NCBI GenBank assembly: GCA_023334545.1
Contig: JAADVB010000151.1
Location: forward strand, 1-47,037
Length of the DNA: 47,037 bases
Source: Salisapilia sapeloensis
Taxonomy: Eukaryota > Oomycota > Peronosporomycetes > Peronosporales > Salisapiliaceae
Reading direction: 5' to 3'
This document shows, piece by piece, positions 1 through 47,037 of the stretch. A model generated the notes under the pieces. The model had not been told where the DNA came from and made no database searches. It saw only the letters and a list, made by a program, of their open reading frames with translations. The number at the start of each line of letters is the position of its first letter. The stretch's first letter is position 1. Position numbers and translations under genes: made by a program.

Positions 1-1
1 A

Positions 2-235
2 ACTAGCGCAAGTAAATCGAATGCACCTTCAACTTGGATGACTGCCGACGATCTACCGCGATACGCTCGACACGATTCCCACGAAAACATGACAGAGGAA
101 CATACGATACACGTGGATAGGAATGGAAAGGTAAAGAGCGACGTTAGAGTAAGGGAAATTGCCAAAGAGTTAGGTTATGATTCCTCTTACAATTCGTCCA
201 TGTTTGTTTTACGATACCTACTATGCCTTGTATAA
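2..235 (+). CDS. 3' end of an unidentified gene (partial)
   Basis: Frame 2 is open from the window edge to a TAA at 233-235 and gives about 77 residues of C-terminal sequence. The product begins outside the window. The visible part is hydrophilic, with stretches such as HVDRNGKVKSDVRVREIAKE, and ends in a short hydrophobic tail (MFVLRYLLCLV). A canonical AATAAA lies 18 bp after the stop, which supports a real plus-strand gene end here. I do not recognise a family. The last residues could instead be intron read-through, because a GT-containing, AT-rich stretch follows the Ser-Ser codons near 200. Confidence 0.45.
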   Translation, partial: TSASKSNAPSTWMTADDLPRYARHDSHENMTEEHTIHVDRNGKVKSDVRVREIAKELGYDSSYNSSMFVLRYLLCLV

Positions 236-252
236 TATTCGATTTTCTGTTG

Positions 253-258
253 AATAAA
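253..258 (+). terminator. candidate polyadenylation signal
   Basis: AATAAA, 18 bp downstream of the stop of the partial left-hand gene, followed by AT-rich, T-rich sequence. Confidence 0.5.
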
Positions 259-696
259 CACCACCTTTTTTATTCTTGCTTACTTTTGGTTATGCTGTCA
301 GATTGACTTTTAGATACACTGACAATTTGCCCTAAAACAGTACCCTGACTCCTTTGCTCTTTTCATTATGGCTATGATATATAGAGATTAATGAAACAAT
401 GGGAAAGAAAATTCCTAAACGCGTCTATAATCAATTCTTTTATTTATATTGTGCCTTTTAGTAAAATTGGTCGATTTGGATCGATTTGACTGTAGGTTTC
501 AATTCGGCGCTAGTATTTTACTGGCTTTTATTGGTTAAAATTAAGCTATTTAAACTAATCAGATCGCGAAGAATGTGGATCGTCTATTATGACTCAAAAT
601 ATATAAGAAAATGTATAGTAGGATCGATTCTCGGACCGATACCGGACATTTTGAATGCAACTCACAATACTAAGCAAGAATTAATCTGCATCAACC

Positions 697-763
697 TGTA
701 GAGCCCACTTCTAATGGGCTTAACCGTTTTGGATAATGGCGAGTAGATTGCTCGACGTCTACA
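697..763. repeat. 67-nt nested inverted-repeat element
   Basis: The outer arms are TGTAGA (697-702) and TCTACA (758-763), perfect complements with TG...CA ends. Inside are two hairpins: AGCCCA/TGGGCT (702-707 and 715-720, 7-nt loop) and CGAG/CTCG (740-743 and 751-754, 7-nt loop). The fold resembles a small three-arm RNA or the terminal fragment of an LTR-type element. I found no target-site duplication, tRNA B box or coding sequence nearby, so its nature is open. Confidence 0.35.
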
Positions 764-944
764 TAGTCCTAAGACTGGAAATTCATCGCAAGTGTCTTCC
801 AGAGCCAGCAATGAAATTTAAACGCGCTGCAGTCTTTTCAACTTAAGCTTAAGTTACCATACATTGTGTATGAATGTAAGCGCAAAAGATACATTTTTCA
901 TTCATAAACGTAAACATGGACAACTTGTTGACTTTTAACTACGC

Positions 945-2132
945 TTAGCTGCTAATACTGATGCTCTTAGAAAAAGAAGCTGACATAGAAGCTGATGCGG
1001 AGTTTGTGTTCATCTTCGCTCGAAGCTCATCACTCCTCAGTGCTCTAGCATCCATTCGCACCGCTTCATACAGACACGGAGAGCAAAAGACAACATCTAG
1101 CTTGCTCATCTCGTTGTCTTGAGTGATCTCATACATGCGCTTCTTCACTTGACAATCATTGCAGAGCAAATGGTAGCAAAGACGGCAAAACTTTGCGTTT
1201 GATGGCAGTTTCGAGTCGCAGACGGTACAGCTCCGATTATTAGTTTCCGCATACCGCTCCTCCTTGCTGCGTACATGCACCAACCACGTCAGTTTTCTCA
1301 TGATTCCGCGTTCGACATGCCGGGATGCTGTGTTCGCTATCACCTTTCCGTACGCATTTAGTACAACAGGACGGAGAATCTTTTTCGGTGAATTTGCGAG
1401 CCCTCGACTGAATGTTTCCAAAACACCGTCACTCTTTTGTCGCGCCATGTAACACAAGGCAATATTACTCCAAGAAGCTCCTTCAAGATATGATGTTTCA
1501 GGAAAGCTGACGCTGTGCGCGAGTAAGAACCCGACCCTTTCGCCACTTCGAAGTGTTCGGAAGCCTGTCAAGTCCATGTAGACAAAGTCTAGATCTTTGG
1601 CAACGTAGTTGACTAGCCCATCAAAGTCGTTTGTTCGATATTTGACGACGAATGTGTCGTAGGGATCTTCCGGTGTCGGTGATTTAATCGTTGCTAAGAT
1701 ACATTTCTTCTTTGCGTTGTCCTGGACATACGCAGTCTTTAACCGAAAGTCTGCAAGCGTGCTCGCTTCTACTCCATTCATAAAATCGTCCAGAGTACCA
1801 TTAATAGTACCGATGCCTTGCATGTCGATCAGACCTTCCGTATCCTCCGCCATGCCCACTTTGATATTCGATTTTTTGTTGATACCAAGTAGACTACTCA
1901 GAGGATCTGCATCTTTGCGTCGTGCATACACGTGAACATTTTCATTCTGACGAGTGTGCTTCCATTTCGACTTATCGCTGAAATCATCGCCAGAGTCGGC
2001 GAGGTAGTCTTCGTAAGCAGCGAGGTGGCCTTGGACTAAACTTTCTGCATATTCACGTAACTGAATTTTTTCCTCGTCAGACAGAATTAACGGTGGAAAT
2101 GGATTTGCGAACAGAGTATCGGAATTAGGCAT
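945..2132 (-). CDS. START-like domain plus FYVE-like zinc finger protein
   Basis: A single-exon gene of 395 residues. Residues ~45-275 look like a START/SRPBCC lipid-binding fold, with the 'W...E...VHVYARR' beginning and 'DTFVVKYRTNDF...FVYMDLTGFR' core seen in oomycete START proteins. Residues 302-353 carry four CxxC pairs (C302/C305, C316/C319, C324/C327, C350/C353), the eight-cysteine layout of a FYVE finger. The basic RRHHCR core that binds PI3P is absent (YHLLC instead), so membrane recognition may be lost or altered. The C-terminus is Ser-rich. START-FYVE proteins form a large family in oomycetes, probably membrane or lipid-transfer factors; the exact role is unknown. The CRE-like palindrome and an inverted repeat lie about 80 bp upstream of the start. 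Confidence 0.85.
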   Translation of the reverse strand: MPNSDTLFANPFPPLILSDEEKIQLREYAESLVQGHLAAYEDYLADSGDDFSDKSKWKHTRQNENVHVYARRKDADPLSSLLGINKKSNIKVGMAEDTEGLIDMQGIGTINGTLDDFMNGVEASTLADFRLKTAYVQDNAKKKCILATIKSPTPEDPYDTFVVKYRTNDFDGLVNYVAKDLDFVYMDLTGFRTLRSGERVGFLLAHSVSFPETSYLEGASWSNIALCYMARQKSDGVLETFSRGLANSPKKILRPVVLNAYGKVIANTASRHVERGIMRKLTWLVHVRSKEERYAETNNRSCTVCDSKLPSNAKFCRLCYHLLCNDCQVKKRMYEITQDNEMSKLDVVFCSPCLYEAVRMDARALRSDELRAKMNTNSASASMSASFSKSISISS

Positions 2133-2950
2133 ATCACACTCGTGTGTTGGGTTTCGGAGAATTAACGAAATGAACTGATCACCAACGAAAGATTAGTAGC
2201 TGAAAGACTGACGTCAATGTGTCGCATTGACACTTGAAGAGGTTACTTATATAGTTACATCCTACTGTTTATCATAAAAGAATCAATTTCCATTGCGTCA
2301 ATGCCCTGCTATGTGTCATTTAGGCATTCTGGAGAAGAAGCAAAAGGTTATGGTCTTTGATTGGGCCCTCGCTATCGTTATGGGAGCATCACATTGACTC
2401 CAAGTGATGCCATGCTTCTTGTAGCTTGTGTGCCACGAGCTCTAATGTATAATAGGGCGGAAGACCAGGTATAATTCCCCGGTTTTTGCAGCGAGCTGAA
2501 CGGAAGATAGCGGGAAACATGTGGCATACTTGACAGGCGACTCAGATGCACTAGTGAAAAGTTGAATGAAAAGACCAATTTACATATATCTGAATGTTAA
2601 TGGATTCTTCTGATTCTTCTGCCTCTTCAAGCCCATGATCTTTGTTACCGCTCTCCATGGTTTTGACTACCTTATAACTTCAACAAGTCTATGAGATGGA
2701 GGTACCATTCTGCACTTTTGCATGGAACGTTTCCCACTTCTATCTCTTTGTCATCGATCACCTAACTAGTTTGATGTTAGTTTACGTGTTCAAAATGTCT
2801 ACCACACACTCATGACCGTACAATAATCATCAGAAACTGTGCATTCGACTCAAGGTGGGAAACCAAAATAATTTTTGTTCTATTTTCTTTTCTTGCTAAA
2901 GTTGGTACCTCCACGGTACAACGAAGACAACCACTACCGAGATAATCGCC
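2133..2950. other. divergent intergenic/promoter region
   Basis: This 818-bp region lies between the START-FYVE start (-) and the POP1 start (+), so it must hold both promoters. No convincing ORF is present; the minus frame 2378-2578 has no domain. It contains TGACGTCA at 2209-2216 and the inverted repeat GTCAATG-TGTCG-CATTGAC at 2213-2231. Confidence 0.6.
2209..2216. promoter_or_regulatory. CRE-like palindrome TGACGTCA
   Basis: A perfect bZIP/CRE octamer 77 bp upstream of the START-FYVE start codon. It overlaps a perfect 7-bp inverted repeat (2213-2219 with 2225-2231). A regulatory role is inferred from sequence and position only. Confidence 0.35.
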
Positions 2951-5669
2951 ATGAGCTCGAGTACGTTTGGTGCTCGGATTGCGCAGGTGCTAGAGTTTGC
3001 CGATGCACGCGGACCAGAGCTGCAAGCTTTGCATGAAACTGCAAGCTGTGCACAATTGGCGACTGATGGAGAGATTAAGATAGAAACGCAGAGGCGGCTA
3101 CGACGGCGGCGAGCCAATGCATTTAAAGCCTATCGTCTTCCCCGTCGACTTCGTACGGATAAACCATCCCAATCGGAGAATCGCCAAGAAGAAGAGTACA
3201 TAGGACTATCTGCTAAAAAGCAGTTGACACAAACGTCGGAGCCGCTAGTACAGCCAAGTGACCCATCTACACGCAGCCGAAAGCATCGTCGTCGGCCACA
3301 GCAACTGGCGATTGAACGCTCTTGGCAGCACACCCAGGCTGTAAATGCACAGAGTAATGGTGAGCAAGCTTCCAAGAATGTTTGGTTAGCAACGCATCTA
3401 TGGCACGCCAAGCGGATGCACATGGCATCTCGATATGGAATGCAATTGCCTACTAGACGATGCGACAAATCCGTCTCTGCTTCCCTCCAGGTTCTGCCAT
3501 CTCTGCTTTAGTAAATACTGACAAGATTTAAACTCAGCGACGATGTCTAGGCCCTACGTCAGAAAGCCACCGTGCACGATATGTCGTACTACGGTCTTTT
3601 GGAATTGGATGGACGAGCTCAGCTGATCCTGGAAGTCCTGGAGCTCGTTACAGTACACATTTCATTGTTCTACTAAAAAGCTTATCTGATGCAGTTTTAT
3701 AGGATCCTGGTGCGTCGGACCTCGAGGATGAATCGATCGTGTTAGGAAAACAAGAAGGACAGAGCATGCTGTATCACGCGAACGAGTTTCCGCGCTGTGC
3801 GATTTGTCCTGTGAAGTTTATGTGGCTTCCTCAACGTTCCGATCAGAAGGATGCTTCTGATATCGAGCCGCTATCGGACGATTGGAAGAATTCGAGACGT
3901 CAGGTCTGGCTGTGGATCCACTCTGCTTCCTTTGTCGAAGCAGCGAATGCAATCGGATCTGCTTGTCGAGCTGTTGTTTCTCCTAATGAAAGCATCTTTG
4001 TCTTGGACCGACGCGGAGAACTGTGTCGATTCAAGCTACGTGGTAAGGAATCTGCATCTATCTTGCGTACGCTGCTGCAACAGCCGAAAGCAGCTCATAG
4101 GGATGATACTCCCGACCTGGATGTGGATGCGAAAGATCTAGGTGGATACACGCCCAATGATGTCATGACGTTTGGTCTCCACAATTTAGGTATATTCCAG
4201 CGGGACCTTAACGCAACGTCGAATAAAAATGGAGTAGTGTACTCTGTTGTCGCACAAGACCCACGAGTGCGTCATAAACGGGAAGAAGAGAAAGCGACGG
4301 CGTGGTCTAGCTCGCTGTCTCTATTACAGGAACCAAACGCTAGTTTTACGGATGTTACGTGCCCAGTGTCTGGGGTGTCTCTAACGACGACTCAGAGTGG
4401 GGATGATGAGCCAGATACGGCGTTAATCCTCCAGCAACTCGACCACATAACATCGTGGACTCGACAGGCAGAAAGCAACGGAAACGATCCCAAGGCGACG
4501 TACCCTAACGTACCCCCACATAAAGTGCAAATATGCTCAGATGACGTAGAGATGACCAACGCTGATGAGAATACCTGTCACCCGTGCTCACTCTTGTGCT
4601 CGGTGTCTGGACGTAAAGATATCGCCGACGCTTTCCGTCCTGATGACGAATTGAATCAGGAACTGTATGAGGAGCGTCGACAGCACCGTTTGGGAGCACC
4701 CAGTCGATCTATGGAGTTGAGATCCAAGCATGATGGGAAGTTGCATCTGATGCTGATATATCAAAAGGATAAATTTCCTAGCACGGGTGGATGGGACATG
4801 ATCATGTCTCCTGCATACGCACCTTCCCTCCTGCACGCTTTATCATTTGCTGGGGCTCTTGTCGTTGGTCTTGAGGAAGATGAGGCGCTATCTACTGTCG
4901 TGAACGAATGCAGCTTCCCTAGAGACTATCCTGACACGAAAGCAGGTGAAGCGTATTGGAAAGAGCTTGCGTCTGACTTGGAAAAGAAAGATAAAAATCG
5001 TCCGAAGGGAAAGCGATATTTGTACGAAAAGGATGGAGTGTCTAATCCTTTTCAACCGGAGTGGCATCACCTCTTCTCAAGTGACGAAGACACAGAGGAA
5101 TCGTTCTGTGTTTTACGTGGTAAAGACTACTTGGAACCATTCGGCTTCCATGGCGTTGATGAAGAGGACGAAGAGCGAGAAGTAGTGCCAATGGCGATCC
5201 CAACATTGATCCGCGTGACCATACTCTTCCCTCGACGTGGTCGAGTGGAACCAAATGCAATGGTATGCATTTACGTCGACAGTATATATTCTCTAGTAGA
5301 CTAACTCGTTCATCAGTTGTTTGCACCAACACCGGATGAACAAAAGTTGTATGCGACTCGATCCAATTGGCACGGGACAGAAGTGAAGAAAGGAAGCAAG
5401 AAACAGGTTGGTCGATCATACTACATATACCAAAGTCTATAAAACGAATGAAATGTATATAGGTGAAGAATCGAGATGTTATCGGGTATGTGACATCCGC
5501 CATATATGACAAGCCGAAAGGAGCGTATCGAGCAATCGGATTTTGTGAGTGCGATCGACTACAACATCTTGCTATCTCTCAGTCGACTCCAGAAGGATAT
5601 ATGGTTATGCTGCTTCCACCTCGTGGGAACATCTATCGCCCCGTCTTGCTCCACATCGAAGCCAACTAG
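2951..5669 (+). CDS. POP1: POP1, large protein subunit of RNase P and RNase MRP
   Basis: Exons 2951-3490, 3551-3646, 3703-5262, 5317-5406 and 5463-5669 give 830 residues; introns are 60, 56, 54 and 56 nt. The N-terminal POP1 domain shows RRRRANAFKAYRLPRRLR (~51-70), a basic RKHRRRP patch and the family hallmark WLATHLWHAKRMHM (~150-163). The hallmark continues across exon 2 as DMSYYGLLELDG, which fixes both splice junctions. A POPLD-type segment follows at ~540-650 (GWDMIMSPAYAPSLLHALSFAGA). The protein works in the nucleus/nucleolus on pre-tRNA 5' ends and rRNA processing as the scaffold of the RNP. Its stop lies 77 bp from the stop of the convergent sirtuin. The final exon ends in YRPVLLHIEAN, as expected for the family's C-terminal fold. 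Confidence 0.93.
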
Positions 5670-5746
5670 TGTAGTTTTGGACCAACAGATTGGAAAACGC
5701 ATGGTTAGACATAAACAACAGGACTTGAAATCTCGCCTGCTTCGCA

Positions 5747-7701
5747 TTAGTCGACCGATTCAAAATTGCCATCCCCACCTTGCGCTCTTTCACTGTCCAT
5801 CGCATCGTCTTCCGCATTTTCTTCTGACGGAGCGACGTTGTCGTCCACATGCTCCGCTGCATTTACGCCTTCAACCTCATCTCCATCGTTTGACGAGCTG
5901 TCTGCCTCGTCATTCTCTCCTTCACTCGAACTGCTACAGCTCTCTGCTTTCGAGCCAGGGTACAAGTGTCGTGAAGGAGGTACCAATTCAAACGTCAGTG
6001 GGGCTTTCTCCTTTTCTTCTACCTGTGGCGGATGACCACATTGCTCTAGGACAGTCGGATCCGGTCGAGGTAACACCCACCCCAGCTGTCGACAAAGCTC
6101 ATCGACAATGTCATCCGAGTAGCCTAGCAAGTCGACGTCAAACTTGTGTGGTCGGCCCACTGGTTCCCTACAACATCTATAAGTTTCTTCACGACAGCAA
6201 GTGTATCCATGTGACGTACCTGTTGATTAGAACCATGGGAGTGGATGGAGCGATTCGACTAACGATGCCACGGACAGGGTTTACTTTTAATGAAGAGCCC
6301 ATGACGAGCACAAGGTCTGCATTGCGTTCATCTCGTTCAATCGAGTCATGGAAGCGTTTCGGCAAGGACTCGCCAAAGAAGACAATGTCAGGTTTAATGA
6401 CCCCGTCTTCCGATTGACATGCTTGACACATTGGTACACGCTGGTTCTCTACGTCATCACGAATGTCTTCGCTCGAGTACAATTTCTTGCAATGGAGGCA
6501 GGTGGCGGTCGCAAAGGATCCGTGGCATTGGATGCACTTGTCATGAGAAATACCGGCTGCCTGTTCTAACATGTCAATGTTCTGGCTGTACACACGCAGA
6601 AGTTTGCCTTTTTCTTCCAGTAGCTTAAGGAAGTAGTGGCTCCTGCAAACATGAAACGTGAGAATGGGGATGTAGTATCATGATGAAGTGTCTTACTTGG
6701 ATGGAACGAACGTGAAGCCATTAGCTTTCGGGAATAGTTCCTTTGCAAAGGCAAAGAACGGTCGAGGGTTTGTCCGGAAGAACTCGATGTCTACAAGGAG
6801 ATGCTTGTAAGTATAGGAAGAGCATGTTGTGTAAAGTAGATCATACCGAACATGCACTGCGGATTCGGCAAGTTGTACTCACCCAGTCTCTATATGTGTC
6901 GCATGTTGATATACCAATATTTTATCCAGATTTCCAAATGACATGCGACGTACATTGTATATGCCATTCTCAGAGCGAAAGTCTGGAATGCCACAGGATA
7001 CAGAAATCCCAGCTCCTGCTAAAACGACGATACGTTTGGACGTCTGTAGCAACTGGACAACGTCTTGGACTGTATTGATGTGACTAAGCTTCTCTCGTGG
7101 CTGTGCAAAAGCGGTAAGCAACGGACTAGAGCAGAATACGACAATACGATAACGTACTGGAGCCGAAGGCTGGATCAAGCGGAAGCCCATGGACATGATG
7201 GCATCCCACAGCTCGTCATCGTCGATAGCCACGCCATCGGCGATGCTAAGTCCAAGTGTTTCTAGCACTTGCCCTGGTAAGACGCCTGCGGCTTTCTAAA
7301 CTCTCATATTACTTTGTGTTCTAAAATAGGCGTTTCTGGCACTCTACCTGCTGCATGATCCACATGAGGAATGCATCTTCTTTTGATGTGGTAGATGAGG
7401 AAGAAAATAACGCGGGTGATTCCGAGTCTTCACCTTCACTGTTTGCGAGTCCATTGTCTTCGCTACTGACATTTCCTTCAGTTCCCATAACGTCTGTTGG
7501 TACGGCCGGTGTCGCTGTATTCGTCTCTTCTTCGTCATCAGAAGATCGATGCTTTTTAGATGGAGGGGGCGTCGAATGCTGATTCAGACTCTGACTTCGA
7601 TCACGACTTGTGGAGCTAGTTGTGGATCCGACTGGGCTTGGAGCTGCTGAAGCACCTAGTGTGATCCCGTTGTCGCCATCCACATTCGTGTAGTTGCTCA
7701 T
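5747..7701 (-). CDS. SIR2: class I sirtuin (Sir2/SIRT1-like NAD-dependent deacetylase)
   Basis: Exons read 7701-7348, 7295-7158, 7100-6954, 6889-6847, 6790-6697, 6642-6220 and 6167-5747, giving 539 residues. The core has [15 protein letters not shown] (193-207, NAD binding), a QNID box (279-282), the catalytic H299 in QCHGSF, and a zinc site C307/C310/C331/C334. After the last junction comes [18 protein letters not shown], which closely follows SIRT1 and chooses the second of two AG acceptors. The N-terminal ~115 residues are Ser/Thr-rich with a KKHR basic patch, probably a nuclear signal; the C-terminus is acidic. Exon 4 is only 43 nt ([13 protein letters not shown]). It removes acyl groups from lysines using NAD and releases nicotinamide. 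The 57-nt intron 7157-7101 is in frame and free of stops, so a retained form would add 19 residues. Confidence 0.92.
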
Positions 7702-8581
7702 AATGAAGTTAAGTTGAAGTTGTTGATGCGGCGAATTTGAAACGGACCAAAGTAGTTCTAAAGTAAGGATATGGGCTGCTGTTCGTAGGCGACCAGGGTG
7801 CTCGTTGTGGGCGGGGAAATATCAATACGGCAACGATAGCGGCTTTAGGTAGCGATAGAGGTGGTACACGGCGGTTGTAGACGGTTGCGGACGCTGGCAG
7901 AAGCTCAAGTGATCGCTGGTCACTGGTTATTCCTGCGTTTCGCTTTTTGTTGTCATGGGTAAGAAAAGAAGAAAGAAAAGAAATTTAGGTGATTGGTGGA
8001 AAATATGAAGCGGGAGCTCTTGGATGCATTATTGCGTATCATGAGAAGACGTGAGTATCTATTGCTTAGACGTATTAGAAAGCAAAGTTAGCAAAAGTAA
8101 AGGACAAAGCAGCTAAAGGAACTTATGCATTAAATGGGATAGTATGACGATATGATGTTAATGCAAATGCCCAATGCAATTGATTGCAAACTCCATCATG
8201 ATGGATTCAAAGACAAAAGGATGCTTGAAGTCCATCGCGATCCACTAGGCGAAAGTAAGACGAGTGGATACAAGGGCAAATTTTTTGTTGGGAGATCCAA
8301 ATTCCTACTTTGTGCTGCTTCCGAACAAGTCATTTAAATCCAAATTACGATTTCGTGATAAGTTGTCGTATGTCAGTGCTTTCGAATAGAAACTTCTCTC
8401 GCTTGCCTCGAATAAAGACTTCTGTTGCAGATATAAAATAAATCTGGTAGTCTTCTTAAACAGATGTGCAAAAGGTATGTTGGTCTCGTTCCTAGATTAC
8501 CATAAATAGACATTTCTGCTGCGTCGTTTCAAAATATCATTGCGAATAGCTATCACATATTTTCATCCTTTGATCATCTCC
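7702..8581. other. divergent intergenic/promoter region
   Basis: 880 bp between the sirtuin start (-) and the flagellar gene start (+). The plus frame 8152-8337 has no recognisable domain. A perfect 12-bp palindrome CCATCATGATGG sits at 8193-8204. GA- and AG-rich stretches occur near 7960-7985. Nothing else is supported. Confidence 0.55.
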
Positions 8582-10716
8582 ATGGCGGGTGATAGTGGCA
8601 TAGGAAAAAATGCTCCTTCACCAACTATTGCTAAGTCGTCTTCGGAAAGTTCGATTGCCAAGAGGAAGCTTTCAAGTAAAATTGATCAAGAGCTACTACT
8701 GCTAGAGCGTGACGAAGGAAATCGACACTCTCGACAGCTCTCCGAATATTTTAACGAATATGCTAAGAAGATTGAACAAGTGCAGTCGAAAAATCGTCTT
8801 TTGGAGGAAGAGGTATGGATGCTCCCGGCCTGTTTCAATGGGCATATCTTTTAGGACACAACTTACAAGATAGCATAGTTATCTTTTGACAGCGGGATTA
8901 ATCGAAATGATCCATACTTCAGCGAAGAAGTCTCAGAGAAGATATGTCAGCTTGATACCCAAGGAAATCAAGTCATGGTCCGACTTGAACTTTGCCGAAA
9001 AGAAGTAGCTCGATTAAACAATTTAATCAAACGTTATGAAGGCTCGCTCGCTCATCAAAGGAGCAAATTGTATGAACTTGCTGCATTCGATCACAATCAC
9101 AATGTTCTTTTCTCTCGCGTACGCAAGATGGAAAATGAGATTGACCGTCGAATCGTCCGAATGAATGAAAAGCTAAGCAATAACCGGAAACTTCGAGCTG
9201 CGGTCGACGCTCAGCGTAGTGAAAGGGCGCGAATGGATGCGATATATACCAAGATAGCGACTGAATCCCTCTCAAAACGACACAAGGTAGAAAAGTTGAA
9301 CGCGGAGGTGAATGAGCTTCGGCAAGAAGTGGCTGAAATTGAACAGCAACTGGAAGATATTCGTCAAGAAGGAGAAGATTGGGAGATGGAATGTGATAAG
9401 AAAGCAACAGCAATATTGCAGGAGATAAAAGAGATTGCAATCGGCCAGCACACCGTTAATATAGATATGACAGAACAAGAGGAAAAGGAGACGGAGGAAG
9501 AAGCATCTACACCGACACTTTTAGAAAGTAATCAAGACGTAAGCAGGTCTACGATTTCTCGTGGCCGATGGAAGATCGGACAAACGCATGTCGTCACAGA
9601 CGTAGCATTGACCAAATACCAAGAGAACCGCAGCATTATTGAAAAAATAAACGAAGTTACTGGCACAACGACCGTATCGGGGATGATCGAGGCCTTTAAA
9701 AATCAAGGTTTGGTGCAAAGAGTCTAGTGATGGACGATATGGCTAAATGTCACTGTAGAATCTGAGCAGTTTGAGCAGATCCAACGAGTAAATCAACTGG
9801 CTGAAGAAATTGAATCACACCGGACGGTGAGCTCAAGACTACGGGAAGAGATTGGAAAGCATGTGTGCATGCATTCGTCTGTTCCACGCAGGAATTAATA
9901 TAAATATATGCATATAGGCTAAAGCAGCGCAAAGACTCAGCCGACTTTCAGAGGCTACATCGTATTAAAGGACTCCATGCTCGACTTCAGGTACGTATCT
10001 ATTCTCTAAATGAGAACCTTTGATCAATATTCATCATGTATGGGTACAGTCGAGCTTGGATCAAAAGAGTCGAAAAGATGAAGCAAATGGGGAATTGCAA
10101 TCTTTTCTTGCAGCCTTAAGACCTACTCTGTTACTCTTCCACTCCCGCATTGGATGTCCAGAAAACCACAGTATGTAGACAAAGTATACCAAGCTTGCAG
10201 AGTATTTATTCGCAAGTAGGTGAACACGACATTAAGACTCTCTTGGGTGATATCGAAGAGCAAGTACTATCCATTTTGCAAAAGTACCATGCCAAGGTCA
10301 ATGCCAAGCACATTGATGAGGATTCAGGAGACACTGTTGGGGCTGAACAAAAAAGAACTTCCTCGCGTGTGAGTACGTCAATGGATCCTGGATACTACGC
10401 CAGAAACGGGCAGTCGCATGGAACGACAAATGAAGACCATTGGGATATATTTCATGCGCCCTCTCCTCTCGACGCTATCACCAAGTTGCAGGCAGATGTG
10501 AGCAATCATACAGCAACATCCGAATCTGCTTCCCCAGATGCAAAACCGACGGCGACAGTATTGGCGAAAGATCAACCATATCGCTATCGAGGTTTGCGGC
10601 CTCCACATCTATCCGTCGATGAGTTAAGAAAGAAAGACAATGTGGAAGAAGAGTATCCATTAACGTATGGCGAACTGAAGGACCGTGTATGGCAAACAAA
10701 TAACAACAGTCCATAG
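8582..10716 (+). CDS. ODAD1: outer dynein arm docking complex coiled-coil protein (CCDC63/CCDC114/ODA-DC2 type)
   Basis: Exons 8582-8812, 8879-9707, 9759-9864, 9918-9990, 10050-10170 and 10217-10716 give 619 residues. The first ~400 residues are nearly continuous coiled coil (for example LCRKEVARLNNLIKRYEGSL). The family pattern 'MIEAFKNQESEQFEQIQRVN' (about 345-364) corresponds to the conserved block where ODA docking proteins read I..F...E..NF..F.YVNE. A second block, IGEHDIKTLLGDIEEQVLSI, matches the C-terminal helix of CCDC114. In flagella this complex fixes outer dynein arms to doublet microtubules, so the organism should make motile zoospores. The chosen ATG avoids 14 upstream in-frame residues without family similarity. 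The fifth intron is only 46 nt; that junction and the third (GT|GTGCAT) are the least certain parts of the model. Confidence 0.8.
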
Positions 10717-11184
10717 CTGCAGCTTTTGTATTTGCATCTTTTTTATTGCCACATCGAGCGTTTCGATTGATAGGAGCAGCCATGGAAATTTCCTACTGAC
10801 CCTTCATCCACGTTTGTATGGTCACTTACATAGATACTGGCAGGATATCTGATCTTTGTGTACGATTAGGCAGATGAAGAGTCTTTAACTACATTTTGAT
10901 CGTAGTATATTTAATTCCCTTTCTTTATGACACCACAGAAGCTCTAAATCAAAATGTGACTATTCGTTTCTCGTACGTACCGAGCAGAAACCTGGTAGAG
11001 ATCAACAGACACATGGAAACTGCTTGTTACGAGACGCTTTGCACTAGAAGAACGTTTCAAGTTTCTGCCACAAGGGACCCCACCTCGGACTATCGATTTC
11101 CAGCCATCGCGATCTTCGAACAGTCCTCTTGCTAATCATCACTTCTTCATTTGCGACATCTAGAACACAACGCTTTCAAGCACG
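10717..11184. other. intergenic region
   Basis: 468 bp between two plus-strand genes, holding the 3' flank of the docking gene and the promoter of the secreted fusion gene. One short open frame (10896-11135) has no domain or coding-like features. No RNA gene is visible. Confidence 0.55.
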
Positions 11185-13167
11185 ATGGTCTTTTCGACTT
11201 CATGCCGACGTGCTGCAGCACTACTTTGTGCATCTCTCTTTATCGGAGTACCGCTGATACGCGCGCATAATTGGATCGATTGTTTCGATCATGACCGTAA
11301 TGTGGTATATGACGACAGTGATGTTTGGGTTCTGGGTGGAAATAAAGGACATGGAGCATGTGAAGGCTACGGCTACAACTATCCTGGACGTGGAGACCCG
11401 GATATTAACACCAAGTACACCTACCTCATTTCCAGGGAAGATGTTATAAATGACGTACCAATTTGCCAGTACACATCTTCTGATGTAGATTACTCTGGAT
11501 GGAGGACTGTGCTTAATGCACAGCCCGGTGATAAGATCTACTATGCATATTTGCCAAACGGACACGTTGTAAAAGACAAAAGTGGACTTGACACAAGACA
11601 AGGTATCTACTGGTCCGGCAAATCAGACGTCCAGCTTATTTCCTACAGCGACATTGTAGACGGCAACCTTGTCGATGGAAGCTTAGCTCCATACGATGAC
11701 GGAAACTGTGGAGAGACATACGAAGATGGTGACTTTAATGGCGGTATGATCCCATCCGGACGTGCTGGTGATTATAAGCCTTGTGTTGGCACTTTTGTCA
11801 TACCAGAGAATACTGCATCCGGAACTTATCCTATGGTTTGGTGGTGGGATATGTTTACTTATGATGACGAAGAGAACATTATATCTGGAGCAGCATTCTC
11901 AACTTGCTTCGATGTTGTCATTACAGATGCGGGCAATGATCCTGCTACGCCGACTTCACCGAGTACAGATGGAAATGAGCCTCCGTCGAATCTAATCCAA
12001 AATCCTACTCCATCTCCGGGATCAACCACTCCCTCTCCGACTATATCGAGCCCTCCATCCGCAAGCGGAGACAACCCCACCAGTCCTCCACCGTCGGATG
12101 TCTCTTTCACTCCTATCACCACTCCAACCCAGGCTCCCGTCCCATCAGACCCACCAGCTCCGCCATCGACTTCACCTCCTCCAGCACCGACATCAGCACT
12201 GCTGCCTGCTCCCATTGTCTCAGACGAACCACTAGGTGCTGTGCGATACACTAGTGTGGGTGGTACCGGATCATACGGGCTAGTCACTACCATCGAATGT
12301 GTCCCTGAAGATGAATGCATTCAGGCTGATTACCCTGTCCAAGGTCCTCTTGTGCCGTTTGATGAAGACTTGACGTTAGCACTACGCGGACCGATGGATG
12401 TCGAGGAGATCTCTGTCTTTACTTTAGGCGAAAATGAATGGAACAGAGCTTCGTACTACTCCAGTCAGCAGGGCCAAGGTACACTTGAAAACATGGTGTT
12501 CTTAAACAACCGAGGCAACGATGCTATAAGCGGTACCTTCACAACATGCCACGGCAACAGCCAGTCGTTCGCAACTGCCGATGGACAAACAGCAGCATTT
12601 CAACCTACCGTATTTGACGGCTACCTTGATGATGGTGTTGAAGTCAATGTCATGTCGAATACACCATGCAATGAACAATGTGGTGCGTCTCGTGGTGTAG
12701 CCTATGAAGGGTGGGCTGGCGCTTACAAGATTTTCATGATAAAGTCGAGAATGCCATTTGGGCAAGGAGGAATTGATATGCCTGCTATATGGCTCTTAAA
12801 TGGTCAAGTAGTCCGAACGGCACAGTACAGTTGCAACTGTCGTGGCGTTGGAACGGATGGACGTTGGCAAGGGGGTTGTGGAGAAGTAGACATCGCTGAG
12901 ATCCTTTCTTCCGGTGGGACCGAGCTTACATCCACCGTGTTTTCATTCCAAGGTGCACGAGGCACCGAGAATTTTACAACTCGGCCAGTCGATTCTAGCT
13001 CCATCTACATCGCTCTCTTCCATGGAGATAGTGGCGACGATCGTGGCACGATCACCATTCTCAGCTACGACGAATCTGCACTCGATCTTTCCGTCGCTCC
13101 ATCTCCAGACCAAGTCCAGGAATGGCTAGACTACGCCAATGCGCAAGTTTTGGACTTTGAGAATTAA
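11185..13167 (+). CDS. secreted LPMO-like module fused to a TOS1/GH16-like glycosidase module
   Basis: A single-exon gene of 660 residues. A signal peptide (1-27, cleavage after IRA) would expose His28 as the mature N-terminus, as in copper monooxygenases. Module 1 (28-~247) has a second candidate copper ligand H127 in YLPNGHVV, many paired cysteines, and a TYPMVWWWDM...AAFSTCFDV end in which F238 could be the axial residue. A Pro/Ser/Thr linker spans ~250-345. Module 2 (~350-660) has the TOS1-type (DUF2401) blocks DMPAIWLLNGQVVRTAQYSC and GGCGEVDIAEIL; E567, D569 and E572 form the GH16-style E-x-D-x-x-E. AA17 is the LPMO family described from oomycetes and is a candidate for module 1, but I could not test this. 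The likely job is cell-wall polysaccharide cleavage or remodelling outside the cell. No GPI-type tail is seen. AATAAA directly follows the stop. Confidence 0.8.
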   Translation: MVFSTSCRRAAALLCASLFIGVPLIRAHNWIDCFDHDRNVVYDDSDVWVLGGNKGHGACEGYGYNYPGRGDPDINTKYTYLISREDVINDVPICQYTSSDVDYSGWRTVLNAQPGDKIYYAYLPNGHVVKDKSGLDTRQGIYWSGKSDVQLISYSDIVDGNLVDGSLAPYDDGNCGETYEDGDFNGGMIPSGRAGDYKPCVGTFVIPENTASGTYPMVWWWDMFTYDDEENIISGAAFSTCFDVVITDAGNDPATPTSPSTDGNEPPSNLIQNPTPSPGSTTPSPTISSPPSASGDNPTSPPPSDVSFTPITTPTQAPVPSDPPAPPSTSPPPAPTSALLPAPIVSDEPLGAVRYTSVGGTGSYGLVTTIECVPEDECIQADYPVQGPLVPFDEDLTLALRGPMDVEEISVFTLGENEWNRASYYSSQQGQGTLENMVFLNNRGNDAISGTFTTCHGNSQSFATADGQTAAFQPTVFDGYLDDGVEVNVMSNTPCNEQCGASRGVAYEGWAGAYKIFMIKSRMPFGQGGIDMPAIWLLNGQVVRTAQYSCNCRGVGTDGRWQGGCGEVDIAEILSSGGTELTSTVFSFQGARGTENFTTRPVDSSSIYIALFHGDSGDDRGTITILSYDESALDLSVAPSPDQVQEWLDYANAQVLDFEN

Positions 13168-13173
13168 AATAAA
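13168..13173 (+). terminator. candidate polyadenylation signal abutting the stop codon
   Basis: AATAAA begins at the base after the TAA stop of the secreted fusion gene, which implies a very short 3' UTR. Confidence 0.5.
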
Positions 13174-13350
13174 GATCATTTTGCTCCAATTCGATCTACG
13201 AATGCTCCAAGTTTCCACATCTCCTTCTGTAGTTGAAGTTTGGCTGTGAGAATGCATACGACCTTTGAAAATGAATTTACAAGAATGCGTGTGGCATCCG
13301 TTTATTTTGGCCAAGAATTCATCATCGAATCTCTCATGATAACGACCAAA

Positions 13351-14144
13351 ATGCTAGCAAAGGTAGCTCGGCAGCAACAACAGTGCTCGAGTCTGTTGCG
13401 CACAGCCAGCTTGCGTACAACTACTCGGATGGGTTCCGTCCGTCAAACGATGTCGTGGTCTCCAGTGAACATGACCACGATACCAGCCTTTGTTCCAACC
13501 ACAGGCTGGCGATCGGTTGGCACCATCCGTAAGCGGTATGTCACGCCACTTCCATTTACTCGCAAAGTCCGATTTGGAACGACTACGACGACCAAATCGG
13601 GTTCTACGAATCATGCTGCGAAAGAAACGAGCGAGCAAGCGAGTCGACGTGAAATGATGGTGGAGAAATCCAAGCCGCACATGTCTCGTTTGAAGGAGAT
13701 GTGGCGCAAATATGGCTTAGTAGCTATCGGCACGTACGTTACGATGTATGGTATCGTTCTTGGCTCGATCTATCTCGCCATGGACCTCGGTCTGGTGCAG
13801 AAAGCGAAACCAGTTTTGAAACGATTTAACACACAAGGCCATGTCGTGGAAGACAAAGACAGAGAGGCCAATGAAGACGACTTTAGTGTCGTCTCGTACA
13901 CGAACAAGTACGTTGTATGTACCATGTAAAGATATATTTGTCTAAAGTCGCGTATAGATGGATTGAAATCGCGGAAAAGTATGGCATCGCAGACTACATG
14001 GACGTTCATAAAGTGAACTCCAAGACGGGCACGTTCCTATTAGCGTGGGTGGCCACGAAGTTCACGGAGCCGCTACGTCTGGCTTTGACTGTTGCCATCA
14101 CTCCTCGAGTTGCTCGACTAGTTGGTCGTGTGCCGAAACATTAA
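13351..14144 (+). CDS. FAM210/DUF1279 family mitochondrial membrane protein
   Basis: Exons 13351-13907 and 13958-14144 (50-nt intron) give 247 residues. The N-terminal ~90 residues are rich in Arg, Ser, Thr and Gln and poor in acids, as expected of a mitochondrial presequence. The DUF1279 signature starts at ~113 (LKEMWRKYGLVAIGTYVTMY) with a membrane helix at ~124-146. It finishes after the intron as TGTFLLAWVATKFTEPLRLA LT, the usual 'K-x-TEP-x-R' half. FAM210 proteins act in the mitochondrial inner membrane and affect translation and metabolism in animals; the oomycete role is unknown. ATG 13351 was chosen for its AAA context and basic start; in-frame ATGs at 13252 and 13336 would lengthen the product. 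Confidence 0.8.
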
Positions 14145-14576
14145 GAGAGCGTGGATAAAAATTAGAATGGGCATTGTCGTCCAAGTCGTGGATATGATTG
14201 ACGTCTCTTCATTTACTGCCAACTCAGCTGGAATCTGTGGTGATAAGTAGAATTGGCGCTAATGAGCAATATGTAACGACCTTTTGGACATTTTGCGATG
14301 CATTAATGATAATTGTGCCTTGGCATTTTTGTGATAAAGGATGTGAGTTACTTTTTACCTGCGTGACGAGTCACGTCGATGGTTATTCCCATGAGATGCG
14401 ACTGTTCATTGGCAACGTCTGACATCTCCAGCACGATTGTGCTAGGTAAGACGCTACCTTTGCGAAAGTCTGTTTACATTCGTTGACAATGCCACCTGAT
14501 AGGTCATGCAACTGTGCTCTTTATCTCTTTCTCTCGGTTTAGTACGTTATAAGCTTCCAGTCGCGATCTTGAAGCC
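14145..14576. other. intergenic/promoter region
   Basis: 432 bp between the FAM210-like gene and the C2/EF-hand gene. The frame 14198-14422 looks non-coding. CGTGAC-GA-GTCACG, an inverted repeat of two TGAC/GTCA half-sites, lies at 14362-14375. Confidence 0.55.
14362..14375. promoter_or_regulatory. bZIP-like inverted repeat CGTGACGAGTCACG
   Basis: Perfect 6-bp arms around a 2-bp centre, 201 bp upstream of the C2/EF-hand start. The half-sites match those of bZIP factors; function is inferred only. Confidence 0.3.
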
Positions 14577-17191
14577 ATGAGCAATGCTCCACCACCGTAA
14601 CCACTATCGATTATTTAGTACTTTTCATAAATTGACGTGCCATGTAGCCGTGGACCTCCTCCAGGACCTCCGCCAGGTAGACCACCAGGTGTACCGCCAT
14701 CGTATCCGCAGGCAAGAGGACCGCCTCCAGGAAGTGGACCACCTCGACCGATCGTACCAATGAACTCTCCTCCTCGCGGACCCCCAGGTTTCCATCATAC
14801 CTCCACTCGAATAAATCATGTAACTCATTGTGACCTAGGCATACAACCAAGAGGCCCACCTCCGGGAGGACCACCTACTGGACCGCCAGGTAGAGGACCT
14901 CCTGCAGGGTCTCCACCACCAAGGGGGCCACCTCCAGGTGGTCCACCTGCTGGTCCACCGGGTAGAGGCCCACCTCCAGGAGGCCCTCCTATTGGGCCAC
15001 CAGGTAGGGGACCTCCTGCAGGATCTCCACCTCCTCGTGGACCACCACCGGGCGGTCCACCAACGGGTCCACCAGGAAGAGGGCCACCAGCAGGGTCACC
15101 TCCGCCTAGAGGACCACCTCTGGGTGGCCCACCGGGCAGGGGACCTCCAGCTGGATCTCCACCACCTCGCGGTCCACCAGGACGAGGGCCTCCAGCGGGC
15201 TCACCGCCATTGAGAGGACCACCCCCTGGCATGCCTCCTGGAAGAGGTCCACCAGGTGTAGGTATGGTGGGGAGAGGTCCTCCTCCTGGAATGCCATTAG
15301 GAAGAGGACCGCCTCCAGGTATGCCGCCGAACATGGCGCCGGGTCAAATGCCAAGAGGTCCTCCTTCTGGAATGCCACCGCGAGGACCGCCGCCTGGAAT
15401 GGCACCTCCTGGACAGCCTGGCAGAGGGCCGCCTAGACCTCCTCCTGGTGTTCACTCGCCAAGTACGGAACAACCACAAGCGCTACCAGGTACTGCGACT
15501 GAAGAAGCCGCGTCAGGAGTCCCACCAAGTGGTCCGCCAGGTCCACCACGTGGCCCACCGGCACGACCACTAGAGCCTACAAGCGTCGCACCACCTCCAG
15601 GAACAGTGGAAGACTCGACGCCATCATTGCAACCATCAGGACCAATGGCTCCGCCTAGAGGACCTCCTGGACCTCCTCGTGGTCCACCTGGTAAGTGTCA
15701 TCGACAGTACAAAACTATCTTTTCATGTGGTAACCTAGTCAAGCAGGACCTCCTCGCGGCCCACCTGGACATCCAGGCAATGCTGCTTCAGGAAGTATTC
15801 CACCACAAGCACTTCCACCGAGTGGAGCGTTCGATCGCTTTGGAAAGTTGACAATCAAAGTACTTCGTGCTTTTGAGTTGAAAAAGTTGGGTATGATGGA
15901 TACAGCCGATCCGTTCGTGAGGTTAACGATTGGGGCACAAAACTACCAGACGAAGGTGCACGAGAAAGGAGGGCGGAATCCAGAGTTTGATGAAAGCTTT
16001 GAGTTTAATATTTCAACTGAGAAGGAGCTTGTACTGGAAGTACTAGACAAAGAAGATGGAAGTAAAGACCGGATGATGGGACATGCAAGAGTCGACATTG
16101 TCCCGTGGTTGACAAAAGGTAACTTTGATGGAGACATTGATCTTATCGCAAACAAGGACGAGCAAGCTGGTAAGCTCTCCGTTAGTGTCAAGTTTATCAA
16201 ACCAAGTGTCCCGTCCAATGCGCCTATTAAGGAACCACCAACTGCACCCCCGGTTCTATCTGGTCCAGCGGTTGCCCCACTACCTCCTGGCAGCAACGCA
16301 GTAAACGTTCCAGGCAGCACGGCTGCGATCGCTCCATCGGAACCTCCTCGAGATCCGAATGGGAAGTTTACTGATAAGGAGATCTTGGAAGCATTCCAAG
16401 CGTTTGATCTCGATCATAATAACTATGTCGGTGCTGCTGAAATTCGACATGTGCTGATTAACATCGGTGAGTCGCCGACGGATGAAGAAGTGGATGAGAT
16501 GATCAAGATGGTAGATAAGGACGGTGATGGACAAGTGAGCTTTGATGAGTTTTATGCGATGGTCACGAAGGGCCAGAAGCCACCTCCTGGCTTTGGTCCT
16601 ACCCCGTTACCTGTTGGCGGACAGCCAGCTGGATCATCTGCACCTGTTTCAACTGGAGCTCAAGCCATTCAACAACGTAAAGAACGGAAGTCGGCTTTAG
16701 AGGAGTTTGCTCGGGACAATGGGATCAAGTCAGAAAGTGTGAAGAAAGCGTATAAACGGTTCCAAGCAACAGATCAAGACGACTCTGGTCTAGTTGACTA
16801 CGCGGAGTTCTGTGAAGTTATGCAAGTGGATCCGTCGCCAGTGTGTCAAAAAGTCTTCCAACTCTTTGATAATGAACGCATCGGGAAGATTGACATGCGT
16901 GAGTTCTCTATCGCGCTTTCCAACTTTTCCGGTGCAGAGAAGGAAGAGAAGCTCAAGTTTGCCTTCTTAGTCTACGATAGTGATGGAAACGGAGTGCTCA
17001 CGAGAGCGGAGCTTGTTCGTATCCTGAAAGCGAACCACATGGCGTCGAGTGAGGCCGAGGTGGCCCGTAAGGCGGACACAATAATGGCGGCGTCGCAAAA
17101 AGACGGAAATCGTGACAACGTCTTAACCTTCGACGAGTTCGCGGTTGTAGCGAAGAGATTTCCGAATATTCTCTTCCCAGCCTCTCTATAG
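14577..17191 (+). CDS. Pro/Gly-repeat, C2-domain and multiple EF-hand calcium-binding protein
   Basis: Exons 14577-14596, 14648-14787, 14839-15690 and 15747-17191 give 818 residues. The ATG lies in a 20-nt first exon (MSNAPP). Residues ~7-360 are a low-complexity tract of GPP, GRGPP and [10 protein letters not shown] units. A C2 domain follows at ~372-490 ([24 protein letters not shown]...), with acidic DTADP and DKEDGS loops fit for calcium-dependent lipid binding. Up to six EF-hands come next: loops near 558 ([12 protein letters not shown]), 594 ([12 protein letters not shown]), 680 ([12 protein letters not shown]), 712 ([12 protein letters not shown], degenerate), 748 ([12 protein letters not shown]) and 786. 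The protein probably links calcium signals to membranes, with the Pro-rich arm binding SH3, WW or profilin-like partners. The 51-nt intron 14788-14838 is stop-free and in frame. Confidence 0.85.
14648..15690 (+). repeat. Pro/Gly-coding low-complexity repeat tract
   Basis: Imperfect tandem units encoding GPP, RGPP and PPGGPP, mostly from ggaccacct/ggtccacca-type nonamers. Apart from one 51-nt intron the tract is continuous. The regular codon pattern keeps the opposite strand open too (14825-15334, -), which is an artefact of the repeat. Confidence 0.8.
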
Positions 17192-17476
17192 GAGTAGCGA
17201 AATCCGGAAGATAAAAATGAACCATATACAACTAGTAGATCCGTTTTTATTTGTGACAAAAGTTATTCATTCGATTGTAGTTCTCTCGTATCCTACAGGT
17301 AGTTTATAACGACAGCGTCTACCATTGTCAAGTTTGTAAAGATAGTTTGTCAGAGAAAGTCTCCTTGAAGTTATAATCAGACATATGCGATTGGCTATTA
17401 ATTCTGTAGGAGCTCTAGGATTGAGTAAAACTCAAGAGCACACAGACACAAATCGAGCAAAGTACAAATTGGACGG

Positions 17477-20400
17477 ATGAAGCGCCGATCGACGAGGGAG
17501 GCGACGCGCCGAGTGCTGCGTCGAAAGAATGTTGTAGATGATGACTCAGAAGAGGAAGAGGATGAGGTCGAACAGGAAGAGGAAGAAGAAGAGGATCCGA
17601 CGCCAGTAACTACACGCAGTCAGCGAGCTCGACGTCGAGTCGACGATGATGATGATGATGAAAGTAATGAAGAGGAGGAGGAGAAAGAAGGCAAAGAAGA
17701 AGAAGATGATGATGAAGAGGAAGAGGAGGAAGAGGAAGAGGAGGAAAGTGAAGAGGATGCTGAAGAAGATGAAGAAGAAGACGATGACGAGGAGGAAGAT
17801 GAAGATGCGGACGAAGAGGAGGAGACGAAAGAACGGCCACGACCAACGCGTGGACGTGCAACTCCACTCCGTTCTGCCTCGACAAAAACACGAGCAGCCA
17901 AGACTCGAGCGTCTCAAGCGAATAAGGACACTGGAAAGGTGCCTAAGACGCGAAAAGAGATTGTCGATGATGACGACGATAGTGACAATTCTGAAGTCAG
18001 CATGAAAGAAGAGAGTCCGAAGCCAAAAACCCCGTTTAACCGACCAATGCCAAACAAGGTAGTAAAGAAAGAAGATACTTCTAGTAAAGACGAGGATGAT
18101 AGTGGCAGTACCAGTGGTCAGAAACGGAAGCTTTCGGACGCATCTTCATCTGCTGTGAACACACCGAACGCTTCTCCAGCTAGGCGGATGATGAAAAAGT
18201 CTCGTCCGAACTCTCCGGCTACACCTATCGAAGACATTAGCTCGAGCGAAGTGCCTTTCCAGGACATTCGAGAAACCTTACGCACACCAAAGTCAGAAGA
18301 GGACCTGCTGTCGGCAATCACAGACTTGTGTGACAAGGTGATCAAGACAGGTAGATCTCCTAGTCGTCTCTTCACCGTCGGTTTCTTACAAGTTGTCAAG
18401 GAGGACGTCGAACGATTCCGTCAAGCGTCCGTCCAAAAGTACTTACTACGCATGCTACGATCGAAGCATTACGCTGGTGTAAAAGACACGTCTAGTGTCT
18501 CTGACTTTGCAAGTAAAAACCCTCGCTCATCTCCTGCATCCTCTCAGTCCTACGCAGAAATCCCATTGCCAGTGCTCATCGCCAACGTCCTCGTTCAAGT
18601 GTTAAAAGGTCAGGATGAATGGCCAGTGGATACCGTGAAAGTGTTTCTAGATGACTCTGTCACCGGACGTACGTGGGTCGATCATGAGCTCAGCCAAGTC
18701 TTTGTCCAGAACGTCAAGACCTTGCTAAAGACGCCTACAGCAGCAAGTGGCGACAGTCTCATCCGTCAACGTTATCATGGTGAAAAGACCATGACGGAAC
18801 TCTATGGAATATGCACGCAGCACATCAAGTTTCGTTTAGGAGAACTGGACAAGGAGCGCAGTAGTCACTCGAGTTCGTCACTTGGTAGTGGAGGCAGCAA
18901 TGCTGCTCGTAACCTCATCTTGACGCTATTAGACTTTGTATCTTTACCGGAAGCAAGAGTAGGTGGAGCAGAGCACATGGAGACGTGGCTACAGAATCCA
19001 TCTGTAAAAGGGCCAGCGAAAGACTTGCTTAGTCAGATCGTCAACCACTGCACAACGACTGAGACCCTGGACATGAAGACAGTCGATTTATTGCTAAAAC
19101 TAAAGTTAAAGTCGACCATGTTCCAACTGAAAGTCGAAACCATCTCGCGTCTCGTCCTACAGAACAGAGCATACCTCAAGCTCGGACTATCCGTCTACGT
19201 ATCTCGTCAACGTCCGAATAACATTGGGAAAGACGTAGACAACATGAAGATGCTGCAGCACATCTTCCGTGCTGCTCGATCCCACGCATCCTCGAGCTCT
19301 GTCGTAGGCAGATCAGATGATTCGTTCTATACAGTTCCCATGGTGCATCAAGGCGCAGTGGCTAGTACGGAACTTGCACATGTCTTTCGAGAACTAGCTG
19401 CAACGTCAGAGTTTGCACCTGTATTGCGATCCGTCGCCAAGAAGATTTTAACACAACTGACGTTTGAACAAGTGGACATCAAGGCGTTGTGCACCAGTCT
19501 CCTGGACAATGAACCGCATTGGGAGACTCTAACAAAGGTAGCTGATTCTAGACTTGCAGATCACATGGGTCTTGTCGCTAGTATCGCCTGGCTGGTGCTC
19601 TTCATGCGTGGGACGGCCGTCAAGAGCCTTCAGATCCAGCAGTCGAGTGGATCGGGGCGGTCTGGAGGAAACAATAGCTCCATCGGACCGGCCGTGAAAC
19701 TCGGTGCGACGCAGTCCTTGTCTCGCCGAGGACCGCAGTCGGGTAGTCTCTCCCGAATGCCAAAGCTCGGGAGTCGAGATCCAAAGGCAAAAGTAGCTTC
19801 CGGAAAGCATGGTGGCTCGACACCTCCTGGCAGTACCTCGAGTACGAATGAAGGTACAGCAGGTACTCCTGGCAGCTCAAATGCAGACAACAAGCACACT
19901 GTTAAAGTCCATGAGCGTGCAAAGGAAGAGCTGTTACAAGCACTTGCACATGCACAACGCAGTGCTGTGGTGTGTTGCCTCGATTTGTTCCAGCGATTCA
20001 GTCTAACTGGTGCGTCACCTTTTGAAAAGATGTTGTACGAAGTGATTGTCAAAAGACTCTTGTTTCTCGACATTCCGTCGGACGTTCACCCGACGGAGCA
20101 TGATCGTACGTGCTTCCAGTCGACGAAAGAGGACATTCCGCTTCATGAAGATACGTTTGGGATGCTCACGACGCTCTATGCAACCTGTTCTGCCGTCGAC
20201 AGGACAGAGGCACTTCGGACGCTAGAGACTGTCGTGTGTCGAGCAGCTGATGGCCAACTACGTCGAGAGAGTCAGTGGAAGAACCGAGAGAGTGATTTGG
20301 CGGTATATCGACAGAACGGTGGTGTCGTTGGTGTCCAAGTGAAGGACGTGAGCTTTCTAGAGAATCTGTTTGCGCTTGTTAAAATCAGTCGAGAGCAGAT

Positions 20401-23400
20401 CAACCAGGACGTCGATTTATGTCATTCCAACCGCTACTGGATCGTCTGCTCTGTTCTCATGGTACTCGCAGCCTTTAATCCATCCACTGTAGGTGATTAC
20501 TTGTGGCAGCATGTACCCATGCTGCGCTGTCTGATGCAGATGGCGATTACAGGAAAGTACTCTTTCATCCCGGTCGAGTCGGAGAATGAACGGCTGTTAG
20601 GTAAACACCGGGGGAATGTCGAAGGACTCAAGCAAGGAAACCAACAGCTTAGTGAGTATGAACGTCAGTTGCTTCTTCAGGTAGGACAGAATCCGCCGTT
20701 CAGTGAAGACCCGCCGATGGTGTTTGAGCCGGAAGGTATGGCACGTGAACCTCCTCAACCAGTGTTAGACCACTTGTATACGTTAGACAAGAAGTTCCAC
20801 ATTGGCACTCGTCTCCGTCAATCTCGATCGAATGACTTTTTGATGGAAATGGTAACTGGAAGCGAGTCGTTAGATGCAACGTCTGGTGCAGCGACAGATT
20901 CATCTTGGATCGTCGATATTGTGTGCGAAGACATGGAAACCGTCGAGTACCTTCCATCCGGATGTCTGTGTAAGCTACTTTTGCTAGCAGAACAAGGCAC
21001 GAGTGCTTTAAACGATCAAAGCACTGCCGAGTGGACGCAAAAGAATGAAAAGATGCTGCGTCAACTTGTACCAAAGCTACTTTCGAAGTTGAAAGAGTAC
21101 ATTTTCGAACCAAAAGTGAAGAGTGGTCCGTCTTGCTCGGAGATTATTGGCTACTACCTCGACTGCCTCATGTCCGACAAGCAATCTACTCGTCGCGCAG
21201 CTTCTCGTGTCTTATACCTCCTCACATGCAGCAACGATAGTCCTTCTGTAGCATTAGATGATGATATTAATTTCCAGTGGTTAAACCAGATCGCCAAGAT
21301 GGACTGGTACGCTGATATGCGCAGTCGAATCTTTTCTTCACTTGAAAAGCTGCTAGAGATGGAGTCATCTCTTGCCTCTCTACGTCTCGGTGTCCAAGCA
21401 TTATACGACTTTTGGGAAGAATCGAGCGGTGCGGAAGGATTGAAAAATAAGACGGAAGATGCTGGTTTGAATGATATCGACCAGAGTATACTACTTGCGA
21501 CAACGTTTGGGAAGCTCTTGGTCAATCGAGAATTTGTTTCGGATCTGCTACTGCAAGATGAGCATATCTATGGCATTGCCCTCAAGGTCCTGTGGCGAGC
21601 GATTAGTGCACAGTTGCGTGGGAAGCCTAGCGTCAAAGCGAACTTTGCGGCAAATCTATCGGAATGCAAGATCTTCTACGTCGTCGACTCTTCCCACAAC
21701 GTGCGTGAGATTAAACTACCAGTGTGCGTTACCATCGGTACACTGCATCTATTGTGCTCTCCTCATGCACATGGAGAAGGTAGAAATCAGGAGTTATCGT
21801 CAAGCTTCCGCAGTATCGTCCGCTGCTTATTCCCAAAGAAGGAGGCTAGTAAAGGTATGATGGCAAGTACAGGACTGCTTGCTTCGAAAGATCCAAAGCT
21901 GTATCCTTCTGAAGTTATGAGTAAGCTTGCGTTCATGTCCAAGGATGCACATGTGAGTGCATCTGCAGTTCAAGCATTGCCACTTCGAGAAAAGTGGACG
22001 CTACTGACTAAATCTGGTCTTTCTGCACATGTCGTTGATGTGATTGTAAAGTGTTTAATGACTTCGATCCAATCGAATGAAAAGAAAGTGGAAGACGAGA
22101 TGCAAACGTCAGTGGGAGTCGAATCGACACAAGTAGCAGCTTCTTCCATTCATGTGTTTTTGGAAGCTATGAAGCAGTCTTTAAAGAACCAGTCCTCGAC
22201 CAAAACTGCACTGGACGGACTTTTGGATTGGGTTAAAAAGCGTACACTTGCGTCTGATAAGCATACTGTAAGTGAAGTAGATGACTTGATGTCGTTTAGT
22301 AGTTTCCAAGACCGACAGCATTCACTTTCAACCTCCGACGACGAGCAAGTGGCATGTGTATCTGGCTTATTCACAACTTGGAAAGACAAGTCGGAGGATG
22401 TAAATATGACTCCTGCAAGTAGTAGTAGCCCAAAGTCAGTGACGACGGCAGACATGTTCAAGACAGAGTACTTTGGCAAGAAAGATTGTCCACAGGTCTT
22501 CAATGAGGCGGTTGGAAAAGTTAAGACAGAAGATACGAACGAGTACTCGTATGCATCGATAGAGGGGATGATAAAAACTTGTGTGAGCTCAGACGCGTCG
22601 GTAATGGAGACGTGGCGAATGCACACGTCTATCTTGCATGCTCTTCATCTCTATTGCCATTCTCCTGCTGCAAGTGAGAGACTAGCGTCAGTCCTCATGG
22701 ATGTTGTTGGGCACATCATCACTTGTAAGAACGCGCATCATCAACGTCAGTGCTTGACTTTCCTTCGTCAGGCGTTCTCAAGCAGTCTCCACTCGCTGTC
22801 AGCAGTCGCGATGCATAGCTTCATGCAGCGCATAGCTCACTCTTCTGTTCTTGGCAACGGTCTTCAAACGTGCAACGTAAATTCCTTTGACAGTATCCTT
22901 CGAACACTTGAGCTAGTTGTCACTTGCTTGAACGAGGGTGGAAGGAAATGGATGGAATGTGGACACTTTTTCCGAATGGACATGGCTTGCATTCATGGAT
23001 GGACGAGTCTGATTAAAAACGTATCAATCCTTCGTAAACACTTGTCTCGCGATGCTACCGATTTATCGACACTTTTGCAGCCTCTGTTCGATCTAACGCG
23101 AGCACAGGAAGACGACGATCAGTTCATACTGCTCATGGATGCTGTACTAGCAGCCAATGCGCATGTAAAGAGTGTGCCTCGTTTTAATGAGCTAAATGTC
23201 GATATACAAGAAGACATGGTGACGATCGTGTACTCGAAGGACCCGCTTCTGACTTCCGAGGTCCTGAGTGAGCTACAACCAGGATGGGAAGCTCTTGTCA
23301 ACTTCCATACCTTGGCGAGTAGCTCCTCTACTACTGAATTGAAGAACTTGGAGCAGTTCCTTCAGCATGTTGACAAGACACTTGAGAACTTGGATACTGG

Positions 23401-24460
23401 TAGTCTAGACGCAGTTGATCGCTTTCGAGAACTTGTCATTGCTGCTCCGTTAGTCATGACACTGTGGCTGCCTCGACGTCTGCAGAGAATAGCAGGCAAA
23501 GCGTCACTTGCGCAGTTGTATAGCAACCTGTCATTCTATCAAAGTGTGTTGACGACGTTGGAAGTCGCTCGTCCGCTTCTAAAGCGACGACCAGATGTGC
23601 TCGTCGAACCTGTTTGTAACTTTTTAGTTGAGCTCTTGGAAGTGATTGTTGGACAGCCGACGGCAGAGTTCTACAGCTTAGTCTCACGAACGTGGTCGTT
23701 GCTGTTCGATGCACTTGACTCCGACTGCCAACGCACGCTTGGTCTACTAGTCGAGGCATCTAACTACACTATCATTGAGAATGTGATGTCAGCGTACTCG
23801 ACACATGCCGATACCAAGGCCTTTGGCGAGTTGCTTTCTCTTCGTCATGATGGTTTGAGATTACGGCAAGCTCTATCGACGACTGCTGCCACGTCACGCA
23901 CTTCTCAGTGTTTATCCGTGGAAGAGCAGCGAGAGCTTGATGCTTTCGTTTCTCGCGCACAAGCAGCTGTGACGGAACTCGCGCCAGCTCCTTTCTCACT
24001 CTTGCAAGCTCAAGTGAATGAAGCAGACGTGCAGCAGAATGTAAAGCGGATTCAGTCTGCGTGTGACAAGGCAGACGTCGGACTCTCCCCTTCCCCGAGA
24101 GATTTATCGAAGTGGTCGATTGCGCTGTCCAATCTCTTGTATGCTACAGACCTACCAAAGTCGGTTATGACTGGTGTCTGTCAGACACTGCTGACGGTCA
24201 TGAAGACGGATACGTCGACTGTGATGCATTCGATGGAGAGTATTGTCGAGTGTCTAGAGGTGTTACGATCTGGACCGAAGGATGCTGTGCTCAGCCACAT
24301 TGTCGAGTTCCTGAGCTTTGCGAATGCACGGCAGCGACGACGATTGATCGGCTATCTGTTTCAAGATCAAGGCGACTTGGCGAGATCGAAGCTGTCTGCT
24401 TATGTCAAGACGCCAGCGTTTAAAGCTAGTTACCTACTAATGGGACCAAGTGCAGTATAG
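17477..24460 (+). CDS. INTS1: Integrator complex subunit 1 (INTS1)
   Basis: One intronless frame of 2327 residues, near the 2190 of human INTS1. Residues ~20-120 are an almost pure Asp/Glu tract with basic flanks, followed by Ser/Lys-rich disorder to ~260. The helical body has INTS1 blocks: VKVFLDDSVTGRTWVDHEL near 388, METWLQNPSVKGPAKDLL near 500, and PPQPVLDHLYTLDKKF...LRQSRSNDFLMEMV near 1092. INTS1 is the scaffold of the nuclear Integrator complex, which cleaves snRNA 3' ends and terminates paused RNA polymerase II. The acidic N-terminus is not a feature I know from animal INTS1. The stop lies 42 bp from the stop of the convergent PIGF gene. Confidence 0.88.
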   Translation: MKRRSTREATRRVLRRKNVVDDDSEEEEDEVEQEEEEEEDPTPVTTRSQRARRRVDDDDDDESNEEEEEKEGKEEEDDDEEEEEEEEEEESEEDAEEDEEEDDDEEEDEDADEEEETKERPRPTRGRATPLRSASTKTRAAKTRASQANKDTGKVPKTRKEIVDDDDDSDNSEVSMKEESPKPKTPFNRPMPNKVVKKEDTSSKDEDDSGSTSGQKRKLSDASSSAVNTPNASPARRMMKKSRPNSPATPIEDISSSEVPFQDIRETLRTPKSEEDLLSAITDLCDKVIKTGRSPSRLFTVGFLQVVKEDVERFRQASVQKYLLRMLRSKHYAGVKDTSSVSDFASKNPRSSPASSQSYAEIPLPVLIANVLVQVLKGQDEWPVDTVKVFLDDSVTGRTWVDHELSQVFVQNVKTLLKTPTAASGDSLIRQRYHGEKTMTELYGICTQHIKFRLGELDKERSSHSSSSLGSGGSNAARNLILTLLDFVSLPEARVGGAEHMETWLQNPSVKGPAKDLLSQIVNHCTTTETLDMKTVDLLLKLKLKSTMFQLKVETISRLVLQNRAYLKLGLSVYVSRQRPNNIGKDVDNMKMLQHIFRAARSHASSSSVVGRSDDSFYTVPMVHQGAVASTELAHVFRELAATSEFAPVLRSVAKKILTQLTFEQVDIKALCTSLLDNEPHWETLTKVADSRLADHMGLVASIAWLVLFMRGTAVKSLQIQQSSGSGRSGGNNSSIGPAVKLGATQSLSRRGPQSGSLSRMPKLGSRDPKAKVASGKHGGSTPPGSTSSTNEGTAGTPGSSNADNKHTVKVHERAKEELLQALAHAQRSAVVCCLDLFQRFSLTGASPFEKMLYEVIVKRLLFLDIPSDVHPTEHDRTCFQSTKEDIPLHEDTFGMLTTLYATCSAVDRTEALRTLETVVCRAADGQLRRESQWKNRESDLAVYRQNGGVVGVQVKDVSFLENLFALVKISREQINQDVDLCHSNRYWIVCSVLMVLAAFNPSTVGDYLWQHVPMLRCLMQMAITGKYSFIPVESENERLLGKHRGNVEGLKQGNQQLSEYERQLLLQVGQNPPFSEDPPMVFEPEGMAREPPQPVLDHLYTLDKKFHIGTRLRQSRSNDFLMEMVTGSESLDATSGAATDSSWIVDIVCEDMETVEYLPSGCLCKLLLLAEQGTSALNDQSTAEWTQKNEKMLRQLVPKLLSKLKEYIFEPKVKSGPSCSEIIGYYLDCLMSDKQSTRRAASRVLYLLTCSNDSPSVALDDDINFQWLNQIAKMDWYADMRSRIFSSLEKLLEMESSLASLRLGVQALYDFWEESSGAEGLKNKTEDAGLNDIDQSILLATTFGKLLVNREFVSDLLLQDEHIYGIALKVLWRAISAQLRGKPSVKANFAANLSECKIFYVVDSSHNVREIKLPVCVTIGTLHLLCSPHAHGEGRNQELSSSFRSIVRCLFPKKEASKGMMASTGLLASKDPKLYPSEVMSKLAFMSKDAHVSASAVQALPLREKWTLLTKSGLSAHVVDVIVKCLMTSIQSNEKKVEDEMQTSVGVESTQVAASSIHVFLEAMKQSLKNQSSTKTALDGLLDWVKKRTLASDKHTVSEVDDLMSFSSFQDRQHSLSTSDDEQVACVSGLFTTWKDKSEDVNMTPASSSSPKSVTTADMFKTEYFGKKDCPQVFNEAVGKVKTEDTNEYSYASIEGMIKTCVSSDASVMETWRMHTSILHALHLYCHSPAASERLASVLMDVVGHIITCKNAHHQRQCLTFLRQAFSSSLHSLSAVAMHSFMQRIAHSSVLGNGLQTCNVNSFDSILRTLELVVTCLNEGGRKWMECGHFFRMDMACIHGWTSLIKNVSILRKHLSRDATDLSTLLQPLFDLTRAQEDDDQFILLMDAVLAANAHVKSVPRFNELNVDIQEDMVTIVYSKDPLLTSEVLSELQPGWEALVNFHTLASSSSTTELKNLEQFLQHVDKTLENLDTGSLDAVDRFRELVIAAPLVMTLWLPRRLQRIAGKASLAQLYSNLSFYQSVLTTLEVARPLLKRRPDVLVEPVCNFLVELLEVIVGQPTAEFYSLVSRTWSLLFDALDSDCQRTLGLLVEASNYTIIENVMSAYSTHADTKAFGELLSLRHDGLRLRQALSTTAATSRTSQCLSVEEQRELDAFVSRAQAAVTELAPAPFSLLQAQVNEADVQQNVKRIQSACDKADVGLSPSPRDLSKWSIALSNLLYATDLPKSVMTGVCQTLLTVMKTDTSTVMHSMESIVECLEVLRSGPKDAVLSHIVEFLSFANARQRRRLIGYLFQDQGDLARSKLSAYVKTPAFKASYLLMGPSAV
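17534..17825 (+). repeat. acidic-codon (GAA/GAG/GAT/GAC) low-complexity tract
   Basis: A near-continuous run of Glu and Asp codons inside INTS1. Purine richness leaves the complementary strand open in several frames, giving spurious Ser- or Phe-rich ORFs. Confidence 0.8.
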
Positions 24461-24464
24461 TCGC

Positions 24465-24470
24465 AATAAA
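24465..24470 (+). terminator. candidate polyadenylation signal for INTS1
   Basis: AATAAA 5 bp after the INTS1 stop and 32 bp before the PIGF stop on the other strand, so the two mRNAs probably overlap at their 3' ends. Confidence 0.5.
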
Positions 24471-24502
24471 CTTTTTCTCTAATGGAACTGGATTTATCGC
24501 TT

Positions 24503-25533
24503 TTAAAAGTCTTTCTTGGAGTCTTGAGCAAGCAACTCGGGGCGAAGGGAAGTCAGCACAATAAAGATGATCGATGAGATACATTGTCCTAAAGTGCTTC
24601 CGTAGACGCAAGTGAGCGGCCATTGCTATGATGAGAGATGAGTACGACGTTCTAGTTCAACTGCACTTGCTTTATATATGTAGGACTTAAGAAAAGCACG
24701 TTACCTGCCACGGCTCATCCCAATCTAGTGGTATCGGCAATGCTCCAAAGTACCCGCCAAGGATAGATCCGATGAATGATGTTGCGATGAATAAGTCTGT
24801 TTTATTCCGGAATCTATAGAAAGATGATTAGACATGGGGTGCCGTGTACTGCTTTCAGAAACTAGCTCACTTCAAGTTCAGGACGACGTCGATCCAATGT
24901 GCATGCTGTAGACCGAGAATGCTTGTCAATGGCAAGAACGATTTAGCTGAAATGAAGATAGAGAGAAGTGCCGTGCGATTGATCAACCTGGTACATGAAT
25001 ATTGGTAAGATTTGAATGAAGTGGCAGTAAAGATAGAAGAGAGTACTCGAACACTGGTGCTCCGAACAATATGATTGTGACATAAAGCACACAGCTGCCG
25101 ATGAAGAGACCAATTAAGGCGTTTAAAAATGTAGAGAACTGCATTTGTGGGAGGCGTGGCAGAGCAATGTTAGCGTTCGTCTGTCATTGTATGATCACTA
25201 GCTAAAGTCACGCACCAGAGGTTGACGGCGTTCCTTCGCAATCCACACAGATACCACAGTGTAGAACAAAATGTTAAACACAGTGGCACATAGCAAAGCT
25301 GACACCACATTCTCCTCAAGAGAATAACCTAGTCTATGCATTTGATGATGAGATCGACCATTATTACAAGTGTAGATCCACGATGCATCCATTCCAACGC
25401 TGCATACAAACATAGATGGTTGCACAAGCTCTTATATAGGAACTTACATCCGTCGAGGCACATACAAAGCCACTGGAGGCACTATAATTTGTAAAATAGC
25501 TGCATGCAAGAATGCACCGGAGCTCTCGACCAT
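24503..25533 (-). CDS. PIGF: PIGF, GPI-anchor ethanolamine-phosphate transferase partner
   Basis: Exons read 25533-25448, 25399-25216, 25138-25047, 24987-24871, 24813-24705 and 24625-24503, giving 236 residues (human 219). The diagnostic block GALPIPLDWDEPWQ ends exon 5 and continues into exon 6 as QWPLTCVYGSTLG. Upstream is ILFGAPVFE, matching the family's VLYGAPLIE. About six hydrophobic helices are visible, fitting an ER membrane protein. PIGF stabilises PIGO and PIGG, which add ethanolamine phosphate to GPI mannoses. For intron 2 I chose the acceptor at 25139-25140 (77-nt intron with a GCTAAC branch-like site); the alternative at 25181-25182 leaves a 35-nt intron and adds 14 residues. No ATG lies further upstream in frame. 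Confidence 0.88.
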
Positions 25534-26292
25534 TTTAGCGTTTCGTGTCGCGACTTTGTTGTCTCCATCTGGCACACTTCTGGATCGAGTGGTACAGTTC
25601 GACACATTTGACCGACAAAACAGCGAAAAGCTGATACCGCAAGTCGATGGAGTTACCACGCATACTACGCGACAAGGAAGACAATCAGCAAGCTGGACAT
25701 CTCACTAGCAACTGGCCGAGCAGTACACCCTGTCAATCTGTCCGAACGAGACAGCAAATGAACAGCAAGGTACACGATTTGGAGATGGCATATGCAATGC
25801 TTAATGTATTTTAGTCTTACGCAGCTTTCTTAACTAGGTACTTTAAGTGGTTCATTAAGACTGACAAAATTGTGTTTATGTAGCTGACTCAGCCTCCGAC
25901 ATACCACGCAACATACGACACACGACCCTTGTCGAAGCAAAGTATGCTTTAGTTTCTTCCTGATGTGATTTTTATCAGAACATATTAACATTGCGTTTGT
26001 CCCTGTTCGATGCATATAGTCGCTCATAATGCTACCTCCTATTCAAATAATCAGGACTATGAAGAACGCAGCAGCAAGAAGGTTTTCTGCACTTTGCTCA
26101 CACTTGCACTTTGTTTGTTTAACAAACTTTTTGATTCGTAGACTTCACGAGAAGCTAGGTCGAAATGGGAAGAGCCAAATCGCTCTTTAAAGCGACGGAG
26201 ATCATCCGAATTATCCTTTGATCCGATTTAAACTAACTCTATTCGAAGTCTCGAACAAAATTTCGCTTTAATAATTTTACAAAGCGCTACCT
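25534..26292. other. intergenic region
   Basis: 759 bp between the PIGF start (-) and the 3' end of the next minus-strand gene. The minus frame 26027-25830 starts with ATG but has no domain and reads like chance coding. An inverted repeat GTTTGTT-T-AACAAAC lies at 26113-26127. Confidence 0.55.
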
Positions 26293-27150
26293 TCATCCAG
26301 CGTCAAAACTCTCTAGATTATCTGTCCAATTCAGCAAATCGTTGACCGCATCTTCATCCAAAGACGCTTCCAAATCTACTTCCTCCTCTTCATTTTCATC
26401 AGTCACATCCTGTCTTTCCATATCACTAGCACCAACACCGTCTGTGCATCCTTCCGCAATACTCAGATTGTACAGTGGAGGTAAGATAGTCGCTTCCTGT
26501 TGCTCGACAAGCACATGTCCATTCTCAGGTGGCACATTTATGCCATTATAGTTGATTCTCGGCAATTTGGTCGTACTTCCAATATCACTACTCTCAACTG
26601 TAGTAATCTCCTCGTTGGAAGTAGAAGAGTCGGATGGTGGTTGTTTCAACCAATTCGCAAATTTCTTCTTACGCTTCTCCATTTCTTTGGCGAAACTTGG
26701 TTTGTCCTTCGATTTGCTTTTCGTTTTACGCTTTGGCTTTTTATAGTTCACATAAGAGTTCCTTTGACTTGCTGACCCTGCGTGGTCGTGATTGTCGGGT
26801 ATCTCGTGTGATTCTTGATTACTGCTTGTCTGCTTATGACTGTGACCTTCTTCATCTCGATGAGATGAACGAGAGCATATGGGCGGTCGTGGCTTTGGAC
26901 GCTTCTTGTGTACTTTGTTTGGATCCAGAGCAGGTAGTGTAAGTGGCAACTGCTCCATGAGCTCACGAAGTCTATGCTCATGTATTAGAAGTCATCATCT
27001 AGCGAGTACGCTCACTCCATTCTCATACCTTGGATCTCCAGATTCCACCAACTTCTCGTGCAGCTGAAGTTGCCACTGCTCTTGCAACTTTTGCACAGCA
27101 TCATCTTGTAGCTTTGCTAAGCGGTATTCTTGCCATGGTCCGATGTACAT
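26293..27150 (-). CDS. unidentified basic/acidic protein
   Basis: Exons 27150-27029 and 26971-26293 (57-nt intron) give 266 residues. The N-terminal ~45 residues, MYIGPWQEYRLAKLQ onward, are dense in aromatic and charged residues and look conserved. Next come LRELMEQLPLTLPALDP and a basic region rich in Lys, Arg and Pro (for example KKPKRKTKSKSKDKP), probably nuclear localising. The last ~40 residues are strongly acidic (DENEEEEVDLEASLDED). I do not recognise the family. The start is the ATG just after SWRN; an upstream exon cannot be excluded but would run into the divergent PET117 promoter. The gene is head to head with PET117. Confidence 0.65.
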
Positions 27151-27252
27151 GTTCCTCCAAGACTTGATGTGTCTGTCTAAGATCGAATGTCTATTATCGG
27201 CTGGGATCAACGTCTATCTGAGACGAAGCGAGTGGCACAAGCCGATAGATCA
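27151..27252. promoter_or_regulatory. short bidirectional promoter
   Basis: Only 102 bp separate the chosen starts of the unknown minus-strand gene and PET117 (36 bp if PET117 begins at its upstream ATG, 27187). Both promoters must share this interval or extend into the opposite gene. Confidence 0.4.
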
Positions 27253-27495
27253 ATGACCAAGGGCAGACGTCTCTCGTCCATACTGCCAGTGGTGGTGTTC
27301 TCCACGCTCAGTGTTGGAGCTATCTCGGCTGTCTATTATGCTCATTATCAGCAAAAGGAAGAGAAGAAATTCATGCGCAGTGGCGTCATTCGGGACATTC
27401 GTCGAGCTCGACTTCGACGTCATTTGAGCAAGGAAGCAGAGCAAGGTCAAGGACACCCGGAAGGACAAGAACAAGGAGGACATGCACCACAGTAA
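27253..27495 (+). CDS. PET117: PET117-like cytochrome c oxidase assembly factor
   Basis: A small intronless gene of 80 residues. After a short basic start (MTKGRR) comes one membrane helix (~SSILPVVVFSTLSVGAISAV). The PET117 hallmark follows: a Tyr/His-rich step, 'QQKEEKKFMRSGVIRDIRRARLRR', with GVIRDI-x-R as in human PET117. The Gln/Gly tail is extra. PET117 acts in the mitochondrial inner membrane in COX assembly, with COX15 and heme A synthesis. An in-frame ATG at 27187 would add 22 residues. The gene is convergent with the 1462-residue gene, 91 bp away. Confidence 0.78.
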   Translation: MTKGRRLSSILPVVVFSTLSVGAISAVYYAHYQQKEEKKFMRSGVIRDIRRARLRRHLSKEAEQGQGHPEGQEQGGHAPQ

Positions 27496-27574
27496 ATGCT
27501 AGTGACTTTTCGAATAAGATGACATTCGTTCATTGTAGAGTGGAGAGATAGACAAAGTCATGCACATTGATACG

Positions 27575-27580
27575 TTTATT
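27575..27580 (-). terminator. candidate polyadenylation signal
   Basis: AATAAA on the minus strand, 6 bp beyond the stop of the 1462-residue gene. Confidence 0.45.
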
Positions 27581-27586
27581 CATTGT

Positions 27587-30500
27587 TCAGTCTCTAGATG
27601 AACATGTACGATCCTCTCGCGAACAAGTCTTTGACAAGTCTTCCAACATGCATTTACATCTTTCATAGCCAAGATACCCGTACATCACAAGCATCCTCTT
27701 TGACCAATTTTGGAAAGCATTTGCTGCTCCTGGAAGTGAGGAAGGTAGTCGATCAGCTTCCATAGGTGTAGAGTCAGTACCATCATTTAATGAGACTAAC
27801 AAAAGAACTTGGAAGAGGGGTTCCAGGATATGAAAAGTGATCTCGTCATCCAACCTCATCTGCTTGCCATCATTCTGAATCCTTTCCATCGAAATGATGA
27901 CTTTTTCCCATGTCAACTCTTGCGTAGACCGAGTGATGACGTCGATCAAGTCCAGTTCAGAAATGGCTTCTTGTACTACTGATATCTTTCGACTAGTCTG
28001 ACCGTCTACCTCTGTATCCACAAGTGTCCACTCGAGCATCGACTCAAGCAGTTGGAAGCTGTCTCGACAGTCTTTCGGGCGCAGTCGATTGCACAATCGA
28101 TGGAAGAGTCGTCTCTGCATTGCTAACAAAGACACCAGACGGCATGTCATTTCTCCTCTCTTCAAACTAGCATCCATCCAAGTCTGTAGCCATACCAATA
28201 GTAGCTGGAAGGTGTCGTTCTGGAATTCGATGGGAAGGTAGAACTGGAGGATGGCGTCATGAAAAGCCTTTTCCCATGCCTTGCTGTCTTCGGAGCTGGA
28301 TGGAATGTACAAGAATTGCTGAGAATGCCTCAACGCAGCCTTGAGGTACAAGTGGCACGGTAGAAAGACAAGTCGGAATGGGTCGTTCACACCGCTCTGG
28401 TCTACTTGATCCCGATTAAACAGTCTCTGTCCAAATTGATGTACAAGATGATGCTCAAGCTGCATCCCACTGACATCGAAAATAGTAACTCCGTCGGTGT
28501 GTACGTAAACCTTCTTGAGGATGCAGCTGCCTCTATTTAAGCTGTTCGACTCGAGCAGTTTGACGTGACAGCACTGTTGGACAATGCCATTCGCCTCATA
28601 CTCTGCCCCGCCCAAGTCAAGTTGCTGTAGAACAAACGCAGATGCATCACGCAGTTTCGAGCTTGCATCTTGTAATACACTTTTATAAGTAAGTAGTGTC
28701 GCACTAGATAACAAAGCAGCTAGCCAATATGCCTTTGCAAGAGATGCCTTCTCAGCCTTGGACTCAAAACACTTTACTAGTTGCTCTAACAGCCTTCTAG
28801 CATCGTCCTTATCACCTTGCAGACACAGTCGAAAGCAAAGCTCCATCCAATCCACTGCCTCATCAGCCCCGAAGAGATGCACATCCCAATCGAGGTGGAA
28901 GACTGTCGTGAAGGAAGGTGCTTTCAACATTCGCAAAGCGTTCTTCGTCCTAGTAGTCTGACCTATCATGTTTACTGAGTCTGGACCAGACAGGTGCATT
29001 GCCTGTTTAATCTCTTTCTTCACGACTTCATGTAAGATCGACTGCTGAAAGCGAATAGCAAGGTCCATCATCTGAGTAACATCAGTCGCACTCTTGGCCT
29101 GTAGTGTTGACTGAATGATCAGGCGTGTGAAGTCCGCAAGGTCAGGTAGCATGACAGCAGACAAGTATGCACGCAGCGTAAGCTCTAGTGAAAATGTCGA
29201 TGCCACAGCAGTGGTATCATTTGGAAATAAGATCTCTCCATTTTCAGAAAGACCAGTTATAAATCTCTCGACTGTCTTTCGAACGTGATGCGTCACTGGT
29301 GTTTGTAGTGCTTCAATGTTTCCAGTGACTTTGGGGAAGTGGTAAAGCAACTGGCACGCAAGTAGTACTAGCTCCGATCTAGTCTCTTTACCAACAAGCT
29401 GTTCTCCACTCTTTTGACCAATTAGTATGACCCATCTCTCCACATTCGTCTTGACCTGCATCAGAACCGACTCGTCTCCTTCTCTGTATTTGTGTAGCGT
29501 ATACTGCAGTAGAGTATTCGCTCTTCCAGCATGTGCCAGTGCTGCTGATAAATCTGTAAACTCTTCTTGCATTGATGACGTGTCATCTTTGATAGCTGCA
29601 TAAGTCATGTCGTCTGGGCCAGAACGTCTTAAGCTTTCGAGAAAATTGCAAATGTACTCGCTCTTCTCTTTCAAGTGTGTCGGCATTGAGTTTGGCTTTT
29701 GCAAAAGGGAACGTAGCATCACTTGGCTTGACGCATCCACTTGCTGTAACTTTCCTTTCGTATCAAAGTACGATAGGATGTCGGTATATACAAACGTTTG
29801 CTGAAGAAAGTCGATTCCCCATTCACTAGTGCTAGTCTTATCTTGTACAAAGGTGTCCACACAGTAGGCATCCCAAGCTCTACAGAATCGAAGGAAGGAT
29901 GGTAAGAAGGCTAGTTGAGCATTAGCCTCTTTCAGCTCACTATAAGCAGAGGAGAGAATGGAAATAAATGTACTTCGCATCTGCTTTCTGTTTGGTTTCT
30001 TCGAAGGTACTTTTGGAGTGATGTAGTGATTGAAGGCAGGAAACAAGTAGTGCAAGAGTCCCAAGTACCACAAGCCACTTGATTCGGATACTTGATGCTT
30101 ACCAGTGCGTAAGCCATCCGATTCGATGATACTGGCAAGTAGCTGACCTACATCTTGTATCTCCAGCTGCTTTACAATGCTCGTGATGATTCCCTGAAAT
30201 TGCACAAAATCGTCCGACCTTGGGGTTGATAGTGCTTCTCGATCCTGTCGGCAATTGCTGCCATTTGTCACGATGATTTCACTTAGTTGGTACTGTATGA
30301 AGGCTTTTAAAGTGCGGATGAACAAGACTGCAGCGGTATTAGTCCAATTTCCAGATGCTTGTTGCCTCTGTAAGCTAGCAAGAATGCTCAAATACGTTGT
30401 AGGGCTTGGAGGTTGGTCTGTCGATCGTTTTTCGACGAGTTGGATGATAAGCATCCATGTCTCTGGACTTTTATCAGGTCCAAATATCTCAAACAAAATG

Positions 30501-31975
30501 CGAAACCATTCGATGTTTACGCTTAGAGCTTGATCGCTTATCGATTGACGAGATATGATCTCGTACAGATACTTTTGTAGCATTCCACCTATTGAAGTCT
30601 GTTTGAATTCAGTCCTTTGATGGGATATAGCACCTGTATGTTGACGCTGTTCACTCCGTGTTGTGTCCCACGTCATGTAAAAGCTTTCAAGAAGTTTGTC
30701 GAAAGATATTGCTGACTTTTGGACTAGCCGTACAAGTAACTGATATCCAAATTGTTGAACAACGGTTGTGTAGGTAGATGTCGTAAAGTCTAAGCTTGTC
30801 ATCGATATACACGTAATATCTACCTCACAGCATTGGCAAATAATTGTGGGTAGAGGAATGTTGTCGTGTGTGGAGTTATTCTGGACAGCCCGATGCCATA
30901 CGCTGTTCCATACGCCCACTTCAGTGGAGGGATTGCCTGTGTTTGCTTTGATAACTTCCTGTGCTACACGATGGTATTCTTCTCTTGAAATTCGAGACTC
31001 TACTTGTCTCTCATCCGCATCCTTCCATTCGCCATTTGATGACGCTGTCGGGATTTGACTAAGACTCCTGTGGATACTTGTGGCTATAGAAGCAGAGCTG
31101 TCATTTGTATGTAGCATACGGAATGTTTCGGAGAGAAAGGATAGAGACTTATAAGCGTTCGACAGATCTCCATCCTTATCTCGGTGCTGTATTGTTCGGA
31201 CAGCATTTGATAGCTGCTGTTCAATTGCATCCCATTCCGACCAGAACGATTTGAATGATGTGAGACTGCTATCTTCCTGGAGCATGCAAAAGTCGCACTT
31301 GGTATGCTGTAGATGACCTAGATTCTGTTTATCCTGCTCCATCTTACTCCGTCGACGCTTTTTGGTTGGTGTGCGCAGCCCATCTTCTTGCATCGTCTGT
31401 TTAGAATACTTGAGCACATTGATGGACTCTGTTAAGATCGACTGAATGGAGTCGGTCGCTTCCTGTATCCAGTCTGCAAGCTCTTGGTTCGTCACTACCC
31501 AGTCCTCAGCTTTCTTGGAATGGTGCGTTAAATCACTTACAGATAACGTTTTTAAAGCTGCAATAAATAGTAAAAGTCGAGGTCGCAATGGAAGCGGTGC
31601 TTTCGTGTCCGTGACAATGTGTAAGATAATAAATGGAGGCACGAGATGGACAAGTCGTTCTAATACGTCGTTTGCGTCACTGTGCAAGAGTCCAGAGCTA
31701 CGCATCGAGTAGCAAAGATGCGAGAAACAACGTGCAGATCGATCTGTGTCGAAATTGGTTTTGTATAGCTGAAAGCATCGCCGCCATTCGTCTAATACGT
31801 GACGGTAGAGCACTGGAAATCGACGCAAGCTATCAAACTCACATGGTATGGCACAAGATCCTTTGCATTCGCACAGATGCTGTTCTTCTGCTGTGTTTCT
31901 GCTTACTGGCAGTCGAGAAGGATTCTTAAATAGTTTCTTAACACCATGCTCCACTTGTGAGATCGCTGCTTCCAT
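27587..31975 (-). CDS. large helical protein, possible remote FANCA homologue
   Basis: A single-exon gene of 1462 residues with no obvious catalytic motif. It looks alpha-helical throughout. Cysteine clusters occur near the N-terminus (C35, C37, C41, C45) and in KCDFC and ICQCCEV, possibly zinc sites. A KKRRRSK patch near 205 may be nuclear localising. I noticed weak layout similarity to FANCA: the length (human 1455), a WFRILFEIFG...PTTYLSIL...FIRTLKAFIQYQLSEI stretch, then an FLESLRR stretch, and LDWDVHLFGAD later, in the same order as comparable FANCA segments. This is memory-based and weak. FANCA is part of the nuclear core complex that ubiquitinates FANCD2 in crosslink repair. Codon use is less biased than in the neighbouring clathrin gene. 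Treat the product as unassigned. Confidence 0.7.
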   Translation of the reverse strand: MEAAISQVEHGVKKLFKNPSRLPVSRNTAEEQHLCECKGSCAIPCEFDSLRRFPVLYRHVLDEWRRCFQLYKTNFDTDRSARCFSHLCYSMRSSGLLHSDANDVLERLVHLVPPFIILHIVTDTKAPLPLRPRLLLFIAALKTLSVSDLTHHSKKAEDWVVTNQELADWIQEATDSIQSILTESINVLKYSKQTMQEDGLRTPTKKRRRSKMEQDKQNLGHLQHTKCDFCMLQEDSSLTSFKSFWSEWDAIEQQLSNAVRTIQHRDKDGDLSNAYKSLSFLSETFRMLHTNDSSASIATSIHRSLSQIPTASSNGEWKDADERQVESRISREEYHRVAQEVIKANTGNPSTEVGVWNSVWHRAVQNNSTHDNIPLPTIICQCCEVDITCISMTSLDFTTSTYTTVVQQFGYQLLVRLVQKSAISFDKLLESFYMTWDTTRSEQRQHTGAISHQRTEFKQTSIGGMLQKYLYEIISRQSISDQALSVNIEWFRILFEIFGPDKSPETWMLIIQLVEKRSTDQPPSPTTYLSILASLQRQQASGNWTNTAAVLFIRTLKAFIQYQLSEIIVTNGSNCRQDREALSTPRSDDFVQFQGIITSIVKQLEIQDVGQLLASIIESDGLRTGKHQVSESSGLWYLGLLHYLFPAFNHYITPKVPSKKPNRKQMRSTFISILSSAYSELKEANAQLAFLPSFLRFCRAWDAYCVDTFVQDKTSTSEWGIDFLQQTFVYTDILSYFDTKGKLQQVDASSQVMLRSLLQKPNSMPTHLKEKSEYICNFLESLRRSGPDDMTYAAIKDDTSSMQEEFTDLSAALAHAGRANTLLQYTLHKYREGDESVLMQVKTNVERWVILIGQKSGEQLVGKETRSELVLLACQLLYHFPKVTGNIEALQTPVTHHVRKTVERFITGLSENGEILFPNDTTAVASTFSLELTLRAYLSAVMLPDLADFTRLIIQSTLQAKSATDVTQMMDLAIRFQQSILHEVVKKEIKQAMHLSGPDSVNMIGQTTRTKNALRMLKAPSFTTVFHLDWDVHLFGADEAVDWMELCFRLCLQGDKDDARRLLEQLVKCFESKAEKASLAKAYWLAALLSSATLLTYKSVLQDASSKLRDASAFVLQQLDLGGAEYEANGIVQQCCHVKLLESNSLNRGSCILKKVYVHTDGVTIFDVSGMQLEHHLVHQFGQRLFNRDQVDQSGVNDPFRLVFLPCHLYLKAALRHSQQFLYIPSSSEDSKAWEKAFHDAILQFYLPIEFQNDTFQLLLVWLQTWMDASLKRGEMTCRLVSLLAMQRRLFHRLCNRLRPKDCRDSFQLLESMLEWTLVDTEVDGQTSRKISVVQEAISELDLIDVITRSTQELTWEKVIISMERIQNDGKQMRLDDEITFHILEPLFQVLLLVSLNDGTDSTPMEADRLPSSLPGAANAFQNWSKRMLVMYGYLGYERCKCMLEDLSKTCSREDRTCSSRD

Positions 31976-32875
31976 TTTAGTGTTTTCGAATTTTGCGCGG
32001 GTTTTTGTGAATTTGTGTCATATATCGATACTTAATTGATTTCAGTTAGAAATGTATGAGAATACGAACAAATTAATTGGTAGAGGCATGTAAATCTTAT
32101 GCACATATCACCGTCTCACATGTGGCGCTTGATGCATCTTATCGTCTACTTCTTACTTTCAACCTTCACTGCTAGAGCATAAAGTCAAGTAGATTGTCAA
32201 CGCGTACGTTTAGACTTGTGGTAATTAAAGATAAGGAACGCCTCATTAAACTCGGAAATGTAGAGTACGAAAAATGTCAGAAGAGCAGTAGAACAGATAT
32301 TCAGTTTTAATCCGTGCATTGTTGGTCTCTAGTGCAGTCGCTATAAACTGAGAAGCTTTAGGGCTACTAGAGATTATATTGATCTAGATAGTAAGCTCGA
32401 CGTATTTAACGTATACAATCCTCGCTGCATTTTGGCATCTAAAATAGTGGCACTCAAGCAGTTAGCAAAAGATGACACTCGAGTATTTCTCGCATCCCTT
32501 TCAAGAAATTCATAAAGTCATCCATGTAACTTGGTACTTCCGGCCTTGATAGGATAATCAGCTTCAAGCGCTCACGTCAATTCAAGTGGAATTGCATCTG
32601 GTGATTAAAGCAAATGCCTGATCCATATCAAACAGCATAAGCAGCTACAGCTACTCCAGACAAGAAACAACGAGGATCGAACAGGACATTAGTACCGTCC
32701 TAGTGTCATATCCTTCGCCCAACCCATCAACAAAAACACTCAGCATCCGATCCTAAAGGGAAAAGCAAATTTTTAAAAGAAAGAAAACAGACATAGCGCA
32801 TCGCCCACTCCTCGTCCACCATCTAGAAAAAGGCTACCTGGCGGTGTCCTCGACCGAGTCCTTATCCTGAAAGAC
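31976..32875. other. intergenic region
   Basis: 900 bp between the start of the 1462-residue gene and the 3' end of clathrin heavy chain, both minus strand. AT-rich in most of its length with no coding frame, tRNA box or clear repeat. It should hold the promoter of the 1462-residue gene and the clathrin 3' UTR. Confidence 0.55.
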
Positions 32876-35800
32876 CTAGTACTGGTATCCGCCACCATAG
32901 TTCTGGGGCATGCCACCCATACCGCCCATGCCGTTCATACCCATGCCTCCCTGCATGCCTACCTGCATTCCTCCTTGCATGCTTCCTCCGCTCATGCCGA
33001 GCGCAGGGTTCATGCCGACACCGCCATACTGGTTCGGATCATTGTACGGCGTCGCAGCAATCTGCATCATCGGCTGCATGCCGCCCATTCCAAAGCCAGC
33101 ATCCATCTGCGGCGCATCTTGCGTCGTCTCCTCCTCACGGGTACGCTCATCAAGCTCCTTGATCTTCTCGTCCGTGTTCTTGACGTACTGGATCATGTAC
33201 GGCATGACAAAGTCCGTGTACCCGTGGCGCCACGCAAGTTCCATCGCAACATCCGGCTTGATCAGCTTAAAGCACGTGAATAAGGTCGCCGCGAATCCTT
33301 CCTTGTCCTGCTCACCGACAAAGAATCGAAGGATATCTTCGGCCAATTCTGGATCTTCCGAATCCGCAGCACAGTCGATGCAGTCCTTGTACATCTTGTC
33401 TTGCTTGCTCAGCTTGACCGCTTGCTTGTAACGGCGGTTCATACGGTGCAAGAGTGCAGAGACACGTCGGAACTCGAGCAGCTCATGCTTCTCCAGTTTC
33501 TGCGCCAAAGCGACTTGATCAAAGTTGTCGTACGCTTCGATGGATTCACGAAGGCTAGCGTAATCCTCTTCCTCGACGTACACTTCGTTCAACGCTTCGT
33601 TCACAGCCGACAGATTCTCCTTCTGCACGTCTTGGAGGTACTCGATCGCTAGGTCGATACTCATGGCCTTACGCAACTGGTGGACGACACGTGCGTGGTC
33701 GAGATTGGGCGTCAAGACCTGGAGTAGACGGTTGAGCTCCATCGGGTGCTGCTCCAAGTAAAAGTTAATCGACTTGTAGTGGATCTCTTGGTTGCGCACA
33801 CGTTGGATGCAGTCGAGGAAGAGGTCATGGGCGAAGGCGACTGGGTGGTCGACCATCGTCCGAACGGCATTGTCGTACTGACCGTCCTCCTTGTACAAAA
33901 AGACGGCGTGGTCCCAGTGCAAACCCTTCTCACAAGCACGCAGCACCTTGGACACGTTCATGCGCGAGTGGAAGATCTTGAGATGTTCCATGAGCTTGCT
34001 CGTGTTATACTTGGCGTACAGGATCGCGAGCTCCGTGAAGATACCAGCGTGAGCGCCTTCCAGTCCAAGCCCTTGCTCCAAGAGCTTCAGTAGCTCCTGG
34101 AAGTGGCCACGCTGTTCATAGTGGAGGATGAGCTCTTCCAAATGGTCTGGGTGGACAACAATGTGGAGACCGCAGAGTCCAGCGAGACGGAACTCGCCGA
34201 CGTCAACACAAGCGTAGTTGACTTCCTTCCACGTCCCGACAGAATTCGCTTTCGTCGCAGCATCGACAGCATCTCGGAACTTGCCGAGACGGACGTAACA
34301 GATCGCGAGACGAGCGTTGTTGTTAATGTTCTTAAAGAGCAACGTCGCAGCGTGGTACATGCCTTCATCGTAGCATCGTTCGCCAATGTTCTGGATCTGA
34401 GCAACGTTCGGTGCGGAGATAAAGTCTTCCAAGTCCGAGTATCGCTCACACTTGGCAAAAGCGTAGATGAGACTCGTGTCGAGGAATTGCTCCTTAACCG
34501 ACTTGCGAGCCATCTGGAGGTACGGGATCAAGACTTCATAGTCGTCCTGGTGCTCGGCAGCAGAGATCACGTCCGCGTAGCTACCTGGATCGTCTGCCTT
34601 GATGTACGACGAGATGGCGTCGTGCACTTGACTCTTCTCGAGCTGTGCTTTAGCTAGACGAGACCAGACGGCTGATTCATTGCATCGATCGGCAAACTCA
34701 TACGCACGTTCCATGTCGTTGACATAGTCGAGCAAGACCTCAATCGCCTCGACATGATGTCCACTCTTCTTGTAGATCACGAACGCTTCTTCATGCAGAC
34801 CGTATTGCTCTCCAACCGCGATGCGTGCAATCTCCGGACCGTCAAAGTTGTCGAGACGATTGACATAGTCCATGACCTTATCCTTCCCGGCCTTAATCGC
34901 CGTGAGAACGAGCAGATTCTGCAGGTTCTTGTTGTCGGAAAAGTCAGTGCCTTGGAGCACAATGCGTTCCAGCAACTCGATCAATTCACTCGGGAGCTCT
35001 GCGTTCATGAACGCACGCACGGTCGTCGACACTTCATCTGGGTTCTGCGTCTCCGGCAACGCCGTCTGAACGATCTGATCGATCAACGCGCGGCGGCTAG
35101 GAGACTCTTCCTCTCCTTCCTCCTGCTTCACGAGCACTCGACCCCACAAGTCCAAGTCCTGACGCTCCACGAGGTATCGTGCGAGGTCCTTGAAGAGACC
35201 ATTCTCGGTCGTCACACGCACGAGCTCATCGTCGCACTCGCCAGCAGCACGACGGTAGGCGAGGAAGGCGAGTGCCGGGTCGAGCTTCTCGCAGTACTTA
35301 CCGAGGACCATGGGATCGTAGTACTGGTTGTTCTTCAAAAAGTTCTGCGGCTCCTTGTTGAGCGTAATGTAGATCTTACCGATCGCATTGTGCGTCGCGG
35401 TTTCCGTGTTACCTTGCGCCAAGCGAGTCTCGAGCCACGGCTGGAGCAGACGTAGACGGTTGCGGCGTTCAACATGCTCCACGAGCTCATCGACAGGACA
35501 CTGCTGCACTTGGTTGAGGAGTTCCTTGAGAAAGTCTTCGTTACAGTCCAAGTCGAGGAGCTTGCCGATGACCATGGGAGTCTTCTGCGGACTCACCTTG
35601 GTCGCGTAGACCTCAATGTACTTCATCAAGTTGTTCGAGTACAAGTACTGCGTCAGCTCTTCGACAAAGTCGTTGCGGTCGCACACGTGGATGAGCGGAC
35701 GAGGGTCCTGCAGCTTGCTTTCCTTCAGGAACTCCTTCACCTTGACTGGATCGTAGACGGATGAGTCACGACAGACACGCTCCACTTCCTTGAATTGTCC

Positions 35801-38124
35801 CATCTTGGTCGCAGCTTCAATGTACTTGAAGTGGACGTCCGGGTCTTGAGAAAAGTTGACGATCGAGCCGAGGAAGTAGTAGAGACCATCAAAGCTCTTG
35901 TACTTCTCAAAGACATCGATGAGCTGTTGACCTCCGAGCTGCTCTGCGTACTTGGTCGCGACTTGTACGACGATCTGGAGGTTCTGACGCAAGTTGCTCG
36001 ACAACAAGGTGTTCAAGAGCTCCATAGACGTTTCACTCGTCAACGTGCCAAAGAACGAGACGAGGAACTCTTGGTTAATCGCTTGTGTGTTGACAATCAC
36101 GCGCTTCAAGTCCGAGAGCTCAGAGTAGTGCTCTAAAGCACGTTGGAAGAGCCCTGCCTTTTCACACATTTGCGCTACGTTCGGACGATCATAGTGCGAG
36201 AACATGTTGTTCGATAGGATGGCATCCGCGACTTGTGGTGATCCACCCAGCAAATTGATTTCGAGCAGACGCGTCTGGAGGTATCCTTCTTCCGGCCGGT
36301 CATTCTTCAGAGCTTCCAAGAGGAACTGCGTCGTCTCTTGGATGCGATTCACCTGCATGAAAATATCCACGACCGAGTTAATGTCGACGAACGGACCGTT
36401 CTCGGCTGTAGCGAGTTTCTGCGCAAAGTCCAACGCGCCTTGAGGGTTCGATCGCACGAGGTTCTGCAGCATGAACGTGTAGTCACAGCGGTAGCCTGTC
36501 TGGATAGCGTACTGGACGATCTTGTCGAACTCGCCACGCTGCATGAAGCAGTTGACCACCTTCTCCGACACTTGGGCACGGAGGTAGACGGACAGCGCGA
36601 GGTTCGTGTCCGACTGCGCGACGAGGTCACCCAGCTCTTCACTGCACTCGAGTTTCTCTTCGCCCAACCACTTCTGGAGCAACTGACCACGTCCTTGCAT
36701 CAATACTGGACGTGCGAGCTCTAGTGACTCGAGTTTGTTCAAACTGCCCTTCTCCAGGAGCACACTGAAGTACTGGAGCACTGGCTGCGGCTGTCCCTGC
36801 TGCGCCGGCATCTGCTGAAAACGCTGGATGGTCTGAGGAGTCCGAAGCACGCCTTGTGGGGACGCAGCAGCAAGTCGAGCTGCGCCTTGGACGTCGTTCG
36901 AGGCCATCAGACGCTCAAACTCGGTAAAGTAGAGATCCTCGGCACCTGGCGCATCGAGACGCGTGGCTAGTGAAAGCGCGAGCTGGGAATCCCGAAGCGT
37001 GCCCGTGACGTACGGCACGAGCTTGTCCTTGTTCATGGCGAACTGGAGGACCTGTCCACGACGCGTGATGCCGAGCATGCCCTTGGTCTTGGACTCGAGG
37101 CAGCAGACAAAGGCCGTATCTTGCGTCGCACGGATGCGAGACACAGCTTTGCCTGTGTGTGCGTCAAAGACGAAGAGGTAGCCCATCTTGGTGATCATGA
37201 AGATCAGGTCTTCCTCTGGCGTCACGACCATGGAGACTGGGAAATCGTTCTGGGCGTCCGCGGCGACAGGAATGTTCTGAGGAGGCAGACGGAAGACACC
37301 ACCCTCTGCGTTCTTGTCACGTCCGACTTCCATCACAAAGAGCTGAGGAGGAGAGTCACCCTTCGTACCAGCAAAGATTAAGACCTGTGCCTTGTCCGAG
37401 CGACCAGGAGGCGTCATGGTCGTGAAGGAACCGGCGTGGCCTTGGAGGACTTGGCTGACCTTACGGTCGACAGAGTAGAGCTGCATGGTGCCGACGATGC
37501 GTCCTCCTTCTCCTTGTGAAATACCCGTGAGCAAAAGCCATTTGCCGTCTTCCGATGCGTCGTAGCTGATGATCTGGGTGCCAGCGCTAAGGTTGGCGTG
37601 GCGGTCGAACATCTTGACGGGGGCCGAGTCTCCCTCGAGACTCCAGTGGTAGACAGCCTTGGCAGTCACGAGTGCCACCGTGTTGACCGAGACCCAGCGC
37701 CAGTAGACGACGGCTTCGTTCATCAAGTGGCTCTTCATCTTCGCTCGTAGCTCGAGGTTGAAGATCTGGAGTTGATTGCCAGAACGTAGCGCAATAACTT
37801 TACTAACGGGGTTCATGATGGCTGCTTCAGCATTAATCGGACGTCGCTGGACAGCATTGTTGTCCGACATGTCAATGATGACAATCGACGTTTGTCCATT
37901 CTGTTGTTCACAAACGCAAATGTACTTGTCCGACTCCATCGTCGTGGCGCCAAACTTGACATAATCCGAGTTCACGCCCAACGAGCTCAACTATATCCAA
38001 ATAAAGTATAAAATCAGTCTTATTATGCCCATCGGTGGTACGCGATCTATTGATCTGCTACGATTATAATAAGAGTGCATACATTAAGCCGTTCGCTAAC
38101 GGTAATAGGTAGATCTTGGGCCAT
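32876..38124 (-). CDS. CLTC: clathrin heavy chain
   Basis: Exons 38124-38083 and 37990-32876 (92-nt intron) give 1718 residues. The 42-nt first exon encodes MAQDLPITVSERLN and joins to LSSLGVNSDYVKFGATTMES, which matches the family start (MAQ-LPI...L.LGI). The N-terminal beta-propeller (~1-340) carries TMESDKYICV and SAIMNP-type blocks (EAAIMNPVSKVIALRSG). The rest is the alpha-zigzag leg of CHCR repeats through the trimerisation hub. The C-terminal ~60 residues are Met/Gly-rich (GGMQGGMQVGMQGG) and end YGGGYQY. Clathrin forms the triskelion coat of endocytic and Golgi vesicles. Codon choice is strongly C/G-ending compared with neighbours, as expected for an abundant protein. The next gene upstream on the same strand ends 210 bp away. 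Confidence 0.97.
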
Positions 38125-38334
38125 GCTTCTTTTTGTTTTTGAAAGTAGATACCAAGTAGATATCAAGGGGGAGATACAGGAGACTCCTAGAACGCTCGCT
38201 CGCTTGTTCCGAACGGCCCCTCTTTCGTTTTTGAGGTCGTCTGACGTGGAATCCGGGCAATAGATCTTCCCGATCAAGTACGAAAACCCAACATCGAAAG
38301 AAAAGAATTTCAGATTCCTTTATCTTTTTCCTTG

Positions 38335-39284
38335 CTACACTTGGACATCCGAGGTAGTCGTTACGGTCACGCCCGCTGCTTTCATATCCGCCACGAATTT
38401 CTACACCTGATAGTAGTATATAGCTTCTTTCGTGTAGTAGTGGATGGGTGTACCTCTCCATCGGCTTCGAATCCGGCGACGGACGAAGTGCAGTCTTCGA
38501 GGAGGATGAGGTCCTGGATGCGGTCGGATGGCCAGTTGTCCACTAGGTCGCGCATGGTGTAGTTTACGCAGTGGGACTTGGCTTCTCCGCAGACGATTAC
38601 TTTTCTGGCATGCTTGAGAACCGCAATCAGGTCTTGGTTCAAGCTAGAAATCAGGATACAAGTGTCAGTATGAAGATCGAGATCGAGATGTACTTGGGCG
38701 TACCTAGTGTGAGGGTCATACTGTAGCTCGACTTCAGCTTTTAAAGCCGAGTAATGCTCCGTAAATGAATTATTGCCTTTCATCACATATTGGATTGGCT
38801 TTCGTGACTCCTTCGACCACTTCACAGCAGCGTCATGCACTGGAGTAACAACATTATGTCCAGGAGATCCAATCAGGCAGTGCTCTGGCCAGATGCACAG
38901 CTTGAATTTGCCACTTGCTTCCAATGACGCAGCGTAGTGCTGAGCATATTCGACGAGGCTTCGGTCTTTTGGAAGCCACTCTCCATCCTGCACTTGCTTG
39001 GAAGTGATGAGCGTAAACGGAGGTGGAGATTCCCCCTTGGCATTTTCCCAGAAGATGCCATGCGCGATGTTATACCGTTGGTGCGAATCCAGCGTCAGCA
39101 CAACTTGCGAGATCTTGGATTCATGCTTTTCCATGAACTCGGCAATGCGTTTCGAGTCTTCATTCGCAGTAGCGACTGCAAGTGACCCTCCCGGATGAAA
39201 ATCATTCTGGGCGTCAATCACGAGCATGCAAATGCCTCCCTTGGGTACACCGGCAGCTCGTTTTAATGCGTCGTCAAAGCTCAT
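38335..39284 (-). CDS. PNC1: nicotinamidase-like isochorismatase-fold hydrolase
   Basis: Exons 39284-38704, 38643-38454 and 38400-38335 give 278 residues. The cysteine-hydrolase triad is visible: D24 (VIDAQNDF), K169 (YVMKGNN) and C219 (EAKSHCVNYT). Likely metal ligands are D66 and H68 (LDSHQ) and H135 in the WPEHC box, as in yeast Pnc1. The last exon, KFVADMKAAGVTVTTTSDVQ, restores the standard C-terminus. The enzyme should convert nicotinamide to nicotinate for NAD salvage, clearing the inhibitor that sirtuins release. Start chosen at ATG 39284 (AAAATG context), which begins MSFDDALKRA. Intron 1 is 60 nt, in frame and free of stops, so retention would insert 20 residues between K169 and C219. 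Confidence 0.88.
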
Positions 39285-39729
39285 TTTGCAAATGAAAGTA
39301 CGGACGGTGGCAGTTACATACAAACGACTCTAATCTTCAAGGGATAAAACTACATCTACATGAACTTAAGAGCACATCCTATGTCTATTTCGTCTTATAA
39401 AGCTTACAAAGGCACGTACTTGTAAGATACGTCTACTATCATTCATCTGGTTCTCATGAATAAGATGGCCAAAGCGCCAGTCTTATGTCTCCCGAACGTC
39501 GCGCGAAGGTTAAATTCTACATGCATTGACACGCCTGTCAAGGTATAATTGAATCAGCATTACTCCCTCTTCTCAAGCGTCGGAGTGCTGAACGCAGCAC
39601 GCTTCGCCGCACCTGCTTTCCTATCAGCATCCATTACGGCGTGCCTTCCACCAAGGACTAGCTATATCACTTTGCGTTCTGCCTTATCATCCGACAGTGG
39701 CATTCACTACACATAACGTGGCCAATACA
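39285..39729. other. divergent promoter region
   Basis: 445 bp between the nicotinamidase start (-) and the HECT ligase start (+). No gene is seen. A small perfect hairpin GTGCTG-AACG-CAGCAC lies at 39595-39610, 120 bp before the HECT start, where it may be transcribed in the 5' UTR. Confidence 0.5.
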
Positions 39730-41927
39730 ATGCGAATACGTCCAATAATTGGAAGACGAAGACCGACGATACATGCATTGTTGCTATGCATACTCGCTCT
39801 TCCTCATGCTAGCGTAGGGGAATACAGTGGTGCATTTCTTCGGCAGGATGCTGTTCTGCTGCTATCCCAGCCTTCTCGACGTCTATCATCTTCGACGGCC
39901 AGTTATAGCATTTGGTTCTACATGATCGTCGGAGCTTTATTGCTTACTTGCTTAGTCTACAACTTCTTCTTTAAACGACGGGTGCAAGCAACGATGGACC
40001 AGCAGCGAGGTCTGCCAGATACCATGCTACGCCAGGACGTCATCGCTAGGTACATTTGGTCACTCCGCACCCATTTCGTATACTAAACTGTCCGCATTCC
40101 ATAGTGATCAGGAGATTAACCGTCTATGGGAGTGTGACGTCTGCTACTTTAAAAGCTATGATGCCCATCAGACGTGTATGTTATGTGGGACTGACCGATC
40201 TTTCCAACTGCTCGAGACTAGTCGAGCGTCTTTAGAACTGCCCCGTCGGTCTTCAGCAATAAGTGCTTCATCCACGACAAGTTCATCGGAAAAATACATG
40301 ATGTACACATCCGAAACACCGACTACCAAGTCACGCGTCCGGTCTGCTCGTCGCTCCGGTCCTTTAAAATTCAGTCGGGAGTTTTTGAAACGAAAATTAC
40401 GCAGTCTTAGCCTTCGTCAGCAGTCCGCACGTCGACGTCACGAATGGACGAGGGAGAAGAATGATGAAGGACAGCTCGTGTGGGTCCGTCGGAAGCGTCA
40501 TTTAGATCGCGTAGAGCTCCAGCGCTTGCGTAGTCACTCGAGCTCTTCCCTTAGTTCCATCGCGAGCGTTAATTCCATCGGTCTTGTCTCTCGTATCGTT
40601 TTATCGCCTACCAATCCAACAGGTCGTATTGAAATCGAAGCACCAGAAGGTGCCATCGCAACGCGTCGAGCTTCCGACTCGCAGTTTCCACCGAATGAAT
40701 TAGAAGATGTGGCGAAACTGACATTCCAACAGAAACACGCGTGGTTCGTGCAGCATACAGCAACATTGGAAGTACCGTGGGAGTACGGTCACTTGCTCCT
40801 GGAGATCGATCGAGATAACCTTTTGCATAACTCGTGTGAGCAGCTTTTGTGGGCAACGTCTGAGCAGTTGCATCAATCGTTGCGCATTAAATTTGCGAAT
40901 GAACCTGGTGTCGATGCTGGTGGGTTAGTACGCGAGTGGTTTACACTTATGACGAAAGAAGTGTTTGACGACACGACCGGACTGTTCTGTACTTGTAGCA
41001 ACGGAGGTGCATATACGATCAACTCGGCGTCAAGCGAAGCAAGTGTCGATCATCTCATGTACTTCCAAGCCATCGGGCGATTCATTGGTCGAGCACTCTT
41101 TGAAGGTACATTAATCGACGCTCACTTGGCACTCCCTTTGTGTAAACATATCCTCGGCATCCCGATTACATTCTCCGATCTTCAGTTTGTCGATTATGAG
41201 CTGTATAAGAATTTAAAATGGCTGCGAGATAATGATAACGTCGAGTCCCTCGCACTCGACTTTACAATATCGAATGAACATTCGATCGACAAGTCCAAAG
41301 TGGTCGAATTGATACCGGACGGAGCGCAAGTACCGGTGACAGACGCGAATAAGCAGCAGTTTATCGATTTGCGATTCCAACATGCTGTTGCGACTGGCAT
41401 GTCGACGCAACTCGCATCATTCGTACAGGGAGTGTATGCAGTCGTACCAAAGGAATTGCTGTCGGTCTTTGATCATCAAGAGCTTGAGCTACTGATTTGT
41501 GGCATCCCGGAGATTGACGTCCAGGACTGGAGAATGAACACGGTATATGTGGGCGAGTACAATGACCTGGTGGCTGCTTGGTTCTGGAAAACGGTCGAAG
41601 GGTTCTCGAACGAGCAACGTGCGAGACTATTGCAGTTCACGACTGGATCGGCGCGAGTACCTGTTCAAGGGTTCAAGGCATTGACCATGAACGACGGTCG
41701 CATTTGTCCGTTTGCCATCCAATTCGTCGACACGAAGGAATGTTACTACCCACGAGCACATACTTGCTTCAATCGGTATGACTATGTATTTAAATGGAAG
41801 ACTGGTGTATTTGGTATTAATGATGAGCTTTAGGGTGGACCTCCCGACGTACGAGACGGAAAGGGACCTGCGAATGGCGTTGAACCTCGTAGTTCAAATG
41901 GAAGTGACTGGCTTTACGATCGAATAA
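39730..41927 (+). CDS. membrane-anchored RanBP2-zinc-finger HECT E3 ubiquitin ligase
   Basis: Exons 39730-40049, 40105-41775 and 41834-41927 give 694 residues. The N-terminus looks like a signal sequence (basic RIRPIIGRRR, then ~14-29 hydrophobic), with a second hydrophobic helix at ~60-81 (SIWFYMIVGALLLTCLVYNF) followed by KRR. A RanBP2-type zinc finger sits at 114-134: W115, C117, C120, C131, C134. A basic Ser/Arg-rich linker leads to a HECT domain from ~330 to the end, with GVDAGGLVREWFT and the catalytic C661 in RAHTCFNR. The last exon gives VDLPTYETERDLRMAL, the normal HECT C-lobe end. The enzyme accepts ubiquitin from E2 on C661 and passes it to substrate. The layout suggests a type I or two-helix membrane ligase with cytosolic HECT. 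RanBP2 fingers often bind ubiquitin chains. Confidence 0.88.
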
Positions 41928-42466
41928 GCGATAGTCATCAGTACAATATATGTTTGAAAAGTGAAGTAGATGAAGAAGAGGCTTCAAGTCGTTTGTGTAA
42001 AGTCTATATACGATGAATTGGCTTCGAGGTATAGCGCAGTGGATGTAAAGGCATTGATGCCGATATTTGACATGCGCCCAGTAAAGATATCAAGTCCTGT
42101 ACCTTTAGACTAAGACATCCTTCATAAAATAAACTCATGTCCAAAGCCAGCATCAGAAGTATAAAAGACCTTGCACTTGGAAACCTAGAAACAACTTTGA
42201 TTTGGATCATCATGCTTCGAGATAGAAGGTTACTTGAAGATACAGATCTACTAAAGCTGACTTATGGATTCAGACTGTGATTTACGAAAGTGATTTATGT
42301 ATCGAATAGAAGCTTTGAGCACGAACAATACGCTGGAAATCTAAGACAGATTAAGCAAACTTCAGTATCCTTTATATACCTTTAAGAGGCGTATATGTAT
42401 GCGCAATCAGATACGGCTACATGTACTTCATCCTGCTCATTCCTCTTTTTGAGCTCTACTAAAGCA
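41928..42466. other. intergenic region
   Basis: 539 bp between two plus-strand genes, AT-rich. No coding frame or RNA gene is supported. An in-frame ATG at 42395 could extend the next gene upstream by 24 residues. Confidence 0.5.
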
Positions 42467-43382
42467 ATGCAACAAGATCACTCACTAGCCACGCAGACGT
42501 GGAACCCCAAAAGCTACTTGACTTTTGAACGAAATCGAATCCGTCCTGCACTAGATTTGTTGGGCCAAGTTACCACTCTGCCCGGGGAATCTACTTCACG
42601 ACCGATCCAGATCGTCGATGTTGGAGCTGGCACTGGCAACATGGTCCCAGCATTCTTGTACCTTTGTTTTGACTGTGCACATGTAAGCCATTTTCTAACG
42701 ATGCATTAGGAACCGCTGGCCGGATGCCCAAGTCGAACTTGTGGACTCATCAAAGCACATGCTGACCCAAGCCAAGCAGAATCATCAAGTACATGATGAA
42801 GTGGATACTTCACGCTGTAAGTACACGCAACAAGACTTTGAGTCCTATAGTCCTTCAGAACCTCTGGACTTGATCTTCTCGAACGCAGCTCTACAGTGGG
42901 TTGATGGAGACCGTCAAGATCAGCTCATCCGACGCCTCTACTCATTCCTTCAACCCGGCGGGACCCTTGCTATTCAAATCCCGGACCTACGAGCCATGCC
43001 GCTATACCGCTTAATGCGTAAAGCTGCTGAAAAGCTCGGGTTTACAAATCGCATCGAAAACGTACGAGACGTCAGTGTCGAGCAAGACCCTCCTCACTTT
43101 TACGAACTCCTGCGTCAAATGGATGCGGATGCGGAGATTGACATGTGGGTATCGACATACTGTCATGTCATGCACGGCGACAACCCAGTCGGCGACTTCA
43201 TCTCTTCCACTGGTCTCGGTCCGTACCTGGAACAACTCGGCGGTCGAGACTCAGAAGACAGCAAGACGTATGAACGAGTGTATCGAGATATGCTGCTCGA
43301 GGCCTATCCGAAGCAAAGTGATGGCAGTACCATCTTCAACATGACTCGCTTCTTCCTCGTCGCCAAGAAACCAAAATTATAA
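42467..43382 (+). CDS. tam: trans-aconitate 2-methyltransferase-like SAM methyltransferase
   Basis: Exons 42467-42657 and 42710-43382 (52-nt intron with a TTCTAAC branch-like site) give 287 residues. The order of blocks follows E. coli Tam: TWNPKSYLTFE...RIRPALDLL, SAM motif I IVDVGAGTGN (~48-57), LNRWPDAQVELVDSS across the splice, PLDLIFSNAALQWVDGD, GTLAIQIPD, and VGDFISSTGLGPYLEQL near the C-terminus. The predicted reaction is methyl-ester formation on trans-aconitate, which inhibits the citric acid cycle; a related acid substrate is possible. The bacterial-like sequence could reflect old transfer, though the intron shows it is settled in this genome. ATG 42395 is an alternative start. It is convergent with the DCAF11-like gene, 36 bp between stops. 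Confidence 0.85.
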
Positions 43383-43418
43383 AAACATTTTAAAATGTTC
43401 ATTTGCATTCGCTTTTGC

Positions 43419-45289
43419 TTATAGTGTCGTCCCCTTCTTCGCCCACACACAGAGCTTTCCATAAAAGTCCGGTGAAACAACCGTCGGATCATACGGATGC
43501 CAACGTACGTCTCGCGTAACACCTCGTGTACGCATCGAAAACGCTTCCACAAGTTCTCCCGTGACGGTATCGAAAAAGTAGACACGGCCATCTGCAGAAC
43601 CAGTGTAGACGTACTTTTGCGCCGTCGTGTGCAGCGGTGAAAAGTGGCATCGAATTAGCGTTTCCATCACCATGTGACCTCTGTACGTCATCACCGACAC
43701 ATCGTTCGGATGAGGTGTCGGTGCATCCATCAAGCCAGGATATGGTTCGAAGCGGTAATCCCACAAGTACGGCTTTCGGAAGGATGGAAGCTCTGCATGT
43801 TTCTCAGCAGACATACACTTTCGAATATCCCATAGCCGACAGCTCTGATCTTTCGAGTTCGAGATAAAGTAATGCCCATCATCTCTTGCTGAAATGTACG
43901 TGAGTCCATCCGTATGGCCTGGGAACACTCCTTGTGGCCTCGGATCCGCAGTCGAAATCACTCGACGGTCCCACATTTTGATCAGTCCATCGTCCGAGCC
44001 ACTGACAAAGACATTCGAGTGCAATGGACCATCGACAAAGGCAATAGCGTTGACGTCATCGTTATGTCCTTCTGCATGGCACAATACCGTCCGCTTCTCC
44101 AGGTCGTACAAGACGACACTGTTGCGAGTGGTACCAGCAATAAGCTCCGTGCCCGAATAGTTCATCCCAAAGCTCCAAATGCCAAAGTTTGCTCGATGCA
44201 TGTGCCTCCCATGTCCTACCTGCACTCGATCTCCCATGGACAAGTCGAACGCGACTTCATTCGCAGGTTCCTCATCCTCTCGCGCATCCACCATACGCAA
44301 AGTGCTGTTGATGGTCGAGTACAAGACTTTCGAGTCGTCTGGTGTGAACTTAGCATCCGTCACTGTCCAGCGAATGTCATTCACCGGTAGCTCTGCTACA
44401 GATTCCCATGTCGTGGAGTCGTACAAGGTAATGTCATCTCGTTGGCCAGCCGTGAGGAAACGGGAACCAGTGCTATTGAATCCGCCGCAGTAGAGTCGAT
44501 CGTCGTGCTCATCAACGACACGACAGTGTTTATTTTCCTGGAACGGCATGAACGCTTCATGCATCTGAATCGCCTGTGCTTTTGTGCTCCGACCGAGTTG
44601 CTCGCGTTGCAAGAGAGACGTATGAAGACGCTGGTTGTGGCGATAGCGTCCATGCAGCAAGAGAGCAGCACCGCTGTCCATGTTATACCCTTGAAGCTGC
44701 TGTGCAATTCGTTGCTGTGGCATTAGTTCTTCTTGTTTTCGTTCATGAGAGCTTTTGATGAAAAGCATCGGTATGAGCTGTTCATTGGCAGAGGCTCCTG
44801 TGAAGATACGACGAATCGACGCGAGGACATGCGCCGGAAGCATTTCTTCCGGATTCGGAAGCCGCCTCACGTGGTGCATTGGTTCCTATTACATGTTTTT
44901 TAAGTTTCAAAGTACGTAATAGATGAAGAGGAGGAAGAAATAGATCGAATCATGCGCTTGCAAAGTACTAGACTTGCATGATAATAGACGTTTTGACATG
45001 CATTATTGTCATGATGTACATATTGTAGATAGAATAGGAGGTAGAAACGTACACCGTTTGAATCATTTGGTTCTTCATCATCGCTGTGGTCGGCGCGATA
45101 GAGGAAATAGAGTCCTTGGTCTTCTTCATCTTCGTCCATCTCACTGTCTTCGTTCTCATACCTACCTTCCGGCATCCAATCTCCATCTGAATCATACTCG
45201 GATTCAGAGCTTTCACCACCCACCACATCTTGCCAAATCGCCCTCCCAACACCAGCTGAGTCGATTTGATGCTCTTCCTCGGAGCTCAT
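43419..45289 (-). CDS. DCAF11: DCAF11-like WD40 protein (CUL4-DDB1 substrate receptor)
   Basis: Exons 45289-45053 and 44885-43419 (167-nt intron) give 567 residues (human DCAF11 546). Exon 1 encodes an acidic N-terminus (SESEYDSDGDWMPE, DEDEEDQ). Exon 2 holds about seven WD repeats. Family blocks include GHNDDVNAIAF, GSDDGLIKMWDRR, HTDGLTYISARDDGHYFISN, SKDQSCRLWDIRKCM, VMTYRGHMVMETLIRCHFSP and TRDVRWHPYDPTVVSPDF. WDRR and WDIR are the WDxR motifs that dock to DDB1. The protein should bring substrates to a nuclear CRL4 ubiquitin ligase. The start is the ATG of the acidic exon; the junction runs ...DSNG|EPMHHVRR. The intron is the longest in the window. Confidence 0.9.
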
Positions 45290-45454
45290 CTCGAGATATA
45301 GACCTCTTCCTAGTAGACCTCCAGATGATGACGTATTCCATCTTGAACTACTTTATCAAGATGTCCCAATTTGAGCATACATCCAGTAACTTGAACTTTG
45401 TATGGGAAGATCTTCGGAAGAGCTCTTAAAGATAGTGGGAGAATCGGAGACGTG
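45290..45454. promoter_or_regulatory. bidirectional promoter interval
   Basis: 165 bp between the DCAF11-like start (-) and the nucleoside-transporter start (+). No ORF is supported. Both promoters must lie here. Confidence 0.45.
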
Positions 45455-46792
45455 ATGTCCTCGACCCCAGCGCATGTAGCCTTCTTCGTCTTCGTCCTCA
45501 TTGGCATCGGATCGAACCTACCATGGAATGTCTTCATCACGGCCCAAGGATACTTTAAGCAACGCCTGATCAACACTGTGTATGAAGAAACGTTCCTCAA
45601 TTGGTTCTCCATCGGATATAACCTCACGACACTTGTGACGATGTTAATACGCACCGTGTGCATTGGAGATCGGATCCCTAGTGCCGTTAAAACTGTCTTT
45701 GCTTCCCTCGTTGTTATCATGACTGTTATCTTTGGCCATTGCCAGCTCACGCAAGTCCCGGAATACACGGGAGCTCCCTTCTTCAACGTCACCATGGCGA
45801 GTATTGTGCTGGTTGCGGCGGCGTCCACACTAATGCAAGATGGGACGCTGCGGATTGTTGCTAAATTCCCCTCCAAATACACTCAGGCCGTCATGATCGG
45901 TCAGTCGATCGCTGGCTTCGCTGTCGCCGTATCCAACTTTATCATCTTGTTGGCAGAGAAAGAGGAAGATGCACTCTTCATGCTGGATAGACTCGCGGCA
46001 GATGCCAACTTAGAGGCTTTTACCTACTTTCTCATGGTCTTCCTTACCCTTGTTGTATGCACATTGAGCTTCATCTTTATGATACGCATGCCGCTATTCA
46101 AACACTACAACGAGCCGAATCCAGACGACAAGTACATTGACGATGAACGCATCGCCATGGATGATGAAGATGGTGCGGCGGAAAAGTTGCTGAGTGGAGA
46201 GGAAACGGACATTACGATGGTAGACTCGCCTCAAACGTCCGATCCAGAACCAGATTTCGTGGTCATCATGTACAAAGCTCGATACTATGCAGCAACACTA
46301 TTCCTCGTCTTTTTAGTGACTATGGGCCTCTTCCCAGCCATCACATCCGCCATCAAGTCGGTGAATCCTGGTCGAGGCAAATTCTTCCGAGACTACTTTA
46401 CACCATCTTCGCTTGTTTTGCTCAATTTTGGTGACTTTATCGGACGTATGGTGGCTAGTATGCTGCCTCGTATCACCTCCAAGCAGCAATTCGCCACTGG
46501 ATTGGCACGATTGCTCTTCATCCCGCTGATGATGCTCTGTAATGTCCAAAATGAGCATGGACAAGTGATCACGCACGTCGTCTTCCGCAATGATCTCTTC
46601 CCGTTCTTTTTCCTATTGGCGATGGCAATTTCCAATGGCCTGCTCTGCACAGTTGCACTCATGGATTATCCTCGCAAGCTACATACTGCCGCGGAAAAGG
46701 ATTTAGGCGGTACCGTCATGTTCTTCGTACTATGCTCTGGATTGTCTTCAGGTTCACTAGCGTCATTTGCGTTGCGAGCGATGTTGGGATAA
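45455..46792 (+). CDS. equilibrative nucleoside transporter (SLC29/ENT family)
   Basis: Intronless, 445 residues with about eleven hydrophobic segments. TM1 carries the ENT pattern GIGSNLPWNVFITAQGYF. The second half has LLNFGDFIGRMVASMLP, matching the family's GD-x-x-GR signature. A long acidic cytosolic loop (~215-265, DDERIAMDDEDGAAE) separates TM6 from TM7. ENTs move nucleosides or bases across the plasma or organelle membrane by facilitated diffusion or proton coupling; plant-associated protists often use them for purine uptake. The ATG at 45455 (MSSTPAHVAFF) places the start just before TM1. AATAAA lies 3 bp after the stop. Confidence 0.9.
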   Translation: MSSTPAHVAFFVFVLIGIGSNLPWNVFITAQGYFKQRLINTVYEETFLNWFSIGYNLTTLVTMLIRTVCIGDRIPSAVKTVFASLVVIMTVIFGHCQLTQVPEYTGAPFFNVTMASIVLVAAASTLMQDGTLRIVAKFPSKYTQAVMIGQSIAGFAVAVSNFIILLAEKEEDALFMLDRLAADANLEAFTYFLMVFLTLVVCTLSFIFMIRMPLFKHYNEPNPDDKYIDDERIAMDDEDGAAEKLLSGEETDITMVDSPQTSDPEPDFVVIMYKARYYAATLFLVFLVTMGLFPAITSAIKSVNPGRGKFFRDYFTPSSLVLLNFGDFIGRMVASMLPRITSKQQFATGLARLLFIPLMMLCNVQNEHGQVITHVVFRNDLFPFFFLLAMAISNGLLCTVALMDYPRKLHTAAEKDLGGTVMFFVLCSGLSSGSLASFALRAMLG

Positions 46793-46794
46793 CA

Positions 46795-46800
46795 AATAAA
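46795..46800 (+). terminator. candidate polyadenylation signal
   Basis: AATAAA two bases after the TAA stop (46790-46792) of the nucleoside transporter. Confidence 0.5.
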
Positions 46801-46841
46801 ACAAGAATGGATACAATTGACATCCAACACAGCTTGCAGTC

Positions 46842-46847
46842 TTTATT
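46842..46847 (-). terminator. candidate polyadenylation signal for the right-edge gene
   Basis: AATAAA on the minus strand, 22 bp beyond the stop of the partial minus-strand gene at the window edge. Confidence 0.45.
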
Positions 46848-46869
46848 ATCATCACGTATCTGACCTCCA

Positions 46870-47037
46870 TTAACATGCATCTAAACGCCCAATCAGCAGG
46901 CAGAGAATGGCGGCAATTGACAGCCGTGTCACCGACTTTTGAAGTGTCGGTAAAGTAGCGCAAACTGGTGCTTCGAGGATAGCAGCTTCATTCGGACGAA
47001 ATGGACGGGCAGGATCAGTGCAATGGGGACAAGACGC
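46870..47037 (-). CDS. 3' end of an unidentified gene with C-terminal hydrophobic tail (partial)
   Basis: The minus frame is open from the window edge to a TAA at 46872-46870 and gives 55 residues. It starts with a CxxC pair (SCPHCTDPARPFRPNE) and ends in a hydrophobic stretch SIAAILCLLIGRLDAC that could be a C-terminal membrane anchor. The minus-strand AATAAA just beyond supports it. It is convergent with the nucleoside transporter, 77 bp between stops. I do not recognise the family. A different frame over 46963-46763 is also open but lacks support. Confidence 0.45.
   Translation of the reverse strand, partial: ASCPHCTDPARPFRPNEAAILEAPVCATLPTLQKSVTRLSIAAILCLLIGRLDAC

What the first reader, a model, noticed from the sequence alone, without database searches (positions are those of the whole stretch)
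11185..13167. Secreted fusion of an LPMO-like module and a TOS1/GH16-like module
One uninterrupted gene has a signal peptide, a His-starting mature module, a Pro/Ser/Thr linker and a TOS1-type module. Oxidative and hydrolytic cleavage modules on one chain would be a self-contained wall-remodelling or host-wall tool. I do not know of a described LPMO-TOS1 fusion.
Basis: partly seen in the sequence, partly recalled or inferred. Interest (0 to 1): 0.75.

Follow-up and report, generated by a model that had tools for sequence, protein, structure and literature searches.

The report
Predicted oxidase-glucanase fusion in water moulds
A water-mould gene encodes one secreted protein that joins a predicted copper enzyme of the sugar-chain-cutting type, from a family so far labelled only as "unknown function", to a predicted glucan-cutting cell-wall module, and the same join is found in other water moulds, Albugo and Pythium among them.

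The parts
11185..11265 (+). Signal peptide, residues 1-27; expected cleavage before His28
   Evidence: Read from sequence; leader ending directly before the His in most relatives listed. No SignalP run.
11266..11940 (+). Module 1, residues 28-252: DUF7492, LPMO-like fold (predicted His-brace copper module)
11266..11268 (+). His28 codon, mature N-terminus, first predicted copper ligand
   Evidence: His in 61 of 66 family rows, 1 Gln, 4 gaps
11563..11565 (+). His127 codon (NGH motif), second predicted copper ligand
   Evidence: His in 64 of 66 rows, 1 Asn, 1 gap
11896..11898 (+). Phe238 codon (GAAF), predicted axial residue; Tyr in the relatives
   Evidence: Tyr in 62, Phe in 1 (this protein), gap in 3 of 66 rows; axial role inferred
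11941..12237 (+). Pro/Ser/Thr-rich linker, residues 253-351
   Evidence: 31 Pro, 18 Ser, 14 Thr of 99; linkers differ in length and make-up among relatives
12238..12423 (+). Tos1_N (PF10290), residues 352-413
   Evidence: E 6e-13
12436..13122 (+). Tos1_C (PF10287), residues 418-646, GH16-like domain (circular permutation per literature)
12883..12900 (+). ExDxxE laminarinase-type motif E567-V-D569-I-A-E572
   Evidence: Motif found; E, D, E columns invariant in A4 (33 rows) and A1 (9 rows)

Best explanation
The gene encodes a secreted bimodular wall enzyme of an oomycete. After signal-peptide removal His28 becomes the free N-terminus and, with His127 and aromatic residue 238, forms a copper histidine brace on an LPMO-type beta-sandwich (fold predicted; copper inferred). 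A flexible linker ties this to a TOS1 module, a GH16-like domain with ExDxxE catalytic residues, expected to bind and cut or re-join beta-1,3-glucan (inferred). Most likely working model: TOS1 places the protein on the beta-1,3-glucan matrix while the copper module oxidises a neighbouring chain (cellulose or beta-glucan), loosening the wall at one spot. I think the oomycete's own wall is the likelier target, because the fusion is old and kept in species of different lifestyle.
Against: No LPMO among PDB sequence matches at E <= 10; profile comparison with three LPMO_10 domains gave probability 0.2%, the same as the TOS1 controls. The LPMO_10 profile does not match P0076 even at E <= 10, so its database name is not borne out. 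Foldseek E-values are weak (none <= 0.001), rank 1 is an NPC2 protein and antibody chains are in the list. Position 236, two before the axial aromatic, is Ala in 61 of 66 rows, not N/Q/E. Two fusion relatives (P0012, P0017) lack both or one brace histidine and two Globisporangium proteins (P0011, P0016) lack module 1, so the copper site is not always needed. For module 2 no Foldseek match has E <= 0.001 and non-GH16 folds follow from rank 9. An incomplete OPEL-like TOS1 protein was inactive on laminarin and Avicel (PMC7219551). Copper geometry was not measured.
Confidence: 0.5

Rival explanations
1. Module 1 is a copper protein with LPMO fold and His brace that does not cleave polysaccharide: a copper carrier (as X325/Bim1) or an H2O2-producing oxidase of small molecules (as reported for MtAA16A). 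TOS1 only anchors it to the wall.
For: N/Q/E-X-F/Y motif replaced by A-A-Y/F. X325/Bim1 and MtAA16A/AnAA16A are His-brace proteins without detected polysaccharide cleavage (PMC7924993; PMC10088020; passages).
Against: The full first-sphere set His1, second His and Tyr is conserved; the best fold match is an AA15 LPMO, though fold shows no function. AaAA16, of the same family as MtAA16A, is reported to cleave cellulose (PMC6420742 passages).
Confidence: 0.25
2. It is a tool against foreign walls (host plant, fungal or oomycete prey) or a secreted elicitor-type protein like OPEL, in which the TOS1 part is recognised by plants.
For: OPEL-like proteins share the TOS1 part and a secreted multi-module layout (PMC7219551, passages); this genome has a likely OPEL homologue, L003. 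AA15 and AA17 LPMOs of other oomycetes are reported as virulence factors (PMC8393829, passages).
Against: Kept both in Albugo (obligate plant biotroph; lifestyle recalled) and in the mycoparasite Pythium oligandrum, which suggests a shared housekeeping role. The fusion's TOS1 clade excludes the OPEL-type TOS1 of this genome.
Confidence: 0.2
3. Gene-model artefact: two neighbouring genes read as one frame.
For: Linker is low-complexity; no transcript data. Some database relatives look like misjoined models (P0008, P0009: PPR protein + DUF7492).
Against: Single open frame in raw DNA; the same order in six other proteins; one clade on module 1 and one clade, with two module-1-less rows inside, on module 2.
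Confidence: 0.02

Closest known systems
OPEL / OPEL-like I06 (oomycete TLP-GH64 + Gly-rich + TOS1; PMC7219551, passages)
   Same: Secreted oomycete protein, N-terminal module + low-complexity stretch + C-terminal TOS1 with ExDxxE
   Different: N-terminal module is thaumatin-like/GH64, not LPMO-fold; the fusion's TOS1 clade excludes this genome's OPEL-type TOS1. This genome has both: L003 matches Tos1 N + C with a thaumatin hit under its cut-off (22.6 vs 27.4 bits)
AA15 LPMOs (incl. oomycete Aphanomyces AA15, PMC8393829; multimodular AA15 with GH9 or GH18, PMC8615602; passages)
   Different: 15% identity in the structural alignment; no PF03067 (LPMO_10) match in module 1 at E <= 1 or in this genome at E <= 0.001; partner is TOS1, not GH9/GH18
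AA16 (fungi and oomycetes; PMC6420742, PMC10088020, passages)
   Same: LPMO fold, two His + Tyr, reported in Phytophthora and Pythium, C-terminal extensions or GPI anchors
   Different: AA16 is described with a Q-T/N-Y motif; here A-A-Y/F. No LPMO among PDB sequence matches at E <= 10
[quoted passage not shown]
   Same: LPMO and chitinase in one multi-modular protein
   Different: Bacterial LPMO10 with chitinase
[quoted passage not shown] Steczkiewicz 2010, title seen only in reference lists)
   Same: PF10290 + PF10287
   Different: The fungal hit P0031 (Cristinia sonorae) has TOS1 domains only, no DUF7492
Pfam DUF7492 (PF24320)
   Same: Module 1 belongs to it
   Different: Family has no function in the library; the LPMO fold is this report's proposal

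Membership tests
LPMO (superfamily level) | Mature N-terminal His after signal peptide | tested here: met
   His28; 61 of 66 rows His, 1 Gln, 4 gaps; cleavage site by eye only
LPMO (superfamily level) | Second conserved brace His | tested here: met
   His127, 64 of 66 rows; spatial position not measured
LPMO (superfamily level) | Axial Tyr/Phe | tested here: inconclusive
   Position 238 is Tyr/Phe in 63 of 66 rows, 3 gaps, but its axial role rests on a non-significant alignment to LPMO_10
LPMO (superfamily level) | LPMO-type beta-sandwich fold | tested here: met
LPMO (superfamily level) | N/Q/E-X-F/Y motif described for AA9, AA10, AA11, AA13 (PMC6420742 passage) | tested here: not met
   Ala 61, Thr 1, Ser 1, gap 3 of 66 rows at position 236, if 238 is the axial residue
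LPMO (superfamily level) | Cu binding and oxidative cleavage | not testable with these tools
   No assay
LPMO_10 (Pfam PF03067) | PF03067 match | tested here: not met
   None for the window protein at E <= 1, none for ten relatives at E <= 10, none in the genome at E <= 0.001
AA16 | Q-T/N-Y motif (PMC6420742 passage) | tested here: not met
   A-A-Y/F
AA17 | Sequence similarity to AA17 | tested here: inconclusive
   No LPMO among PDB sequence matches at E <= 10; I did not confirm that an AA17 entry is in that copy and had no AA17 sequence to align
DUF7492 (PF24320) | Score above curated cut-off | tested here: met
   46.4 bits vs 27
TOS1 (PF10290 + PF10287) | Both domains in order | tested here: met
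   49.4 and 186.4 bits vs 27 and 27
TOS1 | ExDxxE motif | tested here: met
   E567, D569, E572; columns invariant in 33 rows
GH16 | GH16 jelly-roll in standard strand order | tested here: inconclusive
OPEL | N-terminal GH64/thaumatin-like domain | tested here: not met
   No thaumatin or GH64 match at E <= 1

The most novel reading that the evidence does not exclude
DUF7492 is a further, unrecognised family of histidine-brace copper oxygenases, widespread in oomycetes, with a different second coordination sphere (Ala instead of Asn/Gln/Glu), and its fusion to TOS1 is a one-chain oxidative plus hydrolytic machine for the mixed cellulose/beta-1,3-glucan wall of oomycetes.
Probability: 0.4. Interest if true: 0.75.

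Novelty: new variant of a known kind. Interest (0 to 1): 0.52.

Why it matters
Oomycetes are reported to carry LPMO families AA15, AA16 and AA17 (PMC8393829, passage), and one survey also predicts AA9 in Pythium (PMC7720654, passage). If DUF7492 is a further family with a changed copper environment, it gives a ready test of what the second sphere does in oxygen activation, and natural relatives that lack both histidines (P0012) or one (P0017) serve as controls. The TOS1 partner names a substrate to test first. Database names already call some of these proteins glucan endo-1,3-beta-D-glucosidase, which hides the second module.

Tried and rejected
Sequence-only detection of an LPMO: phmmer of module 1 and a profile of seven stand-alone DUF7492 proteins against PDB gave no LPMO at E <= 10 (the matches were a scaffoldin protein and ten unrelated chains). 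hhalign of the DUF7492 alignment against three LPMO_10 domains gave probability 0.2%, no better than the TOS1 controls; its short alignment did lay GAAFSTCFDVVI on EAFYGCSDVVL, used only as a hint for the axial residue. Of the 15 LPMO_10 loci, 3 were used there: L019 was dropped because my pattern failed, and 11 partial matches (L021-L031) were not tried.

PF03067 in this genome: none at E <= 0.001. NCBIfam: nothing for the window protein at E <= 10. The bacterial promoter/terminator scan and the motif scan of the window added nothing.

Absence of the fusion in Phytophthora cannot be claimed: one search missed fusions that one search found, and one search scored only the 7991 candidates sharing most words. 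AA17 and X325 were not seen among the 50 entries, which excludes nothing. Whether the AA9 predictions in Pythium (PMC7720654) include DUF7492 proteins was not tested.

Novelty searches: 'DUF7492' 0 papers; lpmo/oomycete/tos1, any two, 132 papers, none of the 20 listed holds all three, and the listing puts papers with more terms first; OPEL + oomycete + TOS1 1 paper; oomycete + lytic polysaccharide monooxygenase + Pythium oligandrum 5; four phrases for LPMO-GH fusions 7; LPMO + oomycete + GH16 17, of which 15 listed (these were not opened for this question). Only open-licence PMC papers are held. No paper was read whole; all were seen as listings, abstract starts or passages.

Rows: 67 sequences were given and 66 matched (P0016 did not); 15 of the 66 had built the profile. 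In the module-2 tree I labelled P0016 as a fusion although it has no DUF7492 match; one search corrects this. P0041 (short match) was left out of both module-2 trees and P0037 (long branch). The window, P0012 and P0017 are flagged as long branches. The AU test was not run.

Full report
What is there. The frame at 11185-13167 on the plus strand is 660 codons long without interruption. The protein begins with a leader ending ...PLIRA, followed by His28 in HNWIDC. Pfam places DUF7492 (PF24320) at 60-252, Tos1_N (PF10290) at 352-413 and Tos1_C (PF10287) at 418-646, all above curated cut-offs. Residues 253-351 are a linker with 31 Pro, 18 Ser and 14 Thr in 99. The host genome (19.5 Mb in 452 contigs, unnamed) is taken to be an oomycete because the nearest relatives that bear a species name are oomycete proteins; further down one search also lists a fungal TOS1 protein (P0031).

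The copper-site candidates are conserved in the family. Of 67 sequences given, 66 aligned (window, L006 and 64 database proteins; P0016 did not match). Position 28 is His in 61, Gln in 1, gap in 4 (P0009, P0055, P0073, P0090, whose N-termini look truncated, misjoined or divergent); position 127 is His in 64, Asn in 1, gap in 1; position 238 is Tyr in 62, Phe in 1 (the window), gap in 3. The Gln and the Asn are in the same protein, P0012, a fusion that keeps 41 of 49 positions conserved in the other rows: both putative ligands are missing together. P0017 lacks the second His and departs at 12 of 49; the window departs at 3, Phe238 among them. Position 236, two before the aromatic residue, is Ala in 61 rows, not the Asn/Gln/Glu described for AA9, AA10, AA11 and AA13 or the Q-T/N-Y of AA16 (PMC6420742, passages). 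That is the main reason for caution about calling it an active LPMO, since His-brace proteins without detected polysaccharide cleavage exist (X325/Bim1 in PMC7924993; MtAA16A in PMC10088020; passages). Sequence alone never reached a solved LPMO, a profile comparison was no better than its controls, and although one relative, P0076, is named chitin-binding type-4 in UniRef, the LPMO_10 model does not match it at E <= 10.

The fusion is old. Six other proteins carry DUF7492 + Tos1_N + Tos1_C: P0014 of Albugo laibachii, P0015 of Pythium oligandrum, P0001 and P0012 above cut-off in my scans, P0010 and P0013 by database annotation. P0017 is a seventh with DUF7492 under the cut-off (15.3 bits). On module 1 the eight fusions form one clade against 58 stand-alone rows (SH-aLRT 98, quick tree with long branches). 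On module 2 the eight fusions and two Globisporangium proteins without module 1 (P0011, P0016) form one clade (100/97); in the quick tree the Globisporangium pair is nested inside. So one fusion and one later loss, or two incomplete gene models, would explain the data. In P. oligandrum the neighbouring locus number (003052, P0086) is a stand-alone DUF7492 protein. In this genome one stand-alone DUF7492 gene (L006) and three further TOS1 genes (L002, L003, L004) were found (such counts are lower bounds), of which L003, with a thaumatin match under its cut-off, looks like OPEL.

How it may work. Shown: domain order, motif conservation, predicted folds. Supported: common descent of the fusions. 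Inferred: copper binding, oxidation, glucan cleavage, target. I favour self-wall remodelling because the oomycete wall is beta-1,3-glucan plus cellulose (recalled) and because the fusion is kept in species of different lifestyle; the host- or prey-wall reading remains open.

Novelty. LPMO plus glycoside hydrolase in one chain is known: AA15 with GH9 or GH18 (PMC8615602, passage) and an LPMO10 in a multi-modular chitinase (title only). TOS1 with a different N-terminal module is known as OPEL. No held paper names DUF7492, and none of the 20 listed papers joins LPMO, oomycete and TOS1. Fusion proteins are already in public databases, some under a glucosidase name. I rate it a new variant of a known kind, with the possibility of a new copper-oxygenase family behind it.

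Noticed in passing
L012:2392-5087 and L014:847-3314 (MAGs named Myxococcales and Proteobacteria): A bacterial TOS1 frame (Tos1_N + Tos1_C in L012; Tos1_C in L014) lies directly beside a frame with GH64 beta-1,3-glucanase (PF16483, E 1.2e-29 and 1.3e-28), the two parts that oomycete OPEL is reported to hold in one chain.
   Followed up: partly
module-2 tree: In the quick, midpoint-rooted tree the TOS1 of the fusion lies on the side of bacterial and fungal TOS1 (L012, P0031), apart from the other TOS1 genes of the same genome (L002, L003, L004; split 99), so oomycetes may hold two TOS1 lineages of different origin.
   Followed up: partly
P0012 and P0017 (database proteins): Fusion relatives whose module 1 lacks both (P0012) or one (P0017) of the brace histidines while TOS1 keeps its ExDxxE columns.
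   Followed up: yes
P0008, P0009, P0065, P0073: Public gene models that join PPR domains to DUF7492 look like misjoined neighbours, so the expected mature N-terminus is buried inside the model.
   Followed up: no
window 2951-3511 and 3766-5304 (+): The second frame carries the POPLD domain; with the first it may be a POP1 gene in two exons (recalled).
   Followed up: no
window 14760-15851 (+): Long Gly/Pro/Arg-rich repeat frame just upstream of a C2 + EF-hand frame (15893-17191); may be one gene with an intron.
   Followed up: no
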